Origin: Thermoguttaceae bacterium
GTDB lineage: Bacteria > Planctomycetota > Planctomycetia > Pirellulales > Thermoguttaceae
DNA length: 64,000 nucleotides
Assembly (NCBI GenBank): GCA_017559825.1
Contig: JAFYQR010000142.1
Location: 1 to 64,000, forward strand
Direction of reading: 5' to 3'
Shown here piece by piece: positions 1 through 64,000 of this stretch (position 1 is the stretch's first letter; each line of letters begins with the position of its first letter). A program made the position numbers and the translations under genes. The notes under the pieces are model-generated. The model made no database searches and was not told the DNA's origin. It was given only the letters and a program-made list of their open reading frames with translations.

Positions 1-329
1 GCGCCGCCGCCAAATCCGCCGCCGCCCGGGCCGCCGCCGAAACCGCCGCCCCCGAAACCGCCCATCGGCGGTTGCGCGAGAACCGGAACGCCCGCGAACG
101 CCGACGGCATGTCGACGACGATCGGACGGTTCGTTTTGTTCGTAACGCTAAGGCTGCTTTCGAGCGAGTTTTTCGGGACCAACTTCACTTCGACGAGGCC
201 TTCTTCCATCGCTTGGAAGAGTTCGACCGCTTGCGATTCGTCGACGGGTTCCGCCGCCTTAACTTGAACGACGGCCAACGGAAGAACCGCCGCCAACGAC
301 AACACTAAATGGAACATTCCCAATTTCAT
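1..329 (-). CDS. Secreted protein with Gly-rich tail (3' part cut by window edge)
   Basis: The reading frame opens at the ATG at 327-329 and runs off the left edge, so only about 109 residues are visible. The start is supported by GGAGG a few bases upstream. The first 22 or so residues form a signal peptide (MKLGMFHLVLSLAAVLPLAV, then VQVKAAEP). After it come an acidic stretch and a short conserved-looking core (VKLVPKNSLESSLSVTNKTNRPIVVDMP). From about residue 85 the protein turns into Gly-Phe-Gly repeats (GGFGGGGFGGGPGG) that continue to the edge. The core resembles a small beta-sandwich segment facing the cell exterior. I do not recognise the family, and the true length is unknown. Export is inferred from the signal peptide. 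Confidence 0.8.
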   Translation of the reverse strand, partial: MKLGMFHLVLSLAAVLPLAVVQVKAAEPVDESQAVELFQAMEEGLVEVKLVPKNSLESSLSVTNKTNRPIVVDMPSAFAGVPVLAQPPMGGFGGGGFGGGPGGGGFGGG

Positions 330-781
330 TCGAATTCCTCCGAGACGCGTTCGTAAAGTTTCGACGATATGTTTGTTTTTATTCGCGTAAAAGTCCGCGA
401 CGCGGCTCCCGACTGCCGAGCGCCGCGGTCGACGACGAAAGACGCGGCTCGTTCAAGCGGCGACCTTCGACGCGCCGCCTCCGGAAAATTTTGCGGAAGC
501 GGCGAAAATTTTATGTCGTACCATTATAAATGATAATCTGCGGAACGCGCGGCGTCGAGCGTGAAACGCCCTAAATTTGAAATTTTTTCTAAATTTTCTC
601 AAGAAACTGACGTTTAGGCAAAGTTTGCCAATTAGCCCGGCGGGCGGCGCGGCGGTTTTTCGAGAAAAACGGCGGTTGGGGGCGGCGTTTCGAGCGGTTG
701 CAAGACCGTCGGCGCGACGAGCGGGAGCGCGATTTTGCCCTTTATTCTTAAGAGCGGGCGGTTTCTTGGCGCAAGGTTCCG
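330..781. other. Intergenic gap between the Gly-rich gene and the CYTH gene
   Basis: No credible gene was found on either strand. The part near 490-570 is AT-rich and holds a -10-like ATTATA/TATAAT for the left gene. A near-perfect palindrome GGCAAA-G-TTTGCC lies at 617-629 and could be an operator or chance. The rest is GC-rich sequence that reads open in several frames but has no protein-like composition. Confidence 0.5.
523..528 (-). promoter_or_regulatory. Candidate -10 element for the Gly-rich secreted protein
   Basis: On the minus strand these bases read TATAAT, about 195 bases before the start codon. No convincing -35 hexamer stands 16-18 bases further upstream, so this is only a candidate. 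Confidence 0.35.
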
Positions 782-1378
782 CTAAAGTTCCTCGTCCGAC
801 GCGGCGTTTTGCAGGAGCGCGAGGTAACTCGTCGGAATCGGCTCGGCGAGGCCCAACCGTTCGGCGAGCGCGAACGTCGTTCGGCGGGCGGCTTCGAGTT
901 CTTCGGGGGGCGCGATCGTCTCGATCTCGGTGAAGAAGCCGAGCGGCGGAACCTCGTCCAAAACGATTTCAAACGCGCGACCTTCGAACGTCAGCCGAGC
1001 GGTTCGGCGGCGTTTCTCGACGGTCGGACCCGGTTCGAACCCGAGCCGTTCAAAGAAACGAATCCAGTCGCCTCGGACTCGCTCGACGGTCGCTTCGTCG
1101 GCGTCGTCGGGGAGCGCGGGGCCGAGCGGAAGTTCGATTTCTTCGCGGATTTTTGCTTTCGGGTCGAGGCGCGGGCCCTTGAACGTCGCGGCGAGGCGGC
1201 GATCTTGGCGGCGGATTCGCAGCGCTTTGCCGGCGGTCGGGAATCCGGCGGCTTCGTTGCGGAAAAAGAGGTCGATTTCGGAGCGCGGCGCGTCGAAAAC
1301 GAGCGCGAAATCGTCCCGAAGGCGACGCTCGTAAGCGTCGGCGTCAGGAACGCGGAATTTCATTTCGATTTCAAGCAT
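782..1378 (-). CDS. CYTH domain protein (class IV adenylate cyclase / triphosphatase superfamily)
   Basis: This 198-residue protein opens with LEIEMKF, which carries the ExExK signature that begins the CYTH triphosphate-tunnel fold. It continues with alternating charged strands (LRIRRQDRRLAATFKGPR, KIREEIELPL, RRTARLTFEGRAFEIVLDEVP). Length and layout fit stand-alone CyaB/ThTPase-like proteins, which bind a triphosphate substrate with metal ions. The substrate (ATP, thiamine triphosphate or inorganic triphosphate) cannot be read from sequence. The ATG at 1378 is preferred because the ExExK motif starts at residue 3; no clear Shine-Dalgarno is seen. It lies alone between two secreted-protein genes on the same strand, with gaps that do not suggest tight coupling. 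Confidence 0.85.
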   Translation of the reverse strand: MLEIEMKFRVPDADAYERRLRDDFALVFDAPRSEIDLFFRNEAAGFPTAGKALRIRRQDRRLAATFKGPRLDPKAKIREEIELPLGPALPDDADEATVERVRGDWIRFFERLGFEPGPTVEKRRRTARLTFEGRAFEIVLDEVPPLGFFTEIETIAPPEELEAARRTTFALAERLGLAEPIPTSYLALLQNAASDEEL

Positions 1379-1548
1379 TTTAAAGGGGAAAAATAAGAGC
1401 GGTTGGAAAAATTGGGAGGTTTAGGGAAGTGGAAACGCGGCGCCGCTTCGGGAATTTTGAAACGCCGCCGCGTTCGGGAGCGAAAGCGAACGACCGTTTT
1501 CAAACGTCGCATATTTGAAAAACGTTCGAAAACAGTTCGCGTCCGGCG

Positions 1549-3063
1549 TTATTGGAGAACGTCGACGCGACGAACTTCGCCGCCGCCGTCGCCGCCGCGC
1601 GGGGATTCCTGCGGGAATTTCGGGTTGCGGCTAAGTTTGACCGGACGAACGAGCTTTTCCGGGTTCGGAACCGGCGTTCCGTCTTCAAAACGAAGGTTTT
1701 TAAACTCGACGTTCTCGACGACGCAGGTCGCGTCGCTCATAAAGACGTCGACCGGACGGCGGTTTTCGCCGGAGCCGTACCAGAATTGCATACATTCCGG
1801 CCCGACGTAAATCAAGCAGGCGTCGCCCTCCGGTTTTTTGATCGTCAGGTTCTCGAACGTCAGGTTACGCGAGTTTGACAGAATGCTGATCGGCGCGATC
1901 GGGTTGACTTTATTATTGACGCCGACGCCGTAAAAGTCTTTGTCCCAACCGTCGGTCGGCGCGCATTCGAGCGCGCCTTTGAGGTTGTCGACGTAAATAT
2001 TGTCGAGCGTTCCGATATGGCATTCCTTTTGGCGACCGGGCAACGACTGCGCGTACATCTTGAAATAGTTGAAGCCTTCAAGGTCGCGCAAGACGACGTT
2101 CGTAATCGGGCAGTCGATTTTCGTTCCGTCCGGGTAAACCAAGACGCCGGGGAGAAGGCGAATATCCTTCAGCGACCCGGAGACCGAGCGGCAGTTTTGA
2201 ACCAAAACGCGGTCGATCGGCCCGAGCGCGGGCCCGCTTTGCGGCCAGTCCCAAGCGTTGATCGCGACGCAGTCGTCGCCGGTGCGAACGCAGTCGAAGT
2301 TTTGAACGACGGCGCGGGAAAGGGGGCCGTTGAGGTGAACGCCGTCGCAGTTCGTTTCGACCGCGATATCCGAAATGAAAACGTCGCGAGCGTTCGAAAC
2401 GTGGAATGCAAACGGCGCGCCCTTTTCGATTTTAACGTTGGTAATCGACAGATCGGCGACGTTCGAGAAGAGGAAAACGCCCGCCGAGCCCGGAATCGTC
2501 CGTTTGCGGTCGGACGCGCCGTCCCCTTCGGAACGGTGGTTCTTCTCTTGCGACCAAATCCCGCCGACGACCGTAATGCGGAAATCGCGCGACGAATCGT
2601 CGTCGAGGTAAACCGGGCGAACGCGGCCCGGGAGCATATGTCGGTTGCGCAACATGCAGGCGTTCAAGTTCGGGACGGCGTGGATTCGCGCTTCCGGGTC
2701 GGCTTGAATCGCGCGGTCGGAGTCGAGATAGATCGGGTCGTCGATATAATAAACGTCGTCTGATTTCGGAATGAAAACGCCCTTTTTCTCGTCGAGCGCT
2801 TTTTGAATCGCGTCGGTCCAAACGACGTATTCCTTGCCGTTGATTTCGACCGTCCGTTTGAGGTTTTCGTACTCGCGTACGTTCGGCAAGTCCTTCAATT
2901 CCGGATATTTAATCAGCGACGTTAAGTCGTCGACGATTTCCTCTTTGGTAAGGCGTTTTTCCGTTTCGTCGGCGACGGAAACGGAAGACGCGCCGAAGTA
3001 AAGCGTTCCCGCCGCCGCGACGAAAGCCGCCGCGGCGACGAAGCGAAGCGTTGAAAGTTGCAT
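1549..3063 (-). CDS. Secreted right-handed beta-helix protein, GH28 (polygalacturonase)-like
   Basis: A 504-residue exported protein with a signal peptide at residues 1-31 (ending SVSVADE). The body is a pectin-lyase-like beta-helix rich in N/V/D ladders. Two segments match the GH28 active-site pattern: NCDGVHLNGP (N-x-D) and RTGDDCVAINAW (the paired aspartates). I do not find a clear G-H-G followed by R-I-K; KDIRLLPG may hold the position of the last motif. Catalytic activity on pectic or related glycans is therefore likely but not certain. The start is supported by AAGGA about 8 bases before the ATG. The neighbouring DUF4091 protein on the same strand, 75 bases upstream, suggests the two act on the same kind of glycan outside the cytoplasm. 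Confidence 0.8.
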   Translation of the reverse strand: MQLSTLRFVAAAAFVAAAGTLYFGASSVSVADETEKRLTKEEIVDDLTSLIKYPELKDLPNVREYENLKRTVEINGKEYVVWTDAIQKALDEKKGVFIPKSDDVYYIDDPIYLDSDRAIQADPEARIHAVPNLNACMLRNRHMLPGRVRPVYLDDDSSRDFRITVVGGIWSQEKNHRSEGDGASDRKRTIPGSAGVFLFSNVADLSITNVKIEKGAPFAFHVSNARDVFISDIAVETNCDGVHLNGPLSRAVVQNFDCVRTGDDCVAINAWDWPQSGPALGPIDRVLVQNCRSVSGSLKDIRLLPGVLVYPDGTKIDCPITNVVLRDLEGFNYFKMYAQSLPGRQKECHIGTLDNIYVDNLKGALECAPTDGWDKDFYGVGVNNKVNPIAPISILSNSRNLTFENLTIKKPEGDACLIYVGPECMQFWYGSGENRRPVDVFMSDATCVVENVEFKNLRFEDGTPVPNPEKLVRPVKLSRNPKFPQESPRGGDGGGEVRRVDVLQ

Positions 3064-3138
3064 TGGAGTTCCTTGTTAAAGCGTCGCGTTAAAAAGTTTA
3101 ACGTTTGTCGGTTGTTGCGCGAAGGCGGCGAAAACGCG

Positions 3139-5175
3139 TTATTTCGTCGGCTCTTGCGTCGCGTTTTGCGTCGGTTGGAGCGGCGGCGCGGCGACGAAGC
3201 GACGAACCGTTTTCGTCGTTTTGCCGTCGACCGTCGCCGTAATTTCGACCGCGCCGGTTTTCTCTTGCCAAGTCGAGTGTTCGAACGTTCCGTCGGGGCG
3301 AACTTCGACCGCTTTGCCGCCGATCGCGACCGTCGCGCCCGGTTCCGTCAAGCCGTAAAATTCGATAACGACCGGGCCCGGGACGAGCGTCGCGCCGTCG
3401 CCGGGGAACGTTTGAACGAGGAGGCGCGGGCCGTCGCTTTCTCCGCCGAGCGATTCGATTTCGCGAGCGAGTTCGAGGCGCGTTTCGGTGAAGACCGCCG
3501 GGGCGAGCGCGACGTCGGACGGCGTTTTGATCGCGCGGCGAGCGAGTTCGAGCGAGCGTTTTTTCGCGTTCAGCCACCATAAGTCGGCGTCGGAAGTCTT
3601 TTTAACGTCGGCAATTAGATTTTCGAGTAAAACGAAATACTCGTAATCCTCGATACTTTCGCGCTCCAGTTCCCAGCGAATCGAGTCGAGCGGGCCGGGG
3701 TAGACGACGTGCGTGTCGCCGGGGCCGTATTTCTCGATCGGCGCGCCGAACGGGTCGTCGCCCCAAAAGTTGTAACCCCAGTGAAGATAGCCGGTTAAGT
3801 TTTCCGAGTAGTTCAGCCAATGGAGCGCGCGGACGCGGGAGCCGGGCAGGTCCATAAAGCGGTTCGGGTAGCGTTCGCCGTAAGGATGGCAGCAGATATA
3901 GTACCAAAATTCGACGTCGGCGCCCTTTTTCGCGGCGTCGGCGCGGACTTCTTCGTAAAATTCGCGCCAACGGTCGAAGTGCGAGAGTTTCGGAACCCAA
4001 ATTTCAAGGCGGTCGCTAAAATTTGTCGACTCGATCGCGTCGATTCGGCGCAGTTTCGGAGCGATTTCGCGAAGCCGTCGGGACGCGGCGCGCCAAGCGG
4101 GCAAGTCGGCGCGGAACGGCTCGTCGGCGACGTGAATCATACAGCGGTCGATTCGGCCCGTTTCGACGAGATACGCTTCGAGACGGCGCAACACCGGCTC
4201 GAGCCATTCCGAAGAGTCGAGCCAAACGGATTTCCCTTGCGCTTCGTCGTAAACCGCGCCTTGCGACCAGTTTATCGTGGCGTCGTCGCGGTTGATTCCG
4301 CCGACGTGGACGAGTTCGAACCGCTCGCCGACGCCGGTTTCCTCCGCGAGTTTAAGATAGCGTTCGAGCAGCGTAAAGTCGACGTTCCAAGCGCCGTCCT
4401 TCGAACGCGTCGCCCTAGTGAGACCGTCGCCCGGGCGCCAATAGACGTAAACGACGTTTTGGCGGTGTTCGGCCATATTGCGGAAATAACGCTCCAAAAC
4501 CGTCCAATATTCCTCCGACGCGAACTCGACGCCCGCCGCCGTCGCAAACCGACCGTAAGCGAACCAGTTCGTCGCCCATAAATGGCGTTCTTGCGGAAGT
4601 TCGAAGCGGAAAATCTCGACTTCGAGCGGGAGTTCGGCGCGCGCCGTTTCGGAGGCGACCGTAATCGTTCCGGAGTAGCGGCCCGGGGCGGTTTCGCGCG
4701 GAACGAAGAGCGTAACCCAAACGCCCTTCGACGTTTGCGCGGTTAAATCGAGCGTCGTTTCTTCGAAGAGAACGTCCGGCGCGTCGAACGGGGCCTTGCG
4801 GACGACGATATTCTCGGCGCCCGGCGTGTTTTTAGTAACGGGAATCGTCCCGATCGGGCGAAGGCGAACGTTTGACGCGGCGATTTTCCCGCCGTTCGCG
4901 TTCGTCAAATCGGAGACGGAGAGGGAAAGGCCCGCGACGTCGGCGTCGGCGCGCAAGCCGAATTGGCCCGACTCGTATTCGTTGCGAGCGGCGCGTAGAA
5001 CGAGCGGCGACGCGTCGGTTCCCGGCGAGTCGCCGAAGATTTTCAAGTGCGGGTCGACCGGCCAAATCCGGAGCGCGGACGGTTCGGCGGCGGAACCCGG
5101 CGCGGCGACGGCAAAGAACGTCGCGGTCAAAACGGCGGAAAATAGCGAAAATAGCGAAAAACGGCAGACGGGCAT
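3139..5175 (-). CDS. Secreted DUF4091 / GH123-like glycoside hydrolase
   Basis: A 678-residue exported protein with a signal peptide at residues 1-29 (AVAAPGSAAEP). The N-terminal third is a beta-sandwich (SALRIWPVDPHLKIF through RAELPLEVEIFRFELP). The centre is a TIM barrel with HVADEP near residue 345, where the Asp-Glu pair corresponds to the catalytic pair of GH123 N-acetylgalactosaminidases. A DUF4091-type C-terminal region includes REFYEEV and WWLNAKKRSLELARR. The last 90 or so residues look like a small Ig-like domain (PGPVVIEFYGLTEPGATVAIGG). A strong AAGGAG precedes the ATG. It probably removes amino sugars from host or plant-associated glycans. The family match is good; the substrate is inference. 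Confidence 0.85.
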   Translation of the reverse strand: MPVCRFSLFSLFSAVLTATFFAVAAPGSAAEPSALRIWPVDPHLKIFGDSPGTDASPLVLRAARNEYESGQFGLRADADVAGLSLSVSDLTNANGGKIAASNVRLRPIGTIPVTKNTPGAENIVVRKAPFDAPDVLFEETTLDLTAQTSKGVWVTLFVPRETAPGRYSGTITVASETARAELPLEVEIFRFELPQERHLWATNWFAYGRFATAAGVEFASEEYWTVLERYFRNMAEHRQNVVYVYWRPGDGLTRATRSKDGAWNVDFTLLERYLKLAEETGVGERFELVHVGGINRDDATINWSQGAVYDEAQGKSVWLDSSEWLEPVLRRLEAYLVETGRIDRCMIHVADEPFRADLPAWRAASRRLREIAPKLRRIDAIESTNFSDRLEIWVPKLSHFDRWREFYEEVRADAAKKGADVEFWYYICCHPYGERYPNRFMDLPGSRVRALHWLNYSENLTGYLHWGYNFWGDDPFGAPIEKYGPGDTHVVYPGPLDSIRWELERESIEDYEYFVLLENLIADVKKTSDADLWWLNAKKRSLELARRAIKTPSDVALAPAVFTETRLELAREIESLGGESDGPRLLVQTFPGDGATLVPGPVVIEFYGLTEPGATVAIGGKAVEVRPDGTFEHSTWQEKTGAVEITATVDGKTTKTVRRFVAAPPLQPTQNATQEPTK

Positions 5176-5388
5176 CGTTGGCTCCTTGCGTCGGAGGGGA
5201 ACGGGAAGGCGAAACGATTGCGAACGTCAAAACGACGTTTCGCGCCTTTATTTTAACGGAACGGACGGGCCGCGTCAACGATTTTCGGGGAACAAGGCGA
5301 GTTTTTGCCGAAAAGATTGATTTCGACGCTAAAAGAGGAAAAATAAGAAAGATGGGAAGGCGGCGAGAAATGTGAAAACGCCCCTCGG

Positions 5389-5423
5389 CGCGACGGTCGA
5401 CCGGCAAAAGCGCGACCGTCGCG
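5389..5423 (-). terminator. Hairpin downstream of gnd
   Basis: An 11-base perfect inverted repeat (CGCGACGGTCG / CGACCGTCGCG) with a 13-base loop lies about 50 bases after the gnd stop on the minus strand. Only a short T run follows, so termination may be weak. Confidence 0.55.
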
Positions 5424-5475
5424 GGGAAAGACGTTAAGTTGGGGCGACTAAACGGCGTTTAACGCTGGAACGGCG

Positions 5476-6969
5476 TTATTTCTTCTCGGCGATCCAGTCG
5501 GTGTGATACGCGGCGCCGGTTTCGTCGTCGACGCGCTTGTACGTGTGGGCTCCGAAATAGTCGCGTTGCGCTTGAATCAGGTTCGCCGGGAGACGTTCCG
5601 AGCGGTAGGAGTCGAAGTACGTCAGCGCGGTCGTAAAGCCGGGCGCCGGGATTCCGAGCTCGACCGCCGTCTTAACGACGTTGCGCCAAGCGGTTTGCGC
5701 GTTTTCGACCGCCGCTTTGAAGTAGGGCGCGAGGAGCAAGTTTTCGAGGTTCGGGTTCTCGTCGAACGCCTCTTTAATGCGTTCGAGGAAGACGGCGCGA
5801 ATGATGCAGCCGCCGCGCCAAAGGAGCGCGATGCGACCCAAGTCGAGCGTCCAGCCGAACTCCTTCGCGACGGCGCGAAGTTGGGCGAACCCTTGCGCGT
5901 AACTGCAGATTTTCGACGCGTAAAGCGCTTGTTTGACTTGGTTAATGAACTCGGCTCGGTCGCCGGAGTAACAAGCGTTCGTCGGGCCGGAGAGAACGCG
6001 GCTCGCGGCGACGCGCTCGGCTTTGAGCGACGAAATCGACCGCGCGTAAACCGCTTCCGTAACGAGCGAACTCGGGACGCCGAGGTCGAGCGCGTGTTGG
6101 CTCATCCACTTCCCGGTGCCCTTGGCGCCCGCCGCGTCGAGGATAACGTCGACGAGGCCCGCTTTCGTTCGCGGGTCGACGACGGTGAAAATATCGCGGG
6201 TGATTTCGATCAAATAGCTGTCGAGTTCTTCGCGGTTCCATTGGCCGAAGATTTCGGCGAGTTCTTCGTTCGTCGCGCCGACGGCGTTTTTGAGAATCCA
6301 ATACGCGTCGCCGATGAGCTGCATATCGCCGTATTCGACGCCGTTGTGAACCATTTTAACGTAATGGCCCGCGCCGCCGTTTCCGATCCAATCGCAACAC
6401 GGAACGTCGTTGTTCGGGCCGACTTTCGCCGAAATCGCTTGGAAAATCGGTTGAACGAGCGGCCAAGCCTCCGGGTCGCCGCCGGGCATCAAGCTCGGGC
6501 CCTTGCGCGCGCCCTCTTCGCCGCCGGAAACGCCGCTTCCGACGAAGCGTATCCCGCGTTCGGCGAGGAATTTAACGCGGCGTTCGGTGTCTTTGAAGTG
6601 CGTGTTCCCGCCGTCGATCGCGACGTCGCCCGGCTCGAGGTGCGGCAGGAGCGCGTCGAGAACGGCGTCGACCGGGGCGCGATCCGGGTAAAGCGCGGTT
6701 TCGAGCGCCGGAACCGGGTCTTTCGCGGTAACCATCATCAAGACTTTGCGCGGCGTCGACAGCTTCGACGCGAATTCTTCGAGCGTGTAAGCGCCGGTCA
6801 ACGCGTCGCCCTTCGACTTCGCTTCGTCTTTGGCGAGGAATTTGTCGGTTTGCGAGGCCGCGAGGTCGTAAACGGCGACGCTGAAGCCGCGGTCGACCAT
6901 ATTAAGAGCGAGGTTTTGGCCCATCACGCCGGCGCCGACGAGACCGATATCGTATTTTTTCTCGGACAT
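5476..6969 (-). CDS. gnd: 6-phosphogluconate dehydrogenase, decarboxylating
   Basis: This 497-residue cytoplasmic enzyme oxidises 6-phosphogluconate to ribulose 5-phosphate with CO2 release and NADP+ reduction in the pentose phosphate pathway. The Rossmann motif GLVGAGVMGQNLALNM sits at the N-terminus. The substrate and catalytic segment GGAGHYVKMVHNGVEYGDM follows, and the C-terminal helical domain has normal length. The frame extends six codons further to a TTG, but the ATG at 6969 has GGAG about 8 bases upstream and matches the family start, so I use it. It is flanked by secreted glycan-degrading proteins, with which it shares only orientation. The transketolase gene of the same pathway lies 28 kb away. 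Confidence 0.96.
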   Translation of the reverse strand: MSEKKYDIGLVGAGVMGQNLALNMVDRGFSVAVYDLAASQTDKFLAKDEAKSKGDALTGAYTLEEFASKLSTPRKVLMMVTAKDPVPALETALYPDRAPVDAVLDALLPHLEPGDVAIDGGNTHFKDTERRVKFLAERGIRFVGSGVSGGEEGARKGPSLMPGGDPEAWPLVQPIFQAISAKVGPNNDVPCCDWIGNGGAGHYVKMVHNGVEYGDMQLIGDAYWILKNAVGATNEELAEIFGQWNREELDSYLIEITRDIFTVVDPRTKAGLVDVILDAAGAKGTGKWMSQHALDLGVPSSLVTEAVYARSISSLKAERVAASRVLSGPTNACYSGDRAEFINQVKQALYASKICSYAQGFAQLRAVAKEFGWTLDLGRIALLWRGGCIIRAVFLERIKEAFDENPNLENLLLAPYFKAAVENAQTAWRNVVKTAVELGIPAPGFTTALTYFDSYRSERLPANLIQAQRDYFGAHTYKRVDDETGAAYHTDWIAEKK

Positions 6970-7099
6970 AAAACGCTCCGCCGACAAACGTTCTCGCCGT
7001 GGTAAAGCAAGGGGGAAAAACGTTTGCCGGGAATTTCGTTAAGTGGTAAGGGAAGGATAACGGGAAAACGCCGCCGCTTTGCGCGTCGACGCGCCGTTT

Positions 7100-7105
7100 A
7101 TTATA
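7100..7105 (-). promoter_or_regulatory. Candidate -10 element for gnd
   Basis: The palindrome ATTATAAT gives a minus-strand TATAAT about 130 bases before the gnd start. The -35 position is not convincing. Confidence 0.4.
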
Positions 7106-7202
7106 ATCGATTTTTCGCCGAAAGGGAAGTTTTTTTCGCGAATTTTTTAGCGAAAGTTCGCGCTTAACGGAGAAACGACCGCGGCGGCCCAAAACGGGAA
7201 AC

Positions 7203-7241
7203 GCCGCCGCGTCGCGCCGCCGTCGGTTTTTCCGCGGCGGC
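7203..7241 (-). terminator. Hairpin after the 1,400-residue secreted protein gene
   Basis: Perfect inverted repeat GCCGCCGCG / CGCGGCGGC beginning some 18 bases after the stop codon, followed on the minus strand by a short pyrimidine-rich stretch (GTTTCCCGTTTT). Confidence 0.5.
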
Positions 7242-7258
7242 GCAAGTTTCGCGTCGGC

Positions 7259-10200
7259 TTAGTTGCCGGGCGCGATCTTCGTCAAGCGTCGAACGAGCGT
7301 TTGGGCCGGCGATTCGAGGCGCGGATTCGACGCGACGCCCCAGTCGCCGCTCGAGTCGTCCGCTTTTCCGACGTCGGCGATAACGAGTAGCGAGACTTTC
7401 TTTCCGGCGAACGCGCTCAAATCGGCTTCAAGCGGTTTCCATTCGTGCTTCGCAACCGTCGTTTCCGCAAGCGTTTGCTCGTTGGAAATCGAACCGTCGT
7501 CGGCGAATGTCGCGACCGCGACTTGGAACAGAATCCCGTCGCCGAGGTGGCTTTCGTCTTTCTTTCCGACGTCGACGCGGAACGTCGCCGGTTCGTTCGG
7601 AACTTCAAAATCGAAGCGGAGATACGTTCGCCCGGTCGGGCCGCCCATATACGGCGGGTGGAGGAAAAAGCCCGAACGAACGTCGCCGCCGCAAGATTGC
7701 GACGTTTGGAAGTTCGCCTGCGCGCCGGAATTCGCGAACGACGGCGACGGAGCCGCGCCTCGCCGTTGGACATAGGGCGTATAATCGATATTCGAGGAAA
7801 CGCGCCCGTCGCGAGCGCCGAAGTCGAGCGTTTCAAACGGAACGAATTGCGACGCGGTCTCGAAGTTCAACGAATAAACGGTTTTGAGCGCGTCTCCTTG
7901 CGGCGGCGTCGCGCGGACGAACGCTTGAGACGTATCGGTTCCGGCTTTTTCCGGCGCCGCGAACGGGAAAACAAGATTTGTCGGTTCGGAACCTTCGACG
8001 TTAAAGGGGTTAGGATAATTTTCGACGGAAAACGTTCCGGCGGCGCGCGGCAAGGCGGTTTTTAGCGAAACGGTCAAAACGTTTGTTTTCGCGTCGAACG
8101 CAAAGCTCGGCTCGACGGCGTTTACAACCGAGAAATCGACAAAGGCGCCCGCTTCCGGCTCCGCCCAAATTCGCGTGTTCGGCGTCGCGTCTTGCGGAAT
8201 CGTAAAGTCGACCGTTTGGCCGTTTGCGTCGCGCAAGACGACCGTTTCCCCCGGCGCGACGGCGTAACGTTCGCAGCTCCAACGCTCGCAAGTTCCGGCG
8301 GTTTGGTTGTTTGCGTCGTTAACGTCGTCGGCGACCGGCGTTTTCGTCAAGCGGTAGGAGAACGCGCCGTCGACCGGAACGACGAACGTAAATCCGCGCG
8401 AACGACGGACTTGCGCTTCGCCGAGCTCTTCGCCGTCGTAATTGAGCGCGACCGCAGAGACCGCTTCGTTTGCGTCGGCGATTTTGAACCCGAGTTCCGC
8501 GCCGTCGTAAGGGATGAGTTCGAAAGAGTTTGCGTCCAAAACGCGGCAAACGCCCGACCCGGCGCCGCAAGCGCGTTCGCAAACCGTCCAAACGCCGCGC
8601 CCGTCGAGGTAAACATATTCCGGCGACGCGCAGTAGTCGAAGCGATTTCCGGCGTCGGAGAGGCGCGACTCGACGAGAATTTCGCCGTCGGAAGTCCAAG
8701 CGACGTAACCATTTGGCGGAAGCGAAATCTTGCGTCCGGCGAACGTCGTTTCGAGGTTTTCCGTCTCCGAACCGTTCGCGACGACCGTCGTTCCGTCGGC
8801 GTACTCGACCCCGACTTGCGAGCGCTTCACGACGTCGGCGGCGAGCGCGGCGCTGGCGTCGAGCGCGTTTCCGTCGGCGTCGAAGTAGCGAATCGTCGTC
8901 GCCGAAACTTGCGTGTAACGCGCCGCGATCTGTTGAATCATAAAGTAACTCTTGGCGGCGCCGACGCTTCCGAAGTCGAGCGCCAAGAAACCCGGGTGTC
9001 CGAACGCGAGCGTTCCGGCGAGGAAACGGTCGAGGAGCGCCGTGTTTTCGGCGGGCGTCTTCGGTTTGTAACCGGGCGCGAACATTCCGATATTGCCGAG
9101 GCCGAAGTTGCACTCGAGATCGTGCATTTTGCGCAGGTCGAAGTCGACGAGCCAGGGATTGACGCGCAAGTTGTAAGGTTGGTCTTGGGCGTAGTTTCCG
9201 TCGGTCAGCCCGGAGTAAAAACAGTGGTGCGGGCCTTCGGAATAGGTCGGGCCGCCCCAATTTTTCTTTTGCAGGAGGAAAATTTCGCCGTAGGGGTAAT
9301 AGACGCTCATAAACGTCCCGGCGCCGGGGACGCGAGCGTCGTAATCGACGCGAGTCCAAGCCGGAACGGACGAGTGGACGTCGCAGTAAGCGCAGCTAAA
9401 TTGGAACTTAGCTTCGTTGATCGGCGTGAGCTTTTCGCAATATTCGACCGCTCGAGCCGGTTTCGGCGCGTAACACCTCGCCCAAGCGCGTTGCAGCGAG
9501 CCGTCGGAGAGGCGTGAAATCATATCCGGCGACCAATACTCGTTGACCGGCGCGAAGTCGGTGAAGTTGTTGTACGGGCCGTAAACAAAGCCGAGTTCGT
9601 CCTGCATAAAGCGCGAATAATCGATCCAACCCGCGTCGCCGCCTTTTTTAGGCGCCGGTTTGGTACGGAATGTAAAGCTCTCGCCGCCGTCGCGCCAACA
9701 GACTTCGTGGTCGGTAACGATAACGTTGCGCATCCCGCGGCGCCAAACGTCGCGCCAATATTTTTTGTCGGCGTCGCGAGTCGTGGCGCCGTGAGCGCGC
9801 CAAACTCCTTTTCCGGCAATATGTTTGTAAGGCGACGTCGGGTTCGCGATCGTCGGGAGCGTCTCTTCGAACGTCGGCGAAATCGTTAAGACGAAGCGTT
9901 CGTAAACGTCGTTGCGCGTTCCGTCGGTTTTCGTTCGGTATTCGGAAGCGCCGTTGACGACGGCGTAAGCGCGGCCGTTTTCGGATTTGCCGACTTCGTG
10001 TTTGCCGAGCAAATACGAAGCGCCGCTGCGGTACCAATCGATATGACCGGACGCGAAGAGTTTGCCGCCGTTGGAGTTCGCGTCGTCGGCTTGCGACATT
10101 GTGGAACCGTCGGTCGGCGGCGTAAAAATTAACGCGCCCGGTCGACGACCGTAATCGTATAAATAATAAGGAATAGCGAAGGTTCGCGGGTTCTCGACTC

Positions 10201-11461
10201 CTTCGAAGCGCCCGAACTCGACCGCCGGAATTTTTCCGCCGAGCGCGATAACGTCGACGATCAGCGACTTGCCGTCGAGTTGAAAACGGTACTCGACCTC
10301 CGCCGTCGCCGATTTCGACGACAACTTCCAACGCGTGGTAACGCAACCATTTGCGGCGTTCTTTTCGAGAAGTTCGCGCTTCTCGACCGGCTCTTGCGAA
10401 CCGCCGTCGCCGATTAAAAAGTTGACGCCGCCCCCGGAAAGCGGTTTAAACGGTTCCGAGTCGTTCCAACGCGCCGTAACGTCCGACCAATCGCCGACTT
10501 GCGGCTTGTAATCGTAAACGAGCGTTCCGTCGGTTCCTTCGTAAACGAAGTCGTAAGCGTCGCCGTAAGTGTGAAACGCCGCTTTCTTTAGGTTCGCCGA
10601 GGAATTCGGCAAAATCGTCTCGGCGCGCGTCGGGAACGGAAGCCGTCCTTCGCCGGAATTTAAGCCGAGCGGTTGCCCGTCGAAGAGGTCGATTCCCGGT
10701 TTAGGACGCGCTGTAAATTCGAGCGGTTTTCGCTCTTCTTTGAAAACGCAGAACGAGTCGAAATAAAGGGTTCGGGCTTCTTCGTTGCGACCGTTTTCGA
10801 TAAGAAAACCGTTGAACGATACCTTGTCGCCTAAACGTTTGCGAACGTCTCGATAAATCGTCTTGTAACAAAGGAACCATTCGCGCCAATCGATCGTTTC
10901 GAGGAAGAGCGGAACCTCTTGTCCGTCGACGGTTTGGAAGAGCGCCGAAACCCGAACGCGCGGCGTTTTCGGATCGGGCGCCCAAGCCCAGTTGTTGCCG
11001 ACGATCCAACAGGAAAACGCGTCGAAATCGGCGGCGTCGATCGGAATCGGTTGCGGCGGACGAACGCGAACGACCGGCGTTTCTTGCGACGCGGCGTCTT
11101 TGCGGTAAGTCAGTTTGCCGACGTACTTTCCGTACATTTGCTCTTCGCGGCTCCGCTCGAACGTCGCGACGGCGCCGTGCGCTTCGACCGTCCAACCGTC
11201 GAGGTTTTCGAAGTCGACCAACGCCGGGCGGACTTCTTCCGTTCGACCGGCCCAATCCATTTCGTAAGGGCGAACGCCGATTTTTTTCGACGTTTCGGCG
11301 CTCTTCGCGTCCAACGCAACTTCCGACGCGGCAACGAGTTGGGGCGACAAAGAAACGGCGTTAAAATCGGTTTCAAAAAGCGTCGGCGCGGCGAGCGAAC
11401 CGAGCGCGAACGTTAGAAACGCCGTCGAGCGAACGGGGCGGCGCGCATTGCGTTTTTTCAT
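7259..11461 (-). CDS. Very large secreted multidomain protein, probable glycoside hydrolase
   Basis: A 1,400-residue protein with an N-terminal signal-like stretch (MKKRNARRPVRSTAFLTFALGSLAAP). Residues about 80-240 look like a carbohydrate-binding jelly roll (DFENLDGWTVEAHG). A beta-rich domain follows to about 530. Residues about 540-850 resemble a TIM barrel (RNVIVTDHEVCWRDGG, YCDVHSSVP, LGNIGMFAPGY), then come further beta domains. A YPNPFN motif sits near residue 1150, and a C-terminal galactose-binding or NPCBM-like domain contains HLGDGILFQVAV. The layout recalls large GH101-like or other glycan-active proteins, but I cannot name the family or assign catalytic residues. AGGA precedes the ATG. 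A position beside GH28-like and GH123-like genes supports a role in extracellular polysaccharide use. Confidence 0.8.
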   Translation of the reverse strand: MKKRNARRPVRSTAFLTFALGSLAAPTLFETDFNAVSLSPQLVAASEVALDAKSAETSKKIGVRPYEMDWAGRTEEVRPALVDFENLDGWTVEAHGAVATFERSREEQMYGKYVGKLTYRKDAASQETPVVRVRPPQPIPIDAADFDAFSCWIVGNNWAWAPDPKTPRVRVSALFQTVDGQEVPLFLETIDWREWFLCYKTIYRDVRKRLGDKVSFNGFLIENGRNEEARTLYFDSFCVFKEERKPLEFTARPKPGIDLFDGQPLGLNSGEGRLPFPTRAETILPNSSANLKKAAFHTYGDAYDFVYEGTDGTLVYDYKPQVGDWSDVTARWNDSEPFKPLSGGGVNFLIGDGGSQEPVEKRELLEKNAANGCVTTRWKLSSKSATAEVEYRFQLDGKSLIVDVIALGGKIPAVEFGRFEGVENPRTFAIPYYLYDYGRRPGALIFTPPTDGSTMSQADDANSNGGKLFASGHIDWYRSGASYLLGKHEVGKSENGRAYAVVNGASEYRTKTDGTRNDVYERFVLTISPTFEETLPTIANPTSPYKHIAGKGVWRAHGATTRDADKKYWRDVWRRGMRNVIVTDHEVCWRDGGESFTFRTKPAPKKGGDAGWIDYSRFMQDELGFVYGPYNNFTDFAPVNEYWSPDMISRLSDGSLQRAWARCYAPKPARAVEYCEKLTPINEAKFQFSCAYCDVHSSVPAWTRVDYDARVPGAGTFMSVYYPYGEIFLLQKKNWGGPTYSEGPHHCFYSGLTDGNYAQDQPYNLRVNPWLVDFDLRKMHDLECNFGLGNIGMFAPGYKPKTPAENTALLDRFLAGTLAFGHPGFLALDFGSVGAAKSYFMIQQIAARYTQVSATTIRYFDADGNALDASAALAADVVKRSQVGVEYADGTTVVANGSETENLETTFAGRKISLPPNGYVAWTSDGEILVESRLSDAGNRFDYCASPEYVYLDGRGVWTVCERACGAGSGVCRVLDANSFELIPYDGAELGFKIADANEAVSAVALNYDGEELGEAQVRRSRGFTFVVPVDGAFSYRLTKTPVADDVNDANNQTAGTCERWSCERYAVAPGETVVLRDANGQTVDFTIPQDATPNTRIWAEPEAGAFVDFSVVNAVEPSFAFDAKTNVLTVSLKTALPRAAGTFSVENYPNPFNVEGSEPTNLVFPFAAPEKAGTDTSQAFVRATPPQGDALKTVYSLNFETASQFVPFETLDFGARDGRVSSNIDYTPYVQRRGAAPSPSFANSGAQANFQTSQSCGGDVRSGFFLHPPYMGGPTGRTYLRFDFEVPNEPATFRVDVGKKDESHLGDGILFQVAVATFADDGSISNEQTLAETTVAKHEWKPLEADLSAFAGKKVSLLVIADVGKADDSSGDWGVASNPRLESPAQTLVRRLTKIAPGN

Positions 11462-11626
11462 TTTGCGTTCCTAAATGCGTTGCGGTTTAACGTGTTAAGT
11501 ATCGACGCTGTCTCGGCGAAACGGGACGCTTCGAATCGCGGCGAAAGATAAGAAATATTGTCGATATTTTGACGCGCGACGCAAGGGTTTTTAAGAAAAA
11601 TTTGCGATTTTCGACAAATTTTTGCC

Positions 11627-11656
11627 AATATAAAAAGAGAAACCGCTTTCCAACAA
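11627..11656 (-). promoter_or_regulatory. Candidate promoter of the large secreted protein gene
   Basis: Minus strand TTGTTG (-35), 18-base spacer, TATATT (-10), about 165 bases before the start codon and inside an AT-rich block. Confidence 0.45.
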
Positions 11657-11726
11657 ACAAGACGATTGGCGTTTGATTGTTTTGTTATTGGAGCGGAATT
11701 CAAATTAAGGAAATGCGCCGTCGCGC

Positions 11727-11762
11727 CGCGCCGCTTTTCGAACGGTAAAGAAAAGCGGCGCG
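11727..11762 (-). terminator. Terminator hairpin after ligA
   Basis: A 13-base perfect stem (CGCGCCGCTTTTC / GAAAAGCGGCGCG) with a 10-base loop lies 60 bases past the ligA stop. Outer bases CGTCG / CGACG can extend it. No long T run follows. Confidence 0.6.
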
Positions 11763-11822
11763 ACGACGGTTACGCGATTTGACGTCGATAAACGAGACGC
11801 GTTGAGAAACGAGCGCGTAAAT

Positions 11823-14042
11823 TTATTCGAATAAACCGGTTGCGTTGTTTAGCGCGTCGCCTTTTGAAACGTCGTTCGCGGCGGCTCCGAGCATCGCTTC
11901 GAACTCTTCTTCGGTGATCGTCGGGACGCCGAGTTCCGCCGCTTTGTCGATTTTCGACTGACCGGGTTTCGCGCCGACGAGAACGAACGTCGTCTTCTTG
12001 GAGACGCTCGACGCCGCCTTGCCGCCGTTCGCTTCGATCGTCTCTTTGATTTTTACTCGGTCGTAACGATTAAGGGTTCCGGTAACGCAAATGGTTTTTC
12101 CGTTGAGCGGCGGCGCGTTTTCAAACGCCGTTTCGCCGTTCGCGTTCGTCGCAGAGAGTTCCGGAAGCGCGGTTTCGAGCCCGAGTTCCTTCAATTCGGC
12201 GATAATGCGGCGGCCCGCGTCCGAGCGGAAGAACTGGAAGAGGTTTTGCGCCAATATTGCGCCGACGTTTTCCGTTTCCGTAAATGATTCCGACGACTTG
12301 ACTTCGAGCATCGCGTCGAGCGAGCGGAAGTTTTTGACGAGGTCTTTCGCCGTTTGCGCGCCGACGCCGGGAATCGAAAGCGCCGTCAAAAGTCGGGCCG
12401 GGCCGCGCGTTTTGCTGTTTTGAATCGCTTGCGTTAAGTTGTTCGCCGACTTGGTTTCGATTCCGTCGAGCGTCGTTAATTGTTCCGGCGTCAAGCGGTA
12501 AAGATCGGCGAACGAGCGGACGAGCGGCGGTTGTTCGTCGGAAAACAGGTCGACGCGACGCGGCGTCGTTAGCCGTTCAACGAGCGACGCGCCGATTCCG
12601 TCGACGTCCATCGCGCCTTTCGACGCGAAAAACGCCAGCCGTTCGCGGAATTGCGCCGGGCATTCCGGGTTCGGACAGCGTATGAACGAACCGTCGACAA
12701 ACTCCTTAACCGTTTTGCCGTCGACCTTTACGAGCGCGCCGGTTTCGTCCCGTTTCGAAACTTCCTTTTGGTCGCGAACGAGCGGCGAATCGCAACTCGG
12801 ACAACGCTCCGGAAAGCTAAAGCGCGGCGGTTCCGGGTTTTGCGGTCGCAAATACGACTCGACGCGCATCACTCGCGGGATGATTTTGCCCGCTTTCGCG
12901 ACGATCACCGCGTCGCCGACTCGGACGTCCTTTTCTTCGATGAACGCGATGTTGTGCAACGTCGCCCGCGAAACGGTCGTTCCGGCGATTTCGACCGGTT
13001 CCAGCTCGGCGACCGGGGTCGCGACGCCCGATTTGCCGATTTGCACGACGATTTCGCGAACGGTCGTTTGCGCCTCGTACTTCTCGAACTTGCAGGCGAC
13101 GAGCCATTTCGGGAATTTCGACGTCGAGCCGATCTCAGCGCGGGCGGCGAAATCGTCGACTTTGAGAACTATACCGTCGACTTCAAAGTCAAGCGACGCA
13201 AGGTTTTCGCGCATTTCTTGGACGTAGGCGAAGGCTTCCTCGAACGTCTCGAAACGCTTCGCGAGCGGCGCGGTCGGGAGGCCGAATTCGCGCAACTTTC
13301 GCATAAACTCGAAGTGCGTCGACGCGACGGCGGTCGGGTCGGAGCCGGTCGAGTGCGCGAAAAAACGGAGATTGCGTTCGGCGCAAACCTTGGGGTCAAG
13401 CTGTTTAAGCGTTCCGGAGGTCAGGTTGCGCGGGTTGGCGAACGGCTTGAACTCCTTTCCGGCGGCTTGGGCGCGCTCGGCGCCTTCGCGATTGAGCCGG
13501 TCGAGATTCGAGTTCGTCATATAAATTTCGCCGCGCGCCTCCAAATAATCGGGGAAATCGCCGGAAAGTTTGAGCGGGACGTCGCGAATCGTTCGAACGT
13601 TCGGGGTGATAATCTCGCCGAAAACGCCGTCGCCGCGAGTCAGGGCCCGTGTCAAAACGCCTTTTTCGTAAATCAGCGACGCCGCGACTCCGTCGATTTT
13701 GAGCTCGCAAACCCAAGCAAGAGGACGGTTTGCGGCTTTTTGCGCCGACTCGACAAAATCGAACAGCTCGCCGTCGTTATAAACGTTTTCGATCGAGAGC
13801 ATCGGCGTCGCGTGTTGAACGACCTCCGCTTTGCCGTCGAGTTTGTCCCCGATTCGCTGCGTCGGACTGTCCGGCGACACGAGATCGTGGAACTGCAACT
13901 CGATTTTTTTCAACTCTTTAACGAGCGCGTCGTACTCGTGGTCGGGCCGGTCCGGCGCGTTTTCGACAAAGTACAGACGGTCGCAGCGTCGAATTTCGGC
14001 GGTCAAACGTTCGATTTCTTGGCGAGCTTCGTTTTGCGTCAT
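11823..14042 (-). CDS. ligA: NAD-dependent DNA ligase
   Basis: LigA seals nicks using NAD+ in replication and repair. The 739-residue product has the usual order. The adenylation domain carries the nucleotidyl-transfer lysine in CELKIDGVAAS near residue 110. An OB fold follows, then a four-cysteine zinc module (CPSCDSPL ... CPNPECPAQF), helix-hairpin-helix repeats (LTTLDGIETKSANNL, LSIPGVGAQTAKDL) and a C-terminal BRCT domain (KTICVTGTLNRYDRVKIKETI). About 25 extra residues (KEVSKRDETGALVKVDGKTV) separate the two cysteine pairs, making the protein longer than the usual 670. The frame extends 36 codons upstream, but the ATG at 14042 starts MTQNEARQEIERL as in other LigA proteins. Confidence 0.96.
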   Translation of the reverse strand: MTQNEARQEIERLTAEIRRCDRLYFVENAPDRPDHEYDALVKELKKIELQFHDLVSPDSPTQRIGDKLDGKAEVVQHATPMLSIENVYNDGELFDFVESAQKAANRPLAWVCELKIDGVAASLIYEKGVLTRALTRGDGVFGEIITPNVRTIRDVPLKLSGDFPDYLEARGEIYMTNSNLDRLNREGAERAQAAGKEFKPFANPRNLTSGTLKQLDPKVCAERNLRFFAHSTGSDPTAVASTHFEFMRKLREFGLPTAPLAKRFETFEEAFAYVQEMRENLASLDFEVDGIVLKVDDFAARAEIGSTSKFPKWLVACKFEKYEAQTTVREIVVQIGKSGVATPVAELEPVEIAGTTVSRATLHNIAFIEEKDVRVGDAVIVAKAGKIIPRVMRVESYLRPQNPEPPRFSFPERCPSCDSPLVRDQKEVSKRDETGALVKVDGKTVKEFVDGSFIRCPNPECPAQFRERLAFFASKGAMDVDGIGASLVERLTTPRRVDLFSDEQPPLVRSFADLYRLTPEQLTTLDGIETKSANNLTQAIQNSKTRGPARLLTALSIPGVGAQTAKDLVKNFRSLDAMLEVKSSESFTETENVGAILAQNLFQFFRSDAGRRIIAELKELGLETALPELSATNANGETAFENAPPLNGKTICVTGTLNRYDRVKIKETIEANGGKAASSVSKKTTFVLVGAKPGQSKIDKAAELGVPTITEEEFEAMLGAAANDVSKGDALNNATGLFE

Positions 14043-14198
14043 GACGTCGTTTAACGAGAACGGCTGGAAAGCGCGTTCGCAAAAGGCTTTAGAAGGGAAG
14101 AAGCGAGTAAAAACGCGAGGGGAGGAACCAAACGGCTCGGCCCGCGTCAATTTTTAACAAATTGCGACGGACGCGGCAAGAGCGATTTCGAAAATTTG

Positions 14199-14260
14199 CG
14201 TTAATAGGTCGAAAATAGGTAAGATGGCGAATTGTCGCAAGGGAAAAATAGGCAATGTCA
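14199..14260. repeat. Phased A/T-tract plus GG repeat upstream of ligA
   Basis: This spacer contains successive units AATAGGTCG, AAAATAGGT, AAGATGGCG, AATTGTCGC and ATAGGCAAT, with GG clusters about 8-11 bases apart. The segment AAAATAGGTnAnATGGCnAA recurs at 34491-34511. No palindrome is evident. The function is unknown. Confidence 0.5.
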
Positions 14261-14327
14261 AGCCGCGCCGCTCTCGCCGCAACGCAAAAAAGAGCGAAAA
14301 AAGAGAAACGCCGCGCGACGGCAAAAT

Positions 14328-15188
14328 TTAGCGCGAATTTCGTTCGGCGAAACCGTTTTCGAAACCGCCGATTAATCCGGAAATAACCTCGTGCGCGATA
14401 ATTAACCCGAAAATTCCGACGATGGTCGGCAAACTTCCGAGCGAATTGCGCGGACGACCGGGCGGCGAAGCGGCGGTCGACGAGTCGAGCGGAGCGGCGG
14501 GCGCGACGCGTTCAAGGCCGTCGGAACCGGCGCTCGCGGAACGCATTCGATCGCGAATCGGTTCCGGCGAGTAAACGCAACGAACGTCGTCGGTATTTAT
14601 ATCGAAGCGGCGCAATCGTTTGCGAACTTGCGCCGACAACGGGCAATGCGAAACGTCCGTCAATCGGCCGACGCGAACGAGCGACGGATCGAAGCGAAGA
14701 GCGGCGCCCATGCTCGAAATTAGCGGCAAACCGCGACGCGCAACCTCGGCGACGAGCGCGACTTTCGGCCCGAGCGAATCGATGGCGTCGACGACGAAAT
14801 CGGGCGGCGTCGCCCAATCGTCCGCGAAAAGCGTCGGCAACGTTTTGTCGTTGATAAGCAGCGGCTTCGTATCGACTTGCGCCGAAGGATTGATCGCCGC
14901 GATCCGTTCTCTCGCGACGTCGGATTTTAAGCGGCCGATCGTGTTCCAAGTCGCAAAAAGTTGGCGGTTTATGTTGCTCGGTTGAACGTCGTCGAAGTCG
15001 ACGAGACGGAACCGCCCGACGCCCGAGCGCGCCAACGCTTCGACGACGTAACTCCCGACGGCGCCGAGGCCCGCGATCAAAACGCAAGAGTTTTTCAAAC
15101 GTTCCAAAGCGTCGCGTCCGATCATCAGTTCGGTGCGGCGAAATTGCTCGGGCGTCGGCGAAAAAGCGTCGGAAAACGGCGCGGTCAT
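14328..15188 (-). CDS. tcdA: tRNA threonylcarbamoyladenosine dehydratase (ThiF/MoeB fold)
   Basis: A 286-residue E1-like enzyme. It begins with RRTELMIGRDALERLKNSCVLIAGLGAVGSYVVEALARSGVG, the nucleotide-binding Rossmann start of TcdA/CsdL. Next come VDFDDVQPSNINRQLFA, which binds ATP, and the family segment VVDAIDSLGPKVALV. Late in the protein RCVYSPEPIRD matches the TcdA-specific region. TcdA uses ATP to cyclise t6A to ct6A at position 37 of ANN-decoding tRNAs. A hydrophobic C-terminal helix (SLPTIVGIFGLIIAHEVISGLI) may sit on a membrane, as in the E. coli protein. AAGGA precedes the ATG. It is the last gene of a closely spaced minus-strand series from the ZnuA-like gene. Confidence 0.9.
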   Translation of the reverse strand: MTAPFSDAFSPTPEQFRRTELMIGRDALERLKNSCVLIAGLGAVGSYVVEALARSGVGRFRLVDFDDVQPSNINRQLFATWNTIGRLKSDVARERIAAINPSAQVDTKPLLINDKTLPTLFADDWATPPDFVVDAIDSLGPKVALVAEVARRGLPLISSMGAALRFDPSLVRVGRLTDVSHCPLSAQVRKRLRRFDINTDDVRCVYSPEPIRDRMRSASAGSDGLERVAPAAPLDSSTAASPPGRPRNSLGSLPTIVGIFGLIIAHEVISGLIGGFENGFAERNSR

Positions 15189-15243
15189 GAGCGATTCCTT
15201 TGAAAAAGTCGAAAACGGCGGCGTTAAACGGTTAATGCGAGCG

Positions 15244-16002
15244 TTAATGCGAACGTCCGCGCTCGAAGGCTCGACGAGCGGCGTCGGCGACGCGCTTGGC
15301 GATTAGACCGGCGACGTAGCCGCCTTTGAAGCCGGCGTCGATGTTGACGACGGTTACGTTCGACGCGCAACTATTGAGCATTCCAAGAGTTGCGGCGACT
15401 CCGCCGAACGCGGCTCCGTATCCGACGCTCGTCGGAACCGCGACGATCGGAGCCGAAACGTAACCGCCGACGACGCTCGGCAACGCTCCTTCCATTCCGG
15501 CGCATACGACGATGGCGTCGGCGTCGACGAACAACGGAAGTTTGGCGATTAAACGTTTTGGGCCGGCGACGCCGACGTCTTGAACGAGAACGACGTCCGC
15601 GCCCGTCCAGAGCGCCGTTTCGCGCGCTTCCTCGGCGACCGGAAGATCGCTTGTGCCGGCGGTCAAAATCGCGACTTTACCGCGGAAAAGCGGCGTCGTG
15701 TCGTCTTGACGCAAATCGGCTTTGTCGCTTGTTTTCGGAACGCGAAACGTGCGCGCGATTTCGTTGTAATAAGCGTTCGGGCGAAGCGCTTGGAACTCCG
15801 GAAGGAGAGCGGCGGCTTTTTCGGCGGAAACGCGCGTGGCGAAAACGTCGATCCCGCGTTCGAGCTGCGCGAGCGCGATTCGCCGAATTGCTTCGACCGT
15901 TTTCCCTTCTCCGTAAACGACTTCGGAAAAGCCGCAACGGCGTTCGCGATCCAAATCGACGAGCGCGTCGTCGAGGTCGATGAAATCGGAGGCGTCGGTC
16001 AT
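15244..16002 (-). CDS. larB: LarB-like nicotinic acid adenine dinucleotide carboxylase
   Basis: LarB carboxylates and hydrolyses NaAD in the first step of nickel-pincer cofactor synthesis for lactate racemase and related enzymes. The 252-residue product has the LarB N-terminal segment (RERRCGFSEVVYGEGKTVEAI). It is followed by the PurE-like domain with TAGTSDLPVAEEA, VVCAGMEGALPSVVGG and PTSVGYGAAFGGVAATLGMLNSCA. The ATG at 16002 is chosen over the upstream ATG at 16068 because it has AGGA at normal spacing and matches the family start. LarC and LarE are not in the window, so the cofactor pathway is incomplete here. It sits 55 bases from tcdA and 112 bases from the helical unknown upstream. 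Confidence 0.9.
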   Translation of the reverse strand: MTDASDFIDLDDALVDLDRERRCGFSEVVYGEGKTVEAIRRIALAQLERGIDVFATRVSAEKAAALLPEFQALRPNAYYNEIARTFRVPKTSDKADLRQDDTTPLFRGKVAILTAGTSDLPVAEEARETALWTGADVVLVQDVGVAGPKRLIAKLPLFVDADAIVVCAGMEGALPSVVGGYVSAPIVAVPTSVGYGAAFGGVAATLGMLNSCASNVTVVNIDAGFKGGYVAGLIAKRVADAARRAFERGRSH

Positions 16003-16114
16003 GTTAGTATTCCTTGAAACGTTAAGCGTTTTAATAAAGGAAGTTGCGACGATTGAAACGCCGAACAACGAGCGACTTCAAGCGTCGTTTAGTCGAGAAA
16101 CGCAAGGCGTTCGT

Positions 16115-17851
16115 TTACAACGGTTTGCCGAGCGCGTTGAAGCGTCGGGCGAACGCGTCGGCGATATTAACGAGCGCAAAAACCGCTTCGTCGGGAGGCG
16201 TTTCGTCGAGCGCTTCGAATTGTTGGAGCGTCGAATCGGCAAGCGACGCGAGGCGGCTGGCGAGCTCGGTCGCGTCCGCGCCAACTTCTTGCGAAAAAAG
16301 GAGATCGAGATTGCGGCGCGTTTGAAGTTCGACGCGAGCAAGCGAGGCGGACGTCGTCGCGACAAACTCCGTAAGCGCCGTCGCGTCAGATTTTACGACT
16401 TTCGCGTAAAGGTCGAACGCGTCGACGAGAGCGGCGTCGCGCAAGTCTTCCGGTTCGATCGCGGCGAGCTCGGCGAGCCAAAGTTGCGCTAACTTTTGCG
16501 CCGCCTTGGGATACGCCGCTTTTAGGTGGATGGCGACAAGGCGTCGGTAATATCGCGCTCGTTCGAACGGCGAGTCGAGGCGCGGAAGCGACGACAATAA
16601 GTCGCGAACCGTTTCTTTGCCTTTCGCCTTATCGCCGAATTGAAATTCTAGCTCGGCAAAAGTCGTTAAACGGTCGATTTTAACGCGAAATTCGGCGTTT
16701 GTCGACTCGGCGTCGTTCGCGACGCGACGGGCGGCGTCGAGCCAACGTTCTTTTTCTTGCGCGCAATCTTCCGACGATAAGCGGTAAAATGAGCGAAGGC
16801 GGCAATTTGCGTCGGAGCGCGACGCCTTTTCCGCTTCCGAAAGTCGCTCGAAAACGGGGAAAAAGGCGGCGAGATTGCAAGAACGATCGAGGAAGGCGCG
16901 GAAAAAATCGCCGTCTTGCAAAACAAACGGGGACGACGCAACAGCTTCGGCGACAACGTTTTGCATTTCTTCGCGGTCGTTTTCGTCCAACGAATTGCCG
17001 TCGGCGTCAAATCCGGAGTCGAGCGCGGTTAAAATCGTTTCGAGTCGGCGGCGCGTTTCGGCGTTAAACGCTCGACGTAATTCGATTTCGGCGCGCGTCG
17101 GCGGCGTCGCGTCGTTGAAATTGAGAAATTCGTTCGCGGCGCGTTCGCAAAGTTCGAGAAAACCGCCGACCGATTCAAACTGTTCCCAAACGGCGGCGAC
17201 GTCGTCTCCAAACGGCGTTAAATCGAGAGTTGCGTTTAGAGACAAATCGGACTCGCGCGTCGTGTTTCGACTTGTCGCGTCGAAAAGAACGGCGGCGGCG
17301 ACCGTCGAGGCGGCGCGTTCGAACGAGCGCAAATCCTCGATTTCGTCGACTAACGCGAAGGCTTTAACGCGTTCCGAACCGTCGCTTTGTTTGAAACGGA
17401 AAATTCGCTCGGCAAGGCGCGACGAATAAGCGGCGAGCGCGTTTTGGCGCTCCTCGGCGTCGTCGATTTCGGCGAGAAAATCGTCCGCGGCTTTCTCGTT
17501 GAAAAACGTAGCGTCAAAAGCATTTAGCGCGAGCGCTGCGTCGAGCGCGATTCGGCGCAAATAAGAACGTTCGCCGCGAGATTCAACCGCCGAAATCGCT
17601 TCTTTCGCGGCGTCGAGCGTTGTTTTTACGCAAAGTCGCCAATCGGCGAGACTCGGAGCGTCGAGCGTTTTCGTCGCGTAAAGCTCGCGTTCTAAACGAA
17701 GTATCTCTAACGATTTAACGAGCGCGTTGGCTTGCTCGTTCGCGTTGGAAACGGCGGCGGCGAAGGCTTGCGCTCGCTCGAAAAGGCGTTGGAAAACGCG
17801 GCGCTTCGTTGAAGTCGGGACCTGAAAACGGGGAGAAACGGCGTCGGGCAT
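16115..17851 (-). CDS. Unknown all-helical protein, TPR/HEAT-like
   Basis: A 578-residue protein that I do not recognise. It is almost entirely helical and rich in Ala, Leu, Glu and Arg, with repeated amphipathic helix pairs (AAFFPVFERLSEAEKASRSD, ETVRDLLSSLPRLDSPFERARYYRRLVAIHLKAAYPKAAQKLAQLWLAEL). The second half reads like TPR-style repeats used for protein contacts. No signal peptide or membrane helix is visible, so it is probably cytoplasmic. The ATG at 17851 is preferred to an upstream TTG. It lies between larB and an MFS transporter in a closely spaced series, which suggests cotranscription but does not reveal a role. Confidence 0.75.
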   Translation of the reverse strand: MPDAVSPRFQVPTSTKRRVFQRLFERAQAFAAAVSNANEQANALVKSLEILRLERELYATKTLDAPSLADWRLCVKTTLDAAKEAISAVESRGERSYLRRIALDAALALNAFDATFFNEKAADDFLAEIDDAEERQNALAAYSSRLAERIFRFKQSDGSERVKAFALVDEIEDLRSFERAASTVAAAVLFDATSRNTTRESDLSLNATLDLTPFGDDVAAVWEQFESVGGFLELCERAANEFLNFNDATPPTRAEIELRRAFNAETRRRLETILTALDSGFDADGNSLDENDREEMQNVVAEAVASSPFVLQDGDFFRAFLDRSCNLAAFFPVFERLSEAEKASRSDANCRLRSFYRLSSEDCAQEKERWLDAARRVANDAESTNAEFRVKIDRLTTFAELEFQFGDKAKGKETVRDLLSSLPRLDSPFERARYYRRLVAIHLKAAYPKAAQKLAQLWLAELAAIEPEDLRDAALVDAFDLYAKVVKSDATALTEFVATTSASLARVELQTRRNLDLLFSQEVGADATELASRLASLADSTLQQFEALDETPPDEAVFALVNIADAFARRFNALGKPL

Positions 17852-17905
17852 TGGAACTCGCAAGGCAAAGGGGGCGGTTTCGACGAAAAAGGAACGCGGG
17901 AACGG

Positions 17906-19309
17906 TTAATCGTTAGGAGCGCGCGTGTTAGGCGGTTCGCGACGACAAAAAAGAAACGTCGGCGACGACGCCAAAAGCGCCGCGCCGAGAATAAAAATTA
18001 AGCGGCAATAATCCAGCTCAAGATCGAGCCCGGGAATCGACCAAACGACGTCGCGGAATCGGTCGAAAAGCCGTCCGCCGAGCATCGTCGACACGCCGAA
18101 CGAAAGCGTCGTCGCGGTGAAGTAAAACGCGACGAACGACGAACGTTCGCACGGCTCGGAACGCTTGGTTATTTCGTTGTTTAGCGCGATGTTGACGACG
18201 ACCCAAGCGATCCAAAAAATTGAAGCGACAAAAATGAGCGCCCAAGCGTTCGCCGGCGTCGCCGCGTACAGCAGGAAACCGAGCGACGCGACGCCGAGCG
18301 CCAAGAAACAGGCGGTCGGAACGCCGCGTCGAGCGACAAATCGGGCGGCGCGACTCGCCGCGGACCATTGGCCGAAATTAACGATCGCCGTCGCCGTAAG
18401 CGACGTAAACAACGAGAGTTGCAACGTCGTCGCGCGGAAATAATATTGCGGCGCCTGCGTCAAGCCTAGAATCGCTTGAATCGAACAGCCGAAAAGAACA
18501 AGCGATAAAAACGGGCGCGAACGCAACGGCGCAGCGATTTGTCGCAACATCGCTGTAAAACTTGTTTTACGCGCGTTTTCGACGCATATCTCCGGAGCGC
18601 GAAAGAGCGGAACCGCCGACGCCGTTAAAAAAACGACGCCGAGCGACGGAAGCGCGATTCGCCAAGCGTTCGACGATAAAAGTTCGAGCGCAAAGGTTTG
18701 CGACGATTCGAGATACGTAAAGACGCCGACTAAGGCGAGACCGACGAGCTTGCCTAAAAGGAGGCGGCGTTCGCGACGAGCGAAGAATCGGAGACGCGAC
18801 GCCGGAGAAAGCGCGTCGCCCATCCAACTCCACAGCGCCGCCGTCGCGACGTACTCGACCAAGTGGTGGAGCGCCCAAATCGCTCCGACGAGGAAAAACG
18901 CGAGATTTAAGCTGGTCGCCGTCGTCGCCAAGCGTTCGAAAAGAGGCGCGCCTAACGGTAAAGCGAGCAATATCAACGGCGAAAACGTCGCCGCTCCGAC
19001 GCAAAGCCGCTTGCGTCCGCCGATTACGCCGATGGCCCAAGGCGTTAAAAGCCGCAGCGCGCCGATCAAGCGCGGCGCCGCGACCGTCCACGCGATCGCC
19101 GTTCCTAAAGCCGCCGAATCGCTCGCGTTAGGAACCAACGCTTTTAAGAAATAAATCACGAACGTCGAGTTGACGAAACTGTTGCCGACGCCCCAAAGAA
19201 ACGCGTTGCGGCAAAACGCGTCTCGAGCGGCGCGGCGCCGAAAAATCGGCGTCGTCTCGAAGAACGATCTCGGTTCAACGGGTTGCGGTTCGATAGGGCG
19301 AGCGGACAT
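17906..19309 (-). CDS. Major facilitator superfamily transporter
   Basis: A 467-residue integral membrane protein with about 12 hydrophobic helices, beginning near residue 32 (FLWGVGNSFVNSTFVIYFLKALVP). MFS-type features include the loop after helix 2 (GVIGGRKRLCVGAATFSPLILLALPLG), a long cytoplasmic stretch in the middle (APEICVENARKTSFTAMLRQ) and a second half starting LRSRPFLSLVLFGCSIQAILG. The sequence does not identify the substrate; sugar or peptide import and drug export are all possible. It starts 45 bases after the ZnuA-like gene and is followed within 54 bases by the helical unknown, so the three are probably one transcript. Confidence 0.85.
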   Translation of the reverse strand: MSARPIEPQPVEPRSFFETTPIFRRRAARDAFCRNAFLWGVGNSFVNSTFVIYFLKALVPNASDSAALGTAIAWTVAAPRLIGALRLLTPWAIGVIGGRKRLCVGAATFSPLILLALPLGAPLFERLATTATSLNLAFFLVGAIWALHHLVEYVATAALWSWMGDALSPASRLRFFARRERRLLLGKLVGLALVGVFTYLESSQTFALELLSSNAWRIALPSLGVVFLTASAVPLFRAPEICVENARKTSFTAMLRQIAAPLRSRPFLSLVLFGCSIQAILGLTQAPQYYFRATTLQLSLFTSLTATAIVNFGQWSAASRAARFVARRGVPTACFLALGVASLGFLLYAATPANAWALIFVASIFWIAWVVVNIALNNEITKRSEPCERSSFVAFYFTATTLSFGVSTMLGGRLFDRFRDVVWSIPGLDLELDYCRLIFILGAALLASSPTFLFCRREPPNTRAPND

Positions 19310-19354
19310 TAGAAAACGACGATACGACGAGGGAAAAATTCGCGGTAAAAGGAA

Positions 19355-20320
19355 TTACGGCGTCGCGGGGCGCGGAGCGAGGGAACGTTCAACGACCTCG
19401 GCCAGGGAACGCAGGTTGGCGAAGTAATCCTTTTCCAACGGCGAATGGTCGAGCAGGTCGGCTCCGATTTCGTTCGCGACGACTTGCGCGGCGGCGCGGT
19501 CAAATTCCGGCTGCACGATCAGGGCTCGAACGCCGTCGGTTTGCGCCGTTTCGATTAGCGACGCCAATTCGCGCGGTCGGGGAGCCTTGCCTTGCGATTC
19601 GACGGCGCGTTGCGTCAAACGAAATTCGTTGGCGAAATAGCCGTAAGCCGGGTGAAAAACGACGAACGTTCGGCCTTCAAACGGCGCGAGTCGTTCGGAA
19701 AGCTCGATTTGAAGCGCGGCCAACTCGGCGTCGAGCGTCGCTGCGTTCGCTGCGAAAAAGTCGGCGTTTTCGGGAGACGCTTCGCTCAACGCGGCGGTCG
19801 CCTTCGCGACGAGCAGTCGAACGGTCGCCGGGCTCGTCCAAACGTGCGGGTCAAGCTCGGAGGTCGAACACGAGTGCGAATCGCCGTCGTGGTTATGGGA
19901 ATGCCCGCAAGGGTTCGGCAAGAGTTCGAGCCCTTCGCAGAGGTCGACGGCGCGGGATTCGGGAGCTATCGAGGCGAGGTTTTTCGCGAATCGCTCTTCG
20001 ACGGCGAGTCCGACGCGGAAAAAAAGGCGCGTCGAGGCGAGCGCGGCCAAGTCGGACGGCGTCGGCGAGAACGACTCGGGGTCTTTGCCGGTCGGCGTCA
20101 GCGTCGTCGCGACGACTCGGTCGCCTCCGATTCGCTCGACGAGATAAGCCAGCGGGTCGACGGCGACCAAAACGCAAATTTTCGACGCGTCGGCGTCCGC
20201 GAGTTGGCGGCGGGACGCGCCCCATTGCGTTAGTTGGAGGATTCCTAAGACGGCGATCAGCGCGCAGAGCATCAGACCGACGCCGAGGGTTAAGTAAAAG
20301 GAGGAACGTCGAACTGTCAT
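19355..20320 (-). CDS. Zinc/manganese ABC transporter substrate-binding protein (ZnuA/TroA-like)
   Basis: A 321-residue cluster A-1 metal-binding protein. The N-terminus has a single hydrophobic helix (FYLTLGVGLMLCALIAVLGIL) and no lipobox, so it may be anchored by that helix rather than by lipid. Family features are ILVAVDPLAYLVERIGGD-like sequence at the start of the mature part, a metal-binding His-rich loop (CGHSHNHDGDSHSCS) and DPHVWTSPATVRLL. The second lobe has VVFHPAYGYFANEFRLTQ and the acidic DPE-type region near the end (VQPEFDRAAAQVVANEIG). It should capture Zn2+ or Mn2+ outside the cytoplasmic membrane. No permease or ATPase gene of the ABC system is adjacent, which is unusual. 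Confidence 0.88.
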   Translation of the reverse strand: MTVRRSSFYLTLGVGLMLCALIAVLGILQLTQWGASRRQLADADASKICVLVAVDPLAYLVERIGGDRVVATTLTPTGKDPESFSPTPSDLAALASTRLFFRVGLAVEERFAKNLASIAPESRAVDLCEGLELLPNPCGHSHNHDGDSHSCSTSELDPHVWTSPATVRLLVAKATAALSEASPENADFFAANAATLDAELAALQIELSERLAPFEGRTFVVFHPAYGYFANEFRLTQRAVESQGKAPRPRELASLIETAQTDGVRALIVQPEFDRAAAQVVANEIGADLLDHSPLEKDYFANLRSLAEVVERSLAPRPATP

Positions 20321-20457
20321 CGGCGAAACTCGAGCGAGGTTGGAGGGATTAAAAACGAGCGACGGCGCGGGCTAAAGGCGAAAACGCCCGTCGAGGAAAC
20401 GACGAGCGTTCGTGGAACGAATTTCGCCGCCGCGATTCGGCGTCGCGACGCGAAAAC

Positions 20458-21660
20458 TCAATGCGGACCGCCGGAAGACGAATACGGATCGACCGGAGCG
20501 GGCGCGGTCGGTTTAAAGTCGCGACCGGCTTGGAAAAGATCGAAATCGTTTTCCGCGTCGAGTTGGAGTTTATCGCCGAACGGACTGGCGACCGGTTTTT
20601 CGTCGCCGGGGAAGATTTGCTTCGTGTCGTCGGCTTTGCTCGGCTCGACCGGAGCGGCGGCTTTCGGGTCGCCCGCGGGGTCGCCGTAGGAGGACGGATA
20701 GTCGGACGACGGGGACGACGAGGAGCCGTAAGGCGTCGAACCGCCGTTGCGCGAGGCGTCGCTCGCGCCGAATTGCGCCGAAATCAGCGTCGCGCCGAGA
20801 CGGCAGGAGGTCGCCAACGCGTTCAGAGCGTTCTTTTCGTCCGCTTCGTAAAGAACGTCCGGATCGTCGTCGCCGACGTAGGGCGTCTTATCGACAAAGA
20901 CTTCGCTCGGGTCGTATATATTAATAAAGGGCGAACCGTCGGCGGCCGGTTTGTCCATCGGGTCTTCGTAAACTTCGCGCGACGCGAGATCGGCGAGGCG
21001 TTTCATCTCTTTCGTCGAGAGGCTCGTTTTGCCGAGGTCTTCGCGGAAGTAGTTGAATTCGTCGGAAGTCGGGTCGTAAGGATCCGGCGTTTGATGGGCC
21101 GGAATTTCGGGGCGAGAGAACGGGCGAACGGACGGGAACGAGAGCGCCGCGGTTTTGCCGCCCTTCGCCGCGACGTCGGTCTTCGGCGGCGTCGCGAGGC
21201 GAGCGCGTTGACGATCGAGCGTTTCGCCGTACAACGCTTGTTGACGAGCGGCTTCCTTCGCTTTCCAATCGGCGCGAGCTTTCGCTCGAGCGGCTTCGAT
21301 CGCGGCGCGTTCGGCGCCTTGGATCGAGGTCAGCGCGGAGTCGACGCCCGCGAGGCGGCCTTTAGAAGTTTCGAGTTCCAAACGAGCGGCGGTCGCGTAA
21401 AACGCGGCGGCGGAAGCCGGGTCGTTTTGGCGAGCGGCGCAAAGCCCGCGGAAATAATAAACGCGCGGGTCGTCGCTTTTCGCGGCGATCGCTTCGTCGA
21501 ACGCGGCGGTCGCTTGCGCGAAATCGCCGGCGGCGAAACGGCTCGCGCCGCGAACGTAATCGGAAGCGCTCGGCTGTTGCGCGACCGTCAACGAGGCGGC
21601 GCCCAACGCCGCGCTCAACGCCAATCCGAGCGACGCTCGGCTAAGTTTTCGATTGAACAT
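20458..21660 (-). CDS. Secreted TPR protein with Pro/Ser-rich tail
   Basis: A 400-residue protein with a signal peptide (MFNRKLSRASLGLALSAALG, cleaved near VAQQPS). Two to three TPR-like repeats follow at about residues 32-110 (YVRGASRFAAGDFAQATAAFDEAIAAKSDDPRVYYFRGLCAARQND). Next comes an Arg/Ala helix rich in basic residues (RAAIEAARAKARADWKAKEAARQQ). The last half is acidic, Pro- and Ser-rich and probably disordered (GGSTPYGSSSSPSSDYPSSYGD). AGGAG precedes the ATG. The role is likely protein binding outside the cytoplasmic membrane; I cannot be more specific. It is separated from the ZnuA-like gene by 137 bases. Confidence 0.8.
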   Translation of the reverse strand: MFNRKLSRASLGLALSAALGAASLTVAQQPSASDYVRGASRFAAGDFAQATAAFDEAIAAKSDDPRVYYFRGLCAARQNDPASAAAFYATAARLELETSKGRLAGVDSALTSIQGAERAAIEAARAKARADWKAKEAARQQALYGETLDRQRARLATPPKTDVAAKGGKTAALSFPSVRPFSRPEIPAHQTPDPYDPTSDEFNYFREDLGKTSLSTKEMKRLADLASREVYEDPMDKPAADGSPFINIYDPSEVFVDKTPYVGDDDPDVLYEADEKNALNALATSCRLGATLISAQFGASDASRNGGSTPYGSSSSPSSDYPSSYGDPAGDPKAAAPVEPSKADDTKQIFPGDEKPVASPFGDKLQLDAENDFDLFQAGRDFKPTAPAPVDPYSSSGGPH

Positions 21661-22014
21661 ATTCCGACTCCTAAAACGCTCGGTTGCGGTCGAACGACTC
21701 GCCGACGGAAAAAATAGCGTCGTTTGCGAAAAAAATCGTCCTTATTTATGATAATCGCTTTGCCGTCAAATTTCAAGACGCGTCGCTTTTAATTTTTCGA
21801 ACTTTTTCGCTCGTCGCGCTAGAAATTTTTAGTTTTTCCGAATAAAGAGATTTTGCCGACCGGCGCGTCGTCGGCGAGCGGGCGCGAAAACGCGGCAAAT
21901 TTTTTGCGTCGGCGACTCGGCGCCTTTCGACGTCGTATATTCGCTCGGGACGAAAGGCGTCTCGGCGGTCGAGCGGGAAATTTTTCGTCGACGACAAACA
22001 ACGGAGAAGCGGCG
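21661..22014. other. Divergent intergenic region
   Basis: Separates the minus-strand TPR gene from the plus-strand small membrane protein gene. AT-rich sequence at 21715-21850 and a TATATT at about 21936-21941 could be promoter parts. I see no gene. Confidence 0.45.
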
Positions 22015-22284
22015 ATGACGAAGAGAGAGCGCGTGGCGTTCGTCGGGTTTTTATTGTTGGCGTTCGGCGTCGAAATGGTCGTCGTGCGGCAGGCGGTGTT
22101 GCGCGACGGCGTGGCGGCGGTCGTCGTGAAAAAATGGGGAGACGACGGCGTCGTTTCGGCGTTGGCGAGCGCGTCGGGGCGGCGAATCGCGCTGCCCGTG
22201 CCGAGCGCGGTCGGGCATTGCGTCGCGACGAGCGGCTTCGTGCTGATTCTTTGTTGTTATATTCTGTTGAAACCGGACGAGTGA
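22015..22284 (+). CDS. Small two-helix membrane protein
   Basis: An 89-residue protein with hydrophobic helices at about residues 8-28 (AFVGFLLLAFGVEMVVVRQAVL) and 65-85 (VGHCVATSGFVLILCCYILL), joined by a 35-residue polar loop. The ATG at 22015 has GGAG about 11 bases upstream. Longer in-frame extensions to 21853 enter sequence that does not look coding. I do not recognise the family. The gene precedes an HtrA-type protease by about 380 bases, a gap too large to suggest obligate cotranscription. Confidence 0.65.
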   Translation: MTKRERVAFVGFLLLAFGVEMVVVRQAVLRDGVAAVVVKKWGDDGVVSALASASGRRIALPVPSAVGHCVATSGFVLILCCYILLKPDE

Positions 22285-22665
22285 GCGGGCGACGCGGGCG
22301 CTTGCGGCGATTCGAACGTTTCGCTTGAGATTTTTTCGTGCGGATTTGGCGTTTTTGGCAAATTGGAAAAAGCCGCGAATCGTACTCTTCCGATTATTCC
22401 GCGTAATTTGTAAAAAAGAAATAAAAGGCTTAAGTCGTCCGCCGCGGTCGACCGATGAACGGAGTATCCGAATCGAAGCGACCGGAAACGCTCGCGCGTC
22501 GTTCGAGACGGGAAAAAACTTGAGTAAAAACTCCGAAAAAAGCGGCGTTTGCGCGTTCGCGTCGGAAAGCGGCGCGGAGGAAAATTTTCGGTCTTTTCGA
22601 CGAAAATTGGACTTTTTTCAAAGTCGGCGCTCGACGGCGACGCGCTTTCGACGGCGGACTGCGGT
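22285..22665. other. Intergenic gap before the HtrA-type protease
   Basis: AT-rich in its first half (22320-22430). Short W-tract plus G-cluster segments near 22350 (TTTTGGCAAATTGG) resemble the repeat family seen in other spacers. Open frames exist but none looks like a protein. Confidence 0.45.
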
Positions 22666-24309
22666 ATGAATTACGGACGATTTCTTCCTATGAGTAAACG
22701 ACAAGTTGGACATTGGGGCGGCGGACGGCTTTGGCTGACGGCGTTTTTCTGCGTCTTGACGGCGGCGGCTTGGGCCGACGACGGAGCGACGCGGCGTTGG
22801 TCGCGAACCCCGAAATCTCCTTGGGTGAAGGTCGTTAAAGAAACGTGCGAGTCGGTCGTTAGCATTCAAGGCGAAAAACAAGGCGAAGTCGGAGGTCGCG
22901 GCGGCGCTCGTTGCGAAGTCTACAACGGCATGGGCGCCGGCGTCGTCGTCGACGAACGCGGCTACATCCTGACGAACTATCACGTCGTTAAAGGGCTGCT
23001 AAAATTGGAAGTCCTTACGGCCGACGGCGAGCGTTACCGCGACGTCGAGCTGATTCGCAACGACGTGGCGACCGACTTGGCGATTCTCAAAATCAAACCG
23101 AAGTCGCCGATGAAGAAAATTCGGATGGGGCGTTCCGAACTCGTCGAGCTGGCCGAGGAAGTTTACGCGATCGGAAATCCTTTCGGATACGACGGCTCGG
23201 TTACTCGCGGCATCGTCAGCGCGCTCGGGCGCCCTTTGGAGGTTAGCGACGCGCTGGCTTACGATTCGATGATTCAAACTGACGCGCCGATCAATCCCGG
23301 CAATTCCGGCGGACCGCTCGTCAACATCGACGGCGAAATGATCGGGCTCAACGCCGCCGTGCGCGAAGAGGCCGAGAATATCGCGTTTGCGATTCCGATC
23401 GACGTCGTTTCGGAGGTCGCCGAGCGCATGATTCGCCAATCGGTCGCCAAAATGACGCATCACGGGCTGAAATTCCGCGTCGTCGACGCCAATTCGCCGG
23501 AGTATCCGGTCGACGGGAACGGCGAAGACGTTTTGATCGTCGAATCGGTCGAAGCGAAAAGTCCCGCCGCGCAAGCCGGCGTCGAGCCGGGGGACGTTTT
23601 GCTTTCGTCGAACGGTTTCGCGGTGCGTTCGTCGCTTGACTTTACGTGCTCGCTGATCGGCATGGGCTTGGCCGACGTCGCCGAATTGACGTTCGAGCGA
23701 GCCGGGGAAACCCGCGAAACGACCGTCGCTTTCAGCGAATTGGCGACCGAACGAAACGAAGCGTTCGCGGCTCGCAAGCGTCTTTCGAATCGCGCCGCCG
23801 GTTACGTCGACGCGCCGACGACGGGCGCGGTCGCCGAAGCGGTCGACGAATCGTTGACGACCGCCGACTTTTCTTCCGGCGATTCGCAGGAAAAGGCTCC
23901 GACTCCGTCGTCGTTCGAAGCGTCGAAACGCGCCGATCAAGTTTGGCGAATTTTGGGAATCGAGGTCGAAGCGACGTCGCCCGAGGAATACCGCGAGCGG
24001 TATCCGAATTTGCAAGCCGTTTCTATCGGCGATTTTAACTTCGCTCCGAACGGCGGCGTAACGGTGGCGCGCGTCGCGGAAAGCGGCCCTTTGACCGACG
24101 GCGACGCTCGCGTCCAAGAGGGCGACTTGATTTTCGGATTCGGCGTCGGTTCCGAAAAAGAGGGCCAATTGAGCGTCGCTTCGCTCGACAATCTGTATTA
24201 CATCGCGAAGAAAAAGGCCGAGTTTGCTCGAATCGACGACGGCAAGGCGCGCGTTTACTTGATTCGCGGCGGACGAGCGTATTTTCTGGAAGTCGATTTG
24301 AATCGCTGA
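22666..24309 (+). CDS. HtrA/DegP-type periplasmic serine protease with two PDZ domains
   Basis: A 547-residue exported protease-chaperone. A signal sequence (RLWLTAFFCVLTAAAWADDG) leads into a trypsin-like domain with a complete catalytic triad: His106 in NYHVVKG, Asp137 in TDLAILKI and Ser214 in NPGNSGGP. The first PDZ domain follows (SPAAQAGVEPGDVLLSSNG). After a Ser/Thr/Glu-rich linker of about 70 residues comes a second PDZ-like region near the C-terminus (GGVTVARVAESGPLTDGDARVQEGDLIF). The protein should degrade or hold damaged envelope proteins. Two in-frame ATGs, 22666 and 22690, both give an intact signal peptide and neither has a strong ribosome site; I list the longer. A clear terminator follows. 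Confidence 0.9.
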   Translation: MNYGRFLPMSKRQVGHWGGGRLWLTAFFCVLTAAAWADDGATRRWSRTPKSPWVKVVKETCESVVSIQGEKQGEVGGRGGARCEVYNGMGAGVVVDERGYILTNYHVVKGLLKLEVLTADGERYRDVELIRNDVATDLAILKIKPKSPMKKIRMGRSELVELAEEVYAIGNPFGYDGSVTRGIVSALGRPLEVSDALAYDSMIQTDAPINPGNSGGPLVNIDGEMIGLNAAVREEAENIAFAIPIDVVSEVAERMIRQSVAKMTHHGLKFRVVDANSPEYPVDGNGEDVLIVESVEAKSPAAQAGVEPGDVLLSSNGFAVRSSLDFTCSLIGMGLADVAELTFERAGETRETTVAFSELATERNEAFAARKRLSNRAAGYVDAPTTGAVAEAVDESLTTADFSSGDSQEKAPTPSSFEASKRADQVWRILGIEVEATSPEEYRERYPNLQAVSIGDFNFAPNGGVTVARVAESGPLTDGDARVQEGDLIFGFGVGSEKEGQLSVASLDNLYYIAKKKAEFARIDDGKARVYLIRGGRAYFLEVDLNR

Positions 24310-24312
24310 CGA

Positions 24313-24327
24313 GCGTAGATTGCGCGT
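24313..24327. repeat. 15-base repeat GCGTAGATTGCGCGT, copy 1
   Basis: The same 15 bases occur at 55285-55299. Both copies lie in spacers a little downstream of plus-strand genes (the HtrA-type gene and uvrA). Confidence 0.45.
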
Positions 24328-24392
24328 TCGGAGCGAATTGGCGAAAAATAAAAGAAGAAACGTCGAAACTTTTGCGTTCGACGGAACGTCTT

Positions 24393-24435
24393 AACGACGC
24401 GAGCCGCGCTCGGCGAAGGTTCGCGTCGTTTTTTT
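24393..24435 (+). terminator. Intrinsic terminator after the HtrA-type protease gene
   Basis: Stem AACGACGCGA / TCGCGTCGTT with an 18-base GC-rich loop, immediately followed by a run of T. Confidence 0.85.
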
Positions 24436-24497
24436 GTAGGCGAAAGCGGCGACGTCGCGAGACGGCGCGTCGAAAATTTTAAGGAAAGCGTTTAACG

Positions 24498-25382
24498 ATG
24501 GAATTTGCGGAGTCGACGAAATTTGCGGCGAGCGACATGCACTCGCATCTGCAGGACGGACGTTTCGGGAACGATTTGGACGCCTTGACGGTTTACTTCA
24601 AGCGGGCCCGAGCGCGAGGCGTTCGACGGTTCGTATGTTGCGGAACGTCGCCGGCCGACTGGAAAAAGACGGCGGAAATCGCGCGAAAATATCCGGACGT
24701 TTTGCCGACGTTCGGGCTTCATCCGTGGAACGTCGGACGAGTCGAAGGCGATTGGGCGACGGCGCTAAAAATTATGATCGACGCGACCGTTTGCGCGGAC
24801 GGCGTTTCCGGCGCGGCGCTCGGCGAAGTCGGGCTTGATTTTGCGGCGCGAAATCTCGACGAAGCGGCGCAAGAGGCGGCGTTCCGGGCGCAGCTTGAAA
24901 TCGCGGACGAGCGGCGGCTTCCCGTCGTCGTTCATTCGGTTCGCGCCAACGACTTGACGTTAAAGATTTTGCGCGACTATTCGAAGGTTCCGGTTTGGCT
25001 CCTGCATTCTTGGACGGCGACCGAAGCGGAGATCGAACGGGCGCTTGCGTCGAACGTTTTCTTCTCGTTTTCGCCGCGTTGCGTCGCTCCGAACGCCGTT
25101 CGAGCGCGAGAGACGGTCGCTAAAGTACCGCGCGACCGGATTTTAGTCGAGAGCGACGCGCCGACGCCGCTTCCGCCGAACGGATACGGGAAGCCGCTGA
25201 GCCAAATCGCGTCGTTCGCCGTCGAAGCGCGAGACGCGGACGGAACGTTGTTGAGCGCGCCGGCGTCGGTCGTCGAGGTCGCGGAGGAGATCGCGGCGAT
25301 TCGTAAAACGCCTGTCGACGAGCTTTGCCGACAAATCGCGCTGAACGAAAAACGCTTCTTCCAATGTTGGCCGAAGCGTTGA
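24498..25382 (+). CDS. TatD-family metal-dependent hydrolase
   Basis: A 294-residue amidohydrolase-fold protein. It carries the metal ligands of the TatD family in order: DMHSHLQD (H-x-H), GLHPWNV, the glutamate in ALGEVGLDF, VVHSVRAND, LLHSW and the aspartate in VESDAPTPLP. TatD enzymes are metal-dependent deoxyribonucleases or 3'-5' exonucleases in the cytoplasm. The length fits the family. The ATG at 24498 is the natural start because the first metal motif begins at residue 13. It stands just downstream of a terminator, so it is probably transcribed on its own or with the GIDE-LemA genes that follow within 100 bases. Confidence 0.9.
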   Translation: MEFAESTKFAASDMHSHLQDGRFGNDLDALTVYFKRARARGVRRFVCCGTSPADWKKTAEIARKYPDVLPTFGLHPWNVGRVEGDWATALKIMIDATVCADGVSGAALGEVGLDFAARNLDEAAQEAAFRAQLEIADERRLPVVVHSVRANDLTLKILRDYSKVPVWLLHSWTATEAEIERALASNVFFSFSPRCVAPNAVRARETVAKVPRDRILVESDAPTPLPPNGYGKPLSQIASFAVEARDADGTLLSAPASVVEVAEEIAAIRKTPVDELCRQIALNEKRFFQCWPKR

Positions 25383-25482
25383 GACGCGAAATATTTTGAA
25401 CGCCGTCGCGGCGACAAGGAAAGTTAACAGAGGAAACGGTTGCGCGCGGCGTCGCGTAAACGATAGAAAGAAAGACGTTAAG

Positions 25483-26811
25483 ATGAGCGGCGATATGCGG
25501 TTTTATCTTGGGATCGCTTGCGTTTTGTTTTTGGCGGGCGCGGCGATTTTTCTTTGGGACGCGTTTGGACGAATGCGGACGCGACGTTTGATCGCGTTTT
25601 TGCCGACGTCGAAGGCGAAGGGCGTTTTCATCGGTTTGGTTGAGTTGAGCGGAACGGCGGAATGCGAACGCGGCGAGGGAACGGTCGCGCCTATGTCCGG
25701 TCGCTCCTGCGTTTACGTTAAGACGAAAATCGAGGAAAAAAGGATTGAAACGCGAACGACGAAAAACTCCGACGGCGAAAGCGTAACGAAAACGGAGGCC
25801 GTTTGGAAGACGCTGGCCGAAAACGAAAGCCGACCGCTCTTTTACTTGCGCGACGAAACCGGGGCGGTGCGCGTCGACCCCAAGGACGCCGAAATCGTCG
25901 CGGAAAAGTTTGTCGAAGAAACGCTCGACCGTTCGGCGCCGGAGTATTTCAAGTGGGCGGACGGACGTTCCGAACTTCCGAATTCTTGCGGGATACGTCG
26001 TTTTACCGAAGTCGGCGTCCCGTTGGGTTCCGCCCTTTACGTTTTGGGAAAAGCGCGGATTCGCAAGGACGTCGTCGCCGCCGAAATTGCGAAAGACGAG
26101 ACGGAGCCGACCTTTTTGATCGTCGCCGGGAACGAGGAAAAGGCGCGCAAAGGGGCGAATTACGAGGAGAAACTGTCGCTTGCTCTCGCGTTGTTCTTCG
26201 CCGTCGGGTTCGGCGCTTGCCTTCCGGGCGTTTGGGGCGCGGAACGAAGGGCGATCGGGTTCGGCGCGCTTGGGGGGGGCGGCGTTTGCGTCGCGCTTTG
26301 GGCGGCCCGCGCTTTGCTCTCTTACGTCAACTCGTTCGTTGAGTTTCGATGGTTTGTCGATCGCGCTAAGTCTAATATCGACGTAGAGTTAAAACGTCGC
26401 GCCGACTTGCTTCCAGCGTTGGCCGAGGCGACGCGAGCGGCGGGCGAACACGAGAAGAACGTTCAAGAAACGTTGGCGGCGCTGCGTAGTCAAGAGACGA
26501 TTTTGCGGGTCGACGGCGCTCCGAACGGCGGCGCGATCGCGACGGCTCCGCGTTTGCTTGCGCTCGTCGAGGGCGTTCCGGAACTTGGCGCGGATAAAAA
26601 CTTTGCGAAGTTGCGTCAAGGCGTCGTCGACGCGGAAGATCGGATCGCGTTGGCGCGGGAGTATTATAATAATATCGCGGAGAATTACGAGACGCGGCGT
26701 AAGACGTTCCCGCATTCGCTCGTCGCGGCGCTTTGGCGTTTGCCGGAGGCGAAGTTTTTCGAAGCGGAAGGTTTCGAAGCGAAAACGGTCGACGTCGATT
26801 TGGAAGCGTAA
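25483..26811 (+). CDS. GIDE-LemA membrane protein, copy 1
   Basis: A 442-residue membrane protein with a fused architecture. An N-terminal helix anchors it (RFYLGIACVLFLAGAAIFLW). A GIDE domain follows, of the kind found in the eukaryotic mitochondrial E3 ligase MULAN (TSKAKGVFIGLVELSGTAE, MSGRSCVYVKTKIEEKR, FYLRDETGAVRVDPKDAEI, GVPLGSALYVLGKARI). Two more hydrophobic helices (LALALFFAVGFGACLPG; GALGGGGVCVALWAARALL) lead to a LemA-type coiled domain (KSNIDVELKRRADLLPALAEA, ALAREYYNNIAENYETRRKTFP). No RING domain is present, so ubiquitin-ligase activity is not implied. The GTG/TTG extension upstream is rejected in favour of the ATG at 25483. A paralogue follows 63 bases later. Confidence 0.85.
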   Translation: MSGDMRFYLGIACVLFLAGAAIFLWDAFGRMRTRRLIAFLPTSKAKGVFIGLVELSGTAECERGEGTVAPMSGRSCVYVKTKIEEKRIETRTTKNSDGESVTKTEAVWKTLAENESRPLFYLRDETGAVRVDPKDAEIVAEKFVEETLDRSAPEYFKWADGRSELPNSCGIRRFTEVGVPLGSALYVLGKARIRKDVVAAEIAKDETEPTFLIVAGNEEKARKGANYEEKLSLALALFFAVGFGACLPGVWGAERRAIGFGALGGGGVCVALWAARALLSYVNSFVEFRWFVDRAKSNIDVELKRRADLLPALAEATRAAGEHEKNVQETLAALRSQETILRVDGAPNGGAIATAPRLLALVEGVPELGADKNFAKLRQGVVDAEDRIALAREYYNNIAENYETRRKTFPHSLVAALWRLPEAKFFEAEGFEAKTVDVDLEA

Positions 26812-26874
26812 ACTCGGCGAAAACGACGGTTGCGACGCGGTTCGCTTAATGGGATTGAGAAAGAGAAACGCGAT

Positions 26875-28080
26875 ATGGCGGAGACCGCGTTTTTTGGCGC
26901 GACGGCGCTTGTGGGATTCGCGCTTGCCGTTCGGTTTTTGGCAAAATCGTTTAAAACGTTGCGAGTGCAACGGTTAATCGAGAACACGCCGACGGTGAAA
27001 GCGAAAAGCGTTTTTATCGGAACGGTCGAGTTGCGCGGAACGGCGACGCTGGAAAACGCTCGACCGTTGACCGCTTCAATTTCAGGTTTGCCTTGCGTTT
27101 ACGTTCGAAACGAACTCGAAAAATCGAACGGCGTCGAGTGGAAAACGGTCGCGCGCCCTGCGAAACGCTTGGCTTATTGGCGTCTGCGCGACGAAACCGG
27201 CTCCGTTCGCGTCGTTACGCGAGGCGCCGAGATTCGACCGCGCTTGTTGGGCGAGCGATATTTGACGCCGGTTCAGCGCGTTCGCGAATACGGTATTCCT
27301 TTGGGTAGCGAGGTTTACGTCTTTGGTAAAGCGCGGATTCAAGCCGACGCGGTCGCGCCGGAAATCGCCGCCGACGCGACGCAATTTTTGTTGATTTCGA
27401 CCGCCGACGCGGAGTGCGTCGTTGAGGAAAAAGCGGAGGAAACGACGACGCGTAGTATGCTTGGACTGTTAGGTTGCGAAATTTTAAGCGTGAGCGTCGT
27501 TTTTTTAATCGCGCCGTCGTCGTTCTTATTAGGCGTTTTGGGCGGCGCGGCGTTGGGAATCTCTTTATATTGTTTCGCCTTTGAGACGGCTTTCGCCGTT
27601 TCCGTCGCGAATTCGTTGAGCGATTTGAGACGTCGCGTTTGTCAAGCTAAGTCGAACGCCGATATTGAGTTAACGCGGCGAAGCGATTTGTTTTTGGCGT
27701 TGACGTCCGCGGCGCAAGGCTGGACGCGGCAAGACCGCGCCGTCGAGGAAGCGTTGGCGACGTTGCGTTTGCAAGCCGAGCTCGAACGTCCGACCGTTTC
27801 GTTTGACGGCGGCGCGCGACCTTGGACGTCGACGTTGCGCGAGCTTGTCGAAGAAACTCCGGAACTTGCTGAAAACGAAGCGTTTGCGTATTTGCAAAAG
27901 AGCGTCGCCGACGCGGAGGAACGAATCGCGGCCTCGCGCGCCTATTACAACGCCGTCGCAAAATTGTACGAGGCGCGGCGTCGCGCTTGGTCGTCCCTTG
28001 CGTTTTTATTGCGATTTGAAGAAGCGCGCTTTTTTAAGACGAGCGTTTTTGCGGCGTCGTCCAACAAAATTAAGGTGTAA
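26875..28080 (+). CDS. GIDE-LemA membrane protein, copy 2
   Basis: A 401-residue paralogue of the gene upstream, with the same order. A helix (FFGATALVGFALAVRFLA) precedes the GIDE domain (TVKAKSVFIGTVELRGTAT, ISGLPCVYVRNELEK, YWRLRDETGSVRVVTRGAEI, GIPLGSEVYVFGKARI). A hydrophobic hairpin (CEILSVSVVFLIAPSSFLLGVLGGAALGISLYCF) and the LemA-type region (KSNADIELTRRSDLFLALTSA, ASRAYYNAVAKLYEARRRAW) follow. The two copies are clearly homologous but well diverged in sequence, so the duplication is old. The function is unknown; LemA-domain proteins are inner-membrane scaffolds in several bacteria. The ATG at 26875 is preferred over an upstream TTG. Confidence 0.85.
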   Translation: MAETAFFGATALVGFALAVRFLAKSFKTLRVQRLIENTPTVKAKSVFIGTVELRGTATLENARPLTASISGLPCVYVRNELEKSNGVEWKTVARPAKRLAYWRLRDETGSVRVVTRGAEIRPRLLGERYLTPVQRVREYGIPLGSEVYVFGKARIQADAVAPEIAADATQFLLISTADAECVVEEKAEETTTRSMLGLLGCEILSVSVVFLIAPSSFLLGVLGGAALGISLYCFAFETAFAVSVANSLSDLRRRVCQAKSNADIELTRRSDLFLALTSAAQGWTRQDRAVEEALATLRLQAELERPTVSFDGGARPWTSTLRELVEETPELAENEAFAYLQKSVADAEERIAASRAYYNAVAKLYEARRRAWSSLAFLLRFEEARFFKTSVFAASSNKIKV

Positions 28081-28112
28081 ATATTGAAAACGCTTGGGAT
28101 AAAAGCTAGGGT

Positions 28113-29555
28113 TTAACGGTTTTCGAGCGCGCCGATTAAAACGTCGCCGCGACGCGACGTCAAGCGAACGTCGGTTAAAACGTCGCCGAGCGCGACGCCG
28201 TTCGCCGCTTCGAGCGATTCCGAACGTAGAGAAGCGGCGACGTTTAACGGGTTGCGGTCGGCGTTTGACGCGACGTCGTTAAGCGGGATTTCTACGTTGA
28301 AATAGCGGTCGGTCGTTCCGGTCGCGACGATTCGACCGTCGGGGCGGCGTTCGATTTCCTCGACGAGAACGCGAGCCGTCCGACCGACGAAACGCTCCGC
28401 AAACCGTTCGCGCAGTTCGTTTGCGATTTGTTGTAAGCGGGCGGCGCGTTCTTTTTTGACTTCCGGCGCGATTTGGTTCGGGAGACCGGCCGCGATCGTT
28501 CCGGTTCGCGGACTAAAACGGAAGACGTGAACGCGCGAAAATTCGAGTTCGCGAACGACGTCGCAAGTCCTTTCAAATTGAGCGTTAGTTTCGCCCGGAA
28601 AACCGACGATAACGTCGGTCGTCAAGGCGGCGTTCGGAACGCGGCGGCAAATTTCGCGACATTTTTCGACGAACGGCGCGCTCGACCAACGACGGCGCAT
28701 CGCGGCTAAAACGTCGTCGTCGCCGCTTTGCATCGAGAGGTGAAACTGCGGGCAAAGAACGTCCGGACGCTCTTCGAAGACGCGCAACGTTTTGTCGCAA
28801 ACTTCGACCGCTTCGAGACTTCCGAGACGCCAGCGGACGGGAAGCTCCGCGTCGACAAGAGTTCGCAAAAGCGCGCCGAGGTCGGTTCGTTCCTCGAGCG
28901 GAACGCGATGCGCGCGTTCAAGATAAGCGTCGAGCGGAGCGTCGTCGGGAACCGGCGGCAAAGAATCCGGCGTCGCGCGGTAAAAGTCGACGCCGTAATG
29001 TCCGAGGTGAATGCCGGTTAGGACGATTTCGCGATAGCCGGCGGCGACAAGCGTTCGCGCTTCGGCGAGAATATCGTCGGGGCGTCGGCTCCGCAGGTAG
29101 GGGCGCGTCGACGGAATAATGCAATAGGCGCACCCGACGCGGCAACCGTCTTGGATTTTGACGTAAGCGCGCCGGCGTTCCGCGAAGCCGTCGACGCCGG
29201 TTGGAATCGTCGTTAAACCGCGCCGCCGAAGAAAATCGACGATTTGTCGTTTGTCCGGAACGACCTCCGAAACGTTTGGAAGCGCCGCCGCGCTATGGGG
29301 ATCGGACGCCGCAAAACACCCGAAAACAACGATTTCCGCGTTTGGATAAAGTTTCGCAAAGCGCGAAATCGTTTTGCGGCTTTTCGCGTCGCTTTCCGCC
29401 GTTACCGAACAGGTGTTAACGAGAACGAGATCGACGTCGTTAGACGACGCGACGTCGTCCGCCGCTTCCCAACCGTTCGCGACGAACGCCGTCCGCAAAA
29501 ACTGCGTTTCGTATTGATTGACCTTGCACCCGAGCGTCGCCGTTTTGAATCGCAT
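28113..29555 (-). CDS. mtaB: tRNA t6A37 methylthiotransferase
   Basis: A 480-residue radical SAM enzyme of the MiaB family that converts t6A37 to ms2t6A37 in tRNA. The N-terminal UPF0004 domain holds the second iron-sulphur cluster cysteines C10 (LGCKVNQYETQ), C49 (VNTCSVT) and C80 (VFGCFA). The radical SAM triad C138, C142 and C145 is in DGCRVGCAYCIIPSTRP. The C-terminal TRAM domain (RTARVLVEEIERRPDGRIVATGTTDRYFNVEI) binds the tRNA. The LGCKVNQYE start and SIMP-like PSTRP sequence favour MtaB over MiaB. The frame runs far upstream into rpoD, but the ATG at 29555 follows GGAG and starts the domain. It lies 44 bases after rpoD on the same strand. Confidence 0.93.
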   Translation of the reverse strand: MRFKTATLGCKVNQYETQFLRTAFVANGWEAADDVASSNDVDLVLVNTCSVTAESDAKSRKTISRFAKLYPNAEIVVFGCFAASDPHSAAALPNVSEVVPDKRQIVDFLRRRGLTTIPTGVDGFAERRRAYVKIQDGCRVGCAYCIIPSTRPYLRSRRPDDILAEARTLVAAGYREIVLTGIHLGHYGVDFYRATPDSLPPVPDDAPLDAYLERAHRVPLEERTDLGALLRTLVDAELPVRWRLGSLEAVEVCDKTLRVFEERPDVLCPQFHLSMQSGDDDVLAAMRRRWSSAPFVEKCREICRRVPNAALTTDVIVGFPGETNAQFERTCDVVRELEFSRVHVFRFSPRTGTIAAGLPNQIAPEVKKERAARLQQIANELRERFAERFVGRTARVLVEEIERRPDGRIVATGTTDRYFNVEIPLNDVASNADRNPLNVAASLRSESLEAANGVALGDVLTDVRLTSRRGDVLIGALENR

Positions 29556-29599
29556 TCGAAAAGTCTCCGGAAGGTGTTTAACTCGTTGGAGACGACGGT

Positions 29600-31354
29600 T
29601 TACTTGACGAACGCGTCGCCGCTTTCGGCGAGAACCGCCTCGCGATCCATTTCGTCGAGGAAACCGAGCAAACGGCTCGATCGGCCCGGCGTTTGCAGTT
29701 TTTTGACCGCTTTGGCTTCGATTTGTCGCACTCGTTCCCGCGTAACTTCGAAGATGCGTCCGACTTCTTCGAGCGTGTACATGTATCCGTTTTCGAAACC
29801 GTAACGCAGTTTGATGATGTCGCGTTCTCTCGGCGTCAGCGTCTTTAGAAGCTTGTCCAACTCCTTGCGCAGCATTTGGTTGCCGGCGCTTTTTTCCGGA
29901 CGCTCGAAGGACGAGTCGGCGACGAAATCTCCGAAATTCGCGTCGTCGTAGTCGCCGATCGGCCGTTCGAGGCTGATCAGCGACGCGCCGGTTTGGAAGA
30001 TACATTCGATTTCTCTCGGACGCATTTTGAGACGTTCCGCCAATTCTTCGACGCTTAACTCGCGCCCGGAGCGTTGAAATTCGTTCTTTTGAATCGTCCG
30101 CAATTTCGACAACGCGTCGATCATGTGCGCCGGGAGACGAATCGTGCGAGCTTGCTCCGAAATGGCGCGAGTGATCGCCTGACGGATCCACCAAGTCGCG
30201 TAAGTCGAGAACTTGTAGCCTCTTCGGTATTCGAATTTGTCGACGGCGCGCATCAGGCCGGTGTTGCCTTCTTGGATGAGGTCGAGGAAACTCATGCCGC
30301 GATTGCGATATTTTTTCGCGATCGACACGACGAGGCGCAGATTGCCGCGGGAAAGAGCGCTTTTCGCTTCTTCGTATTCGCGTTGGTAACGGGCGATTTT
30401 TTCGAGGCGACGCGCCAAATTACGGGGCGATTCCTGCGCTTTGCGGCGAAGTTCGCGCCATTCGGCTTGGACGGCGGCGCGGCGATTCGGCGACGCGACG
30501 GCGTAACGCGGCGAATTCATGAAGGCGCGCAGTTCGTCGAAGCGAGCGCTCGTCGCTTTCATCGATTTGACGACGGCGTGAACGCGGCGAGTGCGCAGGC
30601 TGAGCTCTTCGATCAGGAGAGCGCAACGACGGCGACGCAACGTCATGGCGCGGCGCGTTTTACGTTTTTCGGCGGAGGGGACGGTCGAAGCGCGGAGACG
30701 TTTGCCGTCGGCGCGGAGCGTCGCGACGGCGCGTTCGAGCGTCTCAAGATGGATCGGCATGCGTTTTTGAATCGCTTCTTTCGAAAGGCGCTCGGAAAGC
30801 GATTTTTTGATCGTTCGATCAAACGCGGCGCGTTCCTCGCACACGTCGCGCAGAAGGCGGGTCGCGTCGCCGACGGCGGCGGGAGACGACAAAACGACGC
30901 GACGGAAACGACGGCGCGTTTTCTCAATTTTACGCGACGCGGCGATTTCTTCGTCTCGCGTAAGAAGCGGAATATCGGCTAGTTGCGACAAATAAAGACG
31001 GATCGGATCGGAGTTCCAGCGCTCCGTTTCTCCGAAATCGAGCGCCGCGACGACGGACTCGGCGCGTTCTCGTTCCGGTTCGCGCTCAACTCGATATTCG
31101 TCGTAATCGACGGCGCGAGTCGGAGCGTCGTCGTCGCTAACGAAGTAGTCGAAACAAGCGTCCTGCGAGTCGTCCTCGATGATGTCGACGTCCTCTTCTT
31201 CGAGTCGCGCTTTCCACTCTTTGGCGCGGGTCGAATCGACCGAATCGGCGGTGAGGAGCAGTTGCGTAAACTCTTGAACGGTAACGTACCCTCGCGCCTT
31301 GCCTTGGGCCAAGAGCTCTTGAAAATCAACGACGTTCCAATTAAAACGCGACAC
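29600..31354 (-). CDS. rpoD: Primary RNA polymerase sigma factor, sigma-70 group
   Basis: A 584-residue sigma factor. It has region 1.2 ([22 protein letters not shown]), a long non-conserved insertion (residues about 165-300), region 2 ([24 protein letters not shown] through [18 protein letters not shown]) and region 3 ([19 protein letters not shown]). Region 4 ends in [26 protein letters not shown], which reads the -35 element. The complete set of regions and the dnaG neighbour mark the housekeeping sigma. The start is GTG at 31354, with AGGAG 6 bases upstream giving a strong ribosome site. dnaG lies 144 bases upstream and mtaB follows, a macromolecular-synthesis-type order without rpsU. Confidence 0.93.
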
Positions 31355-31498
31355 AAAAATCTCCTTGACGACGTCTTGTCGTCTCGCAAGGGTTCGCGAC
31401 GGCTCGCTTTCGAAAGGCGCGCTCGCAAGAGCGGGCGAAAACGCCGTTTCGTCGGCTTGTCGTCGACCGTTCGACCCGTCTTTGTCCGTAAAAACGGC

Positions 31499-33790
31499 TC
31501 AGTCGATTCGGTTTTCTTCTTTTTCTTGGAGCAAGCGGCGGCATTCGAGGAGCGCTTGCAGTTTAGCTTCGGGGGACAGTTCGGTTTCGCGCAGGAGACC
31601 GACGCGTCTCGGGAGCTCGCGCTTGAAACGTTCGCGCTCGAATCCGGCGAAAATTTCGCGTAGGAGCGTTTCGAGCCGCTCCGGATCGGCGGTTGTTTCG
31701 AGCAGGTTTTTCGCGGCGGCGCTTTCGTCGAGTTCGATCAAAAACGCTTTCATCGTCTCGTCTTCGTAGCGGAGCATCACGCGGTCGAAGGTCGGCGAGT
31801 CGCCTCGCGTCCAAAGGTCGCGCGCCAGCAGGTCGAGCTGACGGGTTATCGGCGACCGCAGCGCTTCGAACGGAACGTTTTCGGCGAGTCGCGGATAATG
31901 TTCCGGCGTCGAGAGCCAGAGCTCCAAATACTCGCGTTCCAGCGAGTTCGGTTGGAAACGAGCGTCGTTCCAAACGCTTTTTTCGAACGGAAGGAAACGT
32001 TCGCGCAGCTCGGCGTCCGTTTCGTCGTCGGCGCCGGGAATCGGGTAAACCCAGTCCCGACGAAAGGCCGCGATTTGCTCCGCCTCCGGGTCGACCGGGG
32101 ACGCGGGGAGCGGTTCGCCGTCGGAAGCCGGCGTTCCCCAGCGGTCGGCGATTCGTTCGCGCCGTTCTTCCCAACGTTGTTCGCGGCGTTCGTCTCGTTC
32201 GGCGTCGACGCGTTGTTTACGCCGACGCTCGCCCAGCTGACGACGAATCTCCGCTTCGCTAACGCGAAACCGGGCCGCCAGCCGCTGAATTGTTTTCAGC
32301 ATTCGAAGTCGAACCGGGTCGTCCGAGGAAGTCGAACGTTCCGGGAAGAGCGCGACGATTTCGAGGAGCGAATCGAGCGCTTTGGCCGAGCCGACGACGT
32401 CGTTTTCGAGGTCGATTCCGGCGGTCGCGGCGGCGAACGCGCAGTCCATCGCGTCGACCGTTCCGTTTTCAAGGAGTTCTTCGAACGCTTCCGCGCCGTT
32501 TTCGAGCAAAAACTCGCAGGGGTCGGCTCCGTCGGGAAGCGTCAGGACGTTCATGTCGACGCCTTGCTCGACGAAGAAACGAAGGACTTCGCGCGTCCGT
32601 TTTTGGCCCGCTTCGTCGCCGTCGAGGAGCAAAATCGTCTTGTCCGCGAACCGCTTCAACATGCGGACGTGCTCCGCGCCGAGGGCCGTCCCCAGCACGG
32701 CGACGACGTTCTCAAAGCCGAATTGCGCCGCCATCGCGCAGTCGGTGTATCCTTCGACGACGAGGACTTTGCGGGTTTTGCGGATCGCGTTGCGGGCCAA
32801 ATCAAGCCCGTAAACCATCTTCGACTTCGTAAAAATCGGCGTTTCCGGCGAGTTGACGTACTTCGCCGGGCTTTTGAGCGTCGTGTTCGGGAGGAGCCGC
32901 CCGCCGAACGCGACGACGCGGTCTTGGACGTCGCGAATCGGAAAAATTAGGCGTCCGCGGAACCGATCGTAATATCGGCGCCGCTCGTCGGGCCCGAGTT
33001 TCGGCGTTTGAGCGAAGCGCGGACGGGGTTTCGGACGCCCCGACGCGTCGTAATCTTCGCGGTAAGCGAGCGCGCCGGCCGTTTCCAACGCTCGAACGCG
33101 ATTGCGGTCGCCGCCGATCCACCCGAGAACCGCTCCGAAATCGAGCGGCGCGTAACCGATTTGGAACCGCTCGCTCGTCGCGTCGGAGATTCCGCGATCT
33201 CGAACGTAAGCGCGAGCCGTCTCCGCTTCCGGCGAATGCAAAAACTCGGCGCGATACTTCCCGGCGAGCCAGTCGAGCGCTCGGTAAAGGGTCGCTTTGG
33301 GGATTTCCGTCGGAACGTAAAGCGTTTGCGAAACGGCGTTCTCGTCGTTCGTTTCCGGCGAGGCGAGGCCCGCGAACTCGGCGCCCTGCGCGTCCAAATA
33401 CGCGGCGTCGAGGAGGGCGTTCGGGTCGTCTCCGTTTGGCGTCGGGAGCGCGGGACGCTTGCGAAACGGCGCGTCGAGGCGCGGGCGTTTCGGGCGTTTG
33501 ACGAGCTCGATTCCGGCCATGTCGGCGAGAATCTGCATCGCTTCCTTAAAGTCGACGTTTTCGATCTTCATTACGAACGAAAACACGTCGCCGCCGATGT
33601 TGCACACCCAGCATTTGAACGTTTGACGCTGCGGATTGACTTGCAAACTCGGGCGCGAGTCGTCGTGCCAGGGGCAGCGTCCGACGAAGTTCGCGCCCTG
33701 CCGACGCAGCGGAACGTACCGCTCGACCAAATCGACGACGTCGATCGCGTCGCGAATTTGCTCTCGTTGGTCGAACGACGGGGCGGACAA
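31499..33790 (-). CDS. dnaG: DNA primase
   Basis: A 763-residue primase that makes RNA primers on the lagging strand. The zinc-binding domain has Cys39, His42, Cys60 and Cys63 (RCPWHDDSRPSLQ ... FKCWVCNIGGD). The RNA polymerase core starts with ERFQIGYAPLDFGAVLGW, and the Toprim fold has VVEGYTDCAMAAQFG and LLLDGDEAGQKRT. The C-terminal region past residue 500 is long and helical and should contact the replicative helicase. The start is TTG at 33790 with AAGGAG 7 bases before it; the codon is weak but the ribosome site is strong. A near-consensus promoter lies some 260 bases upstream. It is followed by rpoD. Confidence 0.95.
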   Translation of the reverse strand: MSAPSFDQREQIRDAIDVVDLVERYVPLRRQGANFVGRCPWHDDSRPSLQVNPQRQTFKCWVCNIGGDVFSFVMKIENVDFKEAMQILADMAGIELVKRPKRPRLDAPFRKRPALPTPNGDDPNALLDAAYLDAQGAEFAGLASPETNDENAVSQTLYVPTEIPKATLYRALDWLAGKYRAEFLHSPEAETARAYVRDRGISDATSERFQIGYAPLDFGAVLGWIGGDRNRVRALETAGALAYREDYDASGRPKPRPRFAQTPKLGPDERRRYYDRFRGRLIFPIRDVQDRVVAFGGRLLPNTTLKSPAKYVNSPETPIFTKSKMVYGLDLARNAIRKTRKVLVVEGYTDCAMAAQFGFENVVAVLGTALGAEHVRMLKRFADKTILLLDGDEAGQKRTREVLRFFVEQGVDMNVLTLPDGADPCEFLLENGAEAFEELLENGTVDAMDCAFAAATAGIDLENDVVGSAKALDSLLEIVALFPERSTSSDDPVRLRMLKTIQRLAARFRVSEAEIRRQLGERRRKQRVDAERDERREQRWEERRERIADRWGTPASDGEPLPASPVDPEAEQIAAFRRDWVYPIPGADDETDAELRERFLPFEKSVWNDARFQPNSLEREYLELWLSTPEHYPRLAENVPFEALRSPITRQLDLLARDLWTRGDSPTFDRVMLRYEDETMKAFLIELDESAAAKNLLETTADPERLETLLREIFAGFERERFKRELPRRVGLLRETELSPEAKLQALLECRRLLQEKEENRID

Positions 33791-34053
33791 ACCGGGCTCC
33801 TTCGGGGGGCTGAGGATTGCGGACGAACGTAAAAGTCGCTCTATTTTACGCCGTCAAAACGTCGACGGCGACGGCGGGAAAATTTTTTGCGGTTTTCCGC
33901 TTGACCCGCGTTGGAAAAATCGCTAATCTTCGCCTAGTTTCCGGCGAGGAAGCGAACGCTCGTTCCAACGACCGAACGCCGTTTAAACGAACGACGACGA
34001 AACGGGGATTCGTCGCCGTCGTTAATAGGTACGCTCCGTTCGCGACAGGAACG

Positions 34054-34082
34054 ATTATAAAATCTTTTGTTTTTTTCGTCAA
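34054..34082 (-). promoter_or_regulatory. Promoter of dnaG-rpoD
   Basis: Minus strand: -35 TTGACG, 17-base A-rich spacer, -10 TATAAT, differing from the sigma-70 consensus by one base. Transcription should start near 34047, leaving a leader of about 257 bases before the TTG start of dnaG. Confidence 0.8.
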
Positions 34083-34340
34083 TATCTAAAATTTTTCCTC
34101 AAGTTCTCATCTTAATCGGACGACGCGGTAAATCTTTTTAAACTGGCATTGTTTCGTTAGGACGCGCCTTTTGCGTCTTTTCTCTATTTTGAAATAATTG
34201 TTAAAAGAAACTCCGTCGTTGAAAACGCTGGGAATTCAATAAGTTAAAACGATCGAAGACGGCGAAACACAACGAGCGCGCCGTCGACTTTTTTGTTGCC
34301 GAGAATCGTTATTTTGCGTATCCGCTGAAAGTTGGTTTAT

Positions 34341-34375
34341 TTTGCGTTGTTGCCTATATTCGCTAATTTGCCCAA
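34341..34375. repeat. Phased A/T plus G-cluster repeat, reverse orientation
   Basis: On the minus strand the segment reads CATATTGGGCAAATTAGCGA followed by ATATAGGCAA, with the same octamer-like phasing as the segments at 14199 and 58813. Confidence 0.4.
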
Positions 34376-34483
34376 TATGTTGTAGCGGGGCGTAAAATAA
34401 AAAGAATAGAGCGGATGGGGAGAATTTGAAAATTTTCGCAAATTTTTGGGAATTTTTTGTCGCTGAGATTTTGTCGGTTGAGT

Positions 34484-34515
34484 TTGCGTAAAATAGGTGA
34501 AATGGCTAAAGAAAA
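34484..34515. repeat. Phased A/T plus GG repeat in the tkt-dnaG gap
   Basis: Reads GCGTAAAATAGGTGAAATGG then CTAAAG. The core AAAATAGGTnAnATGGCnAA matches the spacer upstream of ligA at 14213-14232. Confidence 0.45.
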
Positions 34516-34574
34516 CGTCGGTTTAAATAAGAGCGTTTTTGTGGAGATTAGAAGGAAACGTCGAACAAGAACGG

Positions 34575-34607
34575 AAAAAGCCGCCGACGCGTTCGAACGT
34601 CGGCGGC
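34575..34607 (-). terminator. Intrinsic terminator of tkt
   Basis: Perfect 10-base stem GCCGCCGACG / CGTCGGCGGC with an 8-base loop, followed on the minus strand by five T, about 47 bases after the tkt stop codon. Confidence 0.85.
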
Positions 34608-34653
34608 GGAAAGCGCCTCTTTATCGGCGGCGCTAGTTAGTCGACGGCAAAAA

Positions 34654-36714
34654 TCAAGCGTTCGCGTCGGCGATCGACTCTTTGACAAGTTCGACGACGC
34701 GTTCCGGAACGAAGCCGAAGTGTTTCAGCAAAACGCCCGCCGGAGCGGAGTCGCCGAAACCGTTCATTCCGAGGAAACGACCGCAGTCGCCGATCAAACG
34801 GCCCCAACCTTGCTCGACGCCGAGTTCGACGCCGACGCGCGCTTTGATTGCCTTCGGGAGAACCGATTCGCGATATTCTTGCGGTTGTTGCGCGAAGAGA
34901 TCGAGACAGGGCGCCGAAACGACGCGAACTTTGAGACCTTCCGCCGTCAACGTTTCGCGCGCTTCCAAGCAAAGGGCGACTTCGCTTCCCGAAGCGATCA
35001 AAATCGCGTCCGGCGTTCCTTCGCAGTCGGCGAGAACGTAAGCGCCGCGGGCGACGCCTTCCGCCGAAGCGCATTGTTCGCGGTCGAGCGTCGGGAGATT
35101 TTGACGCGTCAAAACCAAAACGGACGGGGTTTTCGTCGAATTGAGCGCGACGCGGTAAGACTCGACGACTTCGTTCGCGTCCGCAGGACGGAAAACGTTC
35201 AAATTCGGAATCGCCCGCAACGACGCGAGGTGTTCGATCGGTTGGTGCGTCGGGCCGTCTTCGCCGACGCAAATCGAGTCGTGCGTGAAAATGAAGAGCG
35301 TCGGGATTTCTTGGAGCGCGGCCAAGCGAATCGCCGGGCGCATATAGTCCGAGAAGACAAAGAACGTCGCGCAATACGAGCGGAGCCCGGAGAGTGTCAG
35401 CCCGTTGGCGATCGCGCCCATCGCGTTTTCGCGGACGCCGAAACGGAAGTTGCGACCGACCGAGTTCGGCCCGAATTCGCCCGCGTCTTCCGCTTTCAGC
35501 CAAGTGCAGTTCGACGGCGCCAAGTCGGCCGAGCCGCCGACGAGCCAAGGAACGCCCGCCGCGACGTCGTTCAAAACTTTGCCGCTCGACGCGCGGCTCG
35601 CCATCCCCTTCGCGTCGGTCGGGAACGGTTGGAGCGCGGCGTCCCAATTCTCGGGAAGCGTTCCGGCGAAGATCGCGTCGAGTTCGGCGGCGAGTTCCGG
35701 GTAAGCCTTGCGATATTCGGCGAAAAGCGCGTCCCAAGCGGCGGACGCTTGCGGGCCGCGTTGGCCGAGATTCGACGCGAAGAGTTCGTAAACGTCGGCG
35801 TCGGCGGCGAACTTGACTTCCGGATCCATCCCGTAAAATTTCTTGGCGCCCGCGACTTCGTCGTCGCCGAGCGGCGCGCCGTGCGCGGATTCTTTCCCCT
35901 CTTTAGTGGGGGCGCCGAACGCGATGAGGCTCTTGACGATAATCAACGTCGGACGGTCGGCGGTCGCTTTGAACGCGTCGAACGCTTGACGAAGCGCCGG
36001 GAGATCGTTGACGTCGTCGACGCAAACGACGTTCCAACCGTACGCGGCGAAACGGTCGGCGACCGATTCGGTGAACGCGAGTTCCGTATCGCCTTCGATC
36101 GTGATGCGGTTTTGGTCGTAAATCCAGCAAAGATTGCTCAGCTTAAGATGTCCGGCGATCGACGCGGCTTCCCCGGAAAGTCCTTCCATCATACAGCCGT
36201 CGCCGCAAAGCGCGTAAACGTCCGACGAAAAGAGTTCGAAACCCGGTTTGTTGTAACGGTCGGCGAGCCAACGGTCGGCGGCGGCCATCCCTACGCTCGT
36301 CGCGACCCCGGCGCCAAGCGGCCCGGTCGTCGTTTCGACCCCGGCGACGCGACCGTATTCCGGGTGCCCGGCGCAACGCGAGCCGAGTTGGCGGAAACTC
36401 TTCAAATCGTCGAGCGAAACGGCCGGTTCCGCCGTCGGATTTCCGGCGGCGTCGAGGGCCTTAACGCCCGCGAAGCAGAGGGCCGTGTAAATCAGCGTCG
36501 ACGCGTGTCCGATCGAAAGAACGAAACGGTCGCGGCCCGGCCAGTTCGGGCGGTTCGGGTCGAACTTCATTCGCTCGTTATAAAGGAGGTAAGCGATCGG
36601 CGAGAGCGCCATCGGGGTGCCCGGGTGGCCGCTTTTCGCCGCTTGAACGGCGTCCGCCGCCATCGCTCGCATCGTGTCAATCGCTTTTTTTTCCGAAGGC
36701 GTCATCGAAAGCAT
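34654..36714 (-). CDS. tkt: Transketolase
   Basis: A 686-residue thiamine diphosphate enzyme that moves two-carbon ketol units between sugar phosphates in the non-oxidative pentose phosphate pathway. Visible family signatures are SGHPGTPMALSPIAYLLYNERMKFDP near the N-terminus and the cofactor motif CGDGCMMEGLSGEAASIAGH. The transketolase C2 motif HDSICVGEDGPTHQPIEHLASLRAIPN and a normal C-terminal domain with SGSEVALCLEA follow. Starts at 36714 and 36705 (MTPSEKK) are both possible; the first has AGGA at better spacing. It is flanked by hemC and a large gap, and is closed by its own terminator, so it is probably monocistronic. Confidence 0.96.
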   Translation of the reverse strand: MLSMTPSEKKAIDTMRAMAADAVQAAKSGHPGTPMALSPIAYLLYNERMKFDPNRPNWPGRDRFVLSIGHASTLIYTALCFAGVKALDAAGNPTAEPAVSLDDLKSFRQLGSRCAGHPEYGRVAGVETTTGPLGAGVATSVGMAAADRWLADRYNKPGFELFSSDVYALCGDGCMMEGLSGEAASIAGHLKLSNLCWIYDQNRITIEGDTELAFTESVADRFAAYGWNVVCVDDVNDLPALRQAFDAFKATADRPTLIIVKSLIAFGAPTKEGKESAHGAPLGDDEVAGAKKFYGMDPEVKFAADADVYELFASNLGQRGPQASAAWDALFAEYRKAYPELAAELDAIFAGTLPENWDAALQPFPTDAKGMASRASSGKVLNDVAAGVPWLVGGSADLAPSNCTWLKAEDAGEFGPNSVGRNFRFGVRENAMGAIANGLTLSGLRSYCATFFVFSDYMRPAIRLAALQEIPTLFIFTHDSICVGEDGPTHQPIEHLASLRAIPNLNVFRPADANEVVESYRVALNSTKTPSVLVLTRQNLPTLDREQCASAEGVARGAYVLADCEGTPDAILIASGSEVALCLEARETLTAEGLKVRVVSAPCLDLFAQQPQEYRESVLPKAIKARVGVELGVEQGWGRLIGDCGRFLGMNGFGDSAPAGVLLKHFGFVPERVVELVKESIADANA

Positions 36715-37008
36715 TCGTTTGTCCTTTTTCCTTTGCGTCCGGTCGGTACCGGGGGTTGAGGTTGAATTCGAAGGTTCCGCGTCTTGCGTATTTTAACGTT
36801 TATTTTAACGCGTCGAGCGAATTTGGGAAGGGCCGCGACGCGTTGAAGAAGCGGTTTGCGAGAAAAGCGGGAAAGTTTTCGCCGGTTAGCGACGCCGGCG
36901 CAGTTTGGGCGAAGAGAGACGGATGGGGGAAATGGAGAAAGCGGGCGTTCGACGGCGCTTAGGGAACGTCGCCGAACGCGAGAAAACGGACGATTTGCGA
37001 GATCGGCG

Positions 37009-38058
37009 TTAATTTTGCGGGCTCTTCAACCCGGCGCGTTCGTCGCGGATTCGGCGGATTTCGGCGACAAGCTCGGTCGCGCCTTGGTCGAGAAGCGTTT
37101 GCGCCGCGTCGCGTCCGAGTCGTTCGGCGATTTCTTTCTTTTCGTCGTCCGAAAGCGCGGCGTCGAACGTTTGCGTCGCGACCGTTTGGAACGCCGTTTT
37201 GCCGTCGAACGACAAAATTTGCGCGTCGAGACGGAGCGTTTGGCGTTTTTCGGCGTTAATTTCGGCGATTTCGGCGCTTTGCGAAGATTGCGCGGTTTGC
37301 GTCGACGCGGCGAGCGTTCCGAGCGCGCCGATCGGAACGAGACAGCCGCCCTGCAGCGTCGCGAGGAGCGACCGTTCGGCCAAAACGCTCAAAAAGGTCG
37401 CTTCGTCGGCCAGCGGCGCGACGCGAGCGATCGTTTCGGCGTCGTCGGCGCGGGTTTCGAGCCCGAGCGCGCCCTGTCCGACCGCCGGAAGAAAGTCCGG
37501 TCGCTCCAAGAAATGGCGGATTCGCGAACCGAAACCGAGTCGGTTCAACCCCGCCGACGCTAAAATCATCGCGTCGAACTCGCCGTCGTCAAGCTTTTGG
37601 AGACGCGTTTCGACGTTGCCGCGCACCGGGCGAACGTCCCAAGCGCCGTTCGAACGCCGCAAAAGTTGGCTTTGCCGCCGCATGCTGCTCGTCGCGACAA
37701 CGGCGCCGGGCGGGAGTTCGTCGAGCGTCGCGAATCGGTTCGAAACGAACGCGTCGCGGAAGTCGGCGCGAACCGGAACCGCCGTTAAACGGAGCCCGTC
37801 GATTCGTTCGACAGGGAGGTCTTTGAGGCTGTGAACCGCCAAATCGATTTCGCCGAGAAGAAGCGCGCGCTGAATTTCCTTCGTGAAAACGCCTTGAGCG
37901 CCGAGGTTGACGATCGCGGCGTCGCGGTCGACGTCGCCTTTCGTGTGAATTTTGACGATTTCAACGGGGACGCCGTTCGCTTCCAAAGCGTCGCGGGTCC
38001 AATTCGCTTGCCAAAGCGCGAGCGCGCTCGGTCGGGTTCCCAATCGCAGCGGTTTCAT
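37009..38058 (-). CDS. hemC: Hydroxymethylbilane synthase (porphobilinogen deaminase)
   Basis: A 349-residue haem-pathway enzyme that joins four porphobilinogen units into hydroxymethylbilane. The N-terminal motif RLGTRPSALALWQANW, catalytic-site HSLKDLP (Asp80) and the Arg-rich pyrrole-binding stretches SSMRRQSQLLRR and RPVRGNVETRL are present. Cys239 in LATLQGGCLVPIGAL should carry the dipyrromethane cofactor. A Gln/Ser-rich insertion (TLAASTQTAQSSQSAEIAE) lengthens the C-terminal domain beyond the usual 310 residues. The ATG at 38058 fits the family start. No other haem genes are adjacent. Confidence 0.95.
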   Translation of the reverse strand: MKPLRLGTRPSALALWQANWTRDALEANGVPVEIVKIHTKGDVDRDAAIVNLGAQGVFTKEIQRALLLGEIDLAVHSLKDLPVERIDGLRLTAVPVRADFRDAFVSNRFATLDELPPGAVVATSSMRRQSQLLRRSNGAWDVRPVRGNVETRLQKLDDGEFDAMILASAGLNRLGFGSRIRHFLERPDFLPAVGQGALGLETRADDAETIARVAPLADEATFLSVLAERSLLATLQGGCLVPIGALGTLAASTQTAQSSQSAEIAEINAEKRQTLRLDAQILSFDGKTAFQTVATQTFDAALSDDEKKEIAERLGRDAAQTLLDQGATELVAEIRRIRDERAGLKSPQN

Positions 38059-38150
38059 AAACGTTTGTTTTGGCGATTTCGGCGCCGTAAAATAAGTTTT
38101 CGAGTTAAAACTGTAAAAACGACGCGTTTTTGACGGCGTTTTTAAGCGAG

Positions 38151-38191
38151 AAACGCCGCCGCTCCGTTCGAATGGGCGGAAAGCGGCGTTT
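38151..38191 (-). terminator. Hairpin downstream of the DUF1080 gene
   Basis: Inverted repeat AAACGCCGC / GCGGCGTTT with an inner GC-rich arm, beginning about 42 bases past the DUF1080 stop. No clear T run on the minus strand. Confidence 0.45.
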
Positions 38192-38233
38192 CAAAATAAA
38201 AAAAACGGGTAGTCGGGGCAAAATAGGCGGCGA

Positions 38234-38941
38234 TTACAGTTTCTTCAGGTAAATGTTTTTGACTTCGACGCGCATCGCCGGGCCGACGTGGAGTTGCCAA
38301 CCGATAACGCCGCTCGGACGACGGACTTTGTCGGAGTCCTCGTCGACGAAAACGCTCGTAACTTTGCCGTTGATTTTGTGAACGAAAACGTAGCCTTGCG
38401 CGACGATTTCGTAGCTGTTCCAGTCTTCGAGCTTAACGTTGGCGCGGATTTCTTCCGGCGTCGCGAAACGAGCGACTTCGCGGATTTTACCGTCTTTGTC
38501 GACGCGACTCACCGTGCCGAGGTTCGCCAAAATGCCGCGCAACATTTCGCCGTACATGATGCCGGCGTAGGTCGCGTTCCCGTCGAAGTCGCCTTGGTAG
38601 CCGCCCATTCGCCAATTTTCCGGCCCGTCGAGGAACCAACCGCGGTAGTAAAGGCCGGAGTTGCCGCCCTTGGCAATCTTGTAATCGAACTTGATCGCGA
38701 AGTCGCCGATATTTTGGTCTTCAGTATAGAAAAGCGAGGTGTTTTGGGTGATTTTTTTGTCCGAATCGTTCGTCGTTCCGACAATGGCGCCGTCTTCGAC
38801 CGACCAAAGACGCGGGTCGCCCGACCAGCCGGTCAGGTCTTCGCCGTTAAAAATTGAGACGAAACCGTCGTCTTGAGCGGAAACGGTCGACGCGGCGACG
38901 CAAAGAACGAGCGAAGCGCAAAAAATCCAAAAACGTTTCAT
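38234..38941 (-). CDS. Secreted DUF1080 (3-keto-disaccharide hydrolase) domain protein
   Basis: A 235-residue exported protein with a signal peptide (FWIFCASLVLCVAASTVSAQ). It is a single DUF1080 concanavalin-like beta-sandwich: FVSIFNGEDLTGWSGDPRLWSVEDGAIVGTT at the start, then FALKFDYKI-like sequence, NSGLYYRGWF and ending VIGWQLHVGPAMRVEVKNIYLKKL. Members hydrolyse 3-keto-glycosides or bind glycans, and planctomycetes carry many copies. The ATG at 38941 follows AAGGAG. It stands alone between hemC and a lipoprotein gene. Substrate and catalysis cannot be read from sequence. Confidence 0.9.
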   Translation of the reverse strand: MKRFWIFCASLVLCVAASTVSAQDDGFVSIFNGEDLTGWSGDPRLWSVEDGAIVGTTNDSDKKITQNTSLFYTEDQNIGDFAIKFDYKIAKGGNSGLYYRGWFLDGPENWRMGGYQGDFDGNATYAGIMYGEMLRGILANLGTVSRVDKDGKIREVARFATPEEIRANVKLEDWNSYEIVAQGYVFVHKINGKVTSVFVDEDSDKVRRPSGVIGWQLHVGPAMRVEVKNIYLKKL

Positions 38942-39035
38942 ATATCGGCTCCTTAAATCAAGGGGAGGGCGCCGCGCGAACGGTCGGCGGCGAAAAAATC
39001 GACGTTTTCAAGCGCGAAAAAAGCGCTTCAAAAAC

Positions 39036-39059
39036 GCGTATTAATTAAAGCGTATTAAT
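39036..39059. repeat. Direct repeat GCGTATTAAT x2 upstream of the DUF1080 gene
   Basis: Two identical 10-base copies at 39036-39045 and 39050-39059, 14 bases apart, about 100 bases before the start codon and in an AT-rich patch. A TTGTCA lies just upstream on the minus strand. Possibly a regulator site overlapping the promoter. Confidence 0.4.
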
Positions 39060-39220
39060 CAATATTGACAAAATCGCGAAAATCGGGCGTTCAAAAGGAG
39101 GAAAAATCGCGTTTTCGGCGATTTGTAAAAGCGTTTAAATCCCGAAAAAAAAATGGGCGAAACGCTTGCTCGCGCCGCTTGTCGAGGCGAGCGTTTCCAG
39201 CGCAAAAGTCCGAGTTCACG

Positions 39221-40237
39221 TTAATTTTCCGGTTGCGAAACGACTTCGCTGTTCGGGAGCGCGGCGCGGAGAGCGTCGGCCCCGGCTTCGGTCGCCTTCG
39301 AGCGGGTAACGTGTATTTTCTCTAATTTGCCCAACTTCGCAAACTCGGCGATACTCGCGTCGTCGAGCGTCGAACGTCCGACGTGAAGGAAGGTAAGCTC
39401 GGTAAATTGCGCGATTTTTTTCGCCGATTCCGGCCCGATTTGCGCGTCGTCGAGGTTTAACGACGTCAAGCGATCGGTCAACGGAAGGAGCGCGTCGACT
39501 CCGGCGTCGCCGACTTGCGTTTGATAAAGGTTCAGTTTCGTTAACTTCGCGAACCCGTTTTTCCAGTCGACGGCGGTCAAGTCGGCGGCGGTCGCGGGCG
39601 AGCCGCTGACGTCAAGGTCGGCAAGTTGGGGGGCTTGGGCAAGAGCGACGAGCGCGGCGGTCGGGAATTTCTCGCCGTTTCGCAAGCCGGTCAATCGGAG
39701 TTTTTTCAAATTGGGCGCTTTAGCGAACTCGGCCAAGGCGGCGTCCAAGTCCGTTGCGGCGGAAAGAACGGCGTCCGACCAAAGAAATTCCGTTAAATTA
39801 GGAAGTTTAGCGAAAGCGCGCAAAGCTTGGGACGGCAAAACGCCCTTGCCGCGAACGACTTTCACCGCGTTCCAACGTTCGGCGTCGGCGGAGACGTCGA
39901 GCCCGGTGAAAAATTCGACGCCGGTTAAGTCGAGCGATTTGCCGGACTTGTCGATTTTGGCGCCGGAAGCGATAAGCGCGTCGAATTTCGGAAGGGGCGC
40001 GAGCGCCGCCGTTGCGACTTCGGGCGTTTTTTTCTCGGCGTTAACGAGCGACGTTTCGGCGGGCGAAGTCGACGACTCGGCTTGCGTCGGAGCCGTTTCG
40101 ACTTCGGAGGTTTTTTCGGCGATTTCAACGAGCGGAGCGTCGTCGAGTCGAACGAGATTCGAACCGGAATCGCCGCAACCCAGCGGTGCGGTCGCCGTCA
40201 AAGCGGTTAAAATAGCGAAAACGGGGGATTTTTTCAT
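39221..40237 (-). CDS. Leucine-rich-repeat-like exported protein
   Basis: A 338-residue protein beginning MKKSPVFAILTALTATAPLG then CGDSGSN, a lipoprotein-like signal although the lipobox (PLGC) is not canonical. A Thr/Ser/Glu-rich linker follows. From about residue 130 the protein has repeats with LRR spacing (LTEFLWSDAVLSA, LKKLRLTGLRNGEKF, LADLDVSGSPATAADL, LTKLNLYQTQVGDAGVDALL, LTSLNLDDAQIGPESAKKI, LTFLHVGRSTLDDASI). Such repeats form a protein-binding solenoid. The long frame continues upstream to 40504, but AAGGAG stands 8 bases before the ATG at 40237. The next gene upstream is another small lipoprotein, 34 bases away, suggesting an operon. Confidence 0.85.
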   Translation of the reverse strand: MKKSPVFAILTALTATAPLGCGDSGSNLVRLDDAPLVEIAEKTSEVETAPTQAESSTSPAETSLVNAEKKTPEVATAALAPLPKFDALIASGAKIDKSGKSLDLTGVEFFTGLDVSADAERWNAVKVVRGKGVLPSQALRAFAKLPNLTEFLWSDAVLSAATDLDAALAEFAKAPNLKKLRLTGLRNGEKFPTAALVALAQAPQLADLDVSGSPATAADLTAVDWKNGFAKLTKLNLYQTQVGDAGVDALLPLTDRLTSLNLDDAQIGPESAKKIAQFTELTFLHVGRSTLDDASIAEFAKLGKLEKIHVTRSKATEAGADALRAALPNSEVVSQPEN

Positions 40238-40271
40238 CGGTCGCGTCTCCTTAAAATTTGCGCGATCCGCG

Positions 40272-40559
40272 CTACTTCGCTTGCGATTTAGCCGCGGCGT
40301 TCGACTTTGCGTTTTCTCGCTCTTTCCGATAAAATTCTCGGTCGGATTTCGAATTGTTGATCGCTTGCTCGCGGACGACGCAGGTCGGCGAGTCGGCTTC
40401 TTCCGGGATCGCGAAGTCGTCGGGAAGGTTTTCGACGATCGGGAGCGCCGCCGTCGTTTCGCCGTATTCTTCGAAGGCGATTTCCGGTTTTTCTTGGCAT
40501 CCAAGCGCGGCGACGCCGAACAGGGCGCAGAACGTCCAACGCGATAGCGAGCGTTTCAT
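40272..40559 (-). CDS. Small lipoprotein-like protein
   Basis: A 95-residue protein starting MKRSLSRWTFCALFGVAALG then CQEKPE, with a lipoprotein-type signal ending in LGC. The mature part is short, acidic then Lys/Ala-rich (EEYGETTAALPIVENLP ... SKSDREFYRKERENAKSNAA). The family is not recognised. The ATG at 40559 has GGAG about 11 bases upstream and a near-consensus promoter beyond it. It is the first gene of a two-gene unit with the LRR-like protein. Confidence 0.75.
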   Translation of the reverse strand: MKRSLSRWTFCALFGVAALGCQEKPEIAFEEYGETTAALPIVENLPDDFAIPEEADSPTCVVREQAINNSKSDREFYRKERENAKSNAAAKSQAK

Positions 40560-40643
40560 AGGGGTCGATTCTCCAAAGAGCGGCGAGCGGAAGGGCGACG
40601 GCGGCGACGAACCGCGAGCGCTTCCGCGTTCAAATCTCTTCCT

Positions 40644-40672
40644 ATTATATAAGGAAATTTTTTTTCGTTCAA
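40644..40672 (-). promoter_or_regulatory. Promoter of the lipoprotein / LRR-like gene pair
   Basis: Minus strand -35 TTGAAC, 17-base A-rich spacer, -10 TATAAT, about 85 bases before the start codon. Confidence 0.75.
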
Positions 40673-40785
40673 CGTCCGCGCTCAATTTTTTTCTTGTTTC
40701 GCGCAACTTTTTGAACGGAAAGGGGGCTCGGCCAAATTTTTTTTGTAAAAAAAAGGCGTTTTTTCAGGTTTTAGTCAAAAATTCG

Positions 40786-40814
40786 ATGACTTTTGAAGAG
40801 ATTTAGCGTATAAT
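40786..40814 (+). promoter_or_regulatory. Promoter of the protein kinase gene
   Basis: -35 ATGACT (four of six consensus bases), 17-base spacer, -10 TATAAT, about 150 bases before the start codon. Confidence 0.65.
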
Positions 40815-40968
40815 CGGGGCAAACGGCGCCGCGACGAGCCGCTTTGAAAGCGATTTTCGTCGTCGACCGATCGAAATTTTCGACAAACGCGGCGCTTCGG
40901 GCGAGCGATTTCGGCTCGCCGAACGATTCGCAACAACGAAGGCAACGACAAATTTTAGGAAACGCGCA

Positions 40969-42690
40969 ATGGCCGAACTCTCCGTCGACGATCTGACGCA
41001 ACGACTTTTGTCCCTCGACCTCATGGATATGGGAAAGATTCGCGACGTTGAAAATTCGTTTGGGTCGCAGAATTTTACTTCCGAACAGTTTTTGCAAGCG
41101 GCGCAGCGGCTCGGCTACTTGACGAAGTACCAAGTCGAGCGGCTCGCGAGCGGCGAAACGACCGGCTTTTATTACGGCGACTACCGCATTCAGTACATGA
41201 TCGGTTCCGGCTCCTTCGCCCGAGTTTTCCGTTGCGTTCACAAGACGACCGGCAAAGTCGTCGCGGTGAAAGTCTTGCGGGCTCGGTTCCGCGAAGATAA
41301 AACGGCGATCGACGAGTTCACGCGGGAAGCCGAGCTCGGCGTCGAGCTGCGGCACCCGAACGTCGCGGCGGTTTACGAGTCGAAGTCGACGAAGTACGAT
41401 CATTATATGGTGATGGACTTCATCGAGGGGCGAACGCTCCGCGAAGAGGTGAAGGCGCAAAAGAACGGAATCGTCGAACCGAAGCGCGCGACCCGCATCG
41501 TTACCGACGTTTGCTCGGCGCTCGATTACGCCTTCAAACGCGGGTACCAACACCGCGATATGAAGTTGTCAAACATTATGTTGTCGAGTTCCGGGAAGGC
41601 GGTTTTGCTCGACTTCGGGCTCTTGGCCGACGACAACAACTCGAACTGGAAGAACCAACGGGCGATCGAGTACGCCGCGCTCGAGCGAACGACTCGCGTC
41701 CGCCGCGACGACAAACGGAGCGACGTCTACTTCTTGGGCGCGATTTTCTATCAGCTGCTGACCGGCGTCGCGCCGCTCGGCGAAATGAAGGAGCGGGCCA
41801 AGCGGCTCGACTCGTCGCGTTTCCGCAACGTGCGACCGATTCGCGACGTCGCTCCGTTCGTGCCGCGCGTTTTGGCGTTCATTGTCGAAAAGGCGATGAA
41901 GCTCGACCCGGAGGAGCGGTATCAATCGCCGGGCGCGATGTTGGCCGACTTGGAAATCGCGGTGAAAAAGCTCGAAAGCGGCGAAGTCGACGAGGAGGTC
42001 GCCGTCCAGACGAGCCTCGCCGCCGCTGCGAAAAAAGAGCGCGCCAACTTGCCGACCGTCATGATAGTCGAAGCGAACGTCGAGTTGCAAAACACGTTCC
42101 GACAATCGTTTAAGAACGCCGGGTTCCGAGCGCTCGTCATCTCGAACGTCGACCGAGCGATCGAGCGGCTCGACGATCCGGACAGCGGCGTCGGCGCCGT
42201 CTTGTTCAACGCGCAAGCGCTTGGAAAGGCCGCCGTCGAAGGGTTTAACCGCTTGCTCGAATCGCCGACGACGCGCGATATTCCGGCCGTTCTGCTCCTC
42301 GACGAAACGCAAGTCAAGTGGGCCGCGAAGGCGCGGCGGAGCAAAACGCGCCTCGCGATCGGGATGCCGATCGCGATGAAACGGCTCCTTCTCGTGTTGA
42401 TGAAGCTGACGGCGCCGCAACTCTTCGAGGAAACGCCCGCGACGCCCGCCGAACCCGAAAAAACGCCTGTCGCGACGAGCGAGGCGAAACCGGAACCCGT
42501 CGACGAAACCGTTGAAACGTCGACGAACGCCGAAGAGAGCGATTTCCCCAGCGACGAGTTTGACGCCGCGCTCGACGCCGCCGTCGACGCGTTGGAGCCC
42601 GCGACCGCCGAGCCGGAACTTTCCGCCGAACCGGACGACGATTATTACGGGGACTACGAAGATTACGAAAACGACGACGAGGAAAAATAG
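40969..42690 (+). CDS. Serine/threonine protein kinase fused to a degenerate receiver domain
   Basis: A 573-residue cytoplasmic protein with no membrane helix. Residues 1-70 form the short N-terminal segment usual in planctomycete kinases (LTKYQVERLASGETTGFYYGDYRI). The kinase domain (71-330) looks active: glycine loop IGSGSFARV (78-86), Lys101 in VAVKVL, HRD at 195-197 and DFG at 215-217. Residues 362-480 have a receiver fold (PTVMIVEANVELQNTFRQSF, AVLFNAQALG, DIPAVLLLDE), but the acidic pair, the phosphorylated Asp (here Asn414) and the switch Lys are absent. It is therefore a pseudo-receiver. The tail (480-573) is Glu/Asp/Pro-rich. AGGA precedes the ATG. A strong terminator follows. Confidence 0.9.
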   Translation: MAELSVDDLTQRLLSLDLMDMGKIRDVENSFGSQNFTSEQFLQAAQRLGYLTKYQVERLASGETTGFYYGDYRIQYMIGSGSFARVFRCVHKTTGKVVAVKVLRARFREDKTAIDEFTREAELGVELRHPNVAAVYESKSTKYDHYMVMDFIEGRTLREEVKAQKNGIVEPKRATRIVTDVCSALDYAFKRGYQHRDMKLSNIMLSSSGKAVLLDFGLLADDNNSNWKNQRAIEYAALERTTRVRRDDKRSDVYFLGAIFYQLLTGVAPLGEMKERAKRLDSSRFRNVRPIRDVAPFVPRVLAFIVEKAMKLDPEERYQSPGAMLADLEIAVKKLESGEVDEEVAVQTSLAAAAKKERANLPTVMIVEANVELQNTFRQSFKNAGFRALVISNVDRAIERLDDPDSGVGAVLFNAQALGKAAVEGFNRLLESPTTRDIPAVLLLDETQVKWAAKARRSKTRLAIGMPIAMKRLLLVLMKLTAPQLFEETPATPAEPEKTPVATSEAKPEPVDETVETSTNAEESDFPSDEFDAALDAAVDALEPATAEPELSAEPDDDYYGDYEDYENDDEEK

Positions 42691-42703
42691 GCGAACAAGC
42701 GAG

Positions 42704-42759
42704 AACGGCGTTTCGCGAACGACGGAAAACGTTCGCGTCGCGCCGTTTGGCTAGTTTTT
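42704..42759 (+). terminator. Intrinsic terminator of the kinase gene
   Basis: Compound hairpin: outer AACGGCG / CGCCGTT and inner CGCGAACG / CGTTCGCG, followed by GTTTTT. It starts 14 bases after the kinase stop. Confidence 0.8.
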
Positions 42760-42872
42760 AACGTTTTGTGAAGATTTTCCGACGACATTAAGAGCGGCGC
42801 GCGGTCTCGGCGAGCGTTCGAAGGCGTTTTCGAATCGACTCGACGAAGCGGCGCGACGCAAGGAGCGAATCG

Positions 42873-43754
42873 ATGAATCGACGACGTTTTCTTCAAGCCG
42901 GGCTCGGCGCGACCGCTTGCGGCGCGTTGGGGGCGTTTTCTTCCGCGACGACTTTGACCGCTTGGGGGGCCGACGCCGCGCCGGTTAAAAAAATTCCGAT
43001 CGCGCTGCAGGTTTACTCGCTTCGAGAATACGCGGCGAAAGACTTCGCCGGGACGATGAAAAAAATCGCCGAAATGGGGTACGAAGGCGTCGAGTTCGCC
43101 GGTTATTACGGCAAGAGCGCGAAGGAAGTTCGCAAAGCGCTTGACGACGCGGGCTTGAAGGCGATCAGCGCGCACCTCGGCGTTCCGCAACTTCTCGACG
43201 GCGCGTTCGAAGAAACGGTCGCGTTCGAAAAGACGTTGGGGAACTCTCGGCTGATCGTCGCCGGCGGGCTTTCGGAGTCCTGCAAAACGGACGCCGGGAA
43301 CCAAATGACTGCTTACCTCTTCAACGAAATCGCGGCGAAGGCGGCGAAAGTCGGGATGCAAATCGGCTTTCACGCTCACTTTAACGACTTCGCCGACGTG
43401 AACGGCAAGACCGCTTGGGAACTTTTCTTTAGCCGAACGCGCAAAGACGTGATCGCGCAGATGGACGTCGGCAACTGCCTTTCGGGCGGCGGCGATCCCT
43501 TTGCGGAAATCGCGAAACAGCCCGGGCGCGGCCAACTTTTGCACGTCAAGGCGCACGGGAAGCCGGGAACGAAAGGCGCCGTCGTCGCGTCGCCGGAAGA
43601 CTCGGTCGATTGGGCGAAGATGTTCGAACTTTGTGAAACGAAGGCCGGCGTCGAGTGGTATATCGTCGAGCAAGAGGACTTCCGCGACGGAAGCGACGCG
43701 CTGGAAGCGTGCGCCGAAGCGTTCGAAAATCTGAAGAAAATGGGCAAAGCGTAA
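42873..43754 (+). CDS. Tat-exported xylose-isomerase-like TIM-barrel protein
   Basis: A 293-residue protein with a twin-arginine signal (NRRRFLQAGLGATACGALGA), so it is exported folded. The mature part is a sugar phosphate isomerase/epimerase TIM barrel: IPIALQVYSLREYAAKDF, MGYEGVEFAGYYGKSAKEV, KAISAHLGVPQL, GMQIGFHAHFNDF and MDVGNCLSGGGDP. Conserved acidic and His residues of the metal site are visible (VEFAG, HAHFND, QMDVGN, and YIVEQED near the end). Planctomycetes encode many of these; substrates are mostly unknown inositols or keto-sugars. AAGGAG precedes the ATG. It is a single-gene unit between two terminators. Confidence 0.9.
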   Translation: MNRRRFLQAGLGATACGALGAFSSATTLTAWGADAAPVKKIPIALQVYSLREYAAKDFAGTMKKIAEMGYEGVEFAGYYGKSAKEVRKALDDAGLKAISAHLGVPQLLDGAFEETVAFEKTLGNSRLIVAGGLSESCKTDAGNQMTAYLFNEIAAKAAKVGMQIGFHAHFNDFADVNGKTAWELFFSRTRKDVIAQMDVGNCLSGGGDPFAEIAKQPGRGQLLHVKAHGKPGTKGAVVASPEDSVDWAKMFELCETKAGVEWYIVEQEDFRDGSDALEACAEAFENLKKMGKA

Positions 43755-43781
43755 AATTTAAGCGTTTTGCGTAAAACGGCT

Positions 43782-43826
43782 AACGCTCGAGCTTCGTCGG
43801 GAACGGCGGTGTTCGAGCGTTTTTTT
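43782..43826 (+). terminator. Intrinsic terminator of the isomerase-like gene
   Basis: Perfect 9-base stem AACGCTCGA / TCGAGCGTT with a 22-base loop and a run of seven T. Confidence 0.85.
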
Positions 43827-43915
43827 GTCGTTCGACGGCGCCGAGCGGAATTTTTTTCTCGACGTTTTTCAAAAAATCGCGTTTTTTCTTTCCGAATCGA
43901 GAAAATAGAAGCGGT

Positions 43916-43941
43916 TTGACGTTTACACGGTTCCGTATAAT
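43916..43941 (+). promoter_or_regulatory. Candidate promoter of the TPR lipoprotein gene
   Basis: TTGACG and TATAAT are both present but only 14 bases apart, shorter than the usual 16-18. The -10 alone may be real with another -35. Confidence 0.45.
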
Positions 43942-44075
43942 CGTTAAACTACGCGCGGGTGCGCCGACTCCGCGTTGTTTTAGAACGTAAGAAAAGGCGG
44001 ATTGCGAAGAAATATTTCGCTTGGTCGGCGTTTTGGTGCAAGGAATCGCGCGTTAAAACAGGACGGTTGAAGAAA

Positions 44076-44729
44076 ATGAGACGATTTTTTTGGGCGGTCG
44101 GAACGACGGCGGCGCTGACGGTCGCGTGTTGCGGCGGTTGCGACAAAGGAAACGGCGAGAATCCGCAAACGGCGGTCGGGCAAGCGACGCTCGACGCCGG
44201 GGCCGCCGCGTTGGACGCCGGAGAGTGGACGCGCGCTTTCGACGCGTTTAGCGACGCGATCGCCGCCGATCCGAACGCCGTCGACGCGTATTACGGTCGC
44301 GCCGCCGCTTCGCTCGCTCTCGCGCAAGAGCGGTATCGTTTGGCGCAAGCCGCCGCGACGAACGGCGATACGGAAAACGGCGCGGCCGAGGCGGCGAAAG
44401 CGGACGAACGCTTCAAAAAAGCGTTGGAAGACTGCGCAAAGACGTTGGAGCTCGACCCGAAACGCGCCGACGCCTATTTCATTCGCGGAGTCGTCGCGCA
44501 GTATCAAGGCGACTGGAACGCCGGGATCGAGGCGTTTACGAAGTGCGTCGAGTTGGACGCGACGAACGCCGAGGCTTACCACCGTCGCGGCGAAATTTAC
44601 GATTTTATCGGCAATCCCGACGCGACGGTCGACCTTAAAAAGGCCGCCGAATTGGGGTACCGCGACCCCGACGGCGGCGACAAAAACGCGTCGGAAACCG
44701 TCGAAGAGCCGCAAACCGTCAAAGAATAA
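44076..44729 (+). CDS. TPR lipoprotein
   Basis: A 217-residue protein with a lipoprotein signal (MRRFFWAVGTTAALTVACCG then GCDKG). Three to four TPR units span about residues 40-190: GAAALDAGEWTRAFDAFSDAIAADPNAVDAYYGRAAASLA, CAKTLELDPKRADAYFIRGVVAQYQGDWNAGIEAFTKC, and VELDATNAEAYHRRGEIYDFIGNPDATVDLKKAAELGY. It should act as a protein scaffold at the envelope. The ATG at 44076 is chosen for the signal peptide; a longer GTG-start frame exists. It is followed after 11 bases by the repeat-motif membrane protein, so the two probably share a transcript. Confidence 0.85.
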   Translation: MRRFFWAVGTTAALTVACCGGCDKGNGENPQTAVGQATLDAGAAALDAGEWTRAFDAFSDAIAADPNAVDAYYGRAAASLALAQERYRLAQAAATNGDTENGAAEAAKADERFKKALEDCAKTLELDPKRADAYFIRGVVAQYQGDWNAGIEAFTKCVELDATNAEAYHRRGEIYDFIGNPDATVDLKKAAELGYRDPDGGDKNASETVEEPQTVKE

Positions 44730-44740
44730 GGAACGCGTCG

Positions 44741-45670
44741 ATGGCGAGAAATAAGCGAAAGCTCGAGGAAAAAAACGGCGCGTCCGAAATTGCGGAAGCT
44801 GTTAAATCGCGACGCGGCAAAGGATTGCGCAACGCGACGGCGACGGCGGCTATTTGCGCGACTGCGTTCGGAGCGTACTATTCGCTCGATTTCCGAGCTG
44901 CGTCGAGCGATTGGTTCAACCGTTTGCGCGACGCGGCGTCGGCGAAATGGCGGGCGAACGGCGAAGGCGCGCCCGTCGCGGAAAGCGAAGCGCGTCCGCT
45001 GGAAGCGCCGAGTTTTCGAGACTTTCTGACCGCGGAATACGGCGAGGAAGGCGCTCGCGAACTCTTGAGTTCGAGCGCTTCCGTCGCGGCGGCGGACGCG
45101 GGGCTTTCGAACGCGCCGACGACGTCGGCGAATTTCGCGGATTACGTCGTTGCGGAAGACGCGGCTACGTCCGGATTTACGTCAGCTCCGTTTTCCGACG
45201 CGCCGTCGAGTTTCGCGGATTTTGTCGCGGCTGAGGACGCGGCGTCGGAGTCGTTCGAAACGCCGTCGAGTTTCGCGGATTTTGTCGCGGCGGAAGACGC
45301 GGCGGTTTCCGACGACGCGGCGCCCGAATCGTCGGAAACGTCGGCAAGTTTCGCCGATTACGTCGCGGCGAGACCGAGTCGCGAAACCGCGCTGCTCGAC
45401 GATGGGCAACTCGTTGAAAAGAAAGAGGTGGCGTCGCGCGAGGAAGAACTTGCCGAGGACGAAACGACGCTGACGGCGCGTTTGCGAAGCGAAATGGCGT
45501 CGCGCGGCGTCGACGCTCCGAAAATCGAACGTTGGGGCGATCGTTTTTGGCGAGCGTCCGGTTACGCGGCGACGCGAGAAGGCGTCGCTACGTATTGCGA
45601 AGCGGTCGACGTCGATCCGGCGTCGGCGCAACGGACTGCGTTGGAAAAATTTGACGCCGTGAAACGTTGA
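44741..45670 (+). CDS. Membrane-anchored protein with SFADFVAAEDAA repeats
   Basis: A 309-residue protein that I do not recognise. A Lys/Arg-rich N-terminus precedes one hydrophobic helix (NATATAAICATAFGAYYSL), so it is probably a single-pass membrane protein. From residue 91 to 210 the motif S-F-x-D-[FY]-[VL]-x-A-E-D-A-A recurs: SFRDFLTAE, NFADYVVAEDAA, SFADFVAAEDAA (twice, 20 residues apart) and SFADYVAA. The two identical copies are also near-identical in DNA (45201-45242 and 45261-45302). Acidic Ser/Glu linkers separate them. A C-terminal helical segment follows (LRSEMASRGVDAPKIERWG). AAGGA precedes the ATG. It sits between a TPR lipoprotein and scpB. Confidence 0.75.
   Translation: MARNKRKLEEKNGASEIAEAVKSRRGKGLRNATATAAICATAFGAYYSLDFRAASSDWFNRLRDAASAKWRANGEGAPVAESEARPLEAPSFRDFLTAEYGEEGARELLSSSASVAAADAGLSNAPTTSANFADYVVAEDAATSGFTSAPFSDAPSSFADFVAAEDAASESFETPSSFADFVAAEDAAVSDDAAPESSETSASFADYVAARPSRETALLDDGQLVEKKEVASREEELAEDETTLTARLRSEMASRGVDAPKIERWGDRFWRASGYAATREGVATYCEAVDVDPASAQRTALEKFDAVKR
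45201..45302 (+). repeat. Tandem 60-base coding repeat
   Basis: Two near-identical 42-base blocks starting at 45201 and 45261 encode SSFADFVAAEDAA. The DNA identity points to recent duplication or conversion within the gene. Confidence 0.75.
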
Positions 45671-45697
45671 CGGCCGGCGGATTGCTTGGGTTGTTAA

Positions 45698-46336
45698 ATG
45701 ATTGACGATAAAGACGGTATGGCGCGCGTCGAGGCGGTCCTTTTTTTAGCGAAAGAGCCGATTCCGAGTCGCAAACTGGCGCTTTTGGCCGACGTCGAGG
45801 ACGGCGCCCGGGCTCGAGCGTTGGTTCGGCGGCTTAACGAGCGGTATCGTCGCGTCGGGAGCGCTTTTTGCGCGGTCGAGGTCGCCGGCGGATTTCAACT
45901 TCGCGCGGCGCCGGAGTTTGCGCCTTGGCTCTTGCGGTTGAGCGAAGCGCCGGTCGAGTCGCGCCCGACCGGATCCGCGATGGAAACGCTTGCTATCGTC
46001 GCTTACGAACAGCCGATTTTGCGAGCGAAAATCGAGGCGATTCGCGGCGTCCACTGCGGCGATGTTTTGCGCCAACTCCTTGAACAAGACCTAATTAAGA
46101 TCGTCGGACGTTCCGAGGAACTCGGGCGCCCGTTTCTGTACGGAACGACGAAACGCTTTTTGACGGCGTTCGGACTGACGCGAATCGAAGACTTGCCGCG
46201 GCGCAACGGCGAGTGGACGACCGCCGCCGACGTAAAAAAAGAGGTCGCGAAAACGCTCGCCGCCGACGCGAAAAAGTCGGCGGAGCGTTTGGGCGACGCG
46301 TCGAACGTTGAAAAGAGAAACGACGCAAACGCTTGA
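45698..46336 (+). CDS. scpB: Segregation and condensation protein B
   Basis: A 212-residue kleisin-partner protein that joins ScpA and SMC in chromosome condensation. Two winged-helix domains are visible: VEAVLFLAKEPIPSRKLALLADV at the N-terminus, then the family's most conserved stretch TGSAMETLAIVAYEQPILRAKIEAIRGVHCGDVLRQLLEQDLI. A final segment follows: GRPFLYGTTKRFLTAFGLTRIEDLPR. The Lys/Ala tail is not conserved. ScpA and SMC are not in the window. The start at 45698 has no clear ribosome site; 45719 (MARVEAVLF) is an alternative. Its stop codon lies in the loop of a terminator hairpin. Confidence 0.92.
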   Translation: MIDDKDGMARVEAVLFLAKEPIPSRKLALLADVEDGARARALVRRLNERYRRVGSAFCAVEVAGGFQLRAAPEFAPWLLRLSEAPVESRPTGSAMETLAIVAYEQPILRAKIEAIRGVHCGDVLRQLLEQDLIKIVGRSEELGRPFLYGTTKRFLTAFGLTRIEDLPRRNGEWTTAADVKKEVAKTLAADAKKSAERLGDASNVEKRNDANA

Positions 46337-46361
46337 CGAGCATACGTTTGCGTTTGTTTTT
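46323..46361 (+). terminator. Terminator overlapping the scpB stop codon
   Basis: Perfect 9-base stem ACGCAAACG / CGTTTGCGT whose 13-base loop contains the scpB TGA, followed by TTGTTTTT. It separates convergent scpB and ruvX. Confidence 0.8.
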
Positions 46362-46367
46362 CTTGTT

Positions 46368-46856
46368 TTATTCTTGCGCTTTTTCTTCGTCGTCGAGCGC
46401 TAAAAACTCGGTCGTGCCGACGCAGCCGCGTTCGAGGTACGTCGACAAAATGATTTGCGCCGCGACCATATCGAGTCGCTCTTTGCGTTTTTTTGCGTTG
46501 AGGTTCGCCATTCGGAGGTAATTCTCCGCTTCCGCGCTGGTGAACCGCTCGTCGAGGAAGTCGATCGTAAGTCCGGTAACTTCCGCGAGTTGCGCTCCGA
46601 ACGCGATCGCTTCGCGCGCTTTGTCGCTGAGATCGCCGTTGCAGTGGAGCGGAAGACCAAGAACGAAGTGAACGACGCGTTCTTCTTTCGCAAACTGTTG
46701 AAAATAAGCGAGATCCTTCTTTTCGTCGCGACGCCGATAAATGGCGTAAGGCGACGCGATGATACGTTCGGAGTCGCAAATCGCGATTCCGATGCGAACG
46801 GTTCCGAAGTCGATTCCGGCGATTTTGCCCTTTTCCGGCGGCGGGGACGGTTTCAT
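46368..46856 (-). CDS. ruvX: RuvX/YqgF family putative pre-16S rRNA nuclease
   Basis: A 162-residue RNase H-fold protein. The family start GIDFGTVRIGIAICDSERIIASP carries the first catalytic Asp, VHFVLGLPLHCNGDLSDKA gives the second conserved block, and FLDERFTSAEAEN carries the later Asp-Glu residues. YqgF proteins trim the 5' end of 16S rRNA and resemble Holliday-junction resolvases. Length is normal. The ATG at 46856 follows AGGA. It is convergent with scpB and lies 65 bases from the methylase gene upstream. Confidence 0.93.
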   Translation of the reverse strand: MKPSPPPEKGKIAGIDFGTVRIGIAICDSERIIASPYAIYRRRDEKKDLAYFQQFAKEERVVHFVLGLPLHCNGDLSDKAREAIAFGAQLAEVTGLTIDFLDERFTSAEAENYLRMANLNAKKRKERLDMVAAQIILSTYLERGCVGTTEFLALDDEEKAQE

Positions 46857-46920
46857 TTTGATAAGTCCTTGTTTGATTGGGGTTGCGTTGGTTGCGTGAA
46901 GCGGGGAAACGCGACGACGT

Positions 46921-48465
46921 TTAATGGTTGATTGGCGTTAAGTCTTGACTTTTAACGAATTGGCGTTCTAGAAACATTTTTAAGTCTTTGGACGAAAACG
47001 CGTAATAACCGCCGCTTTTGTATTTTTGCAATAACGAAACGTAAGCTCCGAAATCGTCAGACGTTAGAAGGGAACGCAACGTTTCGAAAGCGACGTCGGT
47101 TAGAACGTAAAGCCCGCCGTAAACGCCCGTTCCGGATGGACTTGGCGTTAATTTGACGTCGGACGCGTCGCGAATTAACGTATTGACGGCGTATTTGATT
47201 TTTGCGACGTCTTTTAGCCCCTGCGTTCTCCCGAAGTAGGGCCAAGCGCCCGGATTCGTTAAACTTCGTTGTTTTAGACGGTCGCAAGCGATTTCGTAAT
47301 AACGCTTTACCGCTGGAACGGCGGCGAGCGTTTCCCAAGGAAGCGGGCGTCCTTCCGCGTCGTAGGGGTAAAGACTGCGCGACCAAACTCCGGTCGACGC
47401 TTTCACAACGGGAATCGTAAAGTCCGTGAAACCAAATGTTGCGGCGTCGCCGATGAAAAAGGCGTCGGCGAGCGTCGCGAAACCGTTTTTCACCGCGAAA
47501 CGTTCGGCGCTTTTCAGAGTTTCGAACGTTAGTATCTCTCGAAGAAACGAGAGGTTGCGGCGCGTTGAAAAGTAAAATCGGCCGTCGAGGTAAAAGTCGG
47601 CGGGCGTCAACCGTTCAATCGGTCGCAAGGCGTCGTCGGCGGAAATTTCGAAATATTGGGTCGCGGAATCCGAGACGCGGCAAGGAGTTAAGACGACGAT
47701 CGTCGAATACGTCGCGGCGTCGAAAACTTGACGATGTTTTAAGTCGACAAGTTTCGCGAGCAAATTGTCGGCGACGATTTTTTCTCGCAAGCGCCTTCCC
47801 GCGACGCTGGTGAAAAAGGAACTCGGCGTAATGTAACCTAAGACTCCGTTTCGGTTTAGCATTCGTAAGCCGAGTTCGTAAAAAACAAGAAAAAGGTCGG
47901 TCATTCCGGTTTGCGCGAACTCGAAGCGCTTCGCGGCGTCAAACGTCGCGCCAAGGTTGTGAACGCGGACGTAGGGCGGATTGCCGACGACGAAATCGAT
48001 TCGCCCGTCGAAACGGTCGACCGTCAACGCGTCGGCGCAAATTACGTCCCAATTAACCCCTTGAACGCCAAAAGTTAGAGCGACGGCGGCAAGGTTTTGA
48101 ACGCATTTTTCACGCTCCGTCGGGTCGAGTTCGACGCCGTGTACGAACGTTTCAAGTTCCGCTTTAAGTTTTGCCGCGCCTAGATTTGCGTTTTCACGGC
48201 AATAACGCTCGACGACGACGCTTAAAAACGCGCCGTCGCCGCAACTCGGGTCGACGACGTGCTTTCGAGCGATTCGAGCGCCGCGATAGTCGGTCAAGTC
48301 GAGGATTGTTTCGACGATGAAACGAGGCGTGTAAACGCGACCGTTTTTCTTACGGGCGTCGCAAAGGTCGGCGCAAGAAGACGTTGCGCGGCGTTTCGGC
48401 GTCGTTTTTTCAACGGGCGACGGCGCGGGCGGAGCGGAAACGTTGCGGCGCGAGTTCGAAGGCAT
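46921..48465 (-). CDS. N6-adenine DNA methyltransferase with target-recognition domain, solitary
   Basis: A 514-residue class I SAM-dependent methylase of the M.PaeR7I/Eco57I type. GRVYTPRFIVETILDL opens the domain. The SAM motif is VVDPSCGDGAFLSVV, and the catalytic motif IV is VVGNPPYVRVHNLG (NPPY, adenine-N6). VLGYITPSSFFTSVAGRRLREKIV follows. Residues from about 300 on (LREILTFETLKSAERF to FSSKDLKMFLERQFVKSQDL) match the TaqI-like target-recognition region. No endonuclease domain or adjacent nuclease gene is present, so it may be an orphan regulatory methylase or a remnant of a restriction system. No strong ribosome site precedes the ATG. Confidence 0.88.
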   Translation of the reverse strand: MPSNSRRNVSAPPAPSPVEKTTPKRRATSSCADLCDARKKNGRVYTPRFIVETILDLTDYRGARIARKHVVDPSCGDGAFLSVVVERYCRENANLGAAKLKAELETFVHGVELDPTEREKCVQNLAAVALTFGVQGVNWDVICADALTVDRFDGRIDFVVGNPPYVRVHNLGATFDAAKRFEFAQTGMTDLFLVFYELGLRMLNRNGVLGYITPSSFFTSVAGRRLREKIVADNLLAKLVDLKHRQVFDAATYSTIVVLTPCRVSDSATQYFEISADDALRPIERLTPADFYLDGRFYFSTRRNLSFLREILTFETLKSAERFAVKNGFATLADAFFIGDAATFGFTDFTIPVVKASTGVWSRSLYPYDAEGRPLPWETLAAVPAVKRYYEIACDRLKQRSLTNPGAWPYFGRTQGLKDVAKIKYAVNTLIRDASDVKLTPSPSGTGVYGGLYVLTDVAFETLRSLLTSDDFGAYVSLLQKYKSGGYYAFSSKDLKMFLERQFVKSQDLTPINH

Positions 48466-48537
48466 CGGAAAACGATCGAAAAAAAGCGCGACGCAATCGC
48501 TTGCGCCGCGCGGGGTTGAGGTTGAGTCGAACGTCGG

Positions 48538-51180
48538 TTACGCGACGCCGTTTTCGTCGGTTTCGGACGATTCCGCGTCTTTCGTCGGCGACGGCGTGTC
48601 GTCGAGCGCGGCGCCGTCGTTAAGCGTCGCGGCGGTCGGCGTTTGCGTCGGCGCGGCGACCAAAATCGTCGCGTCGGACGAAACGGGCGAAGCGGGCGCG
48701 TCGGTCGGCGTTTCGGTTTCGGACGACGCGACGTCGTCTTCGTCGGCTTCTTTCGGCATTGGGCCCAAAATCGCGACGATTTGGTCGTAATCGAGTTCTT
48801 CCTCGGCGACCAGCGCGTCGGTCAGCGCTTCGAAAAGTTCGCGCTTCTCGATAATGAGGTTGCGCGCCGTTTCGTCGGCCTCTCGCATCACTCGGACGAT
48901 TTCCTCGTCGATAACGCGGGCCGTTTCCTCGCTGTATTCGCGAACGTCGTTCGTCATTTCGCGACCCAGGAACGGGTGCGACTCCGAGTTGCGGAACGCG
49001 ACCGGGCCGAGACGCTCGCTCATGCCCCAGTGAACGATCATATCGCGCGCCAAGTCGGTCGCCCGTTTCAGGTCGTTTTCGGCGCCGGCGGAAGTCTCGT
49101 CGTACACGAGCTTTTCGGCGGCGCGACCGGCCAAGAAGCGAGCCAACGTCGCGCGAACTTCCGATTCGTTGTAGTTCAGTTTGTCGTCTTCCGGGAGGAA
49201 CCACGTCGCGCCAAGCGAACGACCGCGCGGAACGATCGTGATCTTATGCACCGTCGAACCGACCGGGAGGAACCAACCGATAAGCGCGTGTCCGGCCTCG
49301 TGATACGCCGTCTTGCGCTTCTCTTTAGGCGACACGATTTCGTCGCGTTTGAGACCCATTTGAATCTTTTCGAACGCGAAGTCGAAGTCGGAGGCGTTCA
49401 CCTCGTTTTTGTTGTTGCGCGTCGCCCAAAGGGTCGCTTCGTTGACGAAGTTGCGAATGTCGGCGCCGGTGAAACCGACCGTCTTTTTCGCCAGCGCGTC
49501 GACCGAAACGTCGGCGCCGAGCGGAATCTTTTTCAGGTAAACGTTGAAAATTTCGACGCGACCCTTCAACGACGGGCGACCGACGGTAATATGACGGTCG
49601 AAGCGCCCCGGGCGCATCAGGGCGGGGTCGAGAACGTCCGGACGGTTCGTCGACGCCATCACCATCACGGAGTCGTTTTGCGCGAACCCGTCCATTTCGC
49701 TCAAAATTTGGTTCAGCGTTTGCTCGCGCTCGTCTTGACCGCCGCCGACGCCCGCGCCGCGTTGGCGCCCGACCGCGTCGATTTCGTCGATGAAGAGGAT
49801 CGACGGAGCGTTTTCCTTCGCCGTCGCGAAAATGTCGCGAACGCGGCTCGCGCCGACGCCGACGAACATTTGGATAAACTCCGAGCCGTTGATCGAGTAA
49901 AACGGAACGTTCGCCTCGCCCGCGACGGCGCGCGCCAAGAGCGTTTTCCCGGTGCCGGGAGGGCCGAAAAGGAGCGTCCCCTTCGGAACGCGAGCGCCCA
50001 TCCGCTCGTATTTCGCCGGATTTTTCAGGTAGTCGACGATTTCGATCAACTCCGCTTTCACCGCGTCCATTCCGGCGGCGTCGGCGAAGGTAACGCGTTT
50101 CGCTCGATCCGGTTCGTACCGCTTCGCCAAGCTCTTCGTAAAGGCGCCGAATCCGCCGCCTCCGCCGCCCATCATTTGCTCGTTGGCGCGGCGCATCATG
50201 CGGAAGATCAGGACGAGGAAGATAATCGAAACGCCGATCGAAAGAAGCATCGCCAGCGACGAGCCGTCCTGCGGCGTCGTCGACGTGTACGAGTCGAGCT
50301 TCGAACGGAGGCGAGCGTCGATCGTTTGATCGGAAAACGCGAACGCCGGCGCCTCGCAGACGTATTTCTTATGAAATTGGACGCCCGCGCGTTTTTTCGT
50401 AACGACGTCGATCAATTCGACGGCGGAACCCTTTTGGTCGAGCGGTTTAACCGTCCAGCGTTTGGCGATTTTAAAGCCGAGCTCGTAATTTTGCGCCAAA
50501 TCGCGCCGCGCCGTTTCGATCGCTTCTTCCGTCGCGTCGCTCGGAAGCCGCCGCGCTCGGAGAACGACGTCGCCGTCTTTCAGCGCGACTTCGACGGAAC
50601 CGTCCGCCGCTTTTTTAACGGATGTCGTCAGCTTTTGCCCGCTCAGCGCGTCTTGGAACTCTTGCGCTTTCTCGGGATGCGAGCGGTCGAATTGCGAGAT
50701 CAGCCGTTCGAAGGTTTTTTTGCCGTTCGGGACGACTTCCGCCCAACGGTCGAGCGCCGGAATCTCGCGGAGCTCGCCGACGAGACGATTGCCCTTCAAG
50801 TTGGCGGTCTCGATTTCGTCGGCGTCGAGCGCGGCGTTGAACGCCGTCCAAGTGATTTCCGTCGTCTTCGAAAGGAAAAACGATTGATAAACGAAGTAAC
50901 CGATCGAAACGAGCGCGAGCGCGAGCAAAATGTTCGGAAGCGGCGAACGCCGCTCCGGTTGCGGAAGAGGCGGGCGACGGCGCGGCGGCTCTTCGCGGCG
51001 GCGTTTGGCGTCGTCGCGCTTCGGAGCGTCCGGCGTCGGCGACTTGAATTTGTCGGGGATTCGTTCGTAAGTTTCGTCGCTAATCGGCGCGCCGTCTTTC
51101 GAACCGTCGCGTCGCTCCGAGAAAAGCGCGAGCGAGGCGACGGCGTCGACGACGGCGTTAAAGGGCGAACGAGCGTTCAT
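48538..51180 (-). CDS. ftsH: ATP-dependent zinc metalloprotease FtsH
   Basis: An 880-residue membrane protease that unfolds and degrades membrane and cytoplasmic proteins. A basic Pro-rich N-terminal stretch leads to transmembrane helices at about 83-103 and 309-328, enclosing an extracytoplasmic domain that is larger than usual. The AAA+ domain has Walker A GPPGTGKT (406-413), the pore loop FVGVGA, Walker B LFIDEID (462-468) and the arginine-finger region [17 protein letters not shown]. The zinc motif HEAGH is at 627-631. The last 60 residues are Ser/Thr/Asp/Ala-rich and look disordered. The ATG at 51180 follows AGAGGA; the longer upstream frame is rejected. It is the likely first gene of a unit with the methylase downstream. 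Confidence 0.95.
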
Positions 51181-51358
51181 AAAGGTGTCCTCTGCGATAT
51201 TAATAAGGGGCGCGAACGGTCGTCCGGTTCGCGGCGTATTTTTTAGCGGATAGGTTTCGCGACCTCGACGAGACTTGCGCTTCAAGCGCGGCGTCGAGCG
51301 AAACGGCGTTCGGAAAGGGAGCGGCTCGAGCGTGCGTCCGTCCAAACGACTCTTCGTT

Positions 51359-51364
51359 ATTATA
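51359..51364 (-). promoter_or_regulatory. Candidate -10 element of ftsH
   Basis: Minus strand TATAAT about 180 bases before the ftsH start. The -35 position is poor. Confidence 0.4.
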
Positions 51365-51650
51365 GCGCCGCCGATAAAAAAAACTACCCGGCGCTTCGCC
51401 GCTCGAAGGAAAAATAGCGAAAACTTGACGGTCGCAAGGCTTGCGGCGGCGAAAAAAGAGGGAGAAAAAAAACGCGACGGCGCGCGCGACCGCGAAACGG
51501 TCGTTTTCGGAACGAAATTGCGCGAACGTTCGATAAAAGCCGTCGGCGCGGCGGCTTGCGACGTTTCGACTTTTTCCCGAAATCAAGGAAAAATCGAGCG
51601 TTCGACGCAAAAATGCGGCGATTTTTTCCCGTCGAGAGCGCGGCGGTCGC

Positions 51651-51678
51651 TTGCGCCTCCGACGAGTCCGGGTATAAT
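51651..51678 (+). promoter_or_regulatory. Candidate promoter of uvrA
   Basis: TTGCGC, 16-base spacer, TATAAT, about 140 bases before the uvrA start. No obvious palindromic SOS operator overlaps it. Confidence 0.55.
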
Positions 51679-51816
51679 AAGGCAAGAGAGGTCGCGTTGA
51701 GTTTTGAATAACGAACCGCGCGGCGGTTTTTGTTTTGATTATCGACGGTCGCGTTCCTTGTCGAGTCGGGAACGTCGAGCCGAGGCGGCGCCGATATTTT
51801 TGTCGAAGAGTTTGCG

Positions 51817-54800
51817 ATGTCTTCTTTCCTTCCCGTTAAGTCGAAACCGGGGCGCATTTCGGTGCGCGGCGCGAGAGCGCACAACCTGAAGTCGGTCGAT
51901 CTGGATATTCCTTATTATAAGTTGGTCGCTTTTTGCGGCGTCAGCGGAAGCGGCAAGAGCAGTCTCGCGCTCGACGTGCTTTACGCCGAGGGACAGCGCC
52001 GTTACATCGAGAGTTTTTCGGCTTACGCGCGTCAATTTTTGGAGAAATTGGAGCGCCCGGACGTCGACCGAGTCGAAGGCGCGCCCCCCGCCGTCGCGGT
52101 AACGTCGCGCCCGCTCGGGCAGATGTCGCGCTCGACCGTCGGAACGGCGACCGAAACGAGCGATTATCTCCGTCTTCTCTTTTCGAAAATCGGGACGCCG
52201 TACTGTCAAAGCTGCGGACGCGAAGTGCGCCGCGACTCGCCGCAGGGGATCGTCGACGCGTTGAACGGGCTCCCCGAGGGAACCCGCGTTCTCGTCGCTT
52301 TTTCGCCGTCGACCGAAAGTTTGCGCGCCTCGAAACCGGACTTCGAGGCCGAGTGGAAAGAGAAGGGATTCCGCCGCGGCGTCGCGCTCGGCGAGTCGTT
52401 TAATTTGGACGATCCGGGCGGTTTCCCGATTCAAAAATACGCCGAGGCGCGGCTCCTTTATTTGGCGGCGGCGACCCCGTCGGACGAAGAGGAATTCGCC
52501 GAGTACGGGCTTCGCTCGTCCGACGACGATACCGATTTCGACGGCGCGAAAAACGACGGCGAGCTCGACGACGAGCGTTTGGACGAAGTCGCCGCGGCGC
52601 GCGACGTCGACGACGAAACCGACGAGTTCGACGCGGCCTTCGCCGACGGCGTCGTCGACGATTTGGGCGAAAACGAAGCCGACGAGGAAAGCGCGAAACC
52701 GAAAGCGCGTCGCGGTCGGAAAAAAACGGCGGACGACGAGGAAAACGACGAAGAAAACGGCTTCGAGAGCGGCGCGAACGACGGCGAAACGAAAACTCAG
52801 TCCCGGCTTTTGACGATCGACCCGGACGGCGAGGACGGCGCGTTGCTCCAGTACCTCCGCCGACGCAACGAAATCAAGAAAGCGCCGGGCGCTCCGCCGA
52901 TTTACTTCGTCGTCGACCGAGCGAAAATTGGGAAAACGTCGAGCGAGCGGCTCTTTGAAGCGGTTGAGACGGCGCTCGCTTACGGCGACTCGCGATGCTG
53001 GGTCTTCGCCGAGGGAGACGCGACGCTGAAAACTCGCGACGAAAACGACGAAACGGTCGAGCGAACGCGAACCGGAACGCCGTTCGAGCTCGACGGCGAA
53101 CGCTGGACGCTCGTCGGATTCAGCCGTCGAACTCGCTGCGAAGACTGCGGCGTCGAGTTCCCGTCGATCGAGCCGAAGCTGTTCAGTTTCAATAGTCCGC
53201 TCGGCGCCTGCCCGTGTTGCGAAGGGTTCGGCAACTTGATGGCGCTCGATTTCGACCTGATTTTTCCGAACAAAAAGCGTTCGATTCACGACGGGGCCGT
53301 CGCGCCGTGGAACAGCGCCGCTTACCGCGACAACTTGAAACGATTTTTGGCGATCGCCGACGAGCTTGGCGTTCGAACGCGCGTTCCGTTTTCGGAACTG
53401 ACCCGCAAAGAGCTGAACCTCCTCTTAAACGGTTCGCGGCGGCTCGGTTACGAGGGGCTGAACGGCTTCTTTATTCGCCTGCAAAAGCAAAAATACAAGA
53501 TGCACATCCGCGTCTTCCTCAGCCGTTGGCGATGTTATCGAACGTGCCCGATGTGCGACGGCGCTCGACTGCGTCAAGAGGCGCTCGCGGTGAAAATCGG
53601 CGGCAAGAGCATTCACGATCTGTCGTCGGCGCCGGTTTCGCAAATTTTGAAGACGCTCGATTCGTGGGAGCTTTCCCCGTGGAAGCGCAAGGTCGGCAAG
53701 ATCGCGCTCGACCAGACGCGGGCTCGTTTGAAGTATTTGGAGCAGGTCGGCCTCGGTTATTTGACGCTCGACCGCCCGATGAAAACGCTCAGTTCCGGCG
53801 AACAGCGGCGCGTTAGTTTGACTTCGACGCTCGGCTCGAACCTTGTCGACATGCTGTACGTGCTCGACGAGCCGACGATCGGCCTGCATCCGCAAGACAC
53901 GGAGCGGCTGCTCGAATCGATCGAGGGCCTGCGCGACCGAGGGAACACGGTCGTCGTCGTCGAACACGACGAGACGATTCTCGAAGCGGCGGATCGCGTC
54001 GTCGAAATCGGCCCGGAAGCCGGGCAAGGCGGCGGGCGCGTCGTCTTCGAGGGAACGATCGACGAGATGAAAGCGTCGCCGGATTCGCTGACCGGAAGTT
54101 ATCTTTCGGGACGCCGCGTAGGGGGCGGGATTCCGCGTCGCCGCGTGTTGGACGGCGGGTTCTTGGAACTCGTCGGCGCGTCCGGACGCAATCTAAAGAA
54201 CGTGAACGCGGTCTTTCCGCTCGGCGTTCTCTGCGTCGTCGCGGGCGTCAGCGGAGCCGGCAAGAGCTCGTTGGTGCAGGAGACGCTTTATCCGGCGCTC
54301 TGCGCGAAGCTCGCGACCGACGGCGTCGCGCCGAAGGGGCTGCCTTACGAGAAGCTGCTCGGATACGACCAGCTCGACGAGGTCGCGCTGATCGACCAAT
54401 CGCCGATCGGACGCTCGCCGCGTTCGAATCCGGTGACGTATTTGAAAATTTTCGACGATATTCGCTCTTTGTACGCCGAAACGCCGGACGCGAAAGCCGC
54501 CGGGTACAACGCCGGATATTTCAGTTTCAACGTCGACGGCGGACGCTGCAACGCGTGCAAAGGCGAAGGCTTTTTGGCGATCGACATGCAGTTCATGGCC
54601 GACGTGTACGTTCGCTGTCCGCAGTGCAACGGCCGTCGATACCAGCGGAACATTTTGGACATTACGTACCGCGGCCGCAACATCGCCGAAACGCTCGATA
54701 TGACGGCTCGCGAAGCGTTTTCGTTCTTCCGCGGCCAACCGAAAATTCAGCAGAAACTGAAGCGGCTTTGCGACGTCGGGCTCGATTATTTGCGCCTCGG

Positions 54801-55161
54801 TCAACCGGCGAACACTCTTTCCGGCGGCGAGTCGCAGCGTTTGAAGCTGGCGGCGCGGCTCTCGGACTCCCGCAAGGGCCCGTGTTTGTTCATTCTCGAC
54901 GAGCCGACGACCGGTTTGCACTTCGCGGACGTCGTGCAGTTGCTGGACGGTTTCAACGCGCTTCTCGAAACGGGGAACTCGTTGATCGTCGTCGAGCACA
55001 ACCTCCAAACGATGCGGGCGGCCGACTATATTATCGAGCTCGGTCCCGGCGCCGCGGACGAGGGCGGAACGATTATCGCCGAGGGAACGCCGGAGCAAAT
55101 CGCGCAGAACCCCGACTCGAAAACCGGACGCTTCCTCGCTAAGGCGTTGGCGCAGCGCTGA
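51817..55161 (+). CDS. uvrA: Excinuclease ABC subunit A (UvrA), with acidic insertion
   Basis: A 1,114-residue DNA-damage sensor that loads UvrB in nucleotide excision repair. It has two ABC ATPase halves: Walker A GVSGSGKSSL (41-50) with signature LSSGEQRR and LDEPTIGLHPQD, and Walker A GVSGAGKSSL with LSGGESQRLKLAARL and LDEPTTGLHFAD. Zinc-module cysteines are visible (CEDCG ... CPCC, CNACKGEG ... CPQCNGRRY). The protein is about 170 residues longer than usual because residues 222-330 form an Asp/Glu-rich, low-complexity insertion (DDDTDFDGAKNDGELDDERL). The first half is divergent from textbook UvrA (for example SRPLGQMSRSTVGTATET), so a UvrA2-type paralogue is possible. Confidence 0.93.
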   Translation: MSSFLPVKSKPGRISVRGARAHNLKSVDLDIPYYKLVAFCGVSGSGKSSLALDVLYAEGQRRYIESFSAYARQFLEKLERPDVDRVEGAPPAVAVTSRPLGQMSRSTVGTATETSDYLRLLFSKIGTPYCQSCGREVRRDSPQGIVDALNGLPEGTRVLVAFSPSTESLRASKPDFEAEWKEKGFRRGVALGESFNLDDPGGFPIQKYAEARLLYLAAATPSDEEEFAEYGLRSSDDDTDFDGAKNDGELDDERLDEVAAARDVDDETDEFDAAFADGVVDDLGENEADEESAKPKARRGRKKTADDEENDEENGFESGANDGETKTQSRLLTIDPDGEDGALLQYLRRRNEIKKAPGAPPIYFVVDRAKIGKTSSERLFEAVETALAYGDSRCWVFAEGDATLKTRDENDETVERTRTGTPFELDGERWTLVGFSRRTRCEDCGVEFPSIEPKLFSFNSPLGACPCCEGFGNLMALDFDLIFPNKKRSIHDGAVAPWNSAAYRDNLKRFLAIADELGVRTRVPFSELTRKELNLLLNGSRRLGYEGLNGFFIRLQKQKYKMHIRVFLSRWRCYRTCPMCDGARLRQEALAVKIGGKSIHDLSSAPVSQILKTLDSWELSPWKRKVGKIALDQTRARLKYLEQVGLGYLTLDRPMKTLSSGEQRRVSLTSTLGSNLVDMLYVLDEPTIGLHPQDTERLLESIEGLRDRGNTVVVVEHDETILEAADRVVEIGPEAGQGGGRVVFEGTIDEMKASPDSLTGSYLSGRRVGGGIPRRRVLDGGFLELVGASGRNLKNVNAVFPLGVLCVVAGVSGAGKSSLVQETLYPALCAKLATDGVAPKGLPYEKLLGYDQLDEVALIDQSPIGRSPRSNPVTYLKIFDDIRSLYAETPDAKAAGYNAGYFSFNVDGGRCNACKGEGFLAIDMQFMADVYVRCPQCNGRRYQRNILDITYRGRNIAETLDMTAREAFSFFRGQPKIQQKLKRLCDVGLDYLRLGQPANTLSGGESQRLKLAARLSDSRKGPCLFILDEPTTGLHFADVVQLLDGFNALLETGNSLIVVEHNLQTMRAADYIIELGPGAADEGGTIIAEGTPEQIAQNPDSKTGRFLAKALAQR

Positions 55162-55284
55162 GCGAATCGACGAGCGGATGTCGGCGGACGCGGCTTCGCC
55201 GGCTTCCGTTAAAGTTTGCTTGTTTTGCGTCGTTTGCCCGGAACGCGGCGTCGCCTTTCGACGTCGCGGCGACTTTTCTATCTT

Positions 55285-55299
55285 GCGTAGATTGCGCGT
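55285..55299. repeat. 15-base repeat GCGTAGATTGCGCGT, copy 2
   Basis: Identical to 24313-24327. It lies in the spacer after uvrA. Confidence 0.45.
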
Positions 55300-55408
55300 C
55301 TTTCCGTTTGACGAGGAAAAGGTTAGAAGCATCGAACTTTTGACGGAAATTTCTTGAAGAAAAATCGCTTTCGTTTCTTTTTTGCGCCTCGTTTGTCGTT
55401 TCCGCGTC

Positions 55409-55436
55409 TTGTCAATATTTCTTGCGGGGGTATAAT
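55409..55436 (+). promoter_or_regulatory. Promoter of ilvN-ilvC
   Basis: -35 TTGTCA, 16-base spacer, -10 TATAAT. Transcription from about 55443 leaves a leader of about 160 bases before ilvN. No leader peptide rich in Ile, Val or Leu is visible. Confidence 0.75.
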
Positions 55437-55604
55437 GAAGAAATTCATCGAGACGGAAGCGCCCGCCGCGACCGGTCGCCGACGAAACTTGTTCGACGCG
55501 TCGAACGAGACGAACGAAGCGCGGCGGCGAGCGCCGTTCGACTTTTGAAAAACGGATCGGAAAGCGTCGTCGCGCGAAGGCGGCGGCGAACGACGAGGAT
55601 AAAG

Positions 55605-56105
55605 ATGAGAAACGTGATTTCGATTTTGGTGCAAAACTCGTCCGGCGTCCTTTCGCACGTCGCGGGATTGCTGGCGTCGCGCGGTTACAACGTCGACAGC
55701 TTGACGGTCGGCGCGACGGAAGACCCGCGTTTTTCTCGCATGACGATCGTCCTCAACGTCGACAAGGATATGATTCGTCAAGTCGAGAGTCAGCTCCAAA
55801 AACTCGTTACGGTCGTCGAAACCGTCAATCTGTCGGACGGCGCGCACGTCGAGCGCGACTTGGCGTTGATTCGCGTCGAGGCGGAACGGGGCGAGCGAAG
55901 CGGCGTTCTCGAGTTGGTCGAAATTTTTCGCGCGCAAGTCGTCGACGTCGCGCCGAAATCGCTCTTGATCGAGATTAGCGGCGACGGGGCGAAGCTCGAC
56001 GCTTTTATCGCGGCGTTGGCTCCGTATAAAATCGTCGGTTTGACGCGCTCCGGTTGCGTCGCCGCGCCGCGAGGCGACGTGAAAAACGCCTTGACAAACG
56101 AATAA
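55605..56105 (+). CDS. ilvN: Acetolactate synthase small (regulatory) subunit
   Basis: A 166-residue regulatory subunit that gives feedback control by valine to acetolactate synthase in branched-chain amino-acid synthesis. The N-terminal ACT domain is clear: ISILVQNSSGVLSHVAGLLASRGYNVDSLTVGATEDPRFSRMTIVL. The second domain ends GDGAKLDAFIAALAPYKIVGLTRSGCVAAPRG. The ATG at 55605 has GAGGA 7 bases upstream; a longer frame to 55422 is rejected because it overlaps the promoter. The catalytic subunit gene (ilvB) is not adjacent. ilvC follows after 156 bases with an intervening hairpin. Confidence 0.94.
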   Translation: MRNVISILVQNSSGVLSHVAGLLASRGYNVDSLTVGATEDPRFSRMTIVLNVDKDMIRQVESQLQKLVTVVETVNLSDGAHVERDLALIRVEAERGERSGVLELVEIFRAQVVDVAPKSLLIEISGDGAKLDAFIAALAPYKIVGLTRSGCVAAPRGDVKNALTNE

Positions 56106-56109
56106 TCGA

Positions 56110-56132
56110 CGCGGAAACGAGAAGTTTCCGCG
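56110..56132. other. Perfect short hairpin between ilvN and ilvC
   Basis: 9-base stem CGCGGAAAC / GTTTCCGCG with loop GAGAA, just after the ilvN stop. There is no T run, so it could be an mRNA processing or stability element rather than a terminator. Confidence 0.6.
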
Positions 56133-56261
56133 AACGCAAAAATAAAAACAAAACGAAAATGAAACGGCCGCGCCCGAACGCCGCGTCGCGTTGTTCAACG
56201 CAAAAACGAGACGTCGGTCGCGCAAAAACATAACAACTTTAAATTTCAGGAGTTAGCGCAA

Positions 56262-57269
56262 ATGGCTGCGACAGTTTATTATGAAAACGACGCCGATCTT
56301 TCCGTCTTGAAGGACATGACGATCGCGATTATCGGTTACGGTTCGCAAGGGCACGCGCACGCGCAAAACCTCCGCGACAGCGGCTGCAACGTTATCGTTT
56401 GCCAACGCGAAGGTTCCGACAACTATCGTCTCGCGAAAGAAGCCGGTTTCGAACCGATTCCGCGCGTCGCCGACGCCGTCAAACAAGCCGACGTCATCGT
56501 CATCACCCTCCCGGACGAAGTTCAAGGCAAAGTCTACCGCGAAAGCATCCGCGACAACCTCAAGGAAGGCGCGATCATTCTCGCGACGCACGGCTTCAAC
56601 GTCCACTACGGCCAATTCGACCTCCCGAAATCGAACCGCGCCATCATGATCGCGCCGAAGGGCCCGGGCCACTTGGTTCGTTCCGAATACGTCAAGGGCG
56701 GCGGCGTCCCGTGCTTGATCGCTCTCGACGATCAATGCGGCGAACGCGAAAAAGCGATCGGTCTCGCTTACGCGAAAGGCATTGGCGGCACCAAGGGCGG
56801 CGTCATCCAAACGACGTTCAAAGAAGAAACCGAAACCGACCTCTTCGGCGAACAAGCCGTTCTCTGCGGCGGCGTTAGCGCCCTCATCAAGGCCGGCTTC
56901 GAAACCCTCGTCGAAGCCGGTTACCAACCGGAAATGGCGTACTTCGAATGCATGCACGAAATGAAGCTCATCGTCGACTTGTTCTACCAAGGCGGCCTGA
57001 ACTACATGCGTTACAGCGTTTCGAACACCGCCGAATACGGCGACTACACCCGCGGCCCGCGCGTCGTCGGTCCGGAAGCGAAGAAGGAAATGAAGAAGAT
57101 TTTGGAAGAAATCCAAAACGGAACCTTCGCTCGCGACTTCCTCCTCGAAAACCAAGTCAACGCGCCGTTCTTCAAGCGCACCCGCGCCGCGGAACACGAT
57201 CACCAACTCGAACAGGTCGGCAAACGTCTCCGCAAGATGATGTCGTGGATCGACGCGAAAGAATTCTAA
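56262..57269 (+). CDS. ilvC: Ketol-acid reductoisomerase, class I
   Basis: A 335-residue NAD(P)H- and Mg2+-dependent enzyme that isomerises and reduces acetolactate in valine and isoleucine synthesis. The N-terminal Rossmann domain has [21 protein letters not shown]. Substrate and metal residues are in [11 protein letters not shown], the ELYEQ-like stretch near [19 protein letters not shown], and [20 protein letters not shown]. The length marks the short class I form. Its codon use differs from most neighbours (many ACC, CTC, GGC, AAC and GAA), which suggests high expression. CAGGAG precedes the ATG. A terminator follows the stop codon. Confidence 0.96.
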
Positions 57270-57305
57270 TTAACGCTTAGAATTCCGTTTGAAACGGCGA
57301 TTTTT

Positions 57306-57357
57306 CCGACGCGAAGCGATTTCGGTTTGCCGATCGTTCCGCGTCGGAGCGCCTTTT
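57306..57357 (+). terminator. Intrinsic terminator of ilvC
   Basis: Stem CCGACGCG / CGCGTCGG with an inner CGAT / ATCG pair, followed by GCGCCTTTTT. Confidence 0.75.
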
Positions 57358-57441
57358 TAGGCGTTTTCGCTCCCTAGTTTTTCTATTTTGCGCAATTTGA
57401 CGAAGCGACGCGCGTTTTTGCGTCGGCGACGGGGGAACGAA

Positions 57442-58659
57442 ATGAAAAAGACGACGTTATTTTTTCTTTTTACGTTATTATTTCTGCAATTATCGTTTTT
57501 TGTCGCGGGATTGAGCGTTTTTGACGCGACCGTCGCGGCGCAAGAGCCCGAGACGGCGAATCCGTTGGCGGCGCCTCCGATTTTGCGACCGATTCCGGAA
57601 AAGCACGCCGACGCGAACCGACGTTGGCAGGGGATTCCAAGTCTCGAAGTTTCGCGCGACGGCGGCGTCTGGGTTTGTTGGTATTCCGGGGGGGGAGGCG
57701 AGTGCGGCGAGAATTTCGTTCTGCTTTCATACAGCGGCGACGGCGGCGAAACTTGGTCGAAGCCGATTTTCGCGATCGACCCGCCCGGGAACGTTCGCGC
57801 GTTCGACCCGGCGATCTGGAGCGACCCGAACGGCAAACTTTGGCTCTTCTGGGCGCAGGGCGAAGAGTCGCGATTCAACCCGTCGATTTGGGACGGTCGC
57901 GTCGGCGTTTGGGCGGTAACGACCGAGAATCCGGAAGCGGGCGTCGACGCCGTTTGGAGCGAGCCGCGCCGCCTTTCCAACGGCATTATGATGGGGAAAC
58001 CGCTCGTCGACTCGAAGAACCGTCGGCTTTTCCCGGTCGCTATTTGGCGGTTCGATTCAAAGTATAAAATCGACGAAAAGCTCCGCGGCGCGGCGGTTTA
58101 CGTATCGACCGACGGCGGCGAAACGCTCGACTTTTACGGTCGAGCCGAGGTTCCGCGCGACGTTTCGATTTTCGACGAACATAGTCTCGTCGAGAAAAAA
58201 GACGGAACGCTTTGGCTCCTAAATCGAACGACGTATGGAATCGGCGAATCGTTCTCGACCGACGGCGGCGCGACTTGGACGCCGGTCGTTCCGTCGAAAA
58301 TTAAGCATACGTCGTCGCGATTTTTTGTTCGCCGTTTGAAATCCGGCGCGCTTTTGTTGGTGAAGAACGGCCCGGTCGACGCCGACGTCGGGCGCTCGCG
58401 GATGACGGCGTTTCTCTCGACCGACGACGGCGAAACTTGGAGCGACGGTCTCGTTTTGGACGAGCGGAACAACGTTTCGTATCCCGACGGCGGCCAAACG
58501 GAGGACGGAACGATTTTCGTTACCTACGACTTCGACCGTTACGGCGAACGCGAAATTTACGTCGCGCGTTTTACCGAGGCGGACGTCGCGGCGGGGAAAA
58601 TCGTTTCCGACGTCGGGCGCTTGAAAATTTTGGTCAATAAAGCGACCGGCGCGAAGTAA
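57442..58659 (+). CDS. Secreted sialidase-like six-bladed propeller protein
   Basis: A 405-residue exported protein with a strong signal peptide (KKTTLFFLFTLLFLQLSFFV, then VAGLSVFDATVAAQEPE). The body is a beta-propeller with four bacterial neuraminidase (Asp-box) repeats: SGDGGETW, STDGGETL, STDGGATW and STDDGETW. The N-terminal RRWQGIPSLEVSRDGGVWVCWYSGG matches the exo-alpha-sialidase family, including the R-I-P-like position. Catalytic residues are not all identifiable, so the substrate may be sialic acid or another glycoside. GGGGGAACG precedes the ATG at 57442. It is a single gene bounded by the ilvC terminator and a repeat-rich spacer. Confidence 0.85.
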   Translation: MKKTTLFFLFTLLFLQLSFFVAGLSVFDATVAAQEPETANPLAAPPILRPIPEKHADANRRWQGIPSLEVSRDGGVWVCWYSGGGGECGENFVLLSYSGDGGETWSKPIFAIDPPGNVRAFDPAIWSDPNGKLWLFWAQGEESRFNPSIWDGRVGVWAVTTENPEAGVDAVWSEPRRLSNGIMMGKPLVDSKNRRLFPVAIWRFDSKYKIDEKLRGAAVYVSTDGGETLDFYGRAEVPRDVSIFDEHSLVEKKDGTLWLLNRTTYGIGESFSTDGGATWTPVVPSKIKHTSSRFFVRRLKSGALLLVKNGPVDADVGRSRMTAFLSTDDGETWSDGLVLDERNNVSYPDGGQTEDGTIFVTYDFDRYGEREIYVARFTEADVAAGKIVSDVGRLKILVNKATGAK

Positions 58660-58710
58660 AACGTTCGCGGACGCGGCTCTGAAATGTTAAAATGGGAATG
58701 TCGCGCGGTT

Positions 58711-58906
58711 AAGGTGGTTTCGTCGACCGCCTTTTCGCCTTAAAACGACGTTTTTCGCCGTTGGGGCGGCTTAGGTAGTTTGGACAACCGCTTTTTGAAT
58801 ATATTTTAGGCAAGCTGGGCGATTTGGGTGGTTTTGTCAACCGTCGGCAATGTCGGAAGAATAAACTGGGCGATTGGGGCGGTCGGCGCGGTTTCGTCGA
58901 CCGATT
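58711..58906 (+). repeat. Four imperfect GG-TT-GTC-ACCG hairpin repeats before the radical SAM gene
   Basis: Copies of GGTGGTTTCGTCGACCGCC-like sequence stand at about 58713-58731, 58773-58791, 58827-58846 and 58887-58904, roughly 54-61 bases apart. Each can form a short stem (GGTGGT pairing with ACCGCC) around a TTGTC-type loop. Between them occur TGGGCGATTTGGG and TGGGCGATTGGGG. They end about 35 bases before the start codon of the radical SAM gene. Confidence 0.65.
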
Positions 58907-58941
58907 GGGAACAAAGAAACAAAGGCGAGCGAGGCGCGACG

Positions 58942-59793
58942 ATGGAATTGACGCGGTTTCATCCGAGTTATTTTCAAAATTTTCGATACGTTTATCCGGT
59001 GGTGAGCCGCCGCGCGAACGGCGTTTCGCTCGGCGTCAATTTGAGCCCTTCGAAGCGGTGTAATTTCCGTTGCGTTTATTGCCAGGTCGACCGCTCGGAG
59101 CGTTGCGCCGACGCGTCGGTCGACGTCGCCGTCGTTCGTCGCGAGTTGGAAACGGTCGCGAAAACAACCGTTTCGGGCGACCTTTTCCGTTGCGAACGCT
59201 TTGCGCAAACGCCGGTGAACAAACGAGTTTTGCGCGATTTCGCATTTAGCGGCGACGGCGAGCCGACGCTTGCGCCGGAGTTCGGCGCGGCGGTCGACGC
59301 GATGATCGACGTTCGAAAAACGCTCTCGCTTGACGACGTGAAGTTGACGCTCATAACCAACGCGACGACACTCGCCGAGTCCCGCGTCGCCGACGCGCTC
59401 GACCGCTTGGCGGCGAACAACGGCGAAATTTGGGCTAAACTCGACGGCGGCGACGCGGAACGGGTGAAAACGCTCGACCGAACCGCCGTTCCGTTCGAGC
59501 GGATTTTGCAAAATATCGCGTTCGCGGCGAAGCGTTGGAACGTTAAAATTCAAACCGCCGCGCTTTCTTGGAACGGAGCCGCGCCGACCGACTCGGAAAT
59601 CGAGCGATATTGCGACCGAGTCAAAGAAATTGTCGACGGCGGCGGAAGTCTTGGCGGCGTCCAGCTTTACACCGTCGCCCGCGTTCCGTCCGAACCGCGA
59701 GCGGTCGCGCTCGACGACGCGAAAATGGACGCGTTGGCGGCGACGATTCGCGAAAAAACCGGCCTGCCTGTCGACGTTTTTTATTCGAAATGA
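58942..59793 (+). CDS. Radical SAM protein, unassigned
   Basis: A 283-residue iron-sulphur enzyme. The cluster motif is Cys40, Cys44 and Cys47 (SKRCNFRCVYC). It is followed by a conserved GDGEPTLAPEFG stretch (glycine-rich SAM site) and KLTLITNATTLAES. The C-terminal half has WAKLDGGDAERVKTLDRT and QLYTVARVPSEPRAVALDD. The SGDGEPT and LYTVARVPSE motifs are shared with a family of small radical SAM proteins often annotated as wybutosine-like or hypothetical; I cannot assign a reaction. The ATG at 58942 follows GAGGCG. An upstream in-frame ATG at 58828 lies inside the repeat cluster and is not used. Confidence 0.85.
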   Translation: MELTRFHPSYFQNFRYVYPVVSRRANGVSLGVNLSPSKRCNFRCVYCQVDRSERCADASVDVAVVRRELETVAKTTVSGDLFRCERFAQTPVNKRVLRDFAFSGDGEPTLAPEFGAAVDAMIDVRKTLSLDDVKLTLITNATTLAESRVADALDRLAANNGEIWAKLDGGDAERVKTLDRTAVPFERILQNIAFAAKRWNVKIQTAALSWNGAAPTDSEIERYCDRVKEIVDGGGSLGGVQLYTVARVPSEPRAVALDDAKMDALAATIREKTGLPVDVFYSK

Positions 59794-59832
59794 CGGCGCG
59801 TTTTGTCTAAATTGCTTAAACTAACAAAATCG

Positions 59833-59876
59833 GGCGATTCCGAGACGACGTCGACGAGCGTCGAGCCGGAATCGCC
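59833..59876 (+). terminator. Terminator hairpin after the radical SAM gene
   Basis: Perfect 10-base stem GGCGATTCCG / CGGAATCGCC with a 24-base GC-rich loop. Only two T follow. Confidence 0.6.
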
Positions 59877-60002
59877 TTGAACTTTCGACGTCGAAACTTC
59901 TTGAAAATGTGAAAATGGGGGGGCGAGTAAAAATTTAGCGCCGTCTTTTCAAGTTTTTTTCTCTTTTTTTTCCAAAAACGGCGAAAAACGGCAAAAATTT
60001 TC

Positions 60003-60031
60003 TTGCAATCCGCGTCGCGTTCGCATATGAT
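60003..60031 (+). promoter_or_regulatory. Promoter of the hpf-pts cluster
   Basis: -35 TTGCAA, 17-base spacer, -10 TATGAT, about 340 bases before hpf. Confidence 0.7.
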
Positions 60032-60334
60032 TCTTTTGTCGGGGCGAGGGAGTTTTCAAAACGCTCGCTCCGAAACTTGTCCTTAAGCGAAGCGCCGACG
60101 CGCGCCGACCGCTTTCGGAAGCCTCCGTCCTTTCGTCGACGAAAACGCTCGCGACGCCGACCGCTTTCGCCGACTCGGGCCGTTCGATTTTCCGCATTGC
60201 CGTATTTTTTTCGGTTTCACGGTCGATTTTCGGCGAAAACGACCGTTCGACGTCGCGGATAAAAACGAGCGCTAAAATAAGGGGGATGGAACGACGACGA
60301 TCGGCGCGGCGTTTCGAAAATCTTGATCCCTGTT

Positions 60335-60351
60335 CCCCTCCGTTAGAGGGG
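60335..60351 (+). promoter_or_regulatory. Hairpin adjacent to the hpf ribosome binding site
   Basis: Perfect stem CCCCTC / GAGGGG with loop CGTTA, ending four bases before the strong Shine-Dalgarno AAGGAGAG. It may control translation or mRNA stability of the hibernation factor. Confidence 0.55.
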
Positions 60352-60370
60352 TATTAAGGAGAGACGAACG

Positions 60371-60667
60371 ATGCAAATTCAAGTTCAAGCGCGACACGGT
60401 TCCTTGGCTGACGCCACTCGCCAAAAGATTGCCGATAAAGTGGAAAAACTGGGGCGTTTCATCGAGCGCGTTTCTAACATCGACGTGATGGTCGACCTTG
60501 AAAAAGCGGATCAACCCGTCGTTGAAGTCGTCGTTTCGACGGAATTGAAGAAAGATTTTCGCGCCGATTACACCTCCGGCGATCTTTGGGGATGCCTCGA
60601 TCAAACGATCGATAAAATCGAGCAGCAAATGCGCAAGTTTAAGGAGAAAATGACGGATCACCGTTGA
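60371..60667 (+). CDS. hpf: Ribosome hibernation promoting factor, short form
   Basis: A 98-residue HPF/YfiA protein that binds the decoding region of the 30S subunit and silences ribosomes in stationary phase. The sequence shows the beta-alpha-beta-beta-beta-alpha pattern (MQIQVQARHGSLADATRQKIADKVEKLGRFI ... VEVVVSTELKKDFRADYTSGDLWGCLDQTIDKIEQQMRKFKEK). There is no C-terminal dimerisation domain, so it is the short type. AAGGAG precedes the ATG at good spacing. Its place before ptsN resembles the rpoN-hpf-ptsN clusters of other bacteria, here without rpoN. A strong hairpin lies after the stop. Confidence 0.93.
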   Translation: MQIQVQARHGSLADATRQKIADKVEKLGRFIERVSNIDVMVDLEKADQPVVEVVVSTELKKDFRADYTSGDLWGCLDQTIDKIEQQMRKFKEKMTDHR

Positions 60668-61032
60668 CGGGAGCGCCCGTCGTTCGCGGCGAACGTTGAA
60701 CGCGCCGCCGACGTCGATTTTTGCTTTTCGCAAATTTTCGCGTCGGCGGCGCGCCCGTTTGAAACGCGTTCGATCCTTAAAAAAGGTTATTTTGACGCGC
60801 CTTCTTCATTTTTCTTGACCTTTCTTTCCGACGAAACCGCTCGAAGCGCTATACAAAGTTGGAATTTCCGTTAAAATGAACGTTGGCGCCAAAAAAATTT
60901 CGGCGGACGATTTTTCGCGACTTCAACGTTTCGTCGATATGGAAAGCGCGACGGAATTATGCGGACGGCGCCGTCAAGAACCAATTAACCCGAACCGCGT
61001 TGCTTCCCCTTGCTGATTTAGGAGTATTTTGA
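60668..61032. other. Intergenic region between hpf and ptsN
   Basis: Holds the hpf hairpin at 60702-60752 and AT-rich sequence up to the ptsN ribosome site. TATACA at 60850-60855 is a weak -10 candidate. No ORF is supported. Confidence 0.55.
60702..60752 (+). terminator. Terminator hairpin after hpf
   Basis: Perfect 12-base stem GCGCCGCCGACG / CGTCGGCGGCGC around a T-rich 27-base loop, about 35 bases past the hpf stop, followed by CCCGTTT. Confidence 0.7.
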
Positions 61033-61509
61033 ATGAAATTTTCCGATTTTATTCTCGTCGATTCGATCATTACCGGCCTTAAAGCGACGACGAAGGAAGG
61101 CGTCGTTCGCGAAATGGTGCAATCGTTGCAAGAAGCCGGCGGAATCCCCGAGGCGGAATACGAAGGAATCGTCAACGCGATTATGCGTCGCGAAGAGCTC
61201 GGTTCGACCGGCATCGGTCGCGGCATCGCCGTTCCGCACACCAAACATATTAGCGTCGATCGTCTCGTCGGCACCGTCGCCATTAGCGCCGAAGGCGTCG
61301 ATTTCGAATCTCTCGACTGCGAAAAAGTCAATCTCTTCTTCCTGCTCGTTTCTCCGCCCGACCGTCCCGGCGAACACCTCCGCGCTCTCGAGCACATCAC
61401 GCGTCAACTCAAAGACGACGGTTTCTGCCGTTTCCTCCAACAATCGCGCGATCGCGACGATATTTTGAATCTGTTGGAAGAAGCCGACGCCAACGTTTTC
61501 GGCAAGTAA
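61033..61509 (+). CDS. ptsN: PTS EIIA-Ntr-type phosphocarrier
   Basis: A 158-residue EIIA of the nitrogen-PTS/fructose family. His69 in GRGIAVPHTKHISVDRL is the phosphorylated residue, and the surrounding pattern (REELGSTGIGRGIAVPHTKH) is diagnostic. It should accept phosphate from HPr and act on regulatory partners rather than on a sugar, since no EIIB or EIIC is nearby. AGGAG precedes the ATG. Codon use is shifted toward ACC, GGC and CGT, as in ilvC. It is followed by ptsH after 204 bases and ptsI beyond. Confidence 0.9.
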   Translation: MKFSDFILVDSIITGLKATTKEGVVREMVQSLQEAGGIPEAEYEGIVNAIMRREELGSTGIGRGIAVPHTKHISVDRLVGTVAISAEGVDFESLDCEKVNLFFLLVSPPDRPGEHLRALEHITRQLKDDGFCRFLQQSRDRDDILNLLEEADANVFGK

Positions 61510-61713
61510 GTTTGTCGACGTTGTTTTTACGGGATTTCGCTCTCGGCGTTCCGTCGCGAACGCGCCGCGGCGAATCCCGAAAACGTTTTCCGACGTCGAT
61601 TTTCACCCTTTCGCCGCGTTTTTTCTTTAAAAACGCGCGAACGGACGTCGAGCGTCGCGTCGTCGGAAGGCGGCGTCTTAACGCGACGATAAATTAGGAG
61701 AGAGCGCGAACGA

Positions 61714-62010
61714 ATGATCCTTTCGAAGGAATTAACGGTTGAAAACAAGGCGGGTTTTCATGTGCGCGTCGCTTCGATGATTTGCAAAACGGCGATGAAA
61801 TACGAAGCGAAAATATCGTTAGTCAAAGGCGCGTACTCCGCCGACTGCAAAAGTTGCCTCGACTTGCTGACTTTGATGGCGCCCTGCGGCGAGCGATTGA
61901 CGTTGACCGTCGACGGAGCCGACGGCGAGGACGCTCTCAACGCGATCGGACTCCTTTTCGAGCGTAAATTTTACGAAGACGAATTCGCCGACGCGGAGAA
62001 AAACGAGTAA
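61714..62010 (+). CDS. ptsH: HPr-type phosphocarrier
   Basis: A 98-residue HPr. The phosphorylated histidine is His16 in NKAGFHVRVASMICKTA. Ser47 in DCKSCLDLLTL corresponds to the regulatory serine of Gram-positive HPr. The usual active-site sequence H-A-R-P-A is changed to H-V-R-V-A, so the conserved proline after the arginine is missing. The core is otherwise normal (KISLVKGAYSADCKS, LTLTVDGADGEDALNAIGLL). AGGAGAG lies about 12 bases upstream of the ATG. HPr kinase (hprK) is not in view. It is placed between ptsN and ptsI and should pass phosphate from EI to EIIA. Confidence 0.88.
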   Translation: MILSKELTVENKAGFHVRVASMICKTAMKYEAKISLVKGAYSADCKSCLDLLTLMAPCGERLTLTVDGADGEDALNAIGLLFERKFYEDEFADAEKNE

Positions 62011-62202
62011 CGATTCCGTCGGCGCGTTCGTTCGACGATTAGCGCCGATTTCAAGCGAATTTTTTACCCGAGCGCCGGAAAAACGCCGATTTCGTGGAAA
62101 ACGACGTCGCGTTTGGGAGGCGGGGCGCGTACTTGAGAGGAAACGCGTCGCCGAGCGTCGGGACGCGTTCCGTTTGGTTTTGACATTCATCGAGCCGCGT
62201 TC

Positions 62203-63966
62203 ATGAAAATTTTTCAAGGCATTCCCGTGTCGCCCGGCGTCGCGATCGGCCCGACGGCCGTCGTCGATTCCGAGGTGCGCGTTCGTCGACGTAAGATCGA
62301 ATCGGCGCAGGTTGAAAAAGAGCTCGAACGCTTGGCGGCGGCGATTCCCGTCGCGCAAGAAAAGTTGCGTGCGAATCGAGACGCGGTCGAACGGCAGCTT
62401 GGGAAGGAGTACGCCCAAATTTTCGAGGCGCACCTCCTGATATTGAGCGATCCCAAACTCCGCGGCGAAATTGAAACGAACGTTCGCGACGACCTCAATT
62501 CGGCCGAGCGAGCGGTCGAAAAAGCGTTCGACCGGCACGCCGATTTGTTGCGCGGGCTTCAAGACGCGGCTTACGCGGAGCGAGCGAACGATATTCTCGA
62601 CGTGAAAACGCGGCTTTTGGGAGAATTGCTCGAGGCGCGGGAGGATTCCGGCTCGGCGAACGAGCGTCCGACGATTTTGGCGGCGTCGAATTTGACGCCG
62701 AGCGCGGCTTCGAATCTCGATCCGACGAAAACGCTTGGAATCGTCGCCGAAACGGGCGGACTCGGGAGCCATACGGCGATCGTCGCGTCGGCGCTGCAGA
62801 TTCCGACCGTGTTGGGCGTCGGCGCGTTTCTCGCGAGCGCGGTCGACGGAACGACGGCGATCGTCGACGGCGACGCCGGGCGCTTGATTCTCGATCCGTC
62901 CGAGGAGATGCTCCGAAAATACGTCGCGAAACGAGACGCCTTGCGACGCGAAAAAGAGCTTTTGGCGACGAATTACGCGTCGGCGCCGGCTCAAACGAAG
63001 GACGGAGTCGCCGTTAAGATTAGCGGCAATATCGAGTTCCCCTACGAGGCCGAGGAGTGCCGCAAAAACGGCGCGCACGGCGTCGGCCTTTATCGCACGG
63101 AATTCCTTTATTTGGCGCGAGCCGCCGGTTCGCTTCCGGACGAAGAGGCGCATTTTCAAGCGTACAAAGCGGTCGCGGAGAAAATGGAAGGGCGTCCCGT
63201 CGTTATTCGCACGTTCGACTTGGGCGCCGACAAGTTGCCCGAGGGGCTGACGTTCGCTTCGACGAAAGAACCGAATCCGTTCATGGGGCTGCGGAGCATT
63301 CGGCTGTCGTTGCGGAACACCGAGATGTTTCGCGTGCAGTTGCGAGCGATTTTGCGAGCCAGCGTGTTCGGAAAATTCCGCGTGATGTTTCCGCTTGTCT
63401 CGACGATTACGGAATTTCGACAGGCGAAAATGATTTTCCGCGACGTTTGCGAAGAGCTCGCGGAGGAAAATATACCGTTCGACCCGGATATTCCGTTGGG
63501 GATTATGGTCGAAACGCCCGCGACCGCGCTCATGCTCGAACTTTTCGTGCACGAGGTCGACTTTTTCAGCGTCGGCACGAACGATTTGCTGCAGTACACG
63601 ATGGCGGTCGACCGAAGCAACAAGGACGTCGGTTTTTTGTACGAGCAAGAGTCGCCGGCCTTGATTCGGCTTCTCAAACATATCGTCGACGTCGCTAAAA
63701 TGTACGGAAAACCGGTTTCGTTGTGCGGGCAAATGGGGAGCGCTCCCGCGAACGCGCTCCTGCTGCTGGGGCTCGGTTTTAGGAGTTTGAGCGTCGCGCC
63801 CGGCATGATTCTGCAAATTAAGAAGGTTTGCGGAAACGTAACGATTAAAGAGTGCGAGGAAATTGCGCAAAACGCGCTTTTTAAGGAAACGTCGACGTCG
63901 ATGCGCGTTTACTTGCAAAGCGAATTTCGGCGGCGTTTTCCGGCGGCGAACGATTACGACGCTTGA
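62203..63966 (+). CDS. ptsI: Phosphoenolpyruvate-protein phosphotransferase (enzyme I)
   Basis: A 587-residue enzyme I that takes phosphate from phosphoenolpyruvate and gives it to HPr. The N-terminal domain has the active-site His190 in ETGGLGSHTAIVASALQIPTVLG. The barrel shows PYEAEECRKNGAHGVGLYRTEFLYL, FMGLRSIRLSL, FMFPLVSTITEFRQAK-like sequence, SVGTNDLLQYTMAVDRSN and the catalytic Cys in SLCGQMGS. Length is close to E. coli EI (575). The ATG at 62203 starts MKIFQGIPVSPGVAIGP, a standard family start, though the ribosome site is weak. It ends just before the right edge of the window. Confidence 0.94.
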   Translation: MKIFQGIPVSPGVAIGPTAVVDSEVRVRRRKIESAQVEKELERLAAAIPVAQEKLRANRDAVERQLGKEYAQIFEAHLLILSDPKLRGEIETNVRDDLNSAERAVEKAFDRHADLLRGLQDAAYAERANDILDVKTRLLGELLEAREDSGSANERPTILAASNLTPSAASNLDPTKTLGIVAETGGLGSHTAIVASALQIPTVLGVGAFLASAVDGTTAIVDGDAGRLILDPSEEMLRKYVAKRDALRREKELLATNYASAPAQTKDGVAVKISGNIEFPYEAEECRKNGAHGVGLYRTEFLYLARAAGSLPDEEAHFQAYKAVAEKMEGRPVVIRTFDLGADKLPEGLTFASTKEPNPFMGLRSIRLSLRNTEMFRVQLRAILRASVFGKFRVMFPLVSTITEFRQAKMIFRDVCEELAEENIPFDPDIPLGIMVETPATALMLELFVHEVDFFSVGTNDLLQYTMAVDRSNKDVGFLYEQESPALIRLLKHIVDVAKMYGKPVSLCGQMGSAPANALLLLGLGFRSLSVAPGMILQIKKVCGNVTIKECEEIAQNALFKETSTSMRVYLQSEFRRRFPAANDYDA

Positions 63967-64000
63967 CGTCGACGAAAAAATAGAGAAAATAGTCGGAGCC

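Follow-up and report, generated by a model that had tools for sequence, protein, structure and literature searches.

What do bacterial proteins do that join a GIDE domain to a LemA domain in one chain, and why should two genes for such proteins stand side by side? LemA proteins are widespread, and GIDE/BAM domains occur in all domains of life. In a window of 64,000 nucleotides from a Thermoguttaceae bacterium, the whole stretch of DNA analysed here, two adjacent genes, A and C, bring the two domains together. The known relatives give a partial guide to function. MamQ is the sole LemA protein tied to a process; it is proposed to be a membrane hub that, ahead of invagination, organizes other proteins within the cytoplasmic membrane (PMC4902198). 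What the BAM domain did in its ancestral form is a question left open in PMC4457424. No description of the GIDE-LemA fusion was found in the literature that we searched. The fusion is important because a single chain with GIDE and LemA, often paired and also fused with TerB or a propeller domain, offers clues to topology and partners that are absent from stand-alone copies. The fusion family also names concrete proteins for expression.

The initial annotation had read each of the two genes as a GIDE domain, membrane helices and a LemA domain in one chain, a reading that profile searches bear out (Table 1). Gene A exceeds both Pfam cut-offs, with 55.8 bits for GIDE over residues 91-242 (cut-off 23.6) and 103.9 bits for LemA over residues 296-439 (cut-off 26.2); its LemA domain also has a profile match to the crystal structure 2etd (E 3e-26). 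Gene C reaches 59.3 bits for LemA (cut-off 26.2) and 21.4 bits for GIDE (E 1.9e-4), slightly under the cut-off of 23.6. The alignment of A with C spans the entire length of the proteins (36% identity, E 2e-67). The homology of the weakly matching GIDE half of C is thereby genuine: C carries a diverged GIDE copy. Hydropathy predicts three membrane helices in each protein. The close spacing that had been pointed out is real, as the two genes lie on the same strand with an intergenic gap of 63 bases. The strong divergence claimed for the copies, by comparison, is true of C but not of a further paralogue, B, which is found in sister genomes rather than in the window and is 53-57% identical to A.

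Table 1. Positions in the window of genes A and C and of their predicted parts
Feature	Coordinates	Strand	Basis
Gene A, GIDE-LemA fusion protein, 442 aa + stop	25483..26811	+	Pfam GIDE and LemA
Gene A membrane helix 1, residues 7-25	25501..25557	+	Hydropathy 2.29; K+R 1 before, 4 after
Gene A GIDE/BAM domain, about residues 42-222, beta-rich, predicted cytoplasmic	25606..26148	+	Pfam, AlphaFold2 model
Gene A membrane hairpin, helices 2 and 3, residues 232-250 and 257-275	26176..26307	+	Hydropathy, charge bias
Gene A LemA helical domain, residues 296-439, predicted cytoplasmic	26368..26799	+	Pfam; AlphaFold2 model
Gene C, diverged GIDE-LemA paralogue, 401 aa + stop	26875..28080	+	LemA match, homology to A
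Gene C membrane helix 1	26887..26943	+	Hydropathy 1.88; K+R 0 before, 4 after
Gene C shortened GIDE-like domain, without two segments of A	26989..27414	+	Alignment
Gene C membrane hairpin, helices 2 and 3	27457..27579	+	Hydropathy, charge bias
Gene C LemA domain, residues 260-392	27652..28050	+	Pfam; fold match to 2etd

How do these proteins compare with the families from which their parts come? With the LemA family (PF04011; Thermotoga maritima TM0961, PDB 2ETD; MamQ), A and C share the helical domain, both by profile and by fold, and as in LemA and MamQ a membrane helix directly precedes that domain. They differ from the family in an additional N-terminal GIDE domain and two additional membrane helices; a typical LemA protein has a single N-terminal anchor, a trait that the Pfam model does not require. 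Against the NCBIfam equivalog model for MamQ, A and C score 57.3 and 35.7 bits, under the cut-off of 250. The LemA domains of the fused proteins, those of A and C among them, are set apart from stand-alone LemA by a single separating branch (support 100/98), in a tree that omits fused copies at contig edges or with frameshifts, a split locus and the longest branches. On the other side of the chain, A and C have in common with MAPL/MULAN/MUL1 and the BAM/GIDE family (PF12483) a GIDE domain lying between two membrane helices, but LemA stands where RING would be.

AlphaFold2, given 12 sequences per model, predicted A and C with modest confidence (mean pLDDT 60.6 and 66.8), best in the beta-rich core of the GIDE domain. 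The LemA parts of both models match the crystal structure 2etd with probability 1.00 and TM-scores by target of 0.74 and 0.67. The fold search with GIDE returned no significant relative among solved structures, the immunoglobulin-like matches having E 0.009 or worse, and the GIDE alignment contains no conserved stretches usable for a degenerate-pattern search.

The same genome also has a stand-alone lemA gene, paired at another locus (G000 contig 33) with a gene for an M48 (HtpX-like) protease. A LemA domain and a membrane anchor are common to this pair and to A and C; unlike them, the pair has no GIDE, and the protease replaces the second LemA. At L065:4177-6984 the stand-alone lemA is directly followed by the protease gene, the product of which ends in a TerB match of 18.8 bits, below the cut-off.

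On which side of the membrane do the domains lie? According to the positive-inside rule, positive charge marks the cytoplasmic side. In most of about 20 homologues, lysines and arginines number about 0 before and 4-5 after helix 1, about 3 before and 0 after helix 2, and about 0 before and 3 after helix 3. The charges at the hairpin of gene A itself are less clear-cut (4 before and 2 after helix 2, 2 on either side of helix 3). Domains fused to homologues agree with the topology that the charges suggest. A lactonase-type beta-propeller lies behind a signal-peptide-like start, ahead of helix 1, in L135 and L141 (by Pfam) and in L140 (by eye); in L136 a propeller in front of GIDE-LemA was assumed from length and layout. 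At the other end, TerB follows LemA in L151 and L158, at 52.5 and 27.0 bits (cut-off 24.4); a third protein of the same double-module type, described below, has a weak TerB match after LemA. Charge bias, the positive-inside rule and these partner domains together point to GIDE and LemA domains in the cytoplasm and an N-terminus outside the membrane, as is also predicted for gene A. Against the cytoplasmic reading, the soluble domain of LemA has been predicted to be extracytoplasmic, as reported in PMC3905215. Human MAPL has its BAM domain in the intermembrane space (PMC4457424); if we have the bacterial orientation right, it is the opposite one.

The history of the pair can be followed at one site. 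The fusion-bearing clade consists of ruminant-hindgut Thermoguttaceae; the closest named relatives are Thermoguttaceae genomes assembled from metagenomes of the rectum and colon of ruminants. Within the genus, seven genomes share a syntenic site with the order ZnuA-TPR-small ORF-HtrA-TatD-[GIDE-LemA]-MtaB-RpoD-DnaG. Six of the seven carry two closely spaced fusion copies, A plus either B or C, separated by about 50-75 bases. The order is A-C in the window genome, C-A in G003, and B-A in G009 (over two contigs), G015, G017 and G019; G010 has A alone. A, B and C form one clade each and are jointly monophyletic (support 100/100), which places the duplications inside this clade, before the sampled species split. 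Comparisons of orthologues give dN/dS values of 0.18-0.31 (A and B) and 0.38 (C); by these values, which indicate purifying selection, all three look like functional genes.

What might such a pair do? Our preferred reading, put forward tentatively and at rather less than even confidence, is that A and C are subunits of one cytoplasm-facing LemA-type scaffold in the inner membrane, with a tendency to form unlike pairs. Each chain would start outside and cross the membrane, bringing the GIDE beta-domain into the cytoplasm beside the membrane; a membrane hairpin would come next, and then the C-terminal helical bundle of LemA, again in the cytoplasm. By analogy with MamQ, this bundle would be the part that assembles and recruits, and GIDE may serve as a membrane-proximal accessory binding module, not as an enzyme. 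A would be the conserved core, which can occur alone, and the diverged B or C would be its partner in a physical complex of unlike subunits. The proposal of the initial annotation that the two genes encode interacting partners survives in part. The presence of two close copies in nearly all of the clade speaks for it; the variable identity and order of the partner and the solitary A of G010 speak against it. An obligate pair is excluded by G010 together with the single copy in most fusion-bearing planctomycetes.

The same facts could be turned to a simpler account, in which a lineage-specific duplication left relaxed copies: A would work alone or as a homo-oligomer, with B and C drifting spares that have no dedicated partnership. 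The retention of A alone in G010, the shifting identity and order of the copies and the one copy in most other families all suit this account, as do the faster evolution of gene C, its eroded GIDE half and the early end of the G003 copy at its C-terminus. Yet C remains under purifying selection, B and C are each old and have been retained across species, and a second LemA module is paired with the fusion elsewhere too. We consider relaxed copies a distinct possibility but doubt that they are the explanation.

How far, then, do the fusion and the pairing extend beyond this genus? A phylum-wide sample of 294 genomes yielded GIDE in 27; the counts were 24 of 398 genomes for the class and 21 of 119 for the family. 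In most of these GIDE-bearing genomes the match runs on into LemA in a single reading frame. The fusion is thus a recurrent planctomycete architecture that occurs in many families. It is not unique to the window genome. The family is real and under-described, and is built from known domains. Among the plasmid records listed, matches are confined to the LemA part. The proposed survey of neighbourhoods in other planctomycetes gave a mixed answer on pairing. In the flanking sequence covered, most other fusion-bearing genomes have just one copy; pairing is thus common without being a requirement. It recurs in other guises. A stand-alone LemA gene lies directly upstream of the fusion in all three genomes of family f32 and in all three of genus g355 in family f112, and single chains of about 780-1036 aa with the layout GIDE-x-GIDE-LemA (two GIDE matches and one LemA match) occur in seven genomes of families f16, f111 and f113. 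For the stretch that separates the two GIDE domains, alignment to a hairpin-LemA profile has a probability of 92%; the GIDE profile gives 0.1%, and none of 30 column-shuffled controls exceeds 1.4%. These double-module chains therefore consist of two successive GIDE-LemA modules, and it is the LemA of the first that is degenerate.

It is conceivable, though unlikely, that GIDE-LemA as a whole is a planctomycete scaffold family of two unlike modules, one canonical and one degenerate, brought together by alternative routes: tandem genes, a stand-alone LemA partner, or a single chain whose modules are predicted to face opposite ways. An odd number of helices (three) per module would place the two modules of a double-module chain on opposite sides of the membrane. 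This arrangement, predicted from hydropathy, fits the N-terminal charges of L151 and L158 and the extra N-terminal helix of L152 and L155. With the modules on opposite sides, such chains cannot be taken directly as a model for A and C together.

The fused TerB domains raise a further idea, that of a LemA-type complex that responds to stress or metals and is linked with the TerB system, in which the LemA bundle would pass the state of the membrane to TerB-like modules in the cytoplasm. Besides the two double-module proteins with TerB fused behind LemA, and a third with a weak match there, we note the weak match that ends the M48 protease beside the stand-alone lemA of this genome. But by Pfam neither A nor C contains TerB, and the matches of the M48 protease and of L144 are under the cut-off; we think this idea improbable.

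Conserved neighbours might betray a pathway. When all open reading frames around 20 loci were clustered, no conserved pathway neighbour emerged: the clusters comprised only the fusion itself, stand-alone LemA (f32), shadow reading frames and clusters restricted to a few families. The initial annotation had tentatively linked the pair to the envelope-stress protease encoded upstream. An HtrA partnership had some appeal, for HtrA lies two genes upstream of the fusion pair, in the presence of peroxide Omi/HtrA2 cleaves human MAPL in its BAM domain (PMC4457424), and MamQ shares its process with MamE, which has protease activity. Synteny, distribution and predicted topology all tell against it. The HtrA-TatD-MtaB block persists in sister species that have no fusion, with nothing or one gene between HtrA-TatD and MtaB, and an HtrA gene is absent from the neighbourhood of the fusion at 20 loci outside the genus. 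HtrA, moreover, has a signal-peptide-like start and is predicted to be periplasmic, whereas GIDE and LemA are predicted to be cytoplasmic. We reject the partnership as very improbable.

That these proteins are bacterial relatives of the MULAN/MAPL membrane E3 ligase and modify other proteins can be dismissed as barely credible: the GIDE domain is homologous to that of MULAN, but neither A nor C has a RING or other catalytic domain (Pfam), the C-terminus is LemA, and the prokaryotic BAM proteins examined in PMC4457424 also lack RING, so there is no evidence for a ubiquitin ligase despite the Pfam label of GIDE, 'E3 ubiquitin ligase'.

Some loci depart from the common layout. L139 and L148 encode GIDE without LemA and, after the membrane helix, have long repeat or propeller-like C-terminal regions. 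At L117:3-1691 a GIDE-LemA frame stops just inside LemA and gives way to sequence resembling cytochrome c peroxidase (named by eye); this is either a gene chimera or an assembly join. In sister species (L087, L089-L094, L096, L097) the place of the fusion genes between TatD and MtaB is taken by a conserved gene for a protein of about 345 aa that resembles a sugar isomerase, also named by eye. In the window, the small open reading frame between the TPR protein and HtrA (21853-22284) has hydrophobic segments and no Pfam match; it is 73-85% identical in fusion-bearing sister genomes where the stretch is present.
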